DNA of 64,000 nt, taken from Hymenoscyphus infarciens (lineage: Eukaryota > Ascomycota > Leotiomycetes > Helotiales > Helotiaceae). The DNA is taken from assembly GCA_001414345.1 (NCBI GenBank), contig LLCB01000016.1:303528-367527 (forward strand), given 5' to 3'. Below the pieces are notes generated by a model. It was given only the letters and a program-made list of their open reading frames with translations. It was not told the DNA's origin and did not search any database. Position numbers and translations under genes: made by a program. Positions 1-64,000 of this stretch are shown piece by piece. The number at the start of each line of letters is the position of its first letter. The first letter of the stretch is position 1.

Positions 1-2
1 CC

Positions 3-372
3 CTCAGCGTCCTCATCATCACGGCCTGGGCTCTACAACTCACTGCGGAAGCAAAGGAAACACGAATCAAGAAGTTGATGGAGGAGGCTGAGTGGTGGAA
101 GAAAGCTTGTGAGGTCCTAGAACAGGAAAAGAAGGAAGCCATGGTGACGAAGGTATGCGTGAACCAGCACATCTTTCCGTTGGACCGTAGCTAATTCGTG
201 CGCATAGCCAAGTGAAGCCCATACACCACCGCGCCAAGTTGGGAGTCCATTTGGGATGAGCAATGGTAGAGAGTCGCGAATGGACTGGTATGAAGAACAA
301 AATGACTTTTATCCACCAACACCGAAAGATATGATCGAGGAGGTTCTGGAGAGAAGAGCCAGGAACTACTGA
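3..372 (+). CDS. 3' end of an unknown protein gene (partial, cut by window edge)
   Basis: The window opens inside an open reading frame in frame 3. The last two exons can be joined: 3-152, then an intron 153-207 (starts GTATGC, contains CTAATTC, ends CATAG), then 208-372 ending in TGA. The visible 104 codons begin with a short hydrophobic stretch (LSVLIITAWALQL) that could be the end of a membrane segment, followed by a charged Glu/Lys-rich helix with possible coiled-coil character (EEAEWWKKACEVLEQEKKEA). After the junction comes a Pro/Gly-rich part and an acidic-basic tail ending RRARNY. I do not recognise the family. The phase-0 junction and the long open frame after it support the splice. 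The start and most of the protein lie outside the window. Confidence 0.6.
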
Positions 373-885
373 ATGCGACATAGCTGCCGGAGGACCGTGG
401 AAAAGGGAGATGGGCTTGTCATGAATGATCGCTTACCAAAGAGAGGACCTCAAATGTGAGAAAAAAGACTAGGGGAAATAATTGCAGCAATTTCCAAGGA
501 AGAGAGGAAACTTAAAAGCTGAACGGGAAATAGTGAATAGGTGGCATTCGCTCTAGCAGCCTTCAACAGTCGTGCTAGTCTGGTGGGGAGTTTCATAGTC
601 CACTTGTAGCTTGTTAGCACTCGCCAATTTCATCTTGTTTTTCCAAGTCAGAAAAAGCGAGTATAGTTGACGGGTGATGGTTTGCCGAAGTCCAAGCCAG
701 CTCACACACCAAGTAGAGAATAGCACTTAGGACAGCGAAAAGTACATTCCGAATTTCAGTTGGGTGACAACAGAAGCAGCAAAACATTGGAAACTGGACG
801 AGAAAATATGGTGATACAATTACACAAGTTTGTAGAGCCCCATTCAGATTCCCATCCAGACGTTGCAGGCATTTCTTATCGTCTG
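373..885. other. Intergenic, between two convergent gene ends
   Basis: No convincing coding frame, RNA gene or repeat is visible. The stretch probably contains the 3' UTRs of the two flanking genes, which point towards each other. Confidence 0.5.
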
Positions 886-2369
886 TTAGTCTAACAGAGA
901 GTGCTCTTTCAAGAACATTTTGCTCTTCTTGGTCAAGTCAAATTTATTTCCACCAGGATGGTTCTTCTTGAATTCCTTAAACTATATGTAAATCAGCATC
1001 TATCTACTCATAAAATTGTTGGCAAGTTGGAGATAGACTTACTTCCGTTTTCCAATCCCATCGATACCACAGTCTTTCGTCGCCATACTCAGCTTGTGTA
1101 TTCCAATCGTCTTGGGGCTTCCAGTCCTCCTTCCTAGCAAAAGCTTTATAGCCATTTCCCTCTCCATCCTCACCTTGATCACATTCGCTAGCCTCCTTTT
1201 TCTCTGCATATTCTTCCCTCAGCTCCTCAATATCCTTCTCAGTGACAGATACCTGCTTTCTAACATGCTTTTGGAGCTCAATTCCAGCTTCATCACAAAG
1301 ACGAACTACCTCGCAAGCCCATTTGCAATCAAAGTCCGCGGCAACGCCGTTGAGAAAGTCCAATAGCAGAAGACAGATAATGGGAATGTTTTTGGCATCA
1401 GATTCAGGTTTGAGGAGATCGTGTTCAGAAAGCTTCTGCAATGAGGTGAGCACCATCACTCCAATCATGTTAATGATTTCCCCAACACCAGGGCCATCTT
1501 CATTGCCTTTATTCTATTAGTGAATGAAACAGAAACCAACTCGGGAACTTACCCATCCAAAATGTCATGTAGAAATCCTCAGTAGTTATAAAGCAAGTGA
1601 AGGCCTCCACATATGCCCATAAATTATGCGGACTAGTGGTCTTTTTGGAGAGGTCCTTGTCGAAATCCTTCATCATATTGCACATCACTTCCGACACACC
1701 CCATCCAGTCCAGTCTGAATAGATATGCAAATCTCGGCTATCTTGATCTCTTTTCTCTGCTTCATCGGAAAGTTTCTCAAGGCCGGTGGCTCCCAATTCT
1801 GAAACGGGGAAACCCAAGTCTGCGAGCGCAATTGCAGTGTTAGCACATCTGTACAATTGATATATTAGAGGGTAATGGCCCTCTCTGAAGGCATGAATAA
1901 TCCAAATGCTTAATTTTGGCCAGGAAAACGAATGGAGTAGAAAGAATGGGACGAAATGCTGACGTACCTGAGACACGGTCACACCATGAATCTAGGAGCT
2001 CACCATCCTTTGGCATGTCCTGGTCTTTGTCGTCGATGAATTCCCCAATGTTGGGCCATTGGAGCATCTGATAAGAGGGTTTTGGAAACGACTTGGTTAT
2101 TTGTCAGTTAGGTGAAATCACATGTGCTTTCTTCTTGAAGGCCTTACAGTGCCACCATCGGATTTTTTGGAAGAAGTTTCTTCTTTATCTTTCGATTTTG
2201 CGGGCGGTTTTTTGGCCCCTTTCTTTGGAGGTTTCGCGGAATTGGAACTCTTGGGAGTTGAATCTTGGGCTTTAGCTGCCGTGGGGGATTGCTCAGCGGC
2301 CTTTTTCGAAGCCCTCGTCTGGCGTTTATTGGGAGTGGTCTCCGACAATGCTTTGCGTTTGGGTGGCAT
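886..2369 (-). CDS. Unknown protein with Lys/Pro-rich N-terminus, five exons
   Basis: Reconstructed from five minus-strand exons that keep frame: 2148-2369, 1968-2067, 1553-1819, 1043-1497 and 886-981, giving 379 residues. Introns start GTAAGG, GTACGT, GTAAGT and GTAAGT; the second has a GTGCTAAC branch site and ends CGCAG. The first 74 residues are low-complexity and strongly basic (MPPKRKALSE..., many KK and PP), suggesting a nuclear protein. The middle is a globular, aromatic-rich domain (around DWTGWGVSEVMCNMMKDFDK), followed by a helical Cys/Asp-rich part and an acidic EEYAEKKEASECDQ region. The last exon is short and basic. I do not recognise the family. It is divergent from the eIF2B delta gene, with a shared 0.9-kb upstream region. 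Confidence 0.7.
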
Positions 2370-3287
2370 GGTGGATCGGTATGTAAGGTCTTAAGTTTTG
2401 ATGTGGATTGTTTGAAAAGGATTCAGATACTCGCGTACTTGTATTGGAGTTATATTCCGCGGCGTGAAACTGATGTGACGAAAATGTGATGTAATGTTTA
2501 CCTCTTCTACGTCATAGCGCACGCGAAAAACACACGCTCTCACGTGCAAGAAACCACTCTAACATTTTTCGTCTGGCTACTTTTACTTCCTGAAAGAGAG
2601 CTTGAAATTAGGATCTTGAGGTTGTTCAAATCGAGGGTTGTGCAAGTATTTGAGGCCTCGTTGAGGAAAAGTTGATTCAGGTGCTAGCAAGTGAGCACGT
2701 GATATACCCGCTCAGATTCCTTTTCTTTCGCCAAATCCGTGAGAAGGGACAGACTGTGGCTCAATTTTAAAGTTATTTAATTCCATCTAAGATATTTAAG
2801 ACCAAGTTGACACCAAGGTGACCTTCTTTGTAAAATACTTGTTTTGATGGATCTTTGGTTTTACTTCGCAGTCTCTCCAACAGACAATCTCTTCTAATCG
2901 CCAAGTAGCATTACCTTCTGATAATGTTTCTGTCTTGAGCCAGTATGATAAAACCTGCCCTATCATTCAGAATTGGTTTGATATAACGACTCTCGAAGGA
3001 GGTAGACAAGAAAAGCGGCGGTAAATAGCTCGTTGTGCCACACCTTCTAGATGTTACCCAAATACTTTGAGACAATCAAGCTTCGTTGTTCCAAGCTATC
3101 TGAACAGATATTAAATTATCCCAAGTATTTAGCTCCATTACTCGGGCCAATGAGCTAGGTTGAACCTGAAGTCTTTACTGCCACTTTTACTAAGCCATCT
3201 TTGTGGAATTTATCCGGAGATCTGCCGGCCCTTGCAGCAATCAGGCTGAGAGTCATACTTTTGTCTTTCAGCAACTACAACACCAAG
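2370..3287. promoter_or_regulatory. Divergent intergenic region (shared upstream region)
   Basis: This 918-base region separates two genes that read away from each other (start codons at 2369 on minus and 3288 on plus), so it must hold both promoters. No coding frame is supported. No specific factor site was identified. Confidence 0.5.
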
Positions 3288-4710
3288 ATGACTTCCACAG
3301 ATGCTCCGCCAGCGGCGGAACCTTCAAAGCCAGTCGAAGCTCCTGCTAAGCAATCGCAACCCGATGCGCCTCCCAAATTATCAGGTGCAGAAATAAAAAA
3401 ACAAAAGGCTGCCGAGAAGGCAGCGCGCAGGGCACAAGCTGCTCAAGAAAAGCAAGTGGGAGCCCCAGCACCACCCACATCCTCACCAGCAACAGCACAG
3501 AAAGGGGATGGATCAAAGGCACAGAAGCCCCAGCAAAAGAGACGGGGATCTGTTTCGGGTTCGAGAGATCATCCCATTCGAACGCAAAAACCGATTGCCA
3601 TTCCGGAGGTCCCAAAGAAAGAAGACAAGACGGTCGAGTTCTTTAGACATCTTTACAAGCCACGGATGAAGGGTCTGGCGGGCGCGGGGAAGGATGTGCA
3701 CCCTGCTGTACTGGCGTTGGGAATTCAAATGAGCAATTATTCTATTTGCGGAAGCAATGCCAGACTTGTCGCAACGCTGCAGGCATTTAAGAGGGTATGA
3801 TTCATTGCATATATTTTTTGAACATTTCTTCTGACTTGCTCCTTAGGTAATTGAATCATATACTACACCTCCCGGTAACACTCTTACGAGACACCTCACT
3901 TCGCACGTTTTATCCCCGCAAATCGAATATATCTCCTCATGTCGACCCATTTCAATATCCATGGGAAATGCTATCCGATGGCTGAAACTCGAGATTTCGA
4001 AAGTCGACATTGATACCCCAGAAGCAGAGGCGAAAAAGGGACTCTGCGACGGTATCGATATATTCATACGCGAAAGAGTTACCTTTGCAGACCAAGTGAT
4101 TGCGAACAGCGCTGCGGACAAAATTAGGGATGGGGATGTGATCTTGACTTATGCGAAAAGTAGCATTGTCCAACAAGCTTTGGTGAAGGCGCACGAAGAT
4201 GGCAAGAAATTTGGGGTGATTGTTGTCGATTCGAGGCCACTGCACGAAGGAAAGCATTTGGCTGCGGCTTTGGCTGGCCTTGGAATTGAAGTCAAGTATT
4301 GTCTCACCAATGGGCTAAGTCACAATATCCAGGACGCGACCAAGGTGTTTCTCGGAGCTCATGCTATGATGAGTAACGGAAGACTGTTTTCTCGAGCTGG
4401 AACTGCGCTTGTTGCCATGGAAGCAAATGATATGGATAAGCCAGTGCTCGTCCTTTGCGAAACAATAAAATTCACCGAGAGGGTTGCTCTTGACTCGATT
4501 GTTCATAACGAGATTGCACCACCGGACGAATTGGTCATCAATGGCGGGGCCCTAGAAAGTTGGAGGGATATCCCACACCTACAACTTTGCAACCCAATGT
4601 ACGATGTCACGCCTGCAGAATACATTCAAATGATCGTTACGGAATCTGGAAACGTGCCACCGACTTCCGTACCAGTTTTACATAGGCTTGGGAATGAAAG
4701 TCAGGGTTGA
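3288..4710 (+). CDS. GCD2: Translation initiation factor eIF2B subunit delta
   Basis: Delta subunit of eIF2B, the cytosolic guanine-nucleotide exchange factor that recharges eIF2 with GTP and is inhibited when eIF2 alpha is phosphorylated. Two exons, 3288-3794 and 3847-4710, with a 52-base intron, give 456 residues. The ATG at 3288 (CCAAGATGA) is preferred over the upstream in-frame extension because the N-terminus then begins with the usual Ala/Pro/Lys-rich linker (residues 1-110), rich in KKQKAAEKAARR. The conserved eIF2B alpha/beta/delta domain covers about 115-450: MSNYSICGSNARLVATL, GNAIRWLKLEIS, TYAKSSIVQQAL, VVDSRPLHEGK, AMMSNGRLFSRAGTALVA and the C-terminal NPMYDVTPAEYI are family signatures. 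The regulatory N-terminus is shorter than in yeast GCD2 (about 650 residues, from memory). Convergent with the complex I gene downstream. Confidence 0.95.
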
Positions 4711-5325
4711 AGTGGCGTTTGACAAGGGACCATACTCTAATATCTCAAGGAAGCTACTTGAGTATTGGGAAGGCAACTCTGACAGCCCTTCGGGTAATTG
4801 AAATCAATAGAAAACCAGGTGATGTGAAGGGTCAATCGAGCCCCGGAAAACATAATGCATAGCATTTCGAGGAGCGCTCGCCTGGTGTAAGATATTGTAA
4901 TGAAGTAGATGAACCCAAAAGCTTCCAATAAATGAGTCGTTTTGCCTATTTTCTCATTGATAATGTTTTTTGCTGTAAGCTTGTAAAGTCCAGTTTGAAG
5001 CGGAAGGGAAAATGCAAGACATGTTATTCGTCCCGTAAACAACGGTACAGACCGAAAGGAATTTCCTGAGACCTCGAGTGTCGCGTCATGAATTGTGATT
5101 TGCCCGGCTCTCTCGACATGGGGATATTGGAACGACAAACGCTCGTCGACAAACCAATTGTTTTCAGCCCTCAAAACTCTCACGACTTGACAAATCTTCG
5201 GTTCCGCAAGCTCTTCAATTCATGAGCAAAACTCCAATACAACCCATGCGTCAAAAGATCTTCCCATCCCATGCCCCATAGCTTTGTACAATCCTCTCCC
5301 ATTTCCTCCACTCAATCCGTATTCC
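4711..5325. other. Intergenic between convergent genes (3' UTRs)
   Basis: This lies between the stop codons of two convergent genes. A 148-codon minus-strand frame (4737-5183) exists but has no recognisable domain or sensible start context, so it is not called. Confidence 0.5.
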
Positions 5326-5631
5326 CTATGACTCCTCGCTTTCCCGCTCAGCCCTCCGCGCTCTCTTCTCCAATAGGTTTTGTCGTCTTGCTCCGAGGAT
5401 GGACTGTTGTCGCTCATCCACGCCCATAAGCCAGTATCCGAAGCTTCCTCCCACACCGGCGAATAATGGGTATGCCCAAAGGGAACCGCGATTGAAGAAG
5501 GGACGCATTTCGATGCCGAGTTGCCAGAATCGGACTGCGAGGCCTGGAATTTGTTAGCTGGAGCTGGGGGGAAGCTTCAGGTTGGGGGGGAAGGTACCGA
5601 AGCCCGACCAGAAGAGGACTTTGTGGACCAT
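5326..5631 (-). CDS. NADH:ubiquinone oxidoreductase small membrane subunit (NUXM-type)
   Basis: A small accessory subunit of mitochondrial respiratory complex I, embedded in the inner membrane. Two exons, 5543-5631 joined at 5598: the coding exons are 5598-5631 (11 codons plus one base) and 5326-5543, with the intron from 5597 to 5544 (starts GTACC, contains CTAAC, ends TTCCAG). The product has 83 residues. After the start MVHKVLFWSGFG come AVRFWQLGIEMRPFFNR and a hydrophobic segment GSLWAYPLFAGVGGSFGYWL, then GVDERQQSILGARRQNLLEKR and a charged C-terminus. This pattern matches fungal NUXM-like complex I proteins as I remember them, in length as well as motifs. The first exon is too short to be found by ORF length alone and was located by its splice junction. 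Confidence 0.85.
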
Positions 5632-6474
5632 TGTTGGTGGTGTTGTGTGTGTAATTGGAGGTTTGGGAGGAGACGACCACACTGGGTGTACTCGGTGAGC
5701 TGTCTGTTCAATTATGTTCAATGCTGCCCCTCAATGGATGGTTGTCTGGTCGTTGAAGTCTACGCAGGTCGTGAGTTGCGCTTGTGCAATGAGAGGGAGG
5801 CTCCGCAATTTCCTTATCACGTGATAATATCAAATTCCCATCTCAACACTGAATTTGGGGCCATTTCAAATCGGCAAAAACCATGAGTACCTATATTAGT
5901 GAGAGTGTTACGCAATTTGAAATAGAAACTAGAGCTCAGGTTTTCTTCAAGTACCTCCAATTGAAAGCTAGAGTAGCAAGTTCAAGTATACATGGCATGC
6001 ACCTAGTACCTAGGTAGTTTCCTTTTCAAATTGGGCTTTATGTACAATGATAAGCAAGTTTTGACAATTTCTCAAATATTTTACTGTCAAATATTAGCCA
6101 AATTACCAGTTCTATTAAGTTTAACATATAAAAGTGATGAGAGGTCTCAAAGTATTTTCCTTTGGTCTAGGCTGAACAGCAAAACTTACACTCAACTAGA
6201 ATAACCAAGTGAAACCTGACAACGCTGAGAATACCAATAGCAAGTCATGTTCCGTTAATTCACCTTCCCTGCCTTCCCCTTCATCATTATTGTTCGCCCC
6301 TCATCTTGCAACACCTGCAAATAACAGATGGCGGCGGAACACCGGATAAACTATCCTCCTAGCTCCCGCTGCAGCAACATGGCAGGGGCATCTGTAAATG
6401 TCCATCATTGCTGGCAATACCCAGATCTATGCACACCAGAACTTTGTTGGCTGACAGTACAACCTGGAGCCAAA
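5632..6474. promoter_or_regulatory. Divergent intergenic region with a TACCTAGGTA palindrome
   Basis: It lies between two divergent start codons (5631 minus, 6475 plus). A perfect 10-bp palindrome TACCTAGGTA is at 6007-6016, next to another CCTAGTACC half. The same palindrome recurs at 27287-27296 and nearly at 9273-9281. An in-frame upstream ATG for the Shg1 gene is at 6328. Confidence 0.45.
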
Positions 6475-8889
6475 ATGCCGCCTTCAAAGGATCCTGACGA
6501 CCCGGTCGCCAACCGAAAAAAGCTAAAGGCATCAGACCTTCCGCTCTCTTCCTCTGTCCGCGCCGAAGTTGATGGACTTGCGCATCGATACAAGAAGAAG
6601 GGTGGCTACGATCAGTTGCGACAGGAGATATGGAAGGACATGGAAAACAACGTGGGCTCTTTCCAAACCTGGAATATGCGATCGCAATGCTAACATAATC
6701 ATCAGGACTTCGAGACCCCCTTCAAAGCACAACTTCTTGGAGTCGCTGAGTCTGAGGTCGACAAAAACCCCCATCAACTTCTAAAGCTCGACAGAAGCAA
6801 AGCTACATTGCTACTCGAAGGCGCCGTCGAACGAACCCACCTCTATCAGGATGCGGAATCATTGATCGACGAGTACTTGGATAAGCATATGGCAGAAATC
6901 GAAGTTGGTATTAGAGCAATCCGCGCCAAGGATATTGGTCAAGAAGCCGCAGATGAGGAACAGGCGAGGGGCAGCAAAACCGACGCACAGTACGAAGCCG
7001 AGGCCACCGAAAGACGAAATGCCAGGGAACAGGTACGAATTGATCGCAATCGAAAGGCGGACGAAGAAGAAGCCGAGCGAAGAAATGCTGCCAAGGAAAG
7101 GCGCCGACAGCAGGAGGAGGAGCACGAGGCAAGACGGCAGGAGCGTGAGACTAGGCGCAAAGCTGATCGGGAACGCGAGGAAGAGGAGAGAGCCTTACGA
7201 GAGAAGGAGCGCGAACGAGAACGAGAACGAGATAGAGATAGAGACAGGGCGAGGGATCGGGATAGGGATAGGGATAGGGAGAGGGATAGGGATAGGGATA
7301 GGGACAGAGATATCCGCGATCGCCACCGTGACAGAGACCGTGATCGCATTCGAGACGATCGACATAGGCGACGTGATGATTCACCTCGACGGCCCTCAAT
7401 CTCCACGAGAGACAGAGACAACAGAACTCCAGCACCCTCGAAACCCGAACTTACGAAGGAGGAAATCGAAAGACTCGAGAAGGAAGCGGAGAAAGAAGCT
7501 TTGGATGATCTTCTCAAGGAAGGCAAAAAGGTCGCTCAACGCTCTTCAAGACATCAATTGGAACTTGACATTGACAAGACTCTCGCGCCGCCCCCACGAA
7601 AGACTATGCCAGCATCCGCCATCAAACCTATCACTCGGGATTCGCCTGCTAAAACACCTGACGTCAAGAAAATTCCAACAGCACCAAAAGCAGCTAGAGT
7701 AGATGCTGATGGTTTCAAGACACCACTCCCAAAATCAACCGAAGAGCCGAAATTGGAAAGTCGTGAAAGACGCAGCACTCGTAGGAGTAGGAGCCGGGAC
7801 CGAGAATCTGATCGGAGATCTAGGAGTAGAAGCCGTCGCCGTGATGATGGAAGCAGAGACCGAGAGTCTGTTCGATCAGTTAGAAGAGACAGTCGTGATC
7901 GGGATTCAATTCGACCACGCCGTGATAGTCGGGATCGAGACGATCGTCGCAGAAGACGTGATAGCCGGGACCGAGATCGCAGGACTCGCGACGACAGAGA
8001 CACTCGCCGGGAACGTTCCCCGTCACGCTCACGTGCGGATAGAAGAAGAAGCTATCGTTCTCGGTCGAGAAGTCGTGATCGTCGGGTCGAGAGAGAGCAT
8101 GATATTTACACGAGCCCTCGAGTCAGTAGGGAGGAACAGGAAGCTGCAAAGGTCAAAGGCATCAAAGACCGAGAGGCAGAAGCAAAGGCATGGGAAAAGG
8201 CTAGAACCGAGGCCGAAGCAGCTGGCAAGATTTTACATTATGCTGATTGGGAGCGAGAACGAAACAAACCAAAGGCAGTAACAAAAGATGGTATTCCTAC
8301 TGGTCCTGCTAAAGACGTCGAGAGAGCCATACTTGCTGCTTCGAAACCTCGCGATGAAAGATCCCGAGATGACCGCCGTGATGACCGTTCTTCGCGGGAT
8401 GGCAGACGTTCTCGGACCGAACGAAGTCGATCAAGACCTGTCACAGCCAGAAGAGGCAGCCGCATCGAACGCTCAACAAGTCCTCCTGGCATCGACCGTT
8501 ATGTACCTGGAGGTGGGGCTGATCGCAGTAGCAACGCCATACGAGAACGAAGCAGAGACCGCGATCGTCGTACGAGAGATGACCGTGATGATGCAAAGAG
8601 AAAGCGATCGAGATCTCGAGACCGAAGCCGTCGACGTGATAGAAGCAGAGACCGAGACCGTGATCGGGACCGTGATAGAAAGAGAAGTCGCTCGCGTGAT
8701 TACGATCGGAGAGATTCTCGACGTGATAGAAGTCGTAGTAGGGACCGTGATCGCGAGAGACGCAGAAGTCGTAGTAGGGACCGTGATCGTGAGAGACGCA
8801 GAAGTCGAAGCCGGGACAAGGACAGAGATCGTGAGCGTAGGAGAAGCCGTAGCCGGAGCCGGGGCAGCAGAAGGGAGTCGAGGAGATGA
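6475..8889 (+). CDS. SHG1: Shg1/BOD1-type COMPASS subunit with Arg/Asp-rich tail
   Basis: Probable Shg1 subunit of the Set1/COMPASS histone H3-K4 methyltransferase complex, acting in the nucleus. Two exons, 6475-6651 and 6706-8889, give 786 residues. The intron starts GTGGGC (slightly unusual), has GCTAACAT and ends ATCAG. The conserved domain covers about residues 20-125: SSVRAEVDGLAHRYKKKGGY, QLRQEIWKDMENN, then DFETPFKAQLLGVAESEVDK and LLLEGAVERTHLYQDAESL. From about 145 on the protein is a charged low-complexity tail: an ERRR-rich helix, a long RDRDRD run (around 260-310), then RS/RD repeats resembling splicing-factor SR domains. I start at the ATG giving MPPSKDPDDPV; an upstream in-frame ATG at 6328 would add 49 residues without family similarity. 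The RS/RD tail is much longer than the core; an SR-type RNA role is possible but inferred. Confidence 0.82.
7252..7303 (+). repeat. (GGGATA)n tract within the Shg1 coding sequence
   Basis: A run of about eight GGGATN units encodes the Arg-Asp repeat. It is G-rich on the coding strand with regularly spaced GGG triplets, so it could form a G-quadruplex in DNA or mRNA; it is also a likely length-variable microsatellite. Confidence 0.75.
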
Positions 8890-9560
8890 TTCTTTGGGAT
8901 GTGATGATATACTTAATGTAAAATACAACATGTTCGACTTGGACAAAAAACACAATAAAACCCAATATTTTTAGAAACCCGAGACTCATACAGGTGTGAT
9001 TGTAAGTTTTGACTTGATGATTAACCCATTTACTTGGTAAGAGATCCTGTCATTGCTCTCATTGCAAAAGGATTGCGCCAAAAAATTTCGGCGGAATTGG
9101 CAACTCGTCTTACTTCCCTTAAAATATCAAGGTTAGAATAATACAGATGGGTGCTAGAGAGGATTGTGAGTGTGATTGCCAAAGTCTGAAGCTCACCACT
9201 TTTGTTTGGAAAGGAGGCGAGGTCAGGTGATACCTCAAGCGAGCCTTCCCGTTTTGTGAGAAAGTCACACCTTACCTAGGTGGTAGCTACCTACCACTTC
9301 CATGAATGGGGGGGTTACCGAGTTGCTCCTTCCTCACCAACCCACTGGGCTCTATATCAACTCATCGTCCCCCCAAATCAAACTTGCCAAAACAACAAGC
9401 CAACCCAACCCAACCTAACCAACATCGCCTCTCTGTGACGGAGACTTGCAACGCTTATTCTTGAAGCCAAGAAGATCAACCTCTTCGTAAGAGGAAAGGC
9501 CACATTGACTGGTCAGAAGTCTTCCGACTCCAGTTCTTCTACTTACAACCGTGTTCGAGA
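8890..9560. other. Intergenic region with CTAGGTA and GGTAGCTACC motifs
   Basis: No gene is supported. TACCTAGGT is at 9273-9281 and the palindrome GGTAGCTACC at 9282-9291, followed by a CT/CA-rich stretch that looks like a fungal promoter and 5' UTR for the downstream locus. Confidence 0.4.
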
Positions 9561-10179
9561 ATGTCTCGATTCAGGATCAGAAAGTCCAGTCTCTTCTCCC
9601 AAGTTCTCACGGGTCGAGACGAGACATCCAAGTCAGGGTCCGTATCCTCTTCAACACGCAGTAATGTTTCCCGATCGAGTCTCATGGGCACATCTAACAA
9701 GAGTTCAGGGATACCATTAGCAGAACGCCTTCATCGAGACATCCGACTACGTTCTCAACGATACCCGCCTTGCATTCGATGCTATGTACGACTAGATTCC
9801 GAAGCATCAGCCAGATCACATTCTACCAGTCTCGCGAGCTGCAAAGAAATCTCGAAGCTTCCTTCGATTGTTTCATCATCGCAATACGAACCTCACGGTA
9901 CCTTTACCACTGCAAGCATCCCACATACAAACAATCATCATCCATCAACGCACATTCGTTCACAATGCTCTTCTTCAAATCGGCCATCAAGGCAGTTGCA
10001 TTGATTGCAACTGCACTCAATACCACTCAATCAAAGAGTCCTTGGATAACCATCCTCATCGCAATGTTTTAGAACAACGCCTGGGGGTGCCATTGGAGGA
10101 GAACAAAGACTTGAAGTTTGCGCTGGAAAGGATGTTGGGAGAAAAGCGAGGGAGAAATGCTGGAATTGCCGATTGTTAG
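9561..10179 (+). CDS. Unresolved small multi-exon gene or decayed gene, unknown product
   Basis: Coding potential moves between frames. An ATG at 9561 opens MSRFRIRKSSLFSQVLTGRD; a good intron follows at 9642-9720 (GTATCC, CTAAC at 9694-9698, ends ATTAG) and joins in phase to QNAFIETSDYVLNDTRLAFD, which then meets a TAG at 9793-9795. Beyond it, frame 2 reads ITFYQSRELQRNLEASFD and frame 1 reads down to ERMLGEKRGRNAGIADC, stop at 10177-10179. One or two more introns could reconcile the frames, but I could not find boundaries that are all convincing. The alternative is a frameshifted pseudogene. No family is recognised. The locus sits at the edge of an AT-rich block. Confidence 0.35.
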
Positions 10180-10299
10180 GAGGAGGAAGAAGCTTGGGAG
10201 TGAGTAGGAGAAGTCCACTTCCCCGTGGTCATGGTGTTTGTTCTTTTTTGTTAATATCGTTATTGCTTTTGTGTACGGGAAAACCCCAGGATAAGGACG

Positions 10300-11520
10300 T
10301 AGATGCTTCTTTTTGTATATTAAAATTATTTTATATTATAATGGGTCTTGAATAAAACTTAATATGATTGTCCTCTTTATTATAAAATACTGCTTTTTTC
10401 ACAAAACCACCACCACTCATGTTTGAAAGTCTTCTCATTATAAGGATAATTTACACAGGTAAGTCTTACGAGCCTAAAGTTCTTACTACTACTTTTTATG
10501 CCTATCAGCTGTTCAACACGCCTATTACATCGATAGAAACCCGTAGTCGAAACCTGTAAAAGTCAATAAACGCTAGAATAAACAGATTTACGATATATTT
10601 TTTTGTTTGTAAATAAGTATCTATCGTGTTTTGTATTAGTAGGGAAGATGACGCGGGAAAAACGGGCGACCTTCTAAGTCTCGCTTACGCTATATATATA
10701 TTCTTTTTAAGAATTTAAAAGCTTAGTATTACGAGTAATTAATAGTTTAATTCACCTAGACTAGTTTTATTTCAGTGAATTATAGCTTATAATTCCCTAT
10801 TTTATAAAGAGAATTCACTATTTTAAGAAATAAATTACTTAGTTACGCTATACTCTAATATACTTTCTTCACTAATTATATAACTAACTAATCCTATTAC
10901 TCTATCTTACTATACTCAAGCTTTAAAGTTTCTTAAGATAATTTATATTATCTACGATTTTCTAATTAATTAAACTTTACTTATATAAGTCTCTAATACT
11001 CTAATACTCTATACTTTAAAGTCTCCTAGAGTTTAATTACTTGATTTACTAGACTTACTATACTCAAGCTTTAAAGTTTCTTAAGATAATTTATATTATC
11101 TACGATTTTCTAATTAATTAAACTTTACTTATATATAGCTCTAATACTCTATACTTTTAAATTCTCCTAGAGTTTAATTACTTGATTTAATTATTCTAAT
11201 CTTCTTGAATAATATAATTTAATAGCTTAACTTACTAGACTTACTACTTAATACTTAATACTTAATACTTAATACTATGACGTAGTAACGTGGTTAAGTA
11301 ATTCTGTAATTAACAAGTAAAGCTCTGATGCTAATTATGAGTTTTATCGTCTTATGATAGTTTATCTATCCTATGCTTGTACTAAGTTTCTTATCATTCC
11401 TCTTATGATTTAAGAGCTAGTTTAGTTGTCTTTTAGGAGAGGAGTTGTCTACTGCAACATATTTACCTACATCGACATGTAAAAAGAGCATTTAGGAGAG
11501 AGAATCAAAGGTTGACTTAT
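10300..11520. repeat. AT-rich, RIP-degraded block
   Basis: This is strongly AT-rich non-coding sequence in which C is almost always followed by T and CA/TG pairs are rare, as expected after repeat-induced point mutation. It includes a tandem duplication (10906-11186) and short TAATACT repeats near 11250-11275. No open frame of note. Confidence 0.75.
10906..11186. repeat. Tandem duplication, period 148 bp
   Basis: The segment beginning CTTACTATACTCAAG at 10906 recurs at 11054 and runs nearly identically through the CTAGAGTTTAATTACTTGATTT portion of the second copy. Copies differ by a few substitutions and small indels. Confidence 0.8.
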
Positions 11521-11548
11521 TCCTAATTCACACGCCCATCTAAAAGTT

Positions 11549-12582
<1,034 letters not shown>

Positions 12583-14724
12583 GTGTCTCTAGACGCAAGA
12601 GTTCTTCGATGTGGCTTGCTAGATTGGGTGGTGTTGTGGAATGGAGGTGACGAGGATTGGGGTGGCTTGAGGCTCAGAATCTTTGGGATTCGGCTTTTCG
12701 GCGCCGGTACCGGTATCGGTATCGGTATCGGCTCATCGGATGTTCGATCGGTGGGTCTTGGTCTTTGGCCTTTCTTTCAAGGAAGGCACCAGATTCTTTT
12801 ACGACCTGTCGTCCAAGTTGTTGGGACTGTCGAGTGTCAGAAAACCAATGACAAGGTCTTTCCATGCGCCCTGTCTTCTGCTGCTGTGGGAAGGCGCAAC
12901 GCAACGTAAGGGTCCTGGAGGATTTTGGCCGCATATCGTGAGTTCGCGAACGAGCTCGGCTTGGTTTAATTGTGCCTCGAGGTTTCTGTTTCTGTTGGTG
13001 TTTGTGTGTTTGTTTCTATTTTGATCCTTCGATGAAAGATCGTGGGGAATATCCGGACATGTTCAATACGTGCGCCAGTCAGTTGCTTTCGTTATGTTCG
13101 ATATGCAAAGGTTTATTGCCGTTGGTATGGAGGGGCACAGTTGCACCAACTTGCTCTCATCCTTCTTGTGTCAATAGTTTCAGGTACGGGGTTTGGGTAG
13201 AAAGATCCCGAAATTGGCAGAGAATCCCAAGATGTCCAATTCAGTTACCAGCGCGTCCTACGACCCAGGTGGTGCTAGATGGAGGGGAACCACTTCAGAT
13301 TTACTAGCTGGTGTGCGAGTACGAGAACGAGTGTTATGAGTTGGGTTTACGGATAATATAATGGAGAAACCCTTGACGGTTTGAACGTGGGGTATGTGTT
13401 AGTTGTACCCCCAAAAGGGATTCTTCTCGATACAGTACCAAGTCCACCATTTGCCTCGGAGTTTGTTTCATCTCGAGTAGAAACTCCACTCATTGGCTGG
13501 TTTTTCATGCTCGCCTTGAGAGGCCCGTTGTGGGTGGTTGCTTGGCTGTGAAACAATCATATCTGTTTTGTTGTATGAATATTACCATGATTTCTTTTTT
13601 ATATCATATCACGAACATCTCCCTTCAGACAGCTGTAGCAGCCGATGAATGTCAAGTCTCAACTCTGTACTCTTGGAGGACTGTTTGCTGTTGGAGTGCA
13701 TACGAGTTTATGTGCATACGAGTACCCGGAAATGAGCTCTAAAAACTTCCATATTTAGCTGACCATACACGTATGGAGGGATGCAACCAACCGTCAGATC
13801 TCTCCAACAAACATCCGATGATATTAGCGTCAGAACTTTAAACGTATTTTCACAAACTGGCTCGTTAATTCACGCTACAACCAGTTAGATATGAATCTGC
13901 GAAAGGTTGTCTCACTATCACATGTTTTGAACTTGGAATTGGTGGCAAGTGAACGTTATCGTCATCTCTGAGATCTTCCAAAGTTCAAACCAACTAAAAT
14001 TGATACCAAGTCACCGAATGATGAAATCGCGTAGACCAATTCTCCCATTTTCATAAAAATGTCCGTCTTGTGTCAAACCCCTGAAATTAGTGAAACTTGG
14101 CCTCCAAGGATGCTAAGCCGTCTTCCTTTTGGTCCTTTTGTGGTCCCACGATGACATCCTGTTGGTCGTACTCGCAGTACGGAGTCCGGACCCGTACCCC
14201 TTGCGGATGATACCCCTGTGGCGCTGTTAATAACCAGGCTAGCCAGTGGCCACACAGACAGCCACGCTTGCTGCCGTACGCGACAGGGATGTCCCAGGAG
14301 GAAGAAGAAGGGGTAAAATTGAATTGCTTCCTTTTCTCCAACACCAACACCAACTTACCCTCCTTCGCCTTGTGTTGGTTCTCTAGTCGTCTCGAAGACT
14401 CCCTACCCCCTCCCCACCCCCTTCGAAGCCCACATTCGTTTCCATTAAGAAGCACCGCACCGCACCAACACGTCCCTCGTGTTCGTTGCGTGGAATAAGT
14501 TGTCCTTTCTACCCACAGAGGCGGCACGCTTGAAGCGGATCCATTCTCTTCGGTGCTGATCAACGATCCTCTCGATACCTTCGTTTCGCCAATCGATTGA
14601 TCTTCCTTCTTTCCTTCCTGTTTCATTTCTTCTTCCCAGATTGTAGCATCAACATTCCTCGTCAACCCCACCACGATATCATTCAAGCTCGACAGTCCGA
14701 ATAGCATCATTCCCCTTCGAACAA
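12583..14724. other. Long intergenic region upstream of the MscS gene
   Basis: About 2.1 kb without a supported gene. It holds a short GGTATC repeat near 12703-12729, and from about 14290 a CT/CA-rich sequence that is probably the long 5' leader of the channel gene. Several short ORFs on both strands have no domain and no splice consistency. Confidence 0.45.
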
Positions 14725-17687
14725 ATGTCATTGCGTTCTCCCAAATCACCACGGGCACCTCTGTCACCTCTTAGATCTCCCACCAACTTCTCCCACCGGG
14801 GCTTCCAACCCCTCGACAACAACGATAGCGAAAGCGATATGGGCTACGATTCGAATATCCAGATGCAGGCCATCCCACGACGTTCGGGTTCTTCGACGGG
14901 TGCTCGAAAGCCCGGCGAAGGCACAAACCTCCCCCAAGACTTCTCGACAGCAAACACATTCAAGAATGAAGAGAAGAAGGGCTTTTTCAAACGCGGTCCA
15001 AAGGGTAGACGAAAGGACCCGAAAGCACCAAAGCCCACCACAAGAGTCAACACAGATGGCGAGGAGGTCGCGATAAATGCCATTGGAAGATTCTACAAGA
15101 AAATCGTCAACTTCTCGGTCGTAACCCGATATTTTGTCTACGTCCTGCCGGTGGGAAGTGCTCTAGCAGTCCCAGTTGTCTACTACGCAGTAACAAACAA
15201 GGATGATTATATTACCAATGCCATTGGAGTCAGAACATATCTCTTCTTCCTCTGGCTCGAAATTGTCTGGTTATCACTCTGGATATCGAAGCTCATGGCC
15301 AAGTTCGTCCCTTGGTTGTTTATGACTTTGATTGGAGTGGTCAGTTCGGGTACCAAAAAGTATGCTCTCATCCTGAAGGCAGTGGAAATTGAGCTCAGTT
15401 TGGTCGGTTGGGCTGTGACTTCTTTGCTTACCTTTACGGCCCTTACCTCGGATACGCTCAACGGTCGAAATAAAGATCCCTTACCTCCCGGTGTCGTAAG
15501 GGACCCAAAGTGGCTTACTATCACGGCACACATCCTTGTACCGCTGCTTATTGCCAGTTTGCTCTTGCTTGGAGAGAAAATGGTCATCCAACTTATCAGT
15601 ATAAATTACCATCGACGTTCATTCGACCAGAGAATCAAGGAATCGAAGCATACCATACACCTACTCGGTCTCCTTTATGATGCATCTCGGACTCTGTTCC
15701 CGACATACTGCCCAGAGTTTGCTGAAGAAGACTATATCATCAACGACACCATCGAGGCTGTTCTTGCAAAGACTGGACATCGCCGAAATGGTTCCAATAC
15801 ACCTCTCAAGGTTCTCGGAGACATCGGGCGTGTGGGAGATAAAGTTACTTCTATGTTTGGAAACATCGCATCTGAAATCACGGGCAAACAAGTCTTCAAT
15901 CCCACTTCCGCTCACTCGGTTGTCATAGAAGCTTTGGAGAAGAACAAGTCTTCCGAGGCACTCGCCCGAAGACTTTGGATGTCATTTGTGGTGGAGGGTA
16001 AGGATTCGCTATATGCCGAAGATCTCGAAGAAGTTCTTGGTCCATCAAGACGTGATGAGGCCGAGGAAGCTTTCAATGCTTTGGATGGTGATGGAAACGG
16101 CGATATTAGTTTGGAGGAAATGATTATGAAGGTTGTCGAGGTTGGTCGTGACCGAAAGGCCATTGCCGCAAGTATGCATGATGTTGGTCAGGCCATTGGA
16201 GTTTTGGACAACATTCTTACATGGATACTGCTTGTTATCATCGTCTTCATCTTTGGTAAGTTCCTGTTGTCCCGCAGAAGAGACCTCCTGCTAACAATTT
16301 TTTAGTTGCATTCCAAAACACCAGTTTCCTCACAACACTCGCGACGGCCGGTACAACTCTACTCTCCCTGTCTTTCGTCTTTGCCGCTACTACGCAAGAG
16401 TTCCTTGGAAGTTGCATTTTCCTCTTCGTCAAGCATCCATTCGATGTCGGTGATCGTGTTGACATTATTGGACCCGACGTCCAACATCTCGTGGTTGAAC
16501 AAATCTCATTACTTTACACCTTGTTTAAGCGAATCGACAACATGAAAATGGTACAGGTTCCCAACATCGTACTCAACAACTTGTGGGTTGAAAATGTAAC
16601 CCGGTCCAAGGCGATGAAGGAACAACTCGAAATGGGAATTTCCTTTGATACTTCGCTCGAGGATATGGAACTTCTCCGTATCGAGATGGAAAATTTCGTT
16701 CGCCACCCCGACAATGCCCGCGATTTCCAACCAGACTTTACTCTTGAAGCTGCTGGAGTTGGTAACATGGACAAACTTGTGCTCAAGATTGAGATTTGCC
16801 ACAAATCCAACTGGCACAACGAGACTGTTCGTGCTGCCCGTCGATCGAAATTTATGTGTGCTCTTGTCATTGCTCTCCGAAAGGTTCCTATCTACGCACC
16901 AGGTGGAGGTGGAGAACCTCTTGGAGGTCCTACGAACCCAGGATACAGCGTAGCGATTTCGGATGCCTTGGCTGCTGAAGCACGAGACAAAGCCAAGGCT
17001 GCCAAAGAGGCTAAGCGCCTTGTACCAGCAGCTACCAAGGATGTTGTAGGCCACGAGGAAGATGCAGCTGACGCCATGAACAGTCGTAACCCATTATCCG
17101 ATGCCGCACATGCTGGCGAAGATGAGAGAACATTGAGCGGTAGCCGAGAGGATAGCGAGGACCGAAAACGCAGTATGGAAATCGAACAACTTCGTGACGG
17201 ATTGAAGAAGACCAAGTCTAACCGCGGTGTCCGAAGAGCTGGTGATCACATCCCAGACGCACCAGCCTCGAGTGCACCAAATATCAGTGTCACCGGACCA
17301 GCTGCATACCAAACATACCAAACAACCGGGTATGGCAGCGGAGAAATCCTAGACGAGGAAGCGGAAATGGGAATTCATCAGACTTCTTCCACAGGTCCAT
17401 TAGGCGGAACAGTATCAGATAACTTCGGAGCACAACCCTCAGCCGGTGGTTACAGTATCTACCCTCCGCCAGGACAACCACAATACCAGCCGCAATACCC
17501 ACCACAAGCTCAACCAATCGGCCTACATCCTTTAGGAAGTAGTCCCTCTCAACAGCCAACGCCGCCTCCACCCCAAGGACGATCACGCAAATTGAGCTTG
17601 AGCGTTCGACCGGGTGGCGGTAATGCTTCTGGTGGAAATAAGGGATCGGGAGCTGGATCCAGTGGCTCGCGTGATGAGTACTCATGA
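14725..17687 (+). CDS. MscS-family mechanosensitive ion channel with EF hand
   Basis: A membrane channel of the fungal/plant MscS-like class (fission yeast Msy1/Msy2 type), thought to release ions and control calcium under hypo-osmotic stress, usually in ER or plasma membrane. Exons 14725-16255 and 16306-17687 give 970 residues. Residues 1-120 are a basic, disordered cytoplasmic part. Several membrane segments lie at about 130-310 (for example FVYVLPVGSALAVPVVYYAV and ILVPLLIASLLLLGE). An EF-hand loop with D454, D456, N458, D460 and E465 follows (LDGDGNGDISLEE). The pore helix and MscS core are encoded around the intron: VLDNILTWILLVIIVFIFG, TAGTTLLSLSFVFAATTQEF, HPFDVGDRVDI and VQVPNIVLNNLWVENVTRSK. 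The C-terminal 200 residues are Pro/Gln/Ser-rich. Gene context gives no extra hint. Confidence 0.93.
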
Positions 17688-18330
17688 TAAACTTGTTCAT
17701 TGACCGACCTACTTTGATTGTTTTCTAATATGACGAACACCACGAATCTGCTTTTAAATCTTTGGTGGTCCAGGGAGGAGTTTATTTTACTATTTGTGTG
17801 GGATACTTTTAGAGATATGGGATCGACGGATGTATAGTGTGTAGATTTGTTAGACTGGGATGGTTACGTACGGGGAAAAGATTGATGGCGAGTCGAAAAT
17901 TAGATATGTCATGATGATATTGTATTGTCTGATGGGAGAAAATTGAAGACCTTTTAAATACAAAATCTTGAATTGTTCCTTTTGAGTGATGAGCTTGCAT
18001 ACCCTATGTAGACAAGGGTTAAAGCGCAAAGTGCTTCCCATTCCCCTCACCCGTGGACAACTTCTCTACCAACAGGACTATTACCATTGGTGGGGACGGG
18101 GACATGGGAGAATGAGAGAAGAGTATGGAAAGGAGATGGAGGTGATGAGATGAGATGAGATGATGAATATAGGTACACTGAAAGGAAAGTGGGTAATTAT
18201 AAAACGAATAAGACCCATGAGAATCGGATAATCTTCCAAAACGACGTGAGTGATACGCGGATTCAACAAAGCACGATTGATTCTCTAACTCTCCCACCTA
18301 GCTCGTCGACTGGTATACAGCAGGCTATAG
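17688..18330. other. Intergenic, 3' of the MscS gene
   Basis: Nothing coding is supported. It likely contains the 3' UTR, then leads into the AT-rich block. Confidence 0.4.
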
Positions 18331-19182
18331 CCTAATCCTGTATAGACGTATGTATACTAAAATAGCCACAGGCTAAAGGCTAAAGGCTAAAGCTATAAAA
18401 CCAAAACTTCCTAGCTAGTCTTACCAAGTCATTTATTCATTCATTCTCCACTCTCCTAAAAAGTTGTACTCTTACTACGCAAAACCTTACTTGGGTGGGA
18501 AAAGTATCTATCTATCCAGTACTTTCTACTCTTCTAAACCTAAGAGGAAAGAAAGAAATAATAGAACTCGGCGTGCTACCTGAGGTGAGGTAAGATAAGA
18601 TAAGATAAGATATCAGGTTCGCTGGTTTAGAGAACTCTTTTCGCAGGCTTCTTATAAGAGGATAGGTAGTCTTCTATGCTATACTATGCTTTAAAGCTTC
18701 TCTAGCTAGTTTATTTCATAGTACTTTAAAGGAGAGTTTATAAGTGATAGTGGTTATAATGATAGAATCTTTCTCGATAGTAGAACTTTAATATATTAAT
18801 TCAGAGTATTGTATATTTTTTTGATAGTATGGATTAGTTAGTTTGTTTACGAGGAGTTTAGTAATAAATAGTAATTGTCAAGTCCTCTGAAGATAGGAGT
18901 GCTGTTATAGAGTATTTTCTATTAGTAGGAAAGAAATCAGTTCCTGCGATTAGAGAATGTCTAAAGAATGGAATCTGGATACTAGGTTTAGGTTCTTATA
19001 AACTAGAGCTAGAGCTGAGCGAATTTCTTTTCTTACTGCCACTTTTTATCGACCGCAGTGGTTGAAGTAAAAACTCCTCTTTTTACTTATTAAGTTTTTC
19101 TCGCCTAGAAATACAGGGTTCGTAGCGTCGTCGTTTCTTGAATACCTTACCTTATAACTCTAAGTTAATCTTATATAGTCTT

Positions 19183-20232
19183 CTAAATATACGCAAAAGG
19201 TCGCTTAACTAAATCGTAAATAAGAAATAGTAAATTATAAAGTATAAAATATAAAATATTAACTTATTTTCTTTGAAGAGCCTATTTAGCTCGTATAAAT
19301 TATTTAAATATATATATAGATATCTAACGAGATACTCTAAATAGTAACCTTATATAAGTTAGTATATATTATTAGTTATTTCTTAATATATTAAGTAATC
19401 GTTTAACTAGTAGTCTTAACCTCGTAACGCGAAATTAGTAGATTATAAAAGATTTATATCTCTAGAGATTTAAATATTTTTTTAGTAGTATATATTCTTT
19501 TTATATATATATACTAAGATATATAAAGTTAAACGAGAGATTTGTATTACTTTTAAATATATATACTAAACACTAGTACTATATATATTATCTTATTATT
19601 TCAAGTAGTATATATTCTAGATATATATAAGCTAAATAAGCTCTAAATTATAAAATATAAAATATTAACTTGTTTTTTTTTTTTCAAAAAAAATTATATT
19701 CTCTCTCTCTCTTATATTTATAAAGCTAAACACTAGAGTCTTATTTATATATAAGTATTAGCTAATAGAGAATAAGAAGAAATAATAAGTAATCTATATA
19801 GTAGTGATTCTACTAGCGTCTCTTTACTATTATCTAACTATTATATTATATTTTTACTATGATTTCTAGATAGATAAAAGAAAGAGAAAGAAGAGAAGGA
19901 GAAAAAAAGAGAAAGAGAGAAAGAGAGAAAGAGAGAAAGAGAGAAAGAGAGAAAGAGAGAAAGAGAGAAAGAGAGGAAGAGAAGAAGAGAAGAGAGATTA
20001 TTTACTACTTTTCTAAAGTCGCTTTATTTATACTAGGAAAAAGTTTCTACTGAAATATTTACTTATCTCCTCGCTTTCTCTCTTCTCTTCTCTCTTCTTT
20101 ATATTCTTACTAACTTTTTATTATTTATATAAAGAGATAGAAGAAGTTTAGAGGCTTAAATAATAATAATCTTATAGCTCTAAATACTTAAATTTTACGA
20201 TTTAGTCTATTATAACCTTTTAGTATATCTAG
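19183..20232. mobile_element. TIR element copy B (non-coding, MITE-like)
   Basis: The left end CTAAATATACGCAAAAGG... and the right end, read in reverse complement as CTAGATATACTAAAAGG..., form imperfect terminal inverted repeats that both continue to ACTAAATCGTAAA. The same ends and an internal block (TTTACTACTTTT ... ACTAGGAAAAA) are found in copy A at 46992-47614. No open frame, so non-autonomous. Superfamily not assigned; the element is RIP-mutated. Confidence 0.6.
19877..19996. repeat. GA-rich microsatellite, core unit GAAAGAGA
   Basis: A purine-only run with about eight perfect GAAAGAGA units, flanked by variants, inside TIR element copy B. Copies A and B both have a GA-rich tract at the corresponding place. 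Confidence 0.9.
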
Positions 20233-20449
20233 AACAATCTATTCTGTTATTTTAGGAACTGAAAATAAAGCCTAGAACTTATAGCTCGCTAGGTCTCGAT
20301 TATTATACTTCGCGAAACTAGACTTTAAGCGAAACTTGCAGAAAGAGAGTCCCATGCGACGACTTAGAGAAAAAGAACTCCTCTAGATTTCTAGCTGTGA
20401 TAAACAATATGTAGTGTTTCAATAGCAAAAGACTATAGTCTTTAAAGTT

Positions 20450-22241
20450 CGACAGTAAAAAAGCAAGATTCGTGGTAGAAGAGTAGAAACGAGATGTGCA
20501 CCAGCAGCCTTAAGATGCGGATATGGTGTGAAGAATAGCTAGTGGTCGCAAGTGTACCATAAAGTGAAAGCCGTAAACCCACCGTATTTTCCACAAACAC
20601 CCGTGATCATTTTACCCCCTCGCTAAAGCTGTATCCAACAAATGCCACTCACAAGAACCTGTTGGGCTGACACTCCCACAAAACACCACAAACATTGAAA
20701 CCTTTGGTATGGGTATAGGAAAAATAAAAGAATGTTGAAATATCACTATGCTCCACGGGAGCTTCGATGATCTTGAACTCTCTCCACCATCACACTTTGC
20801 TCCCTAATTACAGTGAATGATTATTTTCCTTTTCTTTCTTTCCGGGCTTAAATGGAAGTACTCCACGTCGAAGCAGAAGCAAAAAAGCAATGCACAAACA
20901 CCCGAGATTCTGCTCCACTTTGTAGACCACGAGCAGAACCACCAGAGCCAATTCCTCTTCGACGACTGAATGAGATGAGAAAAGAAGCTCCCGGCTTCCT
21001 GGTTCAGCAACATTGTGCTCAGGGTACGTTATCTATTAAAACGACAGTGTTTTCATTTCCGACAGTGAAAATTGTTCACGTTAAGAATGGAACAAAGGTT
21101 CTCTTCCACATGCCCCTCATACACGATCAACTTGAAAAACATATAACCCTCGTGCCGTACAATTGCCGCTTGAAAATACTCAAGTATATCTCCAGTCTTC
21201 CCCAAAGTACCTTCTCCGTAAAAGACTAGAGTCGTTCCAGCTTTCTCGTTGTTTCAGTTTCAATCATCGTCAGTGGTCCTTTATACTTAAATTTTGGCAA
21301 TTTCCTTCTTCTATTTGTTACAAGAAACCACTCCAATGATCCCACGGATTCAAAGCATGAGCAGGATGACATAGAGCGAACGATGTAAGAGAGCTTTTCC
21401 TTGACTTTCAACTCTAAATATTCCCTGTTAACTTTCGCTTCCTGTCCTCTTCAGTGTAGAATGTCAAGTGGGTGACTTGAAGTATGTCAACTTCAAATTT
21501 CACGTAAGTGGAATTAAGTTGGTGTGTAATTCAGTCACTAACCAATAAATAGAAGCCACATTCAACTTAGGGTCACTCGGCCCAGAATTAGAACACTACT
21601 CTATCTGCTTCAAGAGGTAGCTTCGTCTCCATCAAAGCAATCTCATATTTCCCCAAAGCCCTTTCTTCTCGATCCTTCTGGCTGGGGAAATGACATTTGC
21701 AGCCTCCAGCTCAGCAAAAGATACACTCGGTTAGCAAAATCTGAATTTACGTGCATTTCGACTGCGGAAAATCTTTCGGCAGTAGCATGCTCATTATCTT
21801 GCAAACTCTCAGCACTGGTGGACATCGCCGTCGCTAAAAGTGAATTGCCAGGTCGTCAAATACTTCGCTCGGGAGTATCTAGTTGGCCGGGACTCGATTG
21901 ATCTAGCGGTTCCCATCGAGGGTAAAGGCGAATGTCCAAACGCTCTTGTTATTTCGGGTCCAGCTCTTCCTTTTAAGCGGGCGAAGATTATAGGTTGATG
22001 CTCGTCCGGATCCTAATCCCACTTTAATTTGAAACTCATTGCTAGATCATACCACTAGGCATGGCCGCATACTCGACAGAGCTAGTCCCCTTGATCATTG
22101 ATCTAGAGACCTATTGATACAGTATTATCTTGTAATTACTTCTAGCCAAATGCTACAATATGAATGACAAGAAAGAAGAAAGAAATCTATGTAAAAAATC
22201 TAGCTAATCTATATGAAAAAAATACAAAATCTATCGTTGTA
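20450..22241. other. Intergenic region, possible small ORFs only
   Basis: Composition returns to normal. A 125-codon plus frame (20852-21229) shows no domain or splice logic and is not called. A weak small-gene candidate is listed at 21588-21825. The rest shows nothing I can identify. Confidence 0.4.
21588..21825 (-). CDS. Weak candidate for a very small protein gene
   Basis: An ATG at 21825 opens 25 codons (MSTSAESLQDNEHATAERFS...) followed by GTAAAT, a GCTAACC branch-like site, and possible acceptors. Joining at CCAG|AAG gives a phase-0 continuation KDREERALGKYEIALMETKL to a stop at 21588, a protein of about 54 residues. The branch site would be unusually far from that acceptor, and no homologue comes to mind. 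It could equally be chance. Confidence 0.2.
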
Positions 22242-23442
22242 TCATAACTTGGACGCCGGTCTGGAATTTTGCTCCTCTTTTAATCTCACAACGCCCTGTG
22301 AAAAGTTAGTAATTGTAATTCCACAAAGTGACTAGAATGGGAGTTAGGACAAAACATACCTCTTGAAAACAAGTAGCTACCAAAGTCCCATCCGCAGAAA
22401 AAATATGCTGCTGCACAACCCCTCTCCCCTTCCCACTCCATGGACTCGCCATCTCAGAATACATCCACTCATCAGCCCTAAACCTCCTCGGCTCATGGAA
22501 ATAAATGCTATGATCTAGGGAAACCATCATCCCAACCTCATCTTGGCCATCCGCTTTCTCAACATCAGGATGAAACCCCTCTGATTCCTTGAGCTTCTGC
22601 AGATATCTCTTTCTCTGCTCAGTTTCCGGAGTTGCTTTCGTGCCCGCAGGGGGTTCGGCGGGTTCTCCAAAGCGCCAGAGATTATGGATTCGTGAGACTG
22701 TACCGATGAAGTAAGAATCAGACATGTATGCCAAAGCACTGAGATGTGCTTGGTGGCCTCCAGCCTCGCTAATTCGACCGCGGGCTTTAATCCATTGTCT
22801 CGTTCGTTTCGAGTGTTGGTCCTTGCTATCCTTATTCAAGATATCGATTCTTCGACTTATAAATGGAGCATTTCCATCCAAGTCCATATCCTCCGTATCA
22901 TCAGGAGGTACAACCGTTCCAGGCAGAGGTACTGCATGCTCCACCGTTCTAACTCCCCCGCTGTTTTCCCTTGTAAATGACATAGTGGTTGTGAAGATAG
23001 CCTTTCCCCGTTGCCGAGCTTGCACTGTACGTGTGGCAAAGGATCGTCCTTCTCGGACGTGTTCGACATAGTACATTACTGGCATCGTTGCGTCCCCGGC
23101 TAAAACGAAGTAGCAGTGCATGCTATGGACTGTGAAGTTTTCGGGAACGGTTCGTTGGCCTGCTGCTAGACATTGGGCGATTACTGCTCCTCCATATATT
23201 CCACGAGCTCCCGGGGGATGCCATAACGGTCGGGTATTGGTGAACATGTCCTTCGAGAAGAAGAGTTAGCACAGTTCGGGGAAATGGAGGTTTGCACAAT
23301 CGGAGACTTTTGCACAAGCCCGAATGAAGAGAAAGCTTACAGGTGCAATCTGCTTGAGTTCTGTAAGTTCCAAAACATTTTCGATTGCTGATTTCGTTGG
23401 ATCTAGAGGTGGTGGTCTAACAAGAGTTCTTCTATCCGCCAT
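22242..23442 (-). CDS. Peroxisomal acyl-CoA thioesterase II (TesB family)
   Basis: Hydrolyses acyl-CoA to free fatty acid and CoA, supporting peroxisomal beta-oxidation. Exons 23341-23442, 22360-23250 and 22242-22295 give 348 residues. The start is the ATG at 23442 (MADRRTLVRPPPLDPT), since the upstream in-frame codons look non-coding. Double hot-dog fold motifs: WHPPGARGIYGGAVIAQCLA, VHSMHCYFVLAGDATMPVMY, RTVQARQRGKAIFTTTMSF, and MVSLDHSIYFHEPRRFRADE, whose Asp is expected to be catalytic in this family, then GRGVVQQHIFSADGTLVATC. The last exon has only 18 codons and ends in SKL, a type-1 peroxisomal targeting signal. If the last intron were retained, the protein would end in a different tail without SKL (stop at 22306). 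Confidence 0.93.
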
Positions 23443-24396
23443 GGCGTTGGAAGGGGGGTAAAGAAATGTCCTTTGACAGGGCGTCTGCGCTGATAAGAAG
23501 AGCTGAGCTGCTGTGGCTCTTCGCAAAGGATGATTGATTTGAGTTGGAATTATCTTCGTGTTTGCAAACTCCAGGAATGCACGTCTCATCCCTTTTCCTT
23601 AGCAGCAAAGAAAGTTGCTCGGTGGTGGAGTACAGATCAGATGGAATTTTATCAGCCGAGGTTCGGTGAAAGTGAAAGAGACGGCCGGTTGGGACTCCGG
23701 GAGTTTCAAAATATCGGGATCACATGCCCTGGGTATTACCCAGTCTCAGTGACCAGGGGGATTTCCTTTTCGACCTGGGTGTTGGTAAAAGTGAATATTT
23801 ATGAATGTCAGTTGAGAAGAGTTTAGTCAGGATTTATGAACTTCATCATTCATCAACAAGTTGTGAATCGGAAACCAACTACCGTAATCCCATCGCCACA
23901 AACACTCGTGCTTTTCCCAATACGGCAATACACGAAAAAAACACATACGACAAAAGTACACGAGTCACATCTGCACCAACCAAATCCGGAAACTCACGAA
24001 AACCTGCGAAATGCAAAATAACGCAAGCATACAGAATCCTAATCAGGAAACATACGAACATCCGCGATTTGCAACAAAGGGTTCATGTCGACCAGTGTCC
24101 CTGGGATGAATACGGAACGGAACCCCCTTTTTAGGTACGGGTAAGCGAATGAGAATGGAGAATGATTCAAGCTTGGGCTTTGTTTCTTTACCTAGGCACT
24201 TATACGAGAACGAGATGTTTTAAATGTGAGAATTTGTGCTTGGTAAGGTGAATTCATTTTAAAAGTGAGAGGTACGTGAAAAAAGCGAGTGTCTTGTGTT
24301 GGCTTCCACTAGCCAAAACAAAACACCGCTAACAACACCACTTCATTTCCCACGTATATGATCAAAAATATATGAAAAAAATATAGTATATCAAGA
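23443..24396. other. Intergenic region with tRNA 3' flank
   Basis: Holds the promoter side of the thioesterase gene and, at the far end, the downstream flank of the tRNA-Tyr gene. A minus-strand run of seven T at 24381-24375 is a likely RNA polymerase III terminator. TACCTAGG is at 24189-24196. The 98- and 109-codon ORFs here have no support. Confidence 0.4.
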
Positions 24397-24550
24397 TCTC
24401 TCAGGCGCGAGTCGAACGCGCGACTATGACCCTGCCCGTTAGTAAACGCTAAACACATGGATTTGAGTGTGGGAAGTCTTTAAACTTACCATTCCGGTAT
24501 GACTGAAACAATTACAGCCGGACGCCATAAACCAACTAGACGACCGAGAG
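24397..24550 (-). tRNA. tRNA-Tyr (anticodon GUA), normal intron plus an extra insertion
   Basis: Acceptor strands CTCTCGG (24550-24544) and CTGAGAG (24404-24398) pair with one G-U, followed by discriminator A (24397). The D arm reads TCGTCTAGTTGG. Anticodon stem TCCGG (24522-24518), loop CT-GTA-A with GUA at 24515-24513, a 13-base intron (24511-24499) at the canonical 37/38 site, then CCGGA (24497-24493). The T arm GCGCG-TTCGACT-CGCGC (24421-24405) is perfect. The 5' half, the tyrosine anticodon and the short intron closely match yeast tRNA-Tyr as I remember it. Abnormally, 71 bases separate the anticodon stem from the T stem instead of about five; 24489-24432 look like a GT-AG intron (GTAAGT, TTTACTAAC, GGGCAG). 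A T7 run lies 16 bases downstream. It could be functional or a disrupted pseudogene. Confidence 0.75.
24432..24489 (-). other. Spliceosomal-intron-like insertion in the tRNA variable region
   Basis: Minus-strand sequence begins GTAAGT, contains the perfect branch consensus TACTAAC and ends GGGCAG, 58 bases in all, a typical size for fungal introns. It lies between anticodon stem and T arm, where eukaryotic nuclear tRNA genes do not normally carry introns. Removing it leaves a 13-base variable region. Confidence 0.5.
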
Positions 24551-25001
24551 TTGAATGTGAGGTTTTTTGTTGAAACACTTTTGCTTATTTGGACTTTTCA
24601 GATTGTAATTGCATTGTGGGTGCTTAAAACAACTTAAGAGGGGCCGGGTTGGTCTAGTGAGTCACTAGGTAACTGAAGCTATTAATTTAGTGGATTTATA
24701 TTCTCAGTGACGTTTTTGTATTAGCTTATCTTTTGAGAAGTAGCAATGAGACAATTACCAAGGAATTTCGTAGGCGAGACTCAATCGGGTGTTTGAAATA
24801 CCTTTGGGTTGTGTGTATACTTTCACCAGCACCACACCACTTAGTTACAAGACAAGTCTCCCATAATTCTTTTCGGGAATAATCTTGCTCCCATCATGAC
24901 TCCAATCTTGGGAAGGAATCGATTGGGCAATTTTAAACACCTCAGGATAACACCACGGCATCAAAGAACCCCCCCTGAGATCAAAGTACTATATTCATAA
25001 T
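24551..25001. other. Intergenic, between tRNA gene and rhodopsin-domain gene
   Basis: Nothing recognisable beyond the upstream flank of the tRNA gene and the 3' end of the next gene. Confidence 0.4.
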
Positions 25002-26210
25002 TCATACACATTCCCTCCCCAATCTCCCCCCAGAAATCACAACCTCAACCCCAAAAGGTTTCCCCCTCTTTCCACGATCCCTTGTCCAATCCCTCGTATA
25101 CCCAGCATGTCCCCTCTCAGGCGGAACCGTAAACCTATCAATCCCCCTCATATTCTGAATAGCGTTGCTCATATTAACCGCGCTCTCCGTTTTTCCAAAG
25201 ATCCTTGGTGCATCAATCATCAAATACGTTCTGACCATGGGAAGGTTCGCCACGATGATACAAACACAAGGATCCATTGTCGTCCAGAGAAAGACCCGAG
25301 CCATTGTGAAGGTGATATCGTGTTTGTGGGCATTAAGGAAAGCGCGCATGCGGAGGATGGATACTGCTGTGTTGCTATTTTCGTTAGGTTTAGATGCAAG
25401 AGAAGAAGGGGAGACGTACAAGATTCCTAGTGAGAACATGGCGATGATTCCTAGCTTTCTTCTTAAATCAATTCGCATGCCCAAGATATAAGGAACGGGC
25501 AGTCCCATGAGTAAAATATCGGTTGAGATATTTACAGCTCCGACTGCAATGTACAATTGCCGAGAATGAAGACAGTATCCCTTTCGTTTCATATCCCAAT
25601 TTTTCGAGAATGGCATGCATATGAATATCGTTTCGAGGACCACGGTTAGTCCCCATAATATGATAATCAAGGAGATAGCGTATGCTGAGAGCCGGAAACT
25701 GCGTAGTGAACCGAAAAGTCTGAAATAGAAGGACATGATTGACATTTTCGCCAGGACTACTTCGATGCCATATAGTGGTCTGACAGCCACGACTATCTGT
25801 GGCAGAGTCAATTGTCATTTTACCTATCGACCAATTGAGTGGAGATACTTTGAGTAGTTTAACAATGTCTTTACGTCGGACATTTTTAGCATGTCGGCCT
25901 ATTCCACCGACGATAACTCCTGCAGGATTTAGAAAGTTATTGAGAAGATTGATGGAGGTCCATACCAGCAGTGTAGAGTCCCACGCTAGCGAACAGTAAA
26001 AACTGAAAGCAGTTAGCAACTACCCTTATGGAGATCTGGACAATGACTTACTAATGCTGCCACAATGAGATAATCGTCCGAGACCAACCTGGCTTTTCGC
26101 AGCCATTTCGACCGAATCCTTAGAATCGTTGTCAAGACAGCAATGACTGTACAAGCGTAAACCACAAGAAGAGGATTCCTTGCATTTCCCACACCCAGGT
26201 CATAAGTCAT
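25002..26210 (-). CDS. Fungal rhodopsin-like domain membrane protein
   Basis: A seven-helix integral membrane protein of the large fungal 'rhodopsin domain' family (PTH11/SAT4-like in part), of unknown or diverse function at the plasma membrane. Five exons, 26052-26210, 25966-26002, 25849-25919, 25420-25796 and 25002-25374, give 338 residues; phases agree at all junctions. The 37-base second exon was found only by splice logic and yields SDDYLIVAALFLLFASVGLY, a typical family sequence. Other signatures: YGIEVVLAKMSIMSFYFRLF, a central Cys-containing loop (CMPFSKNWDMKRKGYC), NISTDILLMGLPVPYIL and FSLGIFNTAVSILRMR. The C-terminus is short and basic and lacks the long tail of many relatives. The start is taken at the ATG giving MTYDLGVGN. 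Function cannot be inferred from the neighbours. Confidence 0.88.
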
Positions 26211-27469
26211 GATCGTGAGTTCCAGACATTGATGCAATTATTTCAAAAAGCTTTGGTAAGATTGCCACATGGAGATGAGAGAAAGATATTCACAAAAGTG
26301 AAGATGCCCCCCGCAATTCAAGTGGATATGTAGTCCTTTACCCGAGAAGGATGGTGGCACAGTTGAAGATGGCGGCGGCACAGGATCTTGAAAAGACACA
26401 CCACAAGTGCGAGCTGACACTACCGAGAAAGTATCCCAGGAACGTCGAGTAGCTGTTGATTCCGCGATTGGATGCCATGCCCTCACTATGGCTTCGGCAC
26501 CTGCATGGAGATTCGGCGAAATATCGATCTTTCACATGGTAAAATTGCATATATTGGAACCGCATTGGGGGGTACACCTTTCCAGCTGCCCGGGTCTCCC
26601 AGAAATGATTGTTTCGCGGTGACATGGCTGCCGTTGAACAGCAAATGAATTGGGGATAACGCAATTGTTAATCAATACACGGTGATTGATTTGTATGTAG
26701 TATGGAATAAGTGAAAAACTTGCTCAACCTCAAAGCTTGCTTGCTTCGGCAGATATTGTCGTGGAGTGTATTGCCACAAGAACTTGAAAATGACATAAAA
26801 AATTGGTACAAAATCATATAATGAACCTCGAGAATGGGAAGAAGAGATAATTCTCCGTCCTCTCATCATGCGACGGAAAGGGTTTGAGCCTGACTTCAGG
26901 CTGACGGACGCGCAAGACGATGCCGTGACCCCGCAATGCCAGACAAGAAGGCTGTTCATCGGGCTAAAAGGATGACGAGGCAAAGGACTGTTTGCTTCTT
27001 GCTCTTTGGAATAATGCGCATGCCTGTGGTGGTTTGGTGATAATAAGAACAAAATCCAAGAAAGCGAGTCGGGTATTGGTTGATGGAATTGACGAAGGCT
27101 GGTTAAAGCTCAATGTTTTCCAGTGTCTAATCGTATGTATGACACTACACGAGCTCCTCTGATTTTTAGGTTGGCGTGTTGGTGTTCGTGTTGGTTACGA
27201 GAATAAGAATGAGTTGGTAGACAGCCGGAAACCTGCCATCTCTTGTTATGTTTGATGTTTGTGGTGTTGAAAGATTGAAGTGTGCCTACCTAGGTACCGA
27301 GTTTACCTCTGTCCGCCACGTGATATTGCTAGGTATCTTCATTTAAAATCTGCCTGGAAAGCCGGAAACCTTGGTAAAACAAACTAATGGCCGATTTTGT
27401 ATAGACAAAGAGTGTCTTGAGGTGTTCGGCAAATGAGGCTATTCATCTAATCAGGAATTCCAACCCAAC
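26211..27469. other. Intergenic region with a TACCTAGGTA palindrome
   Basis: About 1.26 kb without a supported gene. A perfect TACCTAGGTA palindrome is at 27287-27296. Three minus-strand ORFs of 82-126 codons show no domain. Confidence 0.4.
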
Positions 27470-28154
27470 TAGGTCTGCACAACGAATAAAAGCTAGGAAT
27501 ATATTCAGAATATTCACGATTTTCCACAGATAAAATACCCTTCGAATTATTCAAGAATAAGGAGCGTTTAGGGTATAAATAGCAGTCGTTTATTCATAAA
27601 TATTCTATATTCTCGACCCTTTTAGTATAGTTTCCCACTTATCCCTTAAAATTATCCGCTTTAGTCGCTTTCGTCATCTCAATTAGGCTACGCCAGGGCG
27701 TTTCTAGGCTAAAAAGTAGATAAATTATTAAATAAGGTAAAAAGAGTAAAGCCTTTCGACCCTTTTAACGTTGAAACCTTAGTTTAAAGGTCACGTATAT
27801 AATATTTTAGAAAGTGAGGTATTATGTAATACCCTTTGACATAACACCCTATTTCACATGATATAAGTAATAAAGAGTAGAGACGATAGTAATCTAGTAA
27901 TAATAATTAAAAGTAAGTAAATTTATAGTTTAGTTATATTTAAATATATATATAAAAAGGGAGTAAAATTTAACTTATATAAACCCTCTATACTAAGACC
28001 TAGGGGGCGGATATTAAGCTCAATAAATAGAAACTATTCGTAATATATTCATTTAAACTCTTATCGCTCGAATAATCGCTTAAATACTATATATTTATTT
28101 AATATTTATAATGAATAATTAATATTTTATTCATCTATTCGTTGTGCAGACCTA
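27470..28154. mobile_element. hAT-like MITE with perfect TIRs and 8-bp target duplication
   Basis: The ends are perfect 19-bp inverted repeats, TAGGTCTGCACAACGAATA, at 27470-27488 and 28136-28154. Directly outside both ends is the identical 8-bp sequence AACCCAAC (27462-27469 and 28155-28162), a target-site duplication of the length used by hAT transposases. The 685-bp interior is AT-rich with no open frame, so the element is non-autonomous. Confidence 0.9.
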
Positions 28155-28162
28155 AACCCAAC

Positions 28163-28634
28163 CGATAGAGCAACTCCATCTGACTGCATTATTTGTATTG
28201 TTGGTAGGTAGACTCCTACTCAAATGAAAATGTGTTGTCACCCCGTACCTGTCCTGTTCATGCCACTCAGGTTGGAATCTGGGTTGAGCCTTGATAATTC
28301 TAAGGCAGGATTGAACAGACGTCACTGTTGTGTTGTTCGCTTCGCTTTGCGGCCTCTTGACAGGGGGCAGCTGGAAACTAGCGTCCCGACTCTGGCCAAC
28401 ACCCTCAGTCAGCAGAAACATTTCGAGACTCAGATGCCCGCCCCATTCATTAATTCAGCCTCCCTCAAACTCCTCACATGATACTCGTGCTCTCTCTCTC
28501 TCAAGTCGCACCTCACCTGTCGACTCTCCCAGCGCCACCGTGTCAACATCACCGAGCATCAATCTCCAGCCCTTGGCCTATCGCCCATCCATTGAGCGAA
28601 CCAGGCAGATCAAGGCTCCGGAGGGACACGGAAA
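28163..28634. other. Upstream region of the EFR3 gene
   Basis: Short ORFs here (80-102 codons) have no domain. The TC-rich stretch near 28484-28560 resembles a fungal promoter and 5' leader. Confidence 0.4.
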
Positions 28635-31600
28635 ATGATCTCGATACGGGAAAAATGTCGCCCCAAACACCAAGTACTCATTCTCAAGTGCTATCCCAGG
28701 ACGACCAAGGGCGCAGTTGATGTCAAGCCCAATTCCAGCGAACTCAGCTATCTCCTTTACTATGCGACGACGCGTCGGAGCAAGGTGCAGAAGGTGGGTG
28801 CCTTCCTGGAGAAGAAGACAGCCAGTGATGTTTGGCGAGCAAGAATAGGGTATGTAGAGAAGGCGTTTTTATGCTGCATGCATACATAATCTGGTGGGCC
28901 TGCTAATCAGGTCGATGTATAGAAATGTTCAAGTCACCCTCCAAATCCTCGAAGGCATGATCGAAAAGGCTCCCCGAGACCTCCCACTCTATGCGAATTA
29001 TGTCCTCAAGATTCTTGTCATCATACTGCGATCGCGCGATATTACCATGGTGGAATCCTCACTCCCGACCTTTAAAGCATTCTGCGATCACCACGATGGT
29101 GCCTCTCTTTCGGCTGACCAGGAATACCTACACCAGTACGAGGAAATTGTCAAAATATACTCCTCCTTTGCCGCACCAAACCCACCACCGACGAAGCCTC
29201 CGATCAGTGCACCAGTTGCCATACGATGGAGAAATGTGGGGTTACAGGCAATCAATAGTGTGGCATCCTCAGAAGCGTTGGCCTCCCTAGCTGGGAAACA
29301 GCTGAATGTGATAATCCCGATGGTGTTGGAAAATCTCTGGACGGATAACGAGGAATTGGTGGGGATTTTGGAGACAAGGGTTCAGCGAGAAGTGAAGACT
29401 GACGCGGAGAAGACATTATTGAAGAGAAGAATCAGTAATGCTACGGTTCAGACGGTTGATACCACTGCTGAGGATAATGCTGCCGCTCTTTCTGCCACAA
29501 CCGCCGATGCAGACAAACTTGCAGAGGAAAACATTGGTGTTTTAGCTATGCAATGTTTAAAACAAATCTTCATTGTACCCAACCGGACCCAGATACATGG
29601 AGCGACGACAGCCACTTTGTCTTTTATCGCTGAACACGTTGCTCAAAGTGCGACGAATGAGAAGGCAGATGGGAATCGCTACTGTGGCTGGGCAACTAGA
29701 ATATTCGAAATGATTGCCCAATGGACTCCGGTCCAGGATCGATATGTCATTTTGGTCACTGCGATGGACGTTTTGGTGCGAAGCCCGGTGGTGGAGGAGC
29801 ACCTACAAGAGCAATTGGTGTTTGCGACAATGATAGATTCGCTATTGAAATCGGAAACGATCAATCTCATTGGCTTGAGTGTGATGGACGTTTTGCTTGG
29901 CCTGATAAAGCATGTGGTGAAGCTCCTTCAGTTGAGCGGAAATCCCCTAGAATCTACCAAAACCGGAAAAGGAGAGTCGCCTGAGCTGGGTGTGTCAAAA
30001 CCGAGTCCTTTAAGAAGAGAACTTTTGGCACGTCTCCAAAATTGCGTTGGTCATTTGGCCACACATGTTTACTATGGCGATCAAATATCCGACATGGTCT
30101 CTGCGCTTCTTATGCGATTAAAACCTTCGCCATCTTCAACTGCCACTACGATTGCCTCGATCGAAAACCCCAACCCTGCTTCTTTGGGCTCTGTCAATGA
30201 CTTGCTCGACGATACCAGGACTGACGGGTTCTTTTTGTTTGGTACTGCTAAGGTTAAAGCTTTGGAGGCCATCAAGGCAATTCTTCTTGTTGCAAGCCAC
30301 CGGAAAAATGTTGTTGGTGGAGCGAGTCTAGGGCGAAGCCCCGTTCCCATCAAAGTCTGGGAAGGTACCCAATGGCTACTGAGAGATAATGATATCAGAG
30401 TGAGAAAGGCCTACATTGATGCATTCTCAACTTGGTTAGAGACCGAGACCACAAAAGCTCATCTCCGTGTACCGGATGAGAAGCCAAAATTATCACCGAA
30501 ACTCTCACCTCGGAACGGACAGAACAATTCTTCCACAAAGCTCTCAAAGCGCGTGGTATCCAACGCATCCCAGAAGGAGAAAACTAGCCAACCACCAAGG
30601 ACTACTTTCCTGGAGCTCCTCCATCTCGCAATCTACGAAAACTCCCTTCAGTTTGTTGATAGCGAATCGGATTTCGTTCTGTTGCATTTCTTGCTTGCCA
30701 ACCTCGTCAAGAAATTAGGGGTGAACGCCGTTAAAAGTGGACTACCTATGATTTACCGACTTCAAGAGGACATTTTAGAGGCAGAAACACCTATAGCAAA
30801 AATAAGAATGGGGAGTCTCTGCCACGGATACTTCTGGATATTGAGCGAGCTGTTCGATTTTGATACATCTCCTGTGGGCCAAGTGATTCACGAAGAAATA
30901 CATCGACGACGAAGTAAGATGTTCTGGGTCGATAGGATTTGTCTGCCGCCAGTCACTATCAGTAGAATCGGGACTCCTGGAACGAGCACACCAGAAAAAG
31001 CACTTCCTATGGAGAAGGTAGAGTCTGAGGGCCTCACTCCTTTTGATGATCGATTTGAAATGGTGAAACTCATCTCACTTTCCTATGCAGAATCCTTGAC
31101 GGTATCACCAGCAATCAGTCCTCCAACTTCACCTGGTCGGTCGTTTACCAACCCGATACTTAACACCAGCCCTTCTGCTATGCAAGATGTTCAATTACCA
31201 GAGAAGGCCAAAGACCAGATGATGTCAGAGTGGAACAAGGAGGAAGTTATTGCTCTTGCCCAGGAAGGAAGCAAGTCTGTCTCCCTCAATGGATCAAAAT
31301 CTGGCACAAATGCGACTCGACACCGAAAATACCTTGCCGTCAACGGTGATATGAATACTGGGGAGACTAATAGTCGAACACAATCACCTCCTGGTGGCAT
31401 CTTAACTCATCACCAACACCGCAAGCCGGACACTTCGTATGGACTTCTTGGCGGTCTTTCTGGGCTGCACAATCTCAGGAAAGGAAGCGGAAATTCAGGG
31501 TCGCCTGCAAGTGACTCAAGTCGCAATTCTGTCACAAGGGTAGACCATCTCAAGAAAATTCTCTCTGGTCAAGCAGACGCTCCACCAAGAACCCGAGGAG

Positions 31601-32115
31601 CTGGAGCTGCATACAGCGACGCCAGTAGCTCAAGCATGGTTAGCTACGACTTTACCGCGTCTGATGTTTCTTACGACCCCGGCGCGGGGAATCAGAACGA
31701 TCCTATGGAGCGATCAGTCTCTCTGCGTGAACCAAACAGGAAATCAAGATCCAAATCTAGGGACAGAGTTGTTTCTGGTGGGGACCATCAACGACCCGCT
31801 ACATCTCACCCTACCACAGTCAGAACAGATCCCAATCTTCATTTTGACGGGCAGGGTTTGGATTCGGTACCTCCGGTTCCACCTCTTCCATCCTCACTTA
31901 CGGGAGATAGCACATCTGTTCATGATCATGCATTCGCGAACACAACACCGAAAAAGGGACAGCAAAACAAGGACGACGCCAAGCCAAGAGGGACGAGTTA
32001 TGGGAGTGGAATATGGGGAGAGGAGCCAGCTACAGTAGATCTAGAAAGTCTGCTTCGAGCGATCGACACGACGGCGGGCCAGAAGGGGAATGTATCTTTC
32101 AACCCGCCTTATTGA
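28635..32115 (+). CDS. EFR3: EFR3 plasma-membrane scaffold protein
   Basis: EFR3 anchors phosphatidylinositol 4-kinase (Stt4 with Ypp1) to the plasma membrane in eukaryotes. Exons 28635-28849 and 28923-32115 give 1135 residues. The first exon carries the diagnostic KCRPKHQVLILKCYPR and KPNSSELSYLLYYATTRRSK; cysteines 8 and 19 could be acylated for membrane attachment. The second exon continues NVQVTLQILEGMIEKAP, followed by a long helical (HEAT/ARM-like) part to about residue 720 and then a Ser/Pro-rich disordered tail with RKSRSKSRDR. Two acceptors are possible: 28911 adds SMYR, while 28923 gives the smoother RIG-NVQVTLQIL and a better distance from the CTAAT branch site, so I prefer it. The length fits filamentous-fungal EFR3. 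Confidence 0.92.
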
Positions 32116-33885
32116 ACATATGGTACATACGATTGCACATACGGGATTGGGATTCGATGGGAAATGTACTTGTATTCTTTTATAGATTGGGAGCGGGTGG
32201 CGCTTTTGGGATGGCGTACTTCGCTACGGGAAGGCGTTGCATTACATTTTTGACGATTAAGCGTTGTACATTTTGGAAAATAATGATAATAGTTATGGTT
32301 ATGGTTAATTTGTTTCCTTTCTCTCTATATATTTCTCTCAGATTGAGCTATCAGTCCGAGTTCCAAGACCGGCCCAAGAGCCATGCTGAGTCACCCCACG
32401 TTTTCTTTTCCGAGAGGCCGCATACAACAGGCCTCCTCATAAACTTGTTTTATAATTCACCGTCGAGGCTCGTTCTTAAAAACGGTCTCCAGCCCTATAA
32501 CGAGTTACAGGAATGCCATTCGCCGGAGCACGATTTGTGGTCCGCACGAAATGCGAACCACGCTTCCAAGGTTTTCCTGCAGCCTGTCATGCAGCCCTCC
32601 GCGCGAGTGCGGCGGCGCCGAAGGTGTCCTCGTCCAGTCACAGGAAGGGAGGAGTCCTGAAAGTCCTGCATATTTTGGAGCCGAGTCCTGCGACTTGCTT
32701 GTGAGGTTGTGAGGGATAGCCTTGAGGACTTGAGGTCGTTGTTTTATGATTGATGGATTTGTGGATTTGTGGATTGCGAATTTGGGCTTTTATGCTTCGT
32801 TCTTGTCATTGTTTTTAGGTTGTTTGGGACGGTTGAGAGGGGTACCCCTCATCCCCTCCGCCTTCTGGATTATGAGTTACCTACGGAATGAATTGGATTC
32901 AATTCGAGCTTGGTTTTGGTATTGATTACTACTATATCTGTATATCAACCTATATCAATCATTTCACGACAGCATCTAACTCTCGATGCCCTAAAGAGTT
33001 TACCGGTATTCAATTCCAAGGCAACTGCTGTAGGGGATAGGAGTGGAGTCCTTGACACTATGCTTAGGACTCGTTCTGCAAGTCGCAATGATTGCACCAC
33101 AATCACGACTTTGGTGTTTTTTATGAAGATGTTGCCGCTCACAAGAAGCTTCGGCAGTTTCTCCTGTAGCGTAGTCGGGCGTTTGTCACAAATGCCGTTT
33201 TCTCTTTGAAGATTTTAGTTGAGGCGTATACTGCCTCACAGTCTGCCCCGCGATGGTTCTCGCTTCTGGCTGGCCAAGGAGCAAGGCGAGGAACGAGGCA
33301 ATCGCACCCACTCTTTTATTCAGCTGGCTTGCACACTTCACTTCTTCACCCCCCAAGAAAGACGATTGTCTATCACGCCACCTATTGGACAATCCGGATC
33401 AGCAGAAATCCGACTCCAATCCGAAGAGGTTAGCCCGACCGACTCGGTGAACATGCCTGTGGTGTGTGGTGCGGTGAACGAGGCTCGGCTTGCTTACCAC
33501 TTTCTCCACCCGACTACCCCCCCAAACCCTGGACCCCCAACCCTCTTCTCTCTCTCCTCTCTCTCCTCTCTCTCCTTCCCCAAACTCAGTACTGTACGTA
33601 GATGCCATACGTACCCGTACTGCTACCCCAAATTCCAACCTCTGTCGAGTGGCTTTGCCTCGTGGGAAGTCCTGGAGCACTGAACCAAGTCCTGACATCT
33701 CATATGACGCTGCATCTTTCTCATCACCAGGAATTCAATAACATTTTGACTCATGACTTATATCGCCATCAGTGGAAACATGGAACCCCATTTCGTCCCT
33801 TTTGCTTGAATCATATCGTTGTTTGTTTGTAGCGCTCCCTCCACACTGAACGCCACACCCCCCGGTTCCTGAGTAGTCAGTCACC
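32116..33885. other. Intergenic region
   Basis: About 1.8 kb with the EFR3 3' UTR and the promoter of the next gene. A CT microsatellite (CTCTCTCCTCTCTC type, about 33545-33585) lies 300 bases before the next start. A 215-codon frame at 32013-32660 overlaps the EFR3 end and is treated as chance. Confidence 0.45.
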
Positions 33886-36800
33886 ATGTCGTTCCTAAGC
33901 AAGCGGAGTCGAAGCCAGAGATCCTTCATACGTGGGAGCGAAGAGATCACGGTAAGGAGGGTCGAAACAAATGATGAGATCCAATGTCGTAACGATACGC
34001 TCCCGGCGGGGAGCTCGGTGCCTCCCAACCTGAATGCGACCGACTTTGCGCTTTTCGATTCTTGCGTGTAAGATATCGTGATGTCTCGAGAGGTGTATTT
34101 CTAACTCAGGTGTAGCCGTCGCAAATCATCCAAACACAGCTCATCGCATCTGCGTTTCCTGGCATGGGTTGCATACACGCGAAAGTTCACAGATGAACCT
34201 ATTACTCGGGAGGAAAGAAGGACATGTCCTCTACTCTGGTGCCGCGCGGTCTTCGAGGATCAAGAGGCAATGCTTCAACACGTGTGGGATTGCGAACATT
34301 TATCAAAGGGACTTTACTGGTGTTTTCATTGCCAGAAGCCGGAACGAGTAGGATCTTTTCAATGCAAGAGGTGTCAAGGAACTCCCTCGAAGACGGATAG
34401 AATTGCGACTGTCGCAAAGAGAATCTTTTCCAAGTTGGGATCGAAGCATCACAGAACCCCAAAGACATCGGAACCAGAACCCGAACCAGATATGGCCATC
34501 GCTAAATATCCCGAGATTTCGAAAACTTTAGAAAACCACCCAGACTTCTCAACAATGTATGACGTCGGTCCAGCAGGAGATTATAGCTCGCAGGAGCTTC
34601 CACGTACTACTGGGTTGTTGGGATCAGGTACAGACTGGACGATGAGAGTATCGCAAGAATTACCTGATACTCAAATTTGCGAGATGATCGGATCTGAATG
34701 TCCTATGGAGCTCAGCACCGGTGCAGAGGATAATTGGTTACCCCAAAGTTATCAAGCAAGCCAAGACAATTGGTTCACACCAGACCTTCCATCGGGCTCA
34801 AAAGACATGAACCCAACTCCAAAAAGTCGTGGAAGTCTCGATCTTCTCCCTCCTTTAAATACCCAATTGCCCCGTCCGAATCAAGGCCGAGTATACTCGG
34901 ATTTTCACAACGACTGGACGGATGAGCCCATGTCTGCCACGATAGTGTCGCCCTTGAGTGCGGATGGTCGTTGTGATGACCGATTTGCGTCCATCTTCCA
35001 AGAGATATCGCCCACCGATACGGATATGAGTGGAAATTCATTCCTTACAGACTCGGGATATACCAGTGCGACGGTAGCATCAACATGGAGTAGCTCTTCG
35101 ATGGCCAATTTCGAATTGCATCCGGGTTTCAACGAGCCAAGGGGAAAGAAACGTTATCGCGATGAGATTGAGAACCAGACGCATTCAATTGACGCAGTCG
35201 TGTCGAGGAATAGTTCGACAAAGTCAACAGAGTCGGTCTCTCAACAACAGCCTGAGGCGATCGAGGCTGTGAGTAGTACACATTCCCCAAGTAGATGTCC
35301 TAGTACCAAAAAGCCCAAGATGCAATCGCCACACTGGTCGAGTGCTGCAACTCTAATTCAGTCATTTTCCGAGGTTTTAGATGCCCATATACGGCACACC
35401 AAGAGAATTCTTCGGGAAATGCCAGCTACGCCAATCACTACCGAGTTACTCGCTATGTCTAGAACTTCAATGGTATCAATTGGCCTGGAAGCACTGGCGG
35501 GGATTATCGAAGGACGAAATCCGACAGCTATCGTTCAGGCTTTTGCGTTTACCCATATTGCTTGCGCTTTTTCAATAGCCATCGATCATGACGAAATTAA
35601 GGTTCATACTCAAGAATGGTTTCAAGATTCCTTGTCGTGGGTTTCTGATCTTGGATCTGAGAGGCAGCGAACAAGCTATGCTCAAATTGCAAAAGCTTTA
35701 TGGCAACCTGTTGATTCGTTGAAGGAAGGTATCTTCCCACGACTGTTTTCCGCTGGCAACGAGAATAGGCTGTTCTTGGCTTGCAAGAGGTTCCTCGACG
35801 GTAGGTTGTTCTCAAAACAGGAAGGGTTACGCTAACAATTTGTAGTTCTTGAAAGCTTTGGCTCTTCTGATAAGGTTCCTTCGGATAGTGAGAAGATAAT
35901 AGCTTGCCAAACAACATTTGCCAAATCTGCACAAAGACAGGTCATCGACGAGCTGATCAAGACTGCAAGCATCGAAGCTTTTATTGAAGATGTGGTCAAG
36001 GTCGAGAAACGTTTAAATCGTGGTTACATCCAAAACGGTCGAGAATTGGAACTGGAACTGATGTGTGCTGGAAAGGTAAGCCAACAAACCCATTTTCAAA
36101 TCCTGATCTTATATTGACATTCAGCAGCTTGCATCCCAATCTGAACTTGCCTACACACGATTTCTATCACACGTGACCCATCTGTGCAACTCTCTCTATG
36201 GACCATCACCTATTCGAGAACGCGCAGTGTACCATATCCAAGATATCTCGCTTATCAAGAAGCTTCTTCCCGAAGAATTATATAATGAACAAAACGACGA
36301 GGAAGAAAGGGAGTTCGAACTGGAACTAGAAGATGATCTACCTATTGGATTTGAGGTTGGTATGCTGGGAACGTGTGAAGATCAACTCCGAGGTGCGAAT
36401 GGGTGTGTCCGACACGTGGATGAGGACTTTGAGGACGATTTGTAAGTCTCTAATTAGACATCAACTAGTCCCAACTAACGTTTGGGCAGCTCTCGTCTGC
36501 ACGAGCAACCCCGCTCTCCCCTCCTCACGGTCCCAGTTCGACGATCAAAATCCGATCAAAAACGGCCTTCAAACTCCGAACCCTCCCGTTCCACTTCATC
36601 AACGCAACCGAGTACCCATCGAAGACGTCCAAAATCCAAGAACCCTACCTCCCATCCCTCCCTTCCTCCACCCGAAAAAGAATCCGCCTACCTCTCCCCC
36701 GAATCAAATTCCTCGCCCAACCAACTTATCCCCTCAACACCCTCCCTCCCAAGTCACCAATGCTCACTCTGCGATTACATACCTGCGGGAGAAGAGAAAT

Positions 36801-37096
36801 GGAAAGCTTCGAATCTGCGGAGACATAGGAGGACTCAACATGCGGCTGCGGATACGAAGGGAGCGCATGTATGTAAATGGCCTGGGTGTACGAAAAGTTT
36901 TACGAGGAGCGATAATTTGAGGAGCCATATGAGGGATAAAGGGCATGGGTTGAGTATGAAGGGTGGTGACGAACCAGAAGAAGACGAGGAGGAGGAGGAA
37001 AAGGACGATAGTGATGGTGCGCCGCTGATTCGAGGGTCTAAGGGTGGGGAAGGCGAGGAGAGAGGGAGTAAGAGGAGGAGACTGATGGGGAGGTGA
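33886..37096 (+). CDS. Large zinc-finger protein, probable transcription factor
   Basis: A probable nuclear DNA-binding regulator. Five exons, 33886-34067, 34116-35800, 35846-36075, 36128-36441 and 36490-37096, give 1005 residues, in phase throughout. The second exon may instead start at 34110 and the fourth at 36125. Near the N-terminus lies an atypical C-X4-C-X12-H-X3-C finger (C98, C103, H116, C120) followed by C130-X2-C133-X10-C144-X2-C147. The middle is Ser/Pro-rich and disordered, then a helical region (about 480-640) including TTELLAMSRTSMVSIGLEAL. Acidic EEEREFELELEDD lies before the last exon. The C-terminal part has two C2H2 fingers from about residue 895: CSLCDY...NLRRHRRTQH and CKWPGCTKSFTRSDNLRSHM. 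An acidic-basic tail ends KRRRLMGR, a possible nuclear signal. The target genes are unknown. Confidence 0.88.
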
Positions 37097-39100
37097 TGGG
37101 AGACGATTCAAGTCAGCTTTCTCTTGGAGCGATATGATATAAATATAACGGCGTTTTGGGGTCCCATGATGTTGTACTTGTATATACACCATTTGCATTG
37201 GAGTTTTCGGGGGAAACATTGGAAAGGCAGGCATGCATCCAAGGGCGAAGGGCGGAGGGCGGAGGGTGGAGGGCAAAAACAAATAATGGATGGGGAGAGA
37301 GTTGTGGTTATTGATACCCGGCATTGTAATATATTCAAGTAAGAGGAGTCGAGCTGAGAGGCGTCGAGCTGATATTGAGAATAAAGAACAAAATAATTCA
37401 AAGACTCTAATTGTGTATCTGATCGTATGGAATTGGTCGGTCGGTCGCCTTTATCTGAGTAGGTCAAGTCCTTATGCAAGCAGCAACTAGTAGCTATACC
37501 TTGCGCCAGTAAGTCGAGACGAGAAAACGGGATGAAGATAGCTATGATGAGATGAAATGAAAACAATGCGTAAGAGCAGCTGATCCGTGATACGCAGCCT
37601 CTTTCCCCCTAGGTAGGATTAAGCAAGAGTGCCTTCTTGACATTTGTGAAACGCAACTTATCTATAACACTATACTCCAACTCCTCGAGCTCGTCGAGAA
37701 CAACTCCTCGGATTATCATAGCTTTGATATTAGAAAAGGTATCTGAAATCCTCTAATCTAGCAGCTCTCTATATACTTTCCAAGGCTATATTTTCTATCA
37801 AGGTTTCTTAAATTTCTGAAAAAAAGTACTTTGACTTCTTTATACTAGATAATCGTTATAATCGCGTTCTACAAGAATTATAAGTATGTTGATAAAAGGA
37901 GGACGTAAATGCCTGCGGGAAAGCGAGGAGTTGTAAGTGTATAGTAGTAGAAACTCCGCTAGATATATATGTAAAAATCCACTTTATAGTGTCTTTATAT
38001 AAAGATTCTATATTATGAATAGTAAAAAACGCTCCTAGATATTATTACAATGCTAGTCTTTGTCTGAGTGAGAATTGAAGGTCTTTGTATCTATGTTGAA
38101 TTATGAAATAGGGACTATAGGCAAAGTCACTCACTTCTTTGGAAGAGCGCTACCGGAAATAAGTAGGATATAGGATAGGTAGCCTCTCGATAGACACGGA
38201 AAGTTGCACTATTACCGTGTATGCTTTTAACTTAAGATAATACAAATAATAAAAAAAAAAGCTTGAAAACTTAAGAGAATGGCTAATTACCCTCTAGCGC
38301 ATCTAGTGATCTTTTTATTTTATTTTTCTAGTTAGTTGTTGTTATGTTTTCACGTTGCGATTTGAGTAGAGTCGTACGTAATAGTGCCCCTTTCCGTGTC
38401 CACCGAGAGGTAGCTAAACCCAGCTTCTTTCTATATTAAGCTAGGTTTAGCAAACTACAACGACATCGCGAAAATATACCAAAATTATCAATCGAATAAT
38501 GAAACTCTACTCTTTCAATCTAAGCCAACGGATCGGTATTTAAGTACGTTATCGTGGAGATATCCAGCTGCAAGAGCGGTGATCCCGAACAGTTCAGGCT
38601 CCCGAGATTTATACGATGTGTAACAAAAAATGGGAAATTCCAAGTAGCGGTAGAGGCTACCTAGTGATATGAGGCAGTGTTCAATTGACTCTAGCTTTGA
38701 AGCTTCCGATGTCTCGCGGTGGGATGAATAAGTGGTGGGAATAGGTAGCGAGCGACACGGGTGAGTTTTATGTGAGGTGTGACTTGACCTAATGTGGGCG
38801 GAATATATATATATATATATATAAAATATGGAGGGAATTAGAAGGAGATAGTTGAACACCCTAAGCTAGCGACTCGTTATTCTAAGACGTTGGTGTTGTG
38901 ATAATTGAGTGTGAAGTTTGTCGTACCTAGTTAACAAGCTGCGACTCTGCGAGCGGTCTAATTGGCGCTCTCAGGCCTGCTAGAAAAGCTGGAGAGAGTG
39001 TAGACAATGATATCTCTCGTGATATTAGGATATCATCTCCCTAGAATACGATTTACTCGCTATCTACTACCTGGCTTATTGAGCAATCATCGTGGCCTTC
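37097..39100. other. Gene-free, partly AT-rich region
   Basis: From about 37600 the composition drifts to AT-rich with patches of normal sequence. It includes an AT dinucleotide run (38808-38824). No coding, RNA or complete element structure was recognised; ORFs at 37108-37566 and 38515-38859 (minus) look random. Confidence 0.45.
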
Positions 39101-39450
39101 TTTTAGTCCCAAATATTGTGTGGCTTACTCGCGGCTTACTAGCTTACTAAGGAAAACCTAAAGCTTACTTGCAGCACGAGTTACACGTGGCTTGCTCACC
39201 AGGTAACTTACGAGCTTACTCGCAGCTTACTCGCAGGTTGCCCGACGACGAGTAACCCACCAGTAACGCTCACCCACCACGTTGAATTCAAGTCAACCCA
39301 CCACCCATCTAGAAGGAAACATGCAAGACCATTAGTTACCACTCTGAATTCTACCTACGTATTACTTTGCTTTAAGCAAAACAGCTTCTGACAATGAATA
39401 TCGAGTAACGCACGGCTTACTCGTAGCTTGCCCACGAGTTACTTGCCAGC
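39100..39450 (+). repeat. Degenerate GCTTACTCG repeat cluster (left of the 2EXR gene)
   Basis: Many copies of GCTTACTCG and its variants, including CCCAAATATT..GTGGCTTACT near 39110-39135 and CGAGTTACAC near 39178. The same signature appears in the opposite orientation at 41090-41215. Confidence 0.6.
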
Positions 39451-39623
39451 ATACTCACCAGCTAGGAAGTATTTCTCGAAAGTCTATTTGAATATAAAAG
39501 TTGTATTTTTAAGCTCGCCCTCGAACGAAAGTGTAACTTATTGTAGGTGATCTATGCCTCAAACCAATTCCCTTTTCTCCCACTACCTACCCCACTTAAG
39601 CTACCCACCACCCTCACAAACCA

Positions 39624-40712
39624 CTACTCCCACCGATCCATCCCTCTCAATTGATCCTCCCCCAAAATCTCAAACTTCTTCCATCTCGTATTCTCCCTCG
39701 CCGCCTCGACCAAATACCCCGTCACCAAATGATGCAGACGAGCGGCCCACTGAAGAGTTTCATATCTCACCCCCTTCTGTCTAGCCACGGAGATTCCCGC
39801 TGCTTTGTTTTTCCCAGCTAGATTGTACCAGTCCACCTCCTTGTGGATGAGGAATACTTCTTGGGCGTTGGGGAAGGTGGATTTGATTCTCAAGATGAAA
39901 TTTTGATAGGATGAATGTTGGGTTAGGTCGAGACTGTTGAATCCCCAAGCAAAGGGGAGGGCGATGGAAAGGATGTCTTCTGTCCCGAGGAGATGAGGGT
40001 CCTCGGTGAAATCTAGGAAGGAGGGCATGTGACGGGTTTGCGTGATTAGGAGTGTGTCTTTTTCTTTGAGGAATTGGATTCCGGGGGTGTGCATTTTGAA
40101 GCGTGAACAGAGCTGGGTTGGGGAGATGAAATATTTGTCGGTTGGTATGTCTGGTGTTCTGGTTGAGAGACAGGTGCTTGTGTTTCTAGAGAGGCTTTCT
40201 CTTCGTGATTCGGGGGAAGCTTCGAATACTGCGTAGCGGTTGGCGTAGTCGCATAGTCGCTGGGAATCTTTGCTGATGTCGGTTACTCCCCATATTATCT
40301 TGTTTGGGGAAGACTCTTCATCGGATTCTTCCTCGGTCTCCTCATTGGAATCTTCTCCGGGAGTGGTTTGGGAGACTAGAAAACCGATAGGATCTATCCG
40401 TACGTCTATTAATTGAGGACCCGGGATGGCGCTCTTCCATATCTTGTGTCTAATTTCTGCGGGGAAATTTGCAAACTGAGGAAATTTGGGATACCGTCGC
40501 GTTTTGGCCCCGGTTCTGTGGGAGGTTGTTAGAATGTTATAGAGTTGGTAAGATGAGGTTTGTAGTTACTTGTAGAGTTGTTTTGCACGCTTTTTATCGT
40601 GGACGAGAGAGCGGCCTAGCTCGATTGCGTATGCGAGTTTTGGTGGCATGTCGCATACCTCCTCTTCCAGCTTGGGCTCCAAAGGATCCATGCTCTTGTT
40701 GTTTGGTGACAT
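39624..40712 (-). CDS. 2EXR-domain protein
   Basis: A member of the fungal 2EXR family, often expanded in plant-associated ascomycetes and of unknown function. Exons 40570-40712 and 39624-40515 give 344 residues. The intron starts GTAACT and ends CCACAG, joining phase 2. The domain begins just after the junction: FPQFANFPAEIRHKIWKSAI, then PGPQLIDVRID, an acidic insert (EETEEESDEESSP) and RESLSRNTSTCL, which is where 2EXR proteins usually describe an 'ex-resident arginine' motif. The C-terminal half has no motif I can name. The start is the ATG giving MSPNNKSMDPL; a further upstream in-frame start is possible. Repeat clusters with GCTTACTCG motifs lie on both sides in opposite orientation. 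Confidence 0.85.
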
Positions 40713-41089
40713 TTGTTCTCGTGAATCGGGAAATGGCTTGATGTATGAAATGTAGTAACGGAATTTTGAGTCTCGAGTTGGAGAATTTGGGATGAACAAT
40801 TGGGGGAAATAAATAGGATGGAGAGAGTTCCACAATAACTAGAGGCAGTCTACTTTGATTTTTGACATGTAAATTCATCGTACTACCAAACCACTAAGTT
40901 CTAGTGAAGACCCGTCCGTAGAAATTCAGGCACTAGTCTGAGTCTGCTGCTAGATGGAAACCACTTAGCTTGAAGCACTTTCGCTCGATGCCATCCGCCA
41001 AACTGGGAAGAAATAATATTCGAGGACGTTGAGAAGAGCTTTTAAATGTAGGATGTTTCTATTTACCCACTCCAGGGCGGTGTGCATAC

Positions 41090-41215
41090 AGGTTCGTTTT
41101 GTGTAACTCGAGTTGCGAGTAAACTACCATTTACGCAGTAAGCCAACGAATATTTGGGGGCCAAAAATGAGAGTTGCGAGTAAGCCGCTAGTAAACCCTA
41201 AGTAATCTAAGCATC
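41090..41215 (-). repeat. Inverted member of the GCTTACTCG repeat family
   Basis: Reverse complement reads GGTTTACTAGCGGCTTACTC, then CCCAAATATTCGTTGGCTTACT, then CGAGTTACAC, matching the left cluster at 39100-39185 in order. Confidence 0.55.
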
Positions 41216-41892
41216 AAATCTGAGGAGTTGTGAGGCCAACACCAATGCCATCGCTCGCAATGAACATAACAAACCAGAAACCCGATTTTATCTTCTTGTA
41301 CAATAGTATAGAAGGGCAAGGAATGATCCGAATTCTTGCCCGATATACGTGGCACAAAGAAGACAGGCACAAGGTCAGGTACAGGAGAAGAAGCAGAAAT
41401 TACTCCAAATCAGAAGTACCTTTGACGATATATGAAGAGAGGTGGCTGCTCGGTGGCTACTCGTACTTGTAGGAGGTCATCGTCGATGGTCAAACATCGG
41501 CACATCGGGTAGGTACCGGAAGCGACCCCTGTGTTTTCGTCCGTGTCCTGTGGCTGACTGGCACGTCACCTTTTTTCTTCTTGGGGAGCTTTGGAGTCAC
41601 TCTGACTCTGACTTTGACTGCCGTACGAGGACTCGGCCGAGTAGCGTCTCTCCACGAGATTGACAGCACACGTGACACGAGCTTGCTTAGGCCACCCGAC
41701 TAGCCACTAACATAGCAGGGACCCACCCTGTCCTGCCCTGTCCTGTCCTGTTCCTGTGCTCCCGTAAGTGAGTTAGTTACCCTTCGCAAACCGACGGGAG
41801 GGGTACATAACAGCTTTCCTTTCCTCGACACCTCTTCCACTCACTCTTCCAAACGAACATCTACCCAGAAAATCCCCTCCCAGGAAAACAGC

Positions 41893-41952
41893 AAAAAGAA
41901 TCCAACTAAAAAGAATCCAACTAAAAAGAATCCAACTAAAAAGACTCCAACT
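41893..41952 (+). repeat. Four tandem 15-bp repeats in the 5' leader
   Basis: AAAAAGAATCCAACT occurs three times without a gap and a fourth time with one change (AAAAAGACTCCAACT). The array ends five bases before the ATG at 41958, so it must lie in the 5' UTR or core promoter of the Mpv17-family gene. Confidence 0.9.
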
Positions 41953-41957
41953 CGAAA

Positions 41958-42670
41958 ATGTCTTCACCATTAATTCGCTCCACCGTTCAGTCATGCATTC
42001 TGGCAGCTTTAAGCAATCTGACAGCTCAGGTTATCACGGCATATAGAGGCGAGGTACGTACCAGAGGTGCTTCTAGTGCTTCTACCATCTGCAGGTGCTG
42101 ACCATTCATAGTCTGCATACACGATCAACTGGACACCCATCTTGCAATTTATTATTTTCAACGCTTTGAATTGTCCTCCAAATTTCGTATGGTAGGAAAG
42201 CCCTCTTCTCCTGTACTCTTACAGCAAATACTAATTGTTTTCCTAGGCAATCCTACCTCGAATCTGCCTTCCCCTCCACCTACACGACCCCCTCCAAATC
42301 CGCCATCGCGGCCGCTGCCACGAACAACGAAAAGGAACTCGACCGCGAGGAAAAGACCCACGAGATCCTTGAAACCAAGCTTTCCGTCCCCAATACCATT
42401 GTCAAGTTCGTCCTCGACCAAACAATCGGCGCGGCGTTGAACACGGTGATGTTTTCGTTTGTCATGGCGGGTTTCAAAGGCGCAACTTTTGGACAAGCGG
42501 TAGTCACGACCCAACAGGAATTCCTCCCATTCATGCGAGCTGGTTGGACGTTATGGCCTGCTATCAGTGCTCTCAACTTTACGGTTGTGCGAAGCGTCGA
42601 GATGAGACAATTGCTGGGAAGTCTTGCTGGGTTTGGATGGAATATATATCTCAGTTTGGCTTCCGGATGA
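41958..42670 (+). CDS. Mpv17/PMP22-family membrane protein
   Basis: A small four-helix membrane protein of the Mpv17/PMP22/Sym1 family, found in the inner mitochondrial or peroxisomal membrane and linked to metabolite transport or membrane integrity. Exons 41958-42053, 42112-42191 and 42247-42670 give 199 residues. Introns start GTACGT and GTAGGA, and end CATAG and CCTAG. Family marks: ILAALSNLTAQVI at the N-terminus, NALNCPPNFVWQSYLESAFP across the second junction, IVKFVLDQTIGAALNTVMF, and the C-terminal MRAGWTLWPAISALNFTVV then GWNIYLSLASG. The consensus W-x-x-WP-x-x-x-x-x-NF is present. It is divergent from the 2EXR gene. The localisation is not clear from the sequence, as there is no SKL-like end. 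Confidence 0.88.
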
Positions 42671-43116
42671 GACATACACGGTGAGCTGAGATACCCGGAA
42701 ATGCAAGATAAAGGGGAAGAACATGGGTTAGAGCAGAAGTTTCACGACTAGACATGACATGGAATGATAGGAATGGGTTTCACCCGTGGCGCATGGAATG
42801 ATAGGAATGGGTTTCACCCGTGGCGCATGGAGTTGGGATAGAGTATCATGTGGGTTGTCAGATGATTTCAGATAAGACACTTTCAAAGTTGCGAGACGGT
42901 GTTCTCCAAGAGTAGAAGAGGAATTTGCACAATTTCGTGTGTGCATATATCATTGATTTTTCCTCTAGATGTGGTTACTCTTTAGACTCTTTCCGTTAAC
43001 TTTACAATTCACTGACAGGAAAACCCGAGTATTCAAATGCACCGAAGAAAACCAATTTCTTGTATATTTGGTTAAGAAGGGTAGAAGGATTAACCAAAAG
43101 CAAGAACCAAAAGCGT
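42671..43116. other. Intergenic between convergent genes, with a tandem repeat
   Basis: Contains the 3' UTRs of two convergent genes and a 34-bp tandem repeat at 42758-42825. No gene. Confidence 0.5.
42758..42825 (+). repeat. Two exact tandem 34-bp repeats
   Basis: The unit starting CATGGAATGATAGGAATGGG and ending CCCGTGGCG occurs twice head to tail, at 42758-42791 and 42792-42825, about 90 bases after the Mpv17-family stop codon. Confidence 0.9.
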
Positions 43117-43632
43117 CTACCAGAAAATCTTCGCCGCAAAACAAGACTCAACATCCGGGACCTCAGGTCCCCCCTCATCAAGAATACCAATAACACCCAA
43201 CATAAACGCCACTCCCAAATCCAGCAAGCAATTCCAATCCCCCCCAAAGCCTAGAACTCTGACCAACGAAATCAGAACAGCAAAAAGCAAGACCTGAAGA
43301 AGGAAAGTCAAAACGAAGCCCACCGCCTCCCAACGACGTCGGAGATTCCGAGGCTCATTGAACTGCTCAAAATCACCGTAAAGTAAGCCGATAGTTACAG
43401 AGGCGAAGCCTAGACCGAAGTCTAGGAAGGGATCTGGGTAGGAATTAATTTGCATTTGGCTTCGGAGTATGGAGATGAAGATGGCTGCCATGTAGGTTAG
43501 GGTTAGGAAGGAGAGTACGAAGGCTACGGCTCTGCTACGAGAAGGCTCTTCTTTGAACTCGGTGTGGTTTTCTGTTTCTGCTACTTCTAGATCTTGGGTT
43601 GTGAGGAGGGTGGTGTTGATGTTTGGAGTCAT
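43117..43632 (-). CDS. Unknown four-helix membrane protein
   Basis: A single-exon frame of 171 residues with a good start (MTPNINTTLLTTQDLEVAET). After a polar N-terminus of about 32 residues it has four hydrophobic segments, roughly 34-56 (AVAFVLSFLTLTYMAAIFIS), 68-86 (FLDFGLGFASVTIGLLYG), 102-126 (AVGFVLTFLLQVLLFAVLIS) and 134-150 (CLLDLGVAFMLGVIGILD). Segments 1 and 3 and segments 2 and 4 resemble each other, suggesting an internal duplication of a two-helix unit. I do not recognise the family. It is convergent with the Mpv17-family gene. Confidence 0.65.
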   Translation of the reverse strand: MTPNINTTLLTTQDLEVAETENHTEFKEEPSRSRAVAFVLSFLTLTYMAAIFISILRSQMQINSYPDPFLDFGLGFASVTIGLLYGDFEQFNEPRNLRRRWEAVGFVLTFLLQVLLFAVLISLVRVLGFGGDWNCLLDLGVAFMLGVIGILDEGGPEVPDVESCFAAKIFW

Positions 43633-44031
43633 TTTGAGGGGGGTTTGAGTTGCTGGTTTTAGTTATAATATTCTTAGGCTGTATCTGAGTTGGAGCTGTA
43701 AGGATCTTGGTTTATGCTTAGGGAATTCAGCTAGGTAGGTGTTTATTTGCCCTTTTCTTGAGTTTTGTTTGCTTTTTGACCAGTGCTTGACTTGTTCTCT
43801 CTCTTTGTTGGATTGTTTGGCTTGTTATTTGGACGTCTTTGTTCACTCGAAGCGGCTTTGTTCTCGAAATCACAGCACAGTTATCTGGTACAATAGCTTT
43901 GTTTCCGTCATGGGGCGGAGATAGTTCGGTGGGATTGAATGCATCACTCGCTTAGGCAAGGGGGGTCATATGTTGGAAGCAAAAAGCTCCGGTGGTATCA
44001 TTCCCAGTCATATCTGGTCAGCTTCTCTGGT
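43633..44031. other. Intergenic spacer
   Basis: Promoter of the membrane protein gene and 3' UTR of the next minus-strand gene. Nothing else is recognised. Confidence 0.4.
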
Positions 44032-44718
44032 CTAAGCATCGTAGAGATCGTCGTCGTCGAAGACGAACGACATCTCCTCGCCAGCACCGGCAACAACTTC
44101 CTCTCCACCAGCAGCACCTCCCTCTCCCTCCTCCTTCTCAGCAGCGGCCTCCTCTCTCAACGCCAAAACGGCGCGGTTGTGCTCCTGCACCTTCTTTCTC
44201 TTCCACTCCTCAACCCCCCGATCCTCCTTCACCCCCGCACTCTCCGCAAACCATCTCGCCTCCTCCCCACCTTCCATTCCAACCAAGTAGCCCTGAAAGC
44301 TACCCCCCTTGTAGCTCCACTCAAACCCCAATCTCTTCCAGTAGCTGCGTTGCTCGAACGCAACGCGAACCAACTCCTTCTCCTCGAAGAGCTCCTTCTT
44401 CTGCTTGGTGCGGGCCTTCTTGGTGCCGCCGAGGACACCGTCCTGGCCTATCTTCCAGGCCGCGTACTCCTCAAAGTCCAGTCGCGACATGGCGACGAGG
44501 GCGATGGTGGTGGTGGTGGTCGAGGGGTCGAGGGAGCGGACCTTGTGGTAGGTGACCACATCGTTGTGAGCGAGGGCCAGGTTCTCCTGGGAGAAAAGAG
44601 GGCGGGTGGGCTCTTCCTCGACGAGGCGGCTGAGAGGCCAATGGGGGAGGGGGGTGCGGGCGGGCTTCTCGGGGTCGTCGGCGAGGGCCAGGCCAGAGGG
44701 AGCGGACGAGGAAGACAT
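44032..44718 (-). CDS. Unknown acidic-tailed conserved-looking protein
   Basis: Single exon of 228 residues when started at the ATG at 44718 (MSSSSAPSGLALADDPEK); the in-frame extension to 44853 looks like leader sequence. The central part (about 85-175) is globular: VAMSRLDFEEYAAWKIGQDG, KKELFEEKELVRVAFEQRSY and FEWSYKGGSFQGYLVGMEG. A lysine/arginine-rich helix then leads to an Ala/Glu-rich linker and a very acidic end (FVFDDDDLYDA). This layout is typical of small nuclear or ribosome-associated proteins but I cannot name the family. The opposite strand has a 311-codon frame that is Leu/Ser-rich and is read as its shadow. Confidence 0.65.
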   Translation of the reverse strand: MSSSSAPSGLALADDPEKPARTPLPHWPLSRLVEEEPTRPLFSQENLALAHNDVVTYHKVRSLDPSTTTTTIALVAMSRLDFEEYAAWKIGQDGVLGGTKKARTKQKKELFEEKELVRVAFEQRSYWKRLGFEWSYKGGSFQGYLVGMEGGEEARWFAESAGVKEDRGVEEWKRKKVQEHNRAVLALREEAAAEKEEGEGGAAGGEEVVAGAGEEMSFVFDDDDLYDA

Positions 44719-47700
44719 GATGTTGATGATGATTTGCTTGGTTTTCAGAGTAAAAAGCGAGGTGTGTGGTGTGAAAAGGTGCTTGCGAGACACAAGCGCA
44801 GCGATGTTGGAAGTTTGTGGTGTCTGGAGGAGAAGAAGAAGAGAAGAAAGCAAAGCAATGGTTTACACTTATAATGGACAGAAATTCACCCTGGTCGGTT
44901 AGAGTTTCCTTTTTTTGAGGGCGGGAACTTTTGTCGCTGGAAAATTAAGCGAGGGGGTCTGTCAATCTTTGTTCATTGTTTCATGTTTTTGAGGCAAAAT
45001 GAACAATGAAATGATTTTACTACAGCCATTGTTCAACGTCTTATCGTGTTTATTGCTCTTCATCGTAAAATGGGTTCTTGAAAAGGGTTATATGAGACGT
45101 TTTGTAAAAGTGAGTGAATTAGATGATTTTACTGATTGAGTATATAACTCGTCCTTTTCATCTTCATCTTAACTTAGTTGATTGAATAAGTTTATACGAG
45201 TGGTCTCGAAAAATTAAATAGATTAGATGATTTTACTAGAGTAAATGATTTAGAACATAGCTTTACTTATATAACGACTACTTTCACTTGATTCCTTAAA
45301 GTCTTTTATCTAGAGTATCTCGGAGAATTGAATTTTTTAGATAGAGATTAAATTAGACCAAATTTTTATATAGTCGGAAGATTATCTTATTTTTTTCATT
45401 TTTCTAACCCCGCGATTATATTAGATGAAAATATACTAGTTTTCTTACTAGATATCTTTAAATAAGCTTAACTTGAAGATATATTTCAAAATAGTTTTAA
45501 ATAATTAAATTAATAAGATAAAGAATAGAGTAGATAAGAAAAATTTAATTATCTAAGAATAAGTTAGTAAACTAGTTTTTTCTAAATTATTTAGAATAAT
45601 AAAAGTAAGTAGCTATATATTAAAAGTAAAGTACCTTAGTCTTAGTTATTTTTAAATTTAAAGAAGACTTAATAATAGATATATACTAAAAGAGATAGAG
45701 AAAGATAATACTTTACTAAATAATAAGTCTTAGAATACTCTTTTATAGCGTTTTTATTCTCCTAGTCTCTTCTTAGCCTAAGTATAAGCTAATCTAGACT
45801 AATTCTCTCTTCTAGGCTAGGCAAATAAAGTCTAGTAGCTTTAGATTTAATAAAAGTAAAGAGACTAGACGAGGCTCGAGAGTAGAATAGAATAAATTAG
45901 AAGAAGAAGAAAAAGTAAAATAGCTAAGAACGAAGAACGTAGATAAGACTAGGCTCGATAATAGTAGTATTAAATATACTTTCTAAAAGTAGTAAAAAGA
46001 AGAAGAAGGTTTAGGGCTTTAAATTTCCTAGCCTTTTAATACTACGTAGATATTTTCTTTTAGCTTAGATAAACTCCGCTATTTTTACTTATAAATAACT
46101 TATATACTAATTAAAAGATATATAATTACTACTACTAGTAGAACTAGGTCTCTATACTTAGTTTTAGTATTTTGATTTATCTAATATTTAATAATATATT
46201 AATAATAATCTACCTAGCTTATTCTATTCTAATCTTTAGAATAGAATAGAATAGGAAATTTAAAACGCTAAAAAGAATATACGAAATAATATACTTTATA
46301 TAAGTCTCTTTTAGAATATATATATATATCTTATTTATTTGAGTATAGTCTTTACTAGTAGCGACTTATATCTCTAATAAAAGTATAAAGACTATAACTT
46401 ATAGACTAGACGTCTTATCTAGCTAGCTATCTCTCTAGGCTTAGAGTAACTAAAATAGTTTAAAGAATAGAAAGGAAAAAAAGAATTAAGTAATTTATTA
46501 GCTAGAAGAAGAAGAGCTAGAGTAAAAAGTAAGACTAGAAGAAGAATAACTAAATTAGCTTAGAAAGACGTATTTAGTAGACTAGAAGATTAAAAGCGCT
46601 AATCTCTTAAAGTACTTAGAATTAACTAACTATATTACTTTTCTTTAACTAGTTAGAATAATATAACTAAATAAATATTATTTTAACTTAGACGTCTTAC
46701 TTTCGATTTTAGTAGCTAAAAATTCTTTATCTAAAGATATTATATTTAAGATCTAGAATATTAAAAGTAAATAAATATAGTTACTAAGAAAGTTATTCTC
46801 TAAAAGTTAATTAAGTTTCTTAAGTATTTAAATAATAAATATATTATTCTTAAGTAGTTCTACTTAGAGAGATATGAAAAAATCTCTTTATTTATTATTA
46901 AAATAATATTAATCTAAGTAGTCTAGAAGAATAAGAATTATTAGAAACACTTACTAGAATTAAGAGTAGGACTTTCTACTATTACGGCATTCTAAATATA
47001 CTAAAAAGTCGGATTAACTAAATCGTAAATAGAAAATCGTAAATCGTAAATCGCAAAATATTACTTTCTATAAGTATAAAAGAGAATAATTTCTAATTTA
47101 AATTCCCCCTCTCTATATTTAGTTTAGATAGTCTTAACTATAGTAACTAGCTAATTAGAGAGAGATAATAAAATATATATTATATATATAGTAGTGATAT
47201 TACTCTCTTACTATCGCTCCCTCGCTATCGTCTCCTTACTATTATATCGCATTCTTCCTATTATTTCTAGATAAGGGAGAGAAGAAGAGAGAGAGAGGGA
47301 GGGGAGGGGATTGTTTACTACTTTTACTAAACTCCTCTTACCCACACTAGGAAAAACTTTCCACTAAAATGTTTGCTTACTCCCTCGCTCTCTCTCTCCC
47401 TCTTTTCTATACTTTTATATTTATATAATATACTAAAGAAGGAAAGAGCAGCTAGAGAAAGAAGTAGTAAAATACTCTCTTACCCCTTTTTTAATAAAGG
47501 GCTTAAATAATATAATTATTAAGTTCTACTTTAGCTCGACTTTACGATTTACGATTTACGATTTACGATTTACGATTTACGATTCAGTCGATTCCGACTT
47601 TTTAGTATATCTAGGACGCTCTAACTATCTTATTTTAATTGATTTAAGTATTCTAGATAAGAACTTTATATAAATATACTTTAGACTTCTAAAAAATTAT

Positions 47701-48438
47701 AAGTAAAGTTATATAATCTAAAAACCTACTACTAATTTTTTTATTCTAGAAAATAAAATTATTAGTATAGCTTAAATAAACTTTGAGTTATAATAAGAAG
47801 AAATAAATAAAATTAGTAGCTAAACAGAGCTGTAGTCTTTCTAGGTTTCTTAGAATTGAAAACTTTTCTTAATTATAAAAATTTAAGTTAGAAGTGTAGT
47901 TAATATATAAAGAAAGAACTAGTTCCACATTGGCGAGTTTTAAAGATTTGTGAACTCATTTTTACTATGAAATTATTCTGTATCCGCTAGACTGGTAAAT
48001 CATTGCGAATAGGTCTCATATTACTAACATTTGATTATAGAAGATGCATTTTCCATCCAAGTCCGTCGCTATCTCGACCCTCTCCCAGTATATTCCCTCT
48101 ACTTCCACGCCTCAATTTCGAAAGTTTAAGCTTCCTAGGCATGGCCCATGTCTCAGTTGTTGTCTTTGTCTATACCCAACCCACTATTGTGAGGTCGGGA
48201 CAAAGGGACAATGGCATTGTCCAACTAAGACATCAAAAGATCGCGAAGACCAGTGTCTAGTATCGAACAATAGTTCAAAACAGCGAGCATCGTGGAAATA
48301 AGAAGAATTCCATAGCAAGTATGTTTCTCCATCATCGACTTGAGTCCCAACTCGCTTTCCGACTTGCATTGATTTCCAGACCCTTTTTCATAATTTTTGC
48401 ACCAGTAGTTATACTCCAATCCCAAGACAAGTTTTAAG
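44719..48438. repeat. AT-rich, RIP-degraded block with TIR element copy A
   Basis: From about 44940 to 47940 the sequence is strongly AT-rich with very few CA or TG pairs. There are no genes. It contains TIR element copy A at 46992-47614. Normal composition returns near 47950. Confidence 0.8.
46992..47614. mobile_element. TIR element copy A (non-coding, MITE-like)
   Basis: Ends form a roughly 40-bp imperfect inverted repeat: left CTAAATATACTAAAAAGTCG, right (reverse complement) CTAGATATACTAAAAAGTCG, both continuing to AATCGTAAAT. Just inside each end are tandem TCGTAAA units (six or more on the right, near 47540-47585). A GA/CT-rich core surrounds TTTACTACTTTTACTAAACT. The element has no open frame. 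Copy B is at 19183-20232; weaker relatives lie at 52880-53290 and 57424-57500. Confidence 0.7.
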
Positions 48439-49047
48439 ATGGCACAAGGATTCTTCCAAAGACTCAGTACCAAGTTCTTCAGAGCAACCTCAGCGAAAGA
48501 AAGAGAAGCCCTTGCGATGTATGAAGAAACTTGCTGGTCGACTCTAGAAGGAGGATCGGACCTCAGTTCGGAATCAGAGTCCTTCAAGCTATTTCCCCCC
48601 ACCAAAAGCACTTCTCCAGACAACAATATCTGGGATGTGCTCACGGAAGTGAGAGGGGAGATACTTTATGATTTCGATCAACAAGTAGACTTTTGGGATG
48701 TCGACCAAGCATCCTTTACTTATCCTTACCTTTCACTGTTGTGTTTCTTTAGAGAGTATGAAGTTACCTACTGGGAGACTGGCTTGGAAGTGGAGATCAC
48801 TGATGGTTCGGATTTCTGGGATGTCATTGACCTTGGCAGTCATTACGCGCAAGACTTGGAATTGTTTTTGCGTAGGCAATTTGAAGATGTAAAAACGGAC
48901 AATGGCTACGTAAGACGAGGTGTTGACTATACCACGGCTGCTAATGGTCCAGTGGATGTTCTAAACACGGGAGATATCGCAGATTCGTTGGAACGTTATT
49001 TGGTTTGGAGTCCCGTGTCTGATGAGGGACCTGATTTGTGGGTTTGA
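48439..49047 (+). CDS. Unknown protein (orphan ORF beside AT block)
   Basis: Single-exon frame of 202 residues beginning MAQGFFQRLSTKFFRATSAK. It is acidic and rich in Trp and Tyr, with a repeated F-W-D-V element (NNIWDVLTEV, VDFWDVDQAS, GSDFWDVIDL). There is no signal peptide or membrane segment. No family is recognised. The three WDV elements are spaced about 28 and 40 residues apart and may be degenerate internal repeats. It lies alone between an AT-rich block and the DUF1996 gene, a setting common for lineage-specific genes. Confidence 0.55.
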   Translation: MAQGFFQRLSTKFFRATSAKEREALAMYEETCWSTLEGGSDLSSESESFKLFPPTKSTSPDNNIWDVLTEVRGEILYDFDQQVDFWDVDQASFTYPYLSLLCFFREYEVTYWETGLEVEITDGSDFWDVIDLGSHYAQDLELFLRRQFEDVKTDNGYVRRGVDYTTAANGPVDVLNTGDIADSLERYLVWSPVSDEGPDLWV

Positions 49048-49442
49048 AGACATGGTCATGGACAAAGTGAAATCTTTGCTTCAATGAGACACATAGGCCA
49101 AAGTATGTTGGTCAAGTGTGGTTAGCGAAGCGACTCCCCTTTACCACCCCTGTAAAGGAATCCAGCCTTACTCTAAATATCAAGATTTAATAAAATACTT
49201 TCACGCTCATAATTCACAATGACACTTTGACATGCTAATCCTGAACGAAATGAATTGTATACAAGACAACTAATTACTTTCACTTAGGGAAGGGAATGTA
49301 ACTCGGCACTAATCTCAAAGCCCCCTGCTTCAGAAACGATATTCTTCTTCAGAACATCAACTTGTTCAAACATTCTAATTCAGCGAGCGTGTCCACAAGG
49401 GTACCAGTCAAGGTCTAGCTCCACTTCATGAGCAATACTGCT
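49048..49442. other. Intergenic spacer between convergent genes
   Basis: 3' UTRs of two convergent genes; nothing else seen. Confidence 0.4.
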
Positions 49443-51023
49443 CTATTCCATGGTCATTGGCATGACCAAGCCTGGGAGTTCTTTGATCCCTATCATGTTG
49501 TTAGAATATTTCATTCGCCTATTCAAGAACAAGTCAACTTACAGCCATCACGATCCTCAACAACTGCTGGTGCAACGGAGCACTTCTTCGCATTATCGAC
49601 GGTCTGTGTCTTGAGACTTGCGCATGCAGCACCCATGCAGTTCTGGGTATCCATTGCCTTTTGAAGAGCATTGTCCTTCCATCCGAAAACGTAATCCGCA
49701 TGTTGACCGTAACCGGTTGGATCTCCGGTGCTGAGAACGAATGGCTGGCTTCCGTCTGTTGGCCAGTCGTTCTTGTTGTTGAACTTTGTGGTATCCCAAA
49801 CGACCTCGTACATCAATTGTGGAATTCTGACTGGGTGTGTTGTTGGGCAGTCGCCTCCGAGACTGAGGAAGTTGGCCGGGCCAGTCTTTGGGTAAGCAAC
49901 ATGATCTTGGTGATTTGGGCTGTCGAGGTCCTTTCCATTCCAGCAACTTGGTGTTTTGTCAGTACTGTGGCATAGCAAATGAAATATTTGGAGGAAAACT
50001 TACGTTGGGAAATGGATGTTGGATCGGATACCACCTAGGCATGGCTTGGAAGGCAAAGACTCGGTATCGATCCTTGTTTATCATTAACTGTGAAAGTATT
50101 AAATGCTGGAAGAGGGGACAAACTTGGCATCTTGGCAAGGAGCGGAAGTATCTCCTCCAAAGTTTGGACCAGTGTAGCAACGGAAGCAGTTTTGTCTCTT
50201 CAATGTAGTATCTTTTCTTGAACGAGACATTGGGTCACCCACGAGCATACGGAATCCTGGCTTGAAAGCAGTGATGCTACCTGGCTTAGCCGAAACGTAA
50301 TAAACTAGGACACCATCTTTCATTGTGTTGCTGAATTTATCGTTGAATTGTAATCTGGAAAGGTGGTCAGCAGCTATACTTCGAATGAAGAGTGGAGGAT
50401 GGTGGATGAAGCGAAAGCCGATGAAAGCCTAGGAATACCCCAAGATCATCATGCCATCACTCCTCGAAATCCCCCAGAGGTAAAATAAAAATCCCATCAA
50501 ACGTACGCAGCACCACCCTGAGGAACACGTTTGTAGGTGCCGTTACGGGCCTTGAAATATAAGTTTGCTGTCCAGTAATTACTAAAATCGTCGGAAAACG
50601 AGCAGGTGGTACACGAGGCGGTCTTTGAAACATCGCCCGTTGTCATTGTTGTATTGAATCCATTTCCACCAACGATTTGGTGTGTGTGAGGAGATGGGGC
50701 TTGACCAGGATTGACAAGGGGATCGATTCGGTCGATGACAAGCTGAGGGCATCCAAACCGCAGCATGGTAGCTGCGGATAATCTCTGAGTTAGTATTGCC
50801 CTTTCTAGAAGTGTGTTTGAGGAAACTAGGAAGAAACGGGGTTGTGTGAGGATGAAGTGAGATGTCTGAGGAGGAAACAGTGTCTTAATCCTCCTAAAAC
50901 AACCCGAAAGAGGGCAAAAGAACTCAGAGAATACCCACTTCCACCTTGTCGTTTGTCGTAAAGAGAGTGCTCTGGCAGAGCCTCAACGAGCGCCGTAAGG
51001 GCGAGAAGAGTTGTTAAAAGCAT
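49443..51023 (-). CDS. Secreted DUF1996-family protein
   Basis: A member of the fungal DUF1996 family of extracellular or wall-associated proteins of unknown function, some carrying WSC domains, which is absent here. Six exons, 50939-51023, 50507-50771, 50124-50354, 50004-50072, 49543-49946 and 49443-49489, give 366 residues with every junction in phase. The first 16 residues form a signal peptide (MLLTTLLALTALVEAL). Family marks in order: MLRFGCPQLVIDRIDPLVNP, PSPHTHQIVGGNGF, SFSDDFSNYWTANLYFKAR, CLGGIRSNIHFPTCWNGKDL across a junction, SPNHQDHVAYP and YGQHADYVFGWKD. The last 16 codons (WIKELPGLVMPMTME) come from a small exon found by its GATAG acceptor. Cysteine content fits a secreted protein. 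The first donor has alternatives. Confidence 0.92.
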
Positions 51024-52600
51024 CGTGAGGTAACGTGATATTGTAGGAATGGAATCGATACCAAGCAGAAGGAACAGCTGTTTGTGATCAGAGGAGGTTC
51101 ATCCTTTTGAAGAGAAATCCAAGAGCCGATTATCCATGTAGTGGCACTTTTCCTTCAACTGCCGTCGTGCCATGATAAGTTGAATCGACGAGTCATGGGA
51201 CATTGGGTATATTGTCAATATCGAGATAGATGTTGTAGCCAATCTCTGTGACTTGCCTAGTCGTGATGCACCCCATGAAATATTTGCCGCTTAAGCCCAA
51301 ATTAACCCTTTTTACCCCACAACCCAAATCAAGCACATCCCCTACGTATAATTTTATCCTTTTACCCCACAAAACACAAATTAACACTACCCATGTATAT
51401 ACTTCGCCGAAAGTTCAAGTTTGTGATTGCAGCTTCTATTGTTGGCCACTTGGTCCTTTAATGTTGACCACCATCCGTTGGGCCGCAAAGTCTTATGTCC
51501 ATGTGAGTCTGAGAGGGGGAATTCGTAAAACCTGATAACAAGCATCAGCGCGGATCTTTCTTGTTTTGGGAAGGGCCAACAGCACGGAGTTTTTTATTTC
51601 TGAGAGAAAGTATCGGGAGCGAAAATACTTTGTGGTTTTATATGCAAGGTATTAAGTGCCTTTGTACGTAAGTTGGGAAGAAAATGGTTTGAGGTTGACC
51701 TAGCCCTTTGCTTCAAAATTGTAAACTTTAGCAGTGATTTGGTGGTCTAGAATAAGAAGATGTTGGAACACTGGGGGCTAGATAGTTAGGTACGAACCTG
51801 ATGTATTTACTGCCACTTTTAATGTCCTTCGCGCGGCCCTGGAACCATGCTGAGGAAAAGACTTGCTCAATCGCTAGCCAGTGATCCAATTTCCAGCTTA
51901 AAATAGCTCCTTCTATTTCAGTGGTACCCCACATGTACAATGATTCAGGGACATGTCACCCGTTGGTAGGGGACATATGAAAGTTACTATTGAGCCAACC
52001 AGTAGTATCATACTTGTGGAAAGCCTTGATTTCATTTGGCAGTTGATCGACCTTGGCTCTCGAATTTCTCCTACGCACGAAAAGTTAGTCATAGCTCAAG
52101 CCTGGACGGGAGGAGGCAAGCCAGACTGTAGATAGTCCCCCCGGCCAGAAGGACCAGGAGCAGAGATTATGAGACTGGGGATGAAAAAAGTGCATGCCAA
52201 TGGTATTGCCCAAATTTTCGCTTGTTATCGGGTACTCTTAGAAGGTGGGAAATCGAATGGATCGACCACCTGACAGACAATCCCACAAACTCTTCCTGTT
52301 CTTCAAAGTCACCGATCGGGCCTATTCCTTTCGATCTGTCGCTTTCCTCATCCGCGGCGAAGCACATGCCGGTTACTTTGTTCGTATTTTTATTAGTTAT
52401 GCAGTAGGATAGAAGTAGAAAATGTTTAAAGCTAGTATAGTAGAGAAGAGCTCCAGTCATCGCACTACGTACATAAAGTAAGTGTACGCGGAGTACTGAC
52501 TGAAACTATTGCATCTATATCGCAGAGAGTATGGAGAGACCAGAATTTCGCATGGGCTTGACTCTTCTGCTAAAACCCTTCCATTACAAGGCATGGCTTG
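51024..52600. other. Intergenic region
   Basis: Upstream region of the DUF1996 gene and further non-coding sequence of normal composition. Short ORFs (60-97 codons) have no support. Confidence 0.4.
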
Positions 52601-53751
52601 TTAACGGCAACCGCCATATAGGATCCATTTATTAGCTGTTCTTAGAGATATAATATTATATATTATTATTAAGTAAAGAGAGAAAGAGTGTCTAGGTAAA
52701 AAGTTTTTTTCTAAAAACGCACGGTTTATAAAATATCGTTAAAAGGGAAGCTTAACTCGTAACTCACTATAAGGCAATCAGGCTAGATGGACTATATAGG
52801 TGTCTTCGTTATATAAACTTCTTAATACCTTTCTTCTCCTATTTTTCTAAAACAATTTACGTGGTAAAAGGACGTAGTTATGGCATTCTAGTTTCACTTT
52901 TTACTAATAACTAAATCGCAAATTACAAATCTCAAAACTCAAATCTCAAATTTCATATGTTAAAAGCGAATATATCCTAAATATTCTTGCGCTAGCAGTT
53001 TATATTTTTCTTATGCCTCTGTATTATAGATATTAAAAGAGATAAATAGAATAAATAGAGCGATTTAAAAAAGAGGGAAGAGAGGATGAGGACTAACGGT
53101 GTTTGCTACTACTCCTTACCTATGCTACGAATAACCTTTTCCCTCGTTCCCTCTACCCCTCTTCTTACTCTCCTCTCCCGGCTATCTCCTCCACCTCATC
53201 GCATATATTATCCTCTCCTAGCATGTCTGCTCGCTCTCGCTGTCGCACTTTAAAGTTGTAAGAAGGAAAGGTAGAGAGGGCTGGGAAAACTCTTCTTGTG
53301 GCTGTATAACGTACTACTGGTAGCTTCTTTCGGAAGGGCAGTCATTTTAAACGAGAAAATAAACATTTTTTACCCCGCCTCGTGCTTCCCTTGTCTCTGT
53401 CTCTTGTTTCCTTGACTCTGTTCAAATAGTAAGTAAGTATAGGAAACAGGATAGGAATATAAGAATAAATAGTAAGATTAAGAACGTAAGAACGTAAGAA
53501 AAAAAGATATACATTTTTAAGATATGCTATTTAGTTTTTGGCAAAATTGGCGAAACAGGACTCCGTAGTAGTATCATCGCAAAATATCTCAACGAACCTT
53601 CTCTAAATGACAATAGACTAATATTTAACAATCACACAACAAAAATCACCTTCACCCCACAAACCCCTACTATCTCACCACCAAAAAAATTACAAAATCA
53701 AGCCATCACAACGAGCAAAATTACAACAAAGTTTTCGAATAGCTCAAAGCC
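52600..53751. repeat. AT-rich block with a diverged TIR-element relic
   Basis: At about 52890 GGCATTCTA...ACTAAATCGCAAATTA resembles the left flank and end of TIR element copy A, and 53090-53170 resembles its internal CT-rich core. The right end is not clear. No genes. Confidence 0.45.
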
Positions 53752-54567
53752 CTAAACACTCCTAGCATGAAACTCGCAAAACCTCCCCACAACACCTGCC
53801 TCCACCCTCTCAACCTCCTTATTCCTCTCCACGCTCTCCCCTCTCAATATCGCATCCCTAGCCCCCCGTCTCCTCTTATCAGCTTCCCAGATGAAATCCG
53901 GAGGATTCGCTTGTCTATCACCTATTAGCATCTTCCCTACTAACTCGAAACAACGCCCCGGCGATCGCTCAACCACGCAAACATTCGCACCCAAAGAAAA
54001 GGAAGAAGAAATGGAGATAAAAACTCACCCAAAAACAACACTAACCCTCCTCCCCCCAGAATGCGCTCGGGAAGAAGCAGAAGCCCAAGTATCCCTCACA
54101 CCAACGAATATCCCCTCATCATGTTCAACACCCCTCTGAAAAAGCGGACACTCCCCTTCCTCACATGGCTTAAAGCCCCTCCCCATAGCCATTCCCTCGC
54201 CCCACGCACCTTCAAGGTCCATACCGCCCATACTAACCTCCCCCAAGCCCCCATCCTCAAGCCCTGTATCTTCTAAGCCCCGATTTTGCATTAGAGCGTC
54301 CTCATTAACCCTCTCTAACCTAACTGACGAAGACGAGGAGGACTTCAACGCATCCTCGAATCTCGCCGGGAGTGTATATCCTTCCGTCGAGCTATCAAAA
54401 GTAGGGGAAGTAAGAGTAGAAGAAACAGGGCGTAACTCCGCCGTCGGTCGTCCAATCGGCATAGGCAGTGATGCCTTCCTCGAAGCTTTAAACCTTCGTT
54501 CTCTCTCCTGTTGCCCCCTTTGTTCTTCTCGCTCGCTAGTATTGACTTGTTCCGCTACTTGCACCAT
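53752..54567 (-). CDS. Unknown Ser/Glu-rich protein, two exons
   Basis: Exons 54029-54567 and 53752-53914 joined through an intron starting GTGAGT and ending GCTAATAGGTGATAG give 233 residues. The start is taken at the ATG giving MVQVAEQVNTSERE; an extension to 54762 in the same frame looks non-coding. The protein has a charged helical N-terminus (SEREEQRGQQERERRFKASR), a Ser/Thr-rich middle, a Gly/Glu stretch (GLEDTGLEDGGLGEVSMGG), a small CEEGECPLF element, then across the junction RRVSVVFGQANPPDFIWEAD and a basic-acidic helical end. I do not recognise the family; it looks like a small regulatory or nuclear protein. Confidence 0.6.
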
Positions 54568-57423
54568 TCTGCAGCAATCGGATGTATAAAAGGGGTTAAG
54601 TTGCTGTAGGTGTAGTTTGTTTGGTCGGAAATCAGGAGATGAAAAGTTGGTATTTGACGAGTATGAAGTTAGCGCGTTTAAAAAAACCGAGGAAATGAAA
54701 AGTGAAAAGTTCTTCATAGAAGCAGGAGAACAAAGAAAAGTTAGTGGAGTGGAGTCAGTCATGGGGATTCAACTTCTTTGTTTCCTATTTGGGCAAGATA
54801 TCAAGTTTGAAGCCACATTGCCACCCACTGCCACCCACTGCCACCTAATACTTGAAACAAAGAGTCGAAGTAACGTTCAACTCAAGCTTGAAAACCCATA
54901 CGTATCTCTAGTAAGTTCTACCCACCATTTCTAGAATCAACTAAGAAAGTACTATCCATATAATATCAACTAATAAAATCGAACTTTACGAATTAAACAT
55001 TGTAATTATATGGAACGGACCTAAGTACAGCGAAAGTCATGGTAAGAATAGATTAATGGCTATTAATCTACTCTAATTAACGCTTTTAAGTCGTTAATAA
55101 TAATTTAAATTAATCTAATCTTGTTAATCAGATTAATAATAGATTAATTGATTAATATGGCACGTGACCGACCCGGGGTAATCGGATCACGGACCGAAGG
55201 CTCGGTGTGGCGTCGGAGTGGCGTATCGGCATGCCGGGAGCTTACGCGAGACCTTCTAAGCAGCTTTTTTACTACGTAACTTCTTTATTTTAAGCCTTAA
55301 TAAATTAGTTATTAATTATATACTAATAAATCTATATTACTAATATATCTAATTGCTGGTTTTAAGCTTTATAAGCGTTATAAATAATTAAAACCTATTA
55401 AACTAATCTAACTAAGAAACCTATTAATTATATTAATTAGCTAAATAAGTAATTAATAAATTAGTTTATTCTTATATTATATAAGTAGATAGAGTTATAA
55501 CTAGACTTAGATAGTAATATAATAGTATATTAGATTATTATAAAATATATTATATAATAAATATTAGATTTTTAGTAAAAGTACTTTTTAGTACTAAATA
55601 TATATTATATAACTTATACTTTTTTTTAAAGAAAAGCTACTTTATTATATGAAAAAGTTATTATATAAATCTTATTTTAGTATAAAGAACTTATAATATA
55701 ATAGTAAGCTATCTAGAATAGCTATTTTAAATAATAGCTTTTATATATCGTATATATAAGGTTTTAGTACTTATATTAGCTTTTAGTTATTAATATTTTA
55801 TATTATCTAATTTAGAAAAGTTTTAGACTTCGGGTTTTAGATATTTTAATCTCTTTTTATACTATCTAAACCTCTTATATATAGCTATCTACTCTTCTAT
55901 AGTTAGAAGAGGCTAATTTAGTCTTTTCTTCTATATTTATATCTAGTATTCACTCTCTTAAATACCTTTCTATAAGCCTCTTTTAAGTACGTTTAATATC
56001 GTTATATATAATAAGACATATAATCTCTTAGAGTTATAAATAAGTAGAATTTACTATAATAATTATATAACTTTATTTTTATTTTTAGAAAATAATAAGA
56101 CTAAATGTTTTATTAGCTTTCTTAGCTAGAAGAACTATTATTCTCTAGATTAACTATTTTTCTACTAATAATTAATATATTATTAATTATTCTTAGAAAT
56201 CTAGTATTAATTAGATTATTTAATATAATATAATAAATATTATAGACTTCTCTAATATATTACTAGTAATATCGCTATCTAAGTCTACTTTTATTAGTAA
56301 CTTATAGTCGTTAAACTACTAAAAGTCCTAATATATATATTAAATATCTATTAAATAGAAACCTCTTCTTTTAATACTAACTTTCTAATAAATAAACTTA
56401 TAAATATCTTCTCTTTTTATAAAGTATTTATTAATAGCTTTTAGTAGATATAACTACTTAGTCTCTTTTAAGATAAATAAGAGAATATCTATATATATAT
56501 ATCTATTTAGCTCGGTTTATTATTATAAGACTTTAGACGAGAGCTTATAACTTTTAGTAGAGCTGAATTCTTATACTAGTTTTAGCTCTTATATAAGTCG
56601 ATTTTTACCTCTATTTATATATCTATTATATTTATTATAAACTATATATATTATAAACTATAGCTATTAAATATCTTAAACTAAGACTTAAAGTAATATT
56701 TAACTTAATATTTAATATAAATATAACTTAAATATAACTATAAATATAAATATAAAGATAAACTTAATATAAACTTAAACTTAAACTTAAAAAATAGATA
56801 CTACTTAGCTACGTATCTACTACTATCTATTTCTTCTATCTACTATAGTATACTTAGAAGCTTCGTAGAGTCTCGAGAGAAGTAGATATTAGTAGAGAAA
56901 GAAACTATTAAAGAAAAACCTAGATAAGCTTACTTATCTACTTATCTATCTATTTTATCCTTTTTTTATTCTTCTTTTTTTAATTTTTTTTTCTAATTAC
57001 TCACTTATCTAAGAGCCTGTTTAGCTTGTATATATTAGTTCTTTTTTAATATATATATTATCTAAAAAAATATAATATATATATATAGATATATATTATA
57101 ATATATACTAACGTTTAGCTAGTATATATTATAGTATATATTTTTACTTATACTTTCTTTAAATATTTATATATCTTAAGATATATACTACTAAATTAAA
57201 TAATATACTCTCTTAATCTTCTAATTTCTTTACTAGCTTATATCTCGTCTTCTACTAATATATATAGTAATATATATATATTAAGCTAAATTGTAATTAA
57301 ATTTATTTAAGAAGAAGTTATAATATAAGAAAAATATATAAGTCTCTTTTAACTCTATACTTATATATAAATCTTATATATCTTAATTAAATTATATACG
57401 TGTTAAATAGATATAGTATCTTA

Positions 57424-57500
57424 TATATACTAAAAGTCGGAAATAACTAAATCGTAAATAGTAAATCGTAAATCGTAGATTATAAATTATAAAGCTTAAA
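57424..57500 (+). repeat. Partial end of the TIR-element family (copy C)
   Basis: ATATACTAAAAGTCGGAAAT followed by AACTAAATCGTAAATAGTAAA matches the left end of copies A and B. No matching right end was located within about 1 kb. Confidence 0.5.
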
Positions 57501-58147
57501 TTAATAAGTATATAGCTTTTTAGAGTAAAATTATAAATTATAAATCGAAAATTAATATAATAGTCTACTATTCTAAATTACTAGTATTCGTGAAACTACT
57601 AGTACTCTTATACTAATATTACGAATTACTAATACTTATATAACTAAATATACTAAAAGTATTAATATCTAATATTTCTATATAGAAGAGATTAAAGTTT
57701 AGATATTATATATTTAGCTTTTTAGCTCTTATTATTTAGTATTAGCTATATTAGATAGAACTCGGTTATTATTATTATTAGACCTTAGTAGTATCTAATC
57801 TCTTATATATAGATACTCTTATTTAAGGTAAGAGAAGATAAATTTAGTCTTTTCTTCTATATTAGTACCTAGTATTTATATAGATTATTCTTTCGAATAT
57901 ACTCTTATATACCTCTTCGATAGTTATTTATATTTCGTATTATTATAATTAATAAACGTGGATTTTTTAGAGACTATTTAGATATAAATCGAAAGACTTA
58001 AATTAGTAATCTTAAAGCTTAAAGTAAGAGTATTTATAATACTTAAATTATAAGACTTAAATTATAAAATTTAAGTATAAGTAAGAGTAGAAAGTAGAAG
58101 ATAATATAGTATATATACGTCTATTAAATATATATATATATATATAT

Positions 58148-58235
58148 ATTATAATTACTTTATATTTACTTTCTATATATCTATATATATATATTATAAT
58201 TACTTTATATTTACTTTCTATATATCTATATATAT
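58148..58235 (+). repeat. Tandem repeat, period 45 bp, two copies
   Basis: ATTATAATTACTTTATATTT and the following TACTTTCTATATATC recur at 58148 and 58193. Confidence 0.85.
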
Positions 58236-61200
58236 ACTCTAGTACTATATTAAATATAAGTATTATATAACTTTAAATCTATTATTTAAAATATTATAAA
58301 TTATTAAAAGTAATATATATACTTAGTAGAAATAATAACGTTATATAAATACTTAATAAAAAAAAGAGAAAAGAAGATAATTAAGACTTTTAATACTATA
58401 AGTATAGATATAATTTAATCTAAGAGTAAGAGACGCTAAGACTAATTAGTTAATTAGTATAAAGTAGTATCTAAAGTACTTAAATAATCTTAACTTATAA
58501 TTATTTAAGTATACTTTAGTAAAGATAGTAAAAAGTAATTAAAAAGTAGTAATAAAAATAAGATATTATAAATAATTCTTCTACTATCTCTACTTAAAGT
58601 ATCTACTACTATATACTCTTACTTCTTATCTCTCTTCTTATTAGACTTATTATATATAATTCTAATCTTTTTAGTAGTATAAGAGAGTTAATTAGTAAGA
58701 GTTACTTATAAGAGAGTATCTCCTCTCTTTCTCTTTAAATTAAGACTATTTATAAAAGCGATTATAGTAGTAGATATTATTTTACTTACTAGTATATTTA
58801 TAGATATAAGAGAAGTAGATAAGAGTAAATAATAGCATCTCTTATTAAGCTCTTAATTAAGTTTTAATTATTCTTTCTTATTAATTAATTTAAGTCTATC
58901 TTTAGTAATAGTAGTATTAATAACTATATATAATTAACTATTAAGCTCTCTTATAATTTACTTATTTATATCTACTTATTATTATACTATCTTATCTACT
59001 CTCTCTAGTATATTTAACTTAGTAGATACTATTAAGCTCTTCTTCTTCTCCTTATCTCTTATAAGAGGTAATAATAAGTATAAGCTTAGAGTTAATATTA
59101 TTTTACTACTAATATTCTCTTTTATATCTATATCTATATCTTTACTTCTTATATTACTTCTAGAACTATCTTTAGAATTATTATCTTTTCTTATTCTTCT
59201 CTTTTAAATAAGCTATAATAAATATAGAGTAGTCTTCTAAGTATATAGTAATAATTATAAATATCTCTAAAAGATTATTTAATTCTAAATTATCTACTAA
59301 TATTATACTTATACTAGTACTAGTACTATTCTCTAGTAATAGTCTAAGCCTCGTATCTTTCTCTCTATTTTAAGACTCTCTTCGTACCTCTCTTCTACTA
59401 ATCGAAGTAGTATTTTTAAGTATAATAGACTTATTATTAGATATATTAATAGACTCTAAGAGTTAAAATAGAATTAGTAGCTCTTAGATATCTTATAAGA
59501 GTATAATAGATTATCTCTTTTTAGAAGATTAAAGCTTATTTTTAATATAGGTATTAAATACTATATATACTTTATAATACTTTTTATTAATAAGACGTTA
59601 TAATAATTTAAAGTATTATATAAGAGCTTATATATTATCTATCTTCTTATAATCTATAGTACTTAATTACTTAGCTTTCTTCTTTTTAATAGTAACGTTT
59701 ATAGCTAGAAAGACGTCTTCTATCTTATTAATAAGAAGTAGTATATTAATAAGATTCTATCTACTAAGAGTAGAGATTATATAATAGATATTCTCTAAGA
59801 GCTTAATAGTAAATCTTTTAGCTTATATATTCTAGAGTACTAACTTAAAGTGAAATAGATCTCTAGAGTTACTAGTAAGTAAGTAAGATATCTAAAATAG
59901 AAAGTTATTATTAATTTATACTCTAACTGTCTTACTACGTTATACTATAGAAGTATACGTAATTATAGAGATATTCTTAGTAATATAGAAGTCTTTAGTA
60001 CTTAATATATATATATAGATATATAGAGCTACTTATATATAGATTTTAGTAATAGAGATAGACTTTAGTATCTTATAAATTAGAGAAGAAGAGGCTAGAG
60101 AACCTATATAAATTAGTAGTATATACTAAATTTAAGAGTACTACTTACTTTTAGCCTTTTTCTTATTAGAGCTAAATCCCTTCTTATATACTTTTACTCT
60201 AATTGTTTTAGTCTTATTAGAAGCTTTTATAAAGAAAGATTCTCTAGCTCTAGTCTTTTTCACTTAGATAGCTTACTCTCTAGCTATAGCTAATTTATTC
60301 TTCTTTTACTTAATAATAAGAGTAGAGTAGTTAGTAGTAGTATATTCTATAGTAGTCTATTACTTCTTTCTAGAATCTATAATTAACTATTATTTCTTCT
60401 TCTAGCTATTAGAGCTTTATATTATAGCTTTTATAGAGTAGTCTTTTACATTTTATAGATAGTTCTTAATCTTATTATTAGAGAGTAGTTTACCTAGCTT
60501 TTAAGAAAGCGTAGATATATAATTTTCTAGAGTACTTACTAGGTTTACTAGAAAGTAATAAGAGTATATTTTAAGCTTTAAACTCTTAGAATAAAGAGCC
60601 TAGACTTCTAAGTATTTAAGAGACTAATATTAAAGTATTCTATTATCTTTTTAGTATTATAGATTAGTAGATATAAAGCTTCTAAAAGTATAAGTAAAAG
60701 TATTAGAATAAAAGTAGGAAAATTAGAGAACAATTCTACTTAAACTATATAATCTTCTATATCTTATTTCTTACTTTTAGTACTAGTTATAAAGCTCTAA
60801 TATACTATTCTAGTATAAATTAAATAATTACTAGTTATATAGTATATTATTCTCTATAAAGGCTAGGACTTTATTTACTATTTTATAAGTATTTATAGAA
60901 GTAAGTATAAGTAAAACTAGATTAAAAGAGATTCTACTCTAAGTAGCTACTTAGAGACTAGCTTAGAAATATTCTCTAAAAACTAAGAAGGTTCTAAAGA
61001 TAAGCGATTAATACTAAGCCTAATTTATAAATTATTTACTACTACTAATAAAATTTAGTAATCTATATATTTAAAATAGCTTAAAAATATAATATTCTAA
61101 ATTAATTCTTTTATCTTTAATTTAGATATAAAATAGTATTATTTATATCTATAAAGTTAACTAGAACTTAATAGACGTAGAACCTATAATATTACGATTT

Positions 61201-62754
61201 TTTTAAAGATTTAAAAGCCTAAGATTACTAACTTTTATTAGTAGTAGTAAGAACCTTTTAAATTAGACTTAGTACTAATTATTAGTATAGTTAGTCGGTT
61301 TACTCTACTAAAATCTCTCTCTTAGATACTTAGTAAACTATATATTTATAACTATACTTAAAAGCTTATATAAAGTACTTCTAACTTTAAATAAAAGTTA
61401 ATAAATATATCTATTACTTTCTAAAGCTATATTAAGTCTTTTTTTATATATTATATATATAAATCTTAGGCTTAGAGCTTAGCTTATATTTAATAAAAGT
61501 TTATTCCTAGTTTAGTATATCTATTTATTTATTAATTATAGATAGTAAAAGTAATACTACTAGCTAACTCTCTACGTCTTTCATAGATAGTAATTTATAC
61601 TTTCTTTATTATATTACTCTCTATTAACGTTTTAATTACTCTAGCTAGTAGTTAATTATAATTTTAAACTATTATATAGTCTATAGTTAGTTAGTAGAGT
61701 ATATAATCTTACTAAACTATTATTATCTAACTTCTCTAATTCTTTATCTAAGAAGTTATTATTATATAAATACTCTAGTACTATGTCTATTACTTAATCG
61801 CTTCTATCTTTATTACTAAAGTATATACTAAATTTATCTTAATTAGCCTCTCTAGCTTCTTTTAATTTTCAAGTTATCTTAGAGTATAGCTTTTACTTAT
61901 ATACTCTCTCTAGTTTATTTAAAAAGTCTAATTCTATTAAATTACTTTCTTAGATATACGTTAATAATTCTACTCTTAAATCTAAGAATACTATAGTATA
62001 AGTCTCTCTCTCTTTAGTATATATTATCTTATTAATTAGTAGTAGATATTTATATACTAATAAATTTTTTTATACTATTCTAGAGTTATTTAAAGTAAAT
62101 ATATATTAATATTCTAATTCTTATATAATTTCTAAAGCTTAATAAGCTTCTTAGTATATATCTTAAAACTATAGTCGACTACTAGATACTCTTTACTTCT
62201 AGAATAGTAAAAGTTAGTCTATAATACTTCTAGTACTCTATACTTTTAATTAATATTAGTATAAATATAATAGTAATTCTATATATATATACGTTTAAAG
62301 CTCTTTCTAAATAATTAGAATATATATATATTATATAGTAATTATATTAGAAAGACTCTTTTTAGAAAATAACCTCTTTTTATAGATATCTTAGAAGTAT
62401 ATTTTCTACTTATTTAAGAACTCTTTTATAAGCTATCTCTACTAAGTCTTACTATATTAATTAGCTATAGAAGTACTAAATTAATATAGGTCTAAAAATT
62501 AGTATAGCTCTCTACTACTTTTTATAGCTTATTATTAATAAAGTATATAGTAAGTGTCTACTACTATTAGAGATTCTAATTCTAGAGACGGATTAATAGT
62601 TTTTAGATATAGGACCGTGGTTTAAAACCTAGTATTACTAAGTCTACTAGGCCTAATTAGTAAATTACATATTTACTCTATTAAAAAAAAGTATAGATAG
62701 CTTTAAATTAATAATATAATTTTTTAAAGTATCTAAGTATACTTTTAACTATAA

Positions 62755-62864
62755 TGTCACAAGAAAATGGGGTCTCACGTGACCCATTTTCCCTGTATAT
62801 ATAGCAGAGTTTTCACCTCCGAATACAAGGCTCCTTAGAGCGTTTTCAACTTAAAAATACGTCA
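62755..62864 (+). repeat. Left LTR
   Basis: Begins TGTCACAAGAAAATGGGG and ends TTAAAAATACGTCA. It keeps its CA and TG dinucleotides, so it looks little affected by RIP. Confidence 0.8.
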
Positions 62865-63646
62865 TAGTTATGAGCCCGGTTTACGCGTATAGTGTACTCT
62901 TATAACTTCTTTATCTTCTACTTACGTATTTAACGTATTACGACGTATTTGGAACGCTCTCTGCTGTCGGTTAGCGTAACTAACCCCTCGATGCTTACTC
63001 TCGACGAGCACTCGAAAGCCCTACTACGATTAAAGTAGAGGCTCTTCTAACTTTGAATACGAGACTCTCCTAACAAGCGTGAACAAGGACTCTCTTAACA
63101 AGCGTGGACAGGACTCTCTCACGGGACGCTCTCGAATTCGAATATAGCGAAAGCCCTACTCGAGTAGGCACATCAATTCAGCAGCTTACTCTCTCGACGA
63201 GCTCGTATAAAGCCCAGCTACGTACGAAGCTGGCCACCGCCACTCTTAGGGGTGCCTTTTCAAAACCGGAAGCTTAGCAGCGCGCTGGCCACCCTAAGGG
63301 GTGCTCGATTAAGACGATCCGGAAGCCTAGTACTCTACAAAGCTAGTATATAAATACAACGCTAACTACGAGCTACTACATCTTACAAACGCTACCCGCT
63401 GTCTTTACTAAAGCCAGAGCTAATAACGTGCTAGAGTATAAGAGAGGAAGTTAGACAGGATCTAGGAGTAAGACTTTACCCTTAAATGCTACGGAATCGC
63501 TATTCAGGAGTTTAAAGTAATATATATAGCTCTATAGGTTTTCTCTATAGTAGGAATAGAGGGCGATATAGTTAAGAGGTTCTTTTATAATCTAGCCTGC
63601 TGTTATTATAGGCCTAGGAAGTTGTCTCTTCTAGACCTAAGGGGTG

Positions 63647-63757
63647 TGTTATAAGAAAATAGAGTCTTACGTAACCCATTTTCCCTATATATATAGCAGA
63701 GTTTTCACCTCTGAATATAAGGCTTCTTAGAGCGTTTTCAACTCAAAAAATACGTTA
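63647..63757 (+). repeat. Right LTR, RIP-altered
   Basis: Begins TGTTATAAGAAAATAGAG and ends AAAAAATACGTTA. Nearly all differences from the left LTR are C to T or G to A changes. Confidence 0.8.
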
Positions 63758-64000
63758 TATATAACTATAGTTATAAACTATCTATTTCTTTTCTCTAAAA
63801 AGCTTTAAATTAATTAATCTATCTTTTATATTTATCTTTATAAATATTAAAGTTATATAAAACTAGAAATAAGATAAATTATACTCTTAGAGTTTCTAAT
63901 AAGTTTATCTTTTATTCTATACTATTTACTTCTCTATACTACTCTTCTAAAAGCTTTAAAATACTCTAATAATATATACTAATTACTTTTTAATATATAG
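63758..64000. repeat. AT-rich sequence to window end
   Basis: RIP-like AT-rich sequence continues beyond the window; no feature. Confidence 0.5.

Follow-up and report, generated by a model that had tools for sequence, protein, structure and literature searches.

At least 25 nuclear tRNA genes in the genome of the fungus Hymenoscyphus infarciens are interrupted by insertions that, judged from their sequence, are very probably U2-type spliceosomal introns residing in genes transcribed by RNA polymerase III (Pol III). One of them, a tRNA-Tyr gene, lies in the window, the whole stretch of 64,000 nucleotides that was analysed, whose EFR3 and MscS-type proteins are each 83% identical to those of Hymenoscyphus fraxineus, the nearest named source. 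The first-pass annotation had offered a pre-mRNA-type intron in a Pol III gene as one of three options for this gene, next to a pseudogene and a novel processing route, and the evidence assembled here strongly favours the first. The 25 genes, referred to below as the strong set (Table 1), represent about 12 tRNA species by our naming and eight amino acids; the isotype names rest on ARAGORN and on our reading of anticodons and paralogues. Their anatomy, the exact empty sites in paralogues, the kept splice signals, the restored stems and the recurrence of the insertions are all observed directly in the assembly.

Table 1. Features of the interrupted tRNA-Tyr gene in the window (positions of the window) and members of the strong set with their insertion sites in tRNA numbering. 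Contig labels are those of this analysis; the window's gene sits on C69.
Feature	Contig	Position	Strand	Site	Remark
tRNA-Tyr(GTA) gene with two introns of different kinds	C69	24397-24550	minus		154 bp
First part, acceptor 5' strand to position 46	C69	24490-24550	minus		includes the 37/38 intron
Ordinary tRNA intron, 13 nt, TTGTTTCAGTCAT	C69	24499-24511	minus	37/38	ARAGORN i(40,13) and the sequence itself
Spliceosomal-type intron, 66 nt	C69	24424-24489	minus	46/47	exact empty site in the C198 paralogue
5' splice site GTAAGT	C69	24484-24489	minus
Branch-site motif TACTAAC	C69	24438-24444	minus		presumed branch A 24439, 15 nt from the 3' end
3' splice site TAG (CATAG)	C69	24424-24426	minus		not the CAG at 24432-24434
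Last exon, positions 47-73	C69	24397-24423	minus		acceptor 3' strand, A73
T7 run, presumed Pol III terminator	C69	24375-24381	minus		starts 16 nt downstream of the gene
Tyr	C69, C481, C364			46/47
Gly-GCC	C303, C80, C16			52/53
Gly(TCC) per ARAGORN, Trp(CCA)-like by eye	C730			52/53
Pro-AGG	C55, C494			53/54
Ser-GCT	C12, C715			57/58	ARAGORN names C715 Val
Arg-CCG	C49			58/59
Phe	C270, C336, C732, C734, C397			59/60	site from T loop TTCGATC; ARAGORN names C734 Thr
Ser-AGA	C158, C721			60/61
Ser-GCT	C723, C287			60/61
Asp	C41			60/61
Thr-TGT	C270			64/65
Thr-CGT	C267			12/13
Arg-TCT (L058)	C108	~85845-85970	minus	18/19	contig positions; D loop; GC-AG, GCTAGT...AATTAAC...AACAG

In the window, no tRNA is reported by ARAGORN with introns switched off or by Rfam at cut-off. 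The raw Tyr gene, for which a covariance-model check had been proposed, is missed by the Rfam tRNA model at cut-off, and ARAGORN with introns allowed miscalls it as tRNA-Ser(act). Most of what had been read from the letters proved correct: the acceptor ends pair on the minus strand (7/7), the anticodon is GTA, the short intron at 37/38 is of the standard kind, the T arm is perfect (GCGCG TTCGACT CGCGC, stem 5/5), a T run follows downstream, and 71 bases stand in place of the usual five of the variable loop. Among the three intron signals that had been named, GTAAGT and TACTAAC hold, but the CAG ending at 24432 is not the end of the intron, whose true 3' end lies 8 bases further, at 24424. This boundary is set by the uninterrupted Tyr paralogue on C198, which provides an exact empty site: it reads CCGGAATG followed directly by TCGCGCG, that is, the window's gene minus 24424-24489. 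Removal of these 66 nt leaves the same five-base variable loop as in the paralogue, ATGTC, while a cut at CAG would leave 13 bases instead of five. With the 66 nt taken out, ARAGORN calls tRNA-Tyr(gta) with a 13-nt intron. The combination of a GT start, an AG end and a correctly spaced CT[AG]A[CT] motif occurs in a fraction of 7.75e-5 of 400,000 length-matched stretches of the window.

A search of the assembly (65.6 Mb, 742 contigs) with the whole Tyr gene as query retrieved four tRNA-Tyr genes, three of which (C69, C481, C364) are interrupted at the same site and one of which (C198) is intact; the several intact Tyr genes and the non-conserved copy that the first-pass annotation had associated with a pseudogene are thus not what this search found. 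The three introns are 66, 59 and 54 nt long, respectively. Their alignment, which had been suggested as a check, shows that the splice signals are kept and that the interiors have diverged to 45-48% identity; the remainder of the genes is 98-100% identical, and the 61-nt first part is the same in all three. The two exon differences of the C364 gene form a compensatory pair in the T stem (GCGCG/CGCGC to GCGTG/CACGC).

To find further interrupted genes we used the tRNA model, A-box and B-box words and tRNA DNA queries, none of which draws on an intron signal. Run over the whole genome, the Rfam tRNA model started from 3357 first-look candidates, of which 63 were scored; its matches, among them mitochondrial tRNAs, number 55 at E 0.001 and rise to 63 at E 10, and several tRNA species are absent from them. 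At cut-off, only 1 of 20 interrupted loci was recovered. For Gly-GCC, three uninterrupted genes were accompanied by three weak Rfam matches of 150-152 nt carrying GTAAG...CTCTAAC...TAG at 52/53. The B-box word GGTTCGAWTCC matched 59 times as against 22 for the reversed control; 18 of these were places already known and the other 41 were all examined. Three A-box words with up to three mismatches gave 16, 24 and 18 matches (controls 19, 6 and 7), all of which were examined except for 2, 1 and 1 places, respectively. The pattern TAGCTCAGTTGGTAGAGCG gave 16 matches as against 19 in the controls, five of the 16 being Phe genes, and TGGYCWAGTTGGTTAWGGC gave 68 as against 183, with 10 of the 68 examined. 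The word GGTTCGASYCC had 108 matches versus 81 for its reversed control; among the matches listed, eight that were examined yielded two uninterrupted Asn genes and 40 yielded two uninterrupted Glu genes, four listed places were shared with the TGGYCWAGTTGGTTAWGGC search, and the remainder, many of them tandem repeats, were left out. Tandem repeats of 11 nt, including GGTTCGACTCC, occur on C9, C75, C96, C190, C310, C393 and other contigs and are apparently unrelated to tRNA genes.

Scanning of 196 nuclear loci returned 69 distinct ARAGORN calls beyond the list of interrupted genes. One of these, C108, is itself interrupted, and three (L059 on C692, L091 on C270 and L092 on C304) look degenerate or organellar; an uninterrupted Pro gene on C208 was dropped by the census filter. 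Roughly one in four of the about 90 nuclear tRNA genes in this incomplete census, which recognised no nuclear Cys gene, is thus interrupted. In the examined stretches of the mitochondrial contig, C340, all tRNAs were called without introns, as expected since there is no spliceosome in that compartment.

The strong-set introns are 49-70 nt long (median 52, n=25), and 24 have GT-AG ends, the Arg-TCT gene on C108 being the single GC-AG case. The 5' site reads GTAAGT in 16 introns, GTAAGC in three, GTATGT in two and GTTAGT, GTACAT, GTAGGT or GCTAGT in one each, and the 3' site is TAG in 21 and CAG in four. Among the 24 GT-AG introns, 23 have a branch motif, CT[AG]A[CT], at a distance of 10-15 nt from the end, as compared to 5% of shuffled interiors, and the GC-AG intron has TTAAC at 11 nt; the Pro-AGG intron on C494 is the sole member of the strong set without a branch consensus. 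Two protein-coding introns of the window could be placed by homologous proteins, their ends being deduced from the frames in which the aligned pieces are read: GTAAGT...TGCTAAC...TTTAG at 16256-16305 and GTATGT...TGCTAAT...TATAG at 28850-28922. As both have the same build as the introns in the tRNA genes, no special machine need be invoked for the latter.

Removal of the intron restores the tRNA stems: in all 25 genes the acceptor then pairs 7/7 and the T stem 5/5. Before removal, the T stem is incomplete in every one of the 20 genes interrupted in the T arm. ARAGORN called 5 of 25 raw sequences and all 25 after splicing (a list that includes a doubtful Leu-like gene, described below, and lacks Arg C108). 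ARAGORN alone cannot fix the junction, however, because it still called 71 of 150 controls with shifted cuts. For Tyr, Gly-GCC, Pro-AGG, Ser-AGA, Asp and Arg-TCT, the ends of the intron follow from uninterrupted paralogues. Repeats at the junction permit only one placement, with GT-AG ends, for 12 introns and two to four for 13 (24 strong-set introns plus the Leu-like one), and three for Arg C108; in each ambiguous case exactly one placement has GT-AG ends, or GC-AG in C108. Compared with its uninterrupted paralogue, the Arg gene on C108 has changes in both acceptor strands with all seven pairs kept (GCCGGGC/GTTCGGT versus GCTCGGC/GTCGAGT). Minimum-energy folds of the RNA gave no clean cloverleaves for raw and spliced genes alike and were therefore set aside as evidence.

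The insertions are not spread evenly over the genes: 20 of 25 fall in the T arm, at positions 52-65 over the B box, and several genes share a site. This clustering may reflect a bias of insertion or tolerance by selection. The B box is split by introns at 57/58 to 60/61 and the A box by those at 12/13 and 18/19. At 52/53 the intron ends in AG and is directly followed by GTTCGA, which re-creates the beginning of the B box within the gene. Pol III stops at T runs, and a run of at least four T occurs within 60 nt downstream of all 25 strong genes as against 30% of window 60-mers, a run of at least five in 24 of 25 (background 9%). Inside the introns, T4 is found once in 25 where shuffles predict 5.2 (P 0.02), and T5 is not found where 1.4 are expected. 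The placement of the T runs together with the avoidance of T4 within introns is consistent with transcription by Pol III, to which it lends modest support.

Introns at the same site are 41-62% identical in their interiors, which compares with a mean of 47 (s.d. 5, maximum 61) between isotypes; outside these introns, the genes are 83-100% identical. The flanks of same-site genes agree to 44-67% on the 5' side and 40-70% on the 3' side, random window stretches to 46% (s.d. 5). These flank identities would fit both one old gain followed by divergence and repeated gain, either of which may account for the shared sites. Interrupted paralogues of Tyr, Pro-AGG and Ser-AGA have nearly or fully identical exons, and those of Tyr and Pro also share identical 37/38 introns; their spliceosomal introns and most of their flanks are near background similarity. 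This pattern may stem from gene conversion or from introns having been gained repeatedly at one site.

A canonical 37/38 tRNA intron can be set aside, as the insertions sit instead at 12/13, 18/19, 46/47, 52/53, 53/54, 57/58, 58/59, 59/60, 60/61 and 64/65. Like canonical introns, they occur in nuclear tRNA genes, but they differ from them in position, in having GT-AG ends and a branch site, and in the machine presumed to remove them. A bulge-helix-bulge has a central helix of 4 bp that is flanked at the splice sites by two bulges of 3 nt. If the tRNA-splicing endonuclease were relaxed in this fungus, it might cut non-canonical introns of this type, and the GT-AG appearance would be incidental. 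The enzyme must be active here, because 19 of the 24 strong genes that were run in spliced form carry a 37/38 intron as well according to ARAGORN; moreover, non-canonical tRNA introns are described for a red alga, nucleomorphs and archaea in the available parts of PMC4090602 and PMC3978253. Yet in the 25 introns inspected (without Arg C108) the central helix is never complete, with at most three of four pairs at the junction plus or minus one base, and the splice-end and branch motifs are kept even though the endonuclease would not require them. We therefore regard excision by a relaxed endonuclease as very unlikely.

That the insertions sit in pseudogenes, tRNA copies that the cell can spare and has ceased to express, would agree with the uninterrupted copies present for seven of the interrupted species, but is highly improbable in view of the condition of the genes. 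Their exons are intact, with compensatory changes in the T stem of Tyr C364 and the acceptor of Arg C108, their T runs are kept, and their splice signals persist while the interiors drift. Furthermore, with a Phe gene as DNA query, five tRNA-Phe genes were found and all of them are interrupted at one site, which argues against pseudogenes. The T-arm clustering, with its sites shared by several genes, could also be expected of a mobile or self-splicing element whose recent copies merely mimic introns. However, the introns share only matches of 9-21 nt, mostly splice and branch motifs, and the whole Tyr gene used as a genome query retrieved Tyr genes only. Group I and group II introns have a catalytic core of hundreds of nucleotides, for which 49-70 nt is too short, and no match to the group I/II Rfam families was obtained in the 20 interrupted loci scanned. 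Recent element copies are thus extremely improbable, while gain of the introns through a mobile element with subsequent divergence may have occurred.

Returning to spliceosomal introns as the preferred reading, we infer from the sequences which polymerase acts, that the spliceosome excises the introns, and in what order the steps occur, as follows. Transcription by Pol III would run through the entire interrupted gene to the downstream T run. In the Tyr transcript, GTAAGT, TACTAAC and CATAG would serve as recognition sites for the spliceosome, whose excision of 66 nt would leave the five-base variable loop. For the genes interrupted in the T arm, spliceosomal excision would have to come first, as the arm can fold only once the intron is gone. 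Processing would then continue in the usual way with RNase P, tRNase Z, CCA addition and, for the 37/38 intron, the tRNA-splicing endonuclease. The Phe intron must be removed, since Phe codons would otherwise be without a tRNA, unless an intact gene is unassembled or was missed. Removal is not strictly required for seven species, for which nine uninterrupted paralogues exist (three for Gly-GCC and one each for Tyr, Pro-AGG, Ser-AGA, Asp, Ser-GCT and Arg-TCT).

Two candidates were left out of the strong set. The class II Leu-like gene at C224:5724-5884 (L055) is not followed by a T run within 60 nt, and its isotype is unclear even once the insertion is taken out; this insertion, GTAAGT...TACTAAT...TTAAG, starts inside the anticodon, and removal would give CAG. 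The Arg(ACG)-like locus at C720:190621-190741 on the minus strand (L066), with the insertion GTAAAT...TTACTAAT...AAAG adjoining GGTTCGA, has an unpaired acceptor and is likely degenerate. In addition, C41:66056-66616 (L071) holds, about 200 bases from the interrupted Asp gene, a degenerate tRNA-Asp-like copy whose B box is intact. Contig C145 carries two tRNA-like sequences with very long anticodon-loop introns, at 40351-40526 on the minus strand (L049) and at about 48902-49263 on the plus strand (L120). We read the anticodon of both as TCA, in agreement with ARAGORN for L049, and they may be suppressor-like, aberrant or pseudogenes.

The nearest precedent is the U6 snRNA gene of fission yeast, likewise a Pol III small-RNA gene with a spliceosomal intron, as far as the available text of PMC10484740 describes it. 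Unlike this snRNA, the present case comprises at least 25 tRNA genes, in which tRNA stems and internal promoter boxes are split. Fungal U3 snoRNA introns also resemble those described here in having GT-AG ends and a branch site near the 3' end (PMC5832005, in its available part). These U3 introns, present in most Pezizomycotina analysed there, have the branch motif RCTRAY 6-36 nt from the end, a range into which the branch motif of the tRNA-gene introns falls as well. The two differ in 3' site preference, the U3 introns having CAG (129 versus 8 TAG according to the same portion of that study) and the tRNA-gene introns TAG (21 versus 4 CAG). According to the available text of that 2017 paper, frequent interruption is known for no small structured RNA other than U3 and U6. 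Introns in the D and T arms, several per tRNA gene, occur in Cyanidioschyzon merolae and the Guillardia theta nucleomorph; those covered by the accessible part of PMC4090602 are of the bulge-helix-bulge type, or of 3-24 nt with unknown mechanism, whereas the introns reported here lack a complete bulge-helix-bulge helix and have full spliceosomal signals. No spliceosomal class figures among the tRNA introns in the available parts of three reviews (PMC4033280, PMC3978253, PMC4090602), and a 2026 review, in its accessible portion, sets tRNA splicing apart from the spliceosome (PMC13149111). No report of spliceosomal introns in tRNA genes was found in the open-licence literature, outside which most subscription papers lie.

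Splicing of tRNA and of mRNA are taught as separate pathways; if removal proceeds as we infer, the two would be joined in a living fungus. The spliceosome would then accept structured, Pol III-made RNAs from genes down to about 120 bp, and the supply of tRNA would become subject to mRNA-type splicing. Interruption of this kind would account for the tRNA genes that standard tools overlook in such genomes, and the introns, as a series in genes that are both very short and highly constrained, bear on how spliceosomal introns are gained. We consider it likely that these insertions represent a further class of tRNA intron, spliceosomal introns in about a quarter of the nuclear tRNA genes found in this lineage of Helotiales, so that translation, at least of Phe codons, would depend directly on a spliceosome that processes Pol III transcripts before the tRNA folds.
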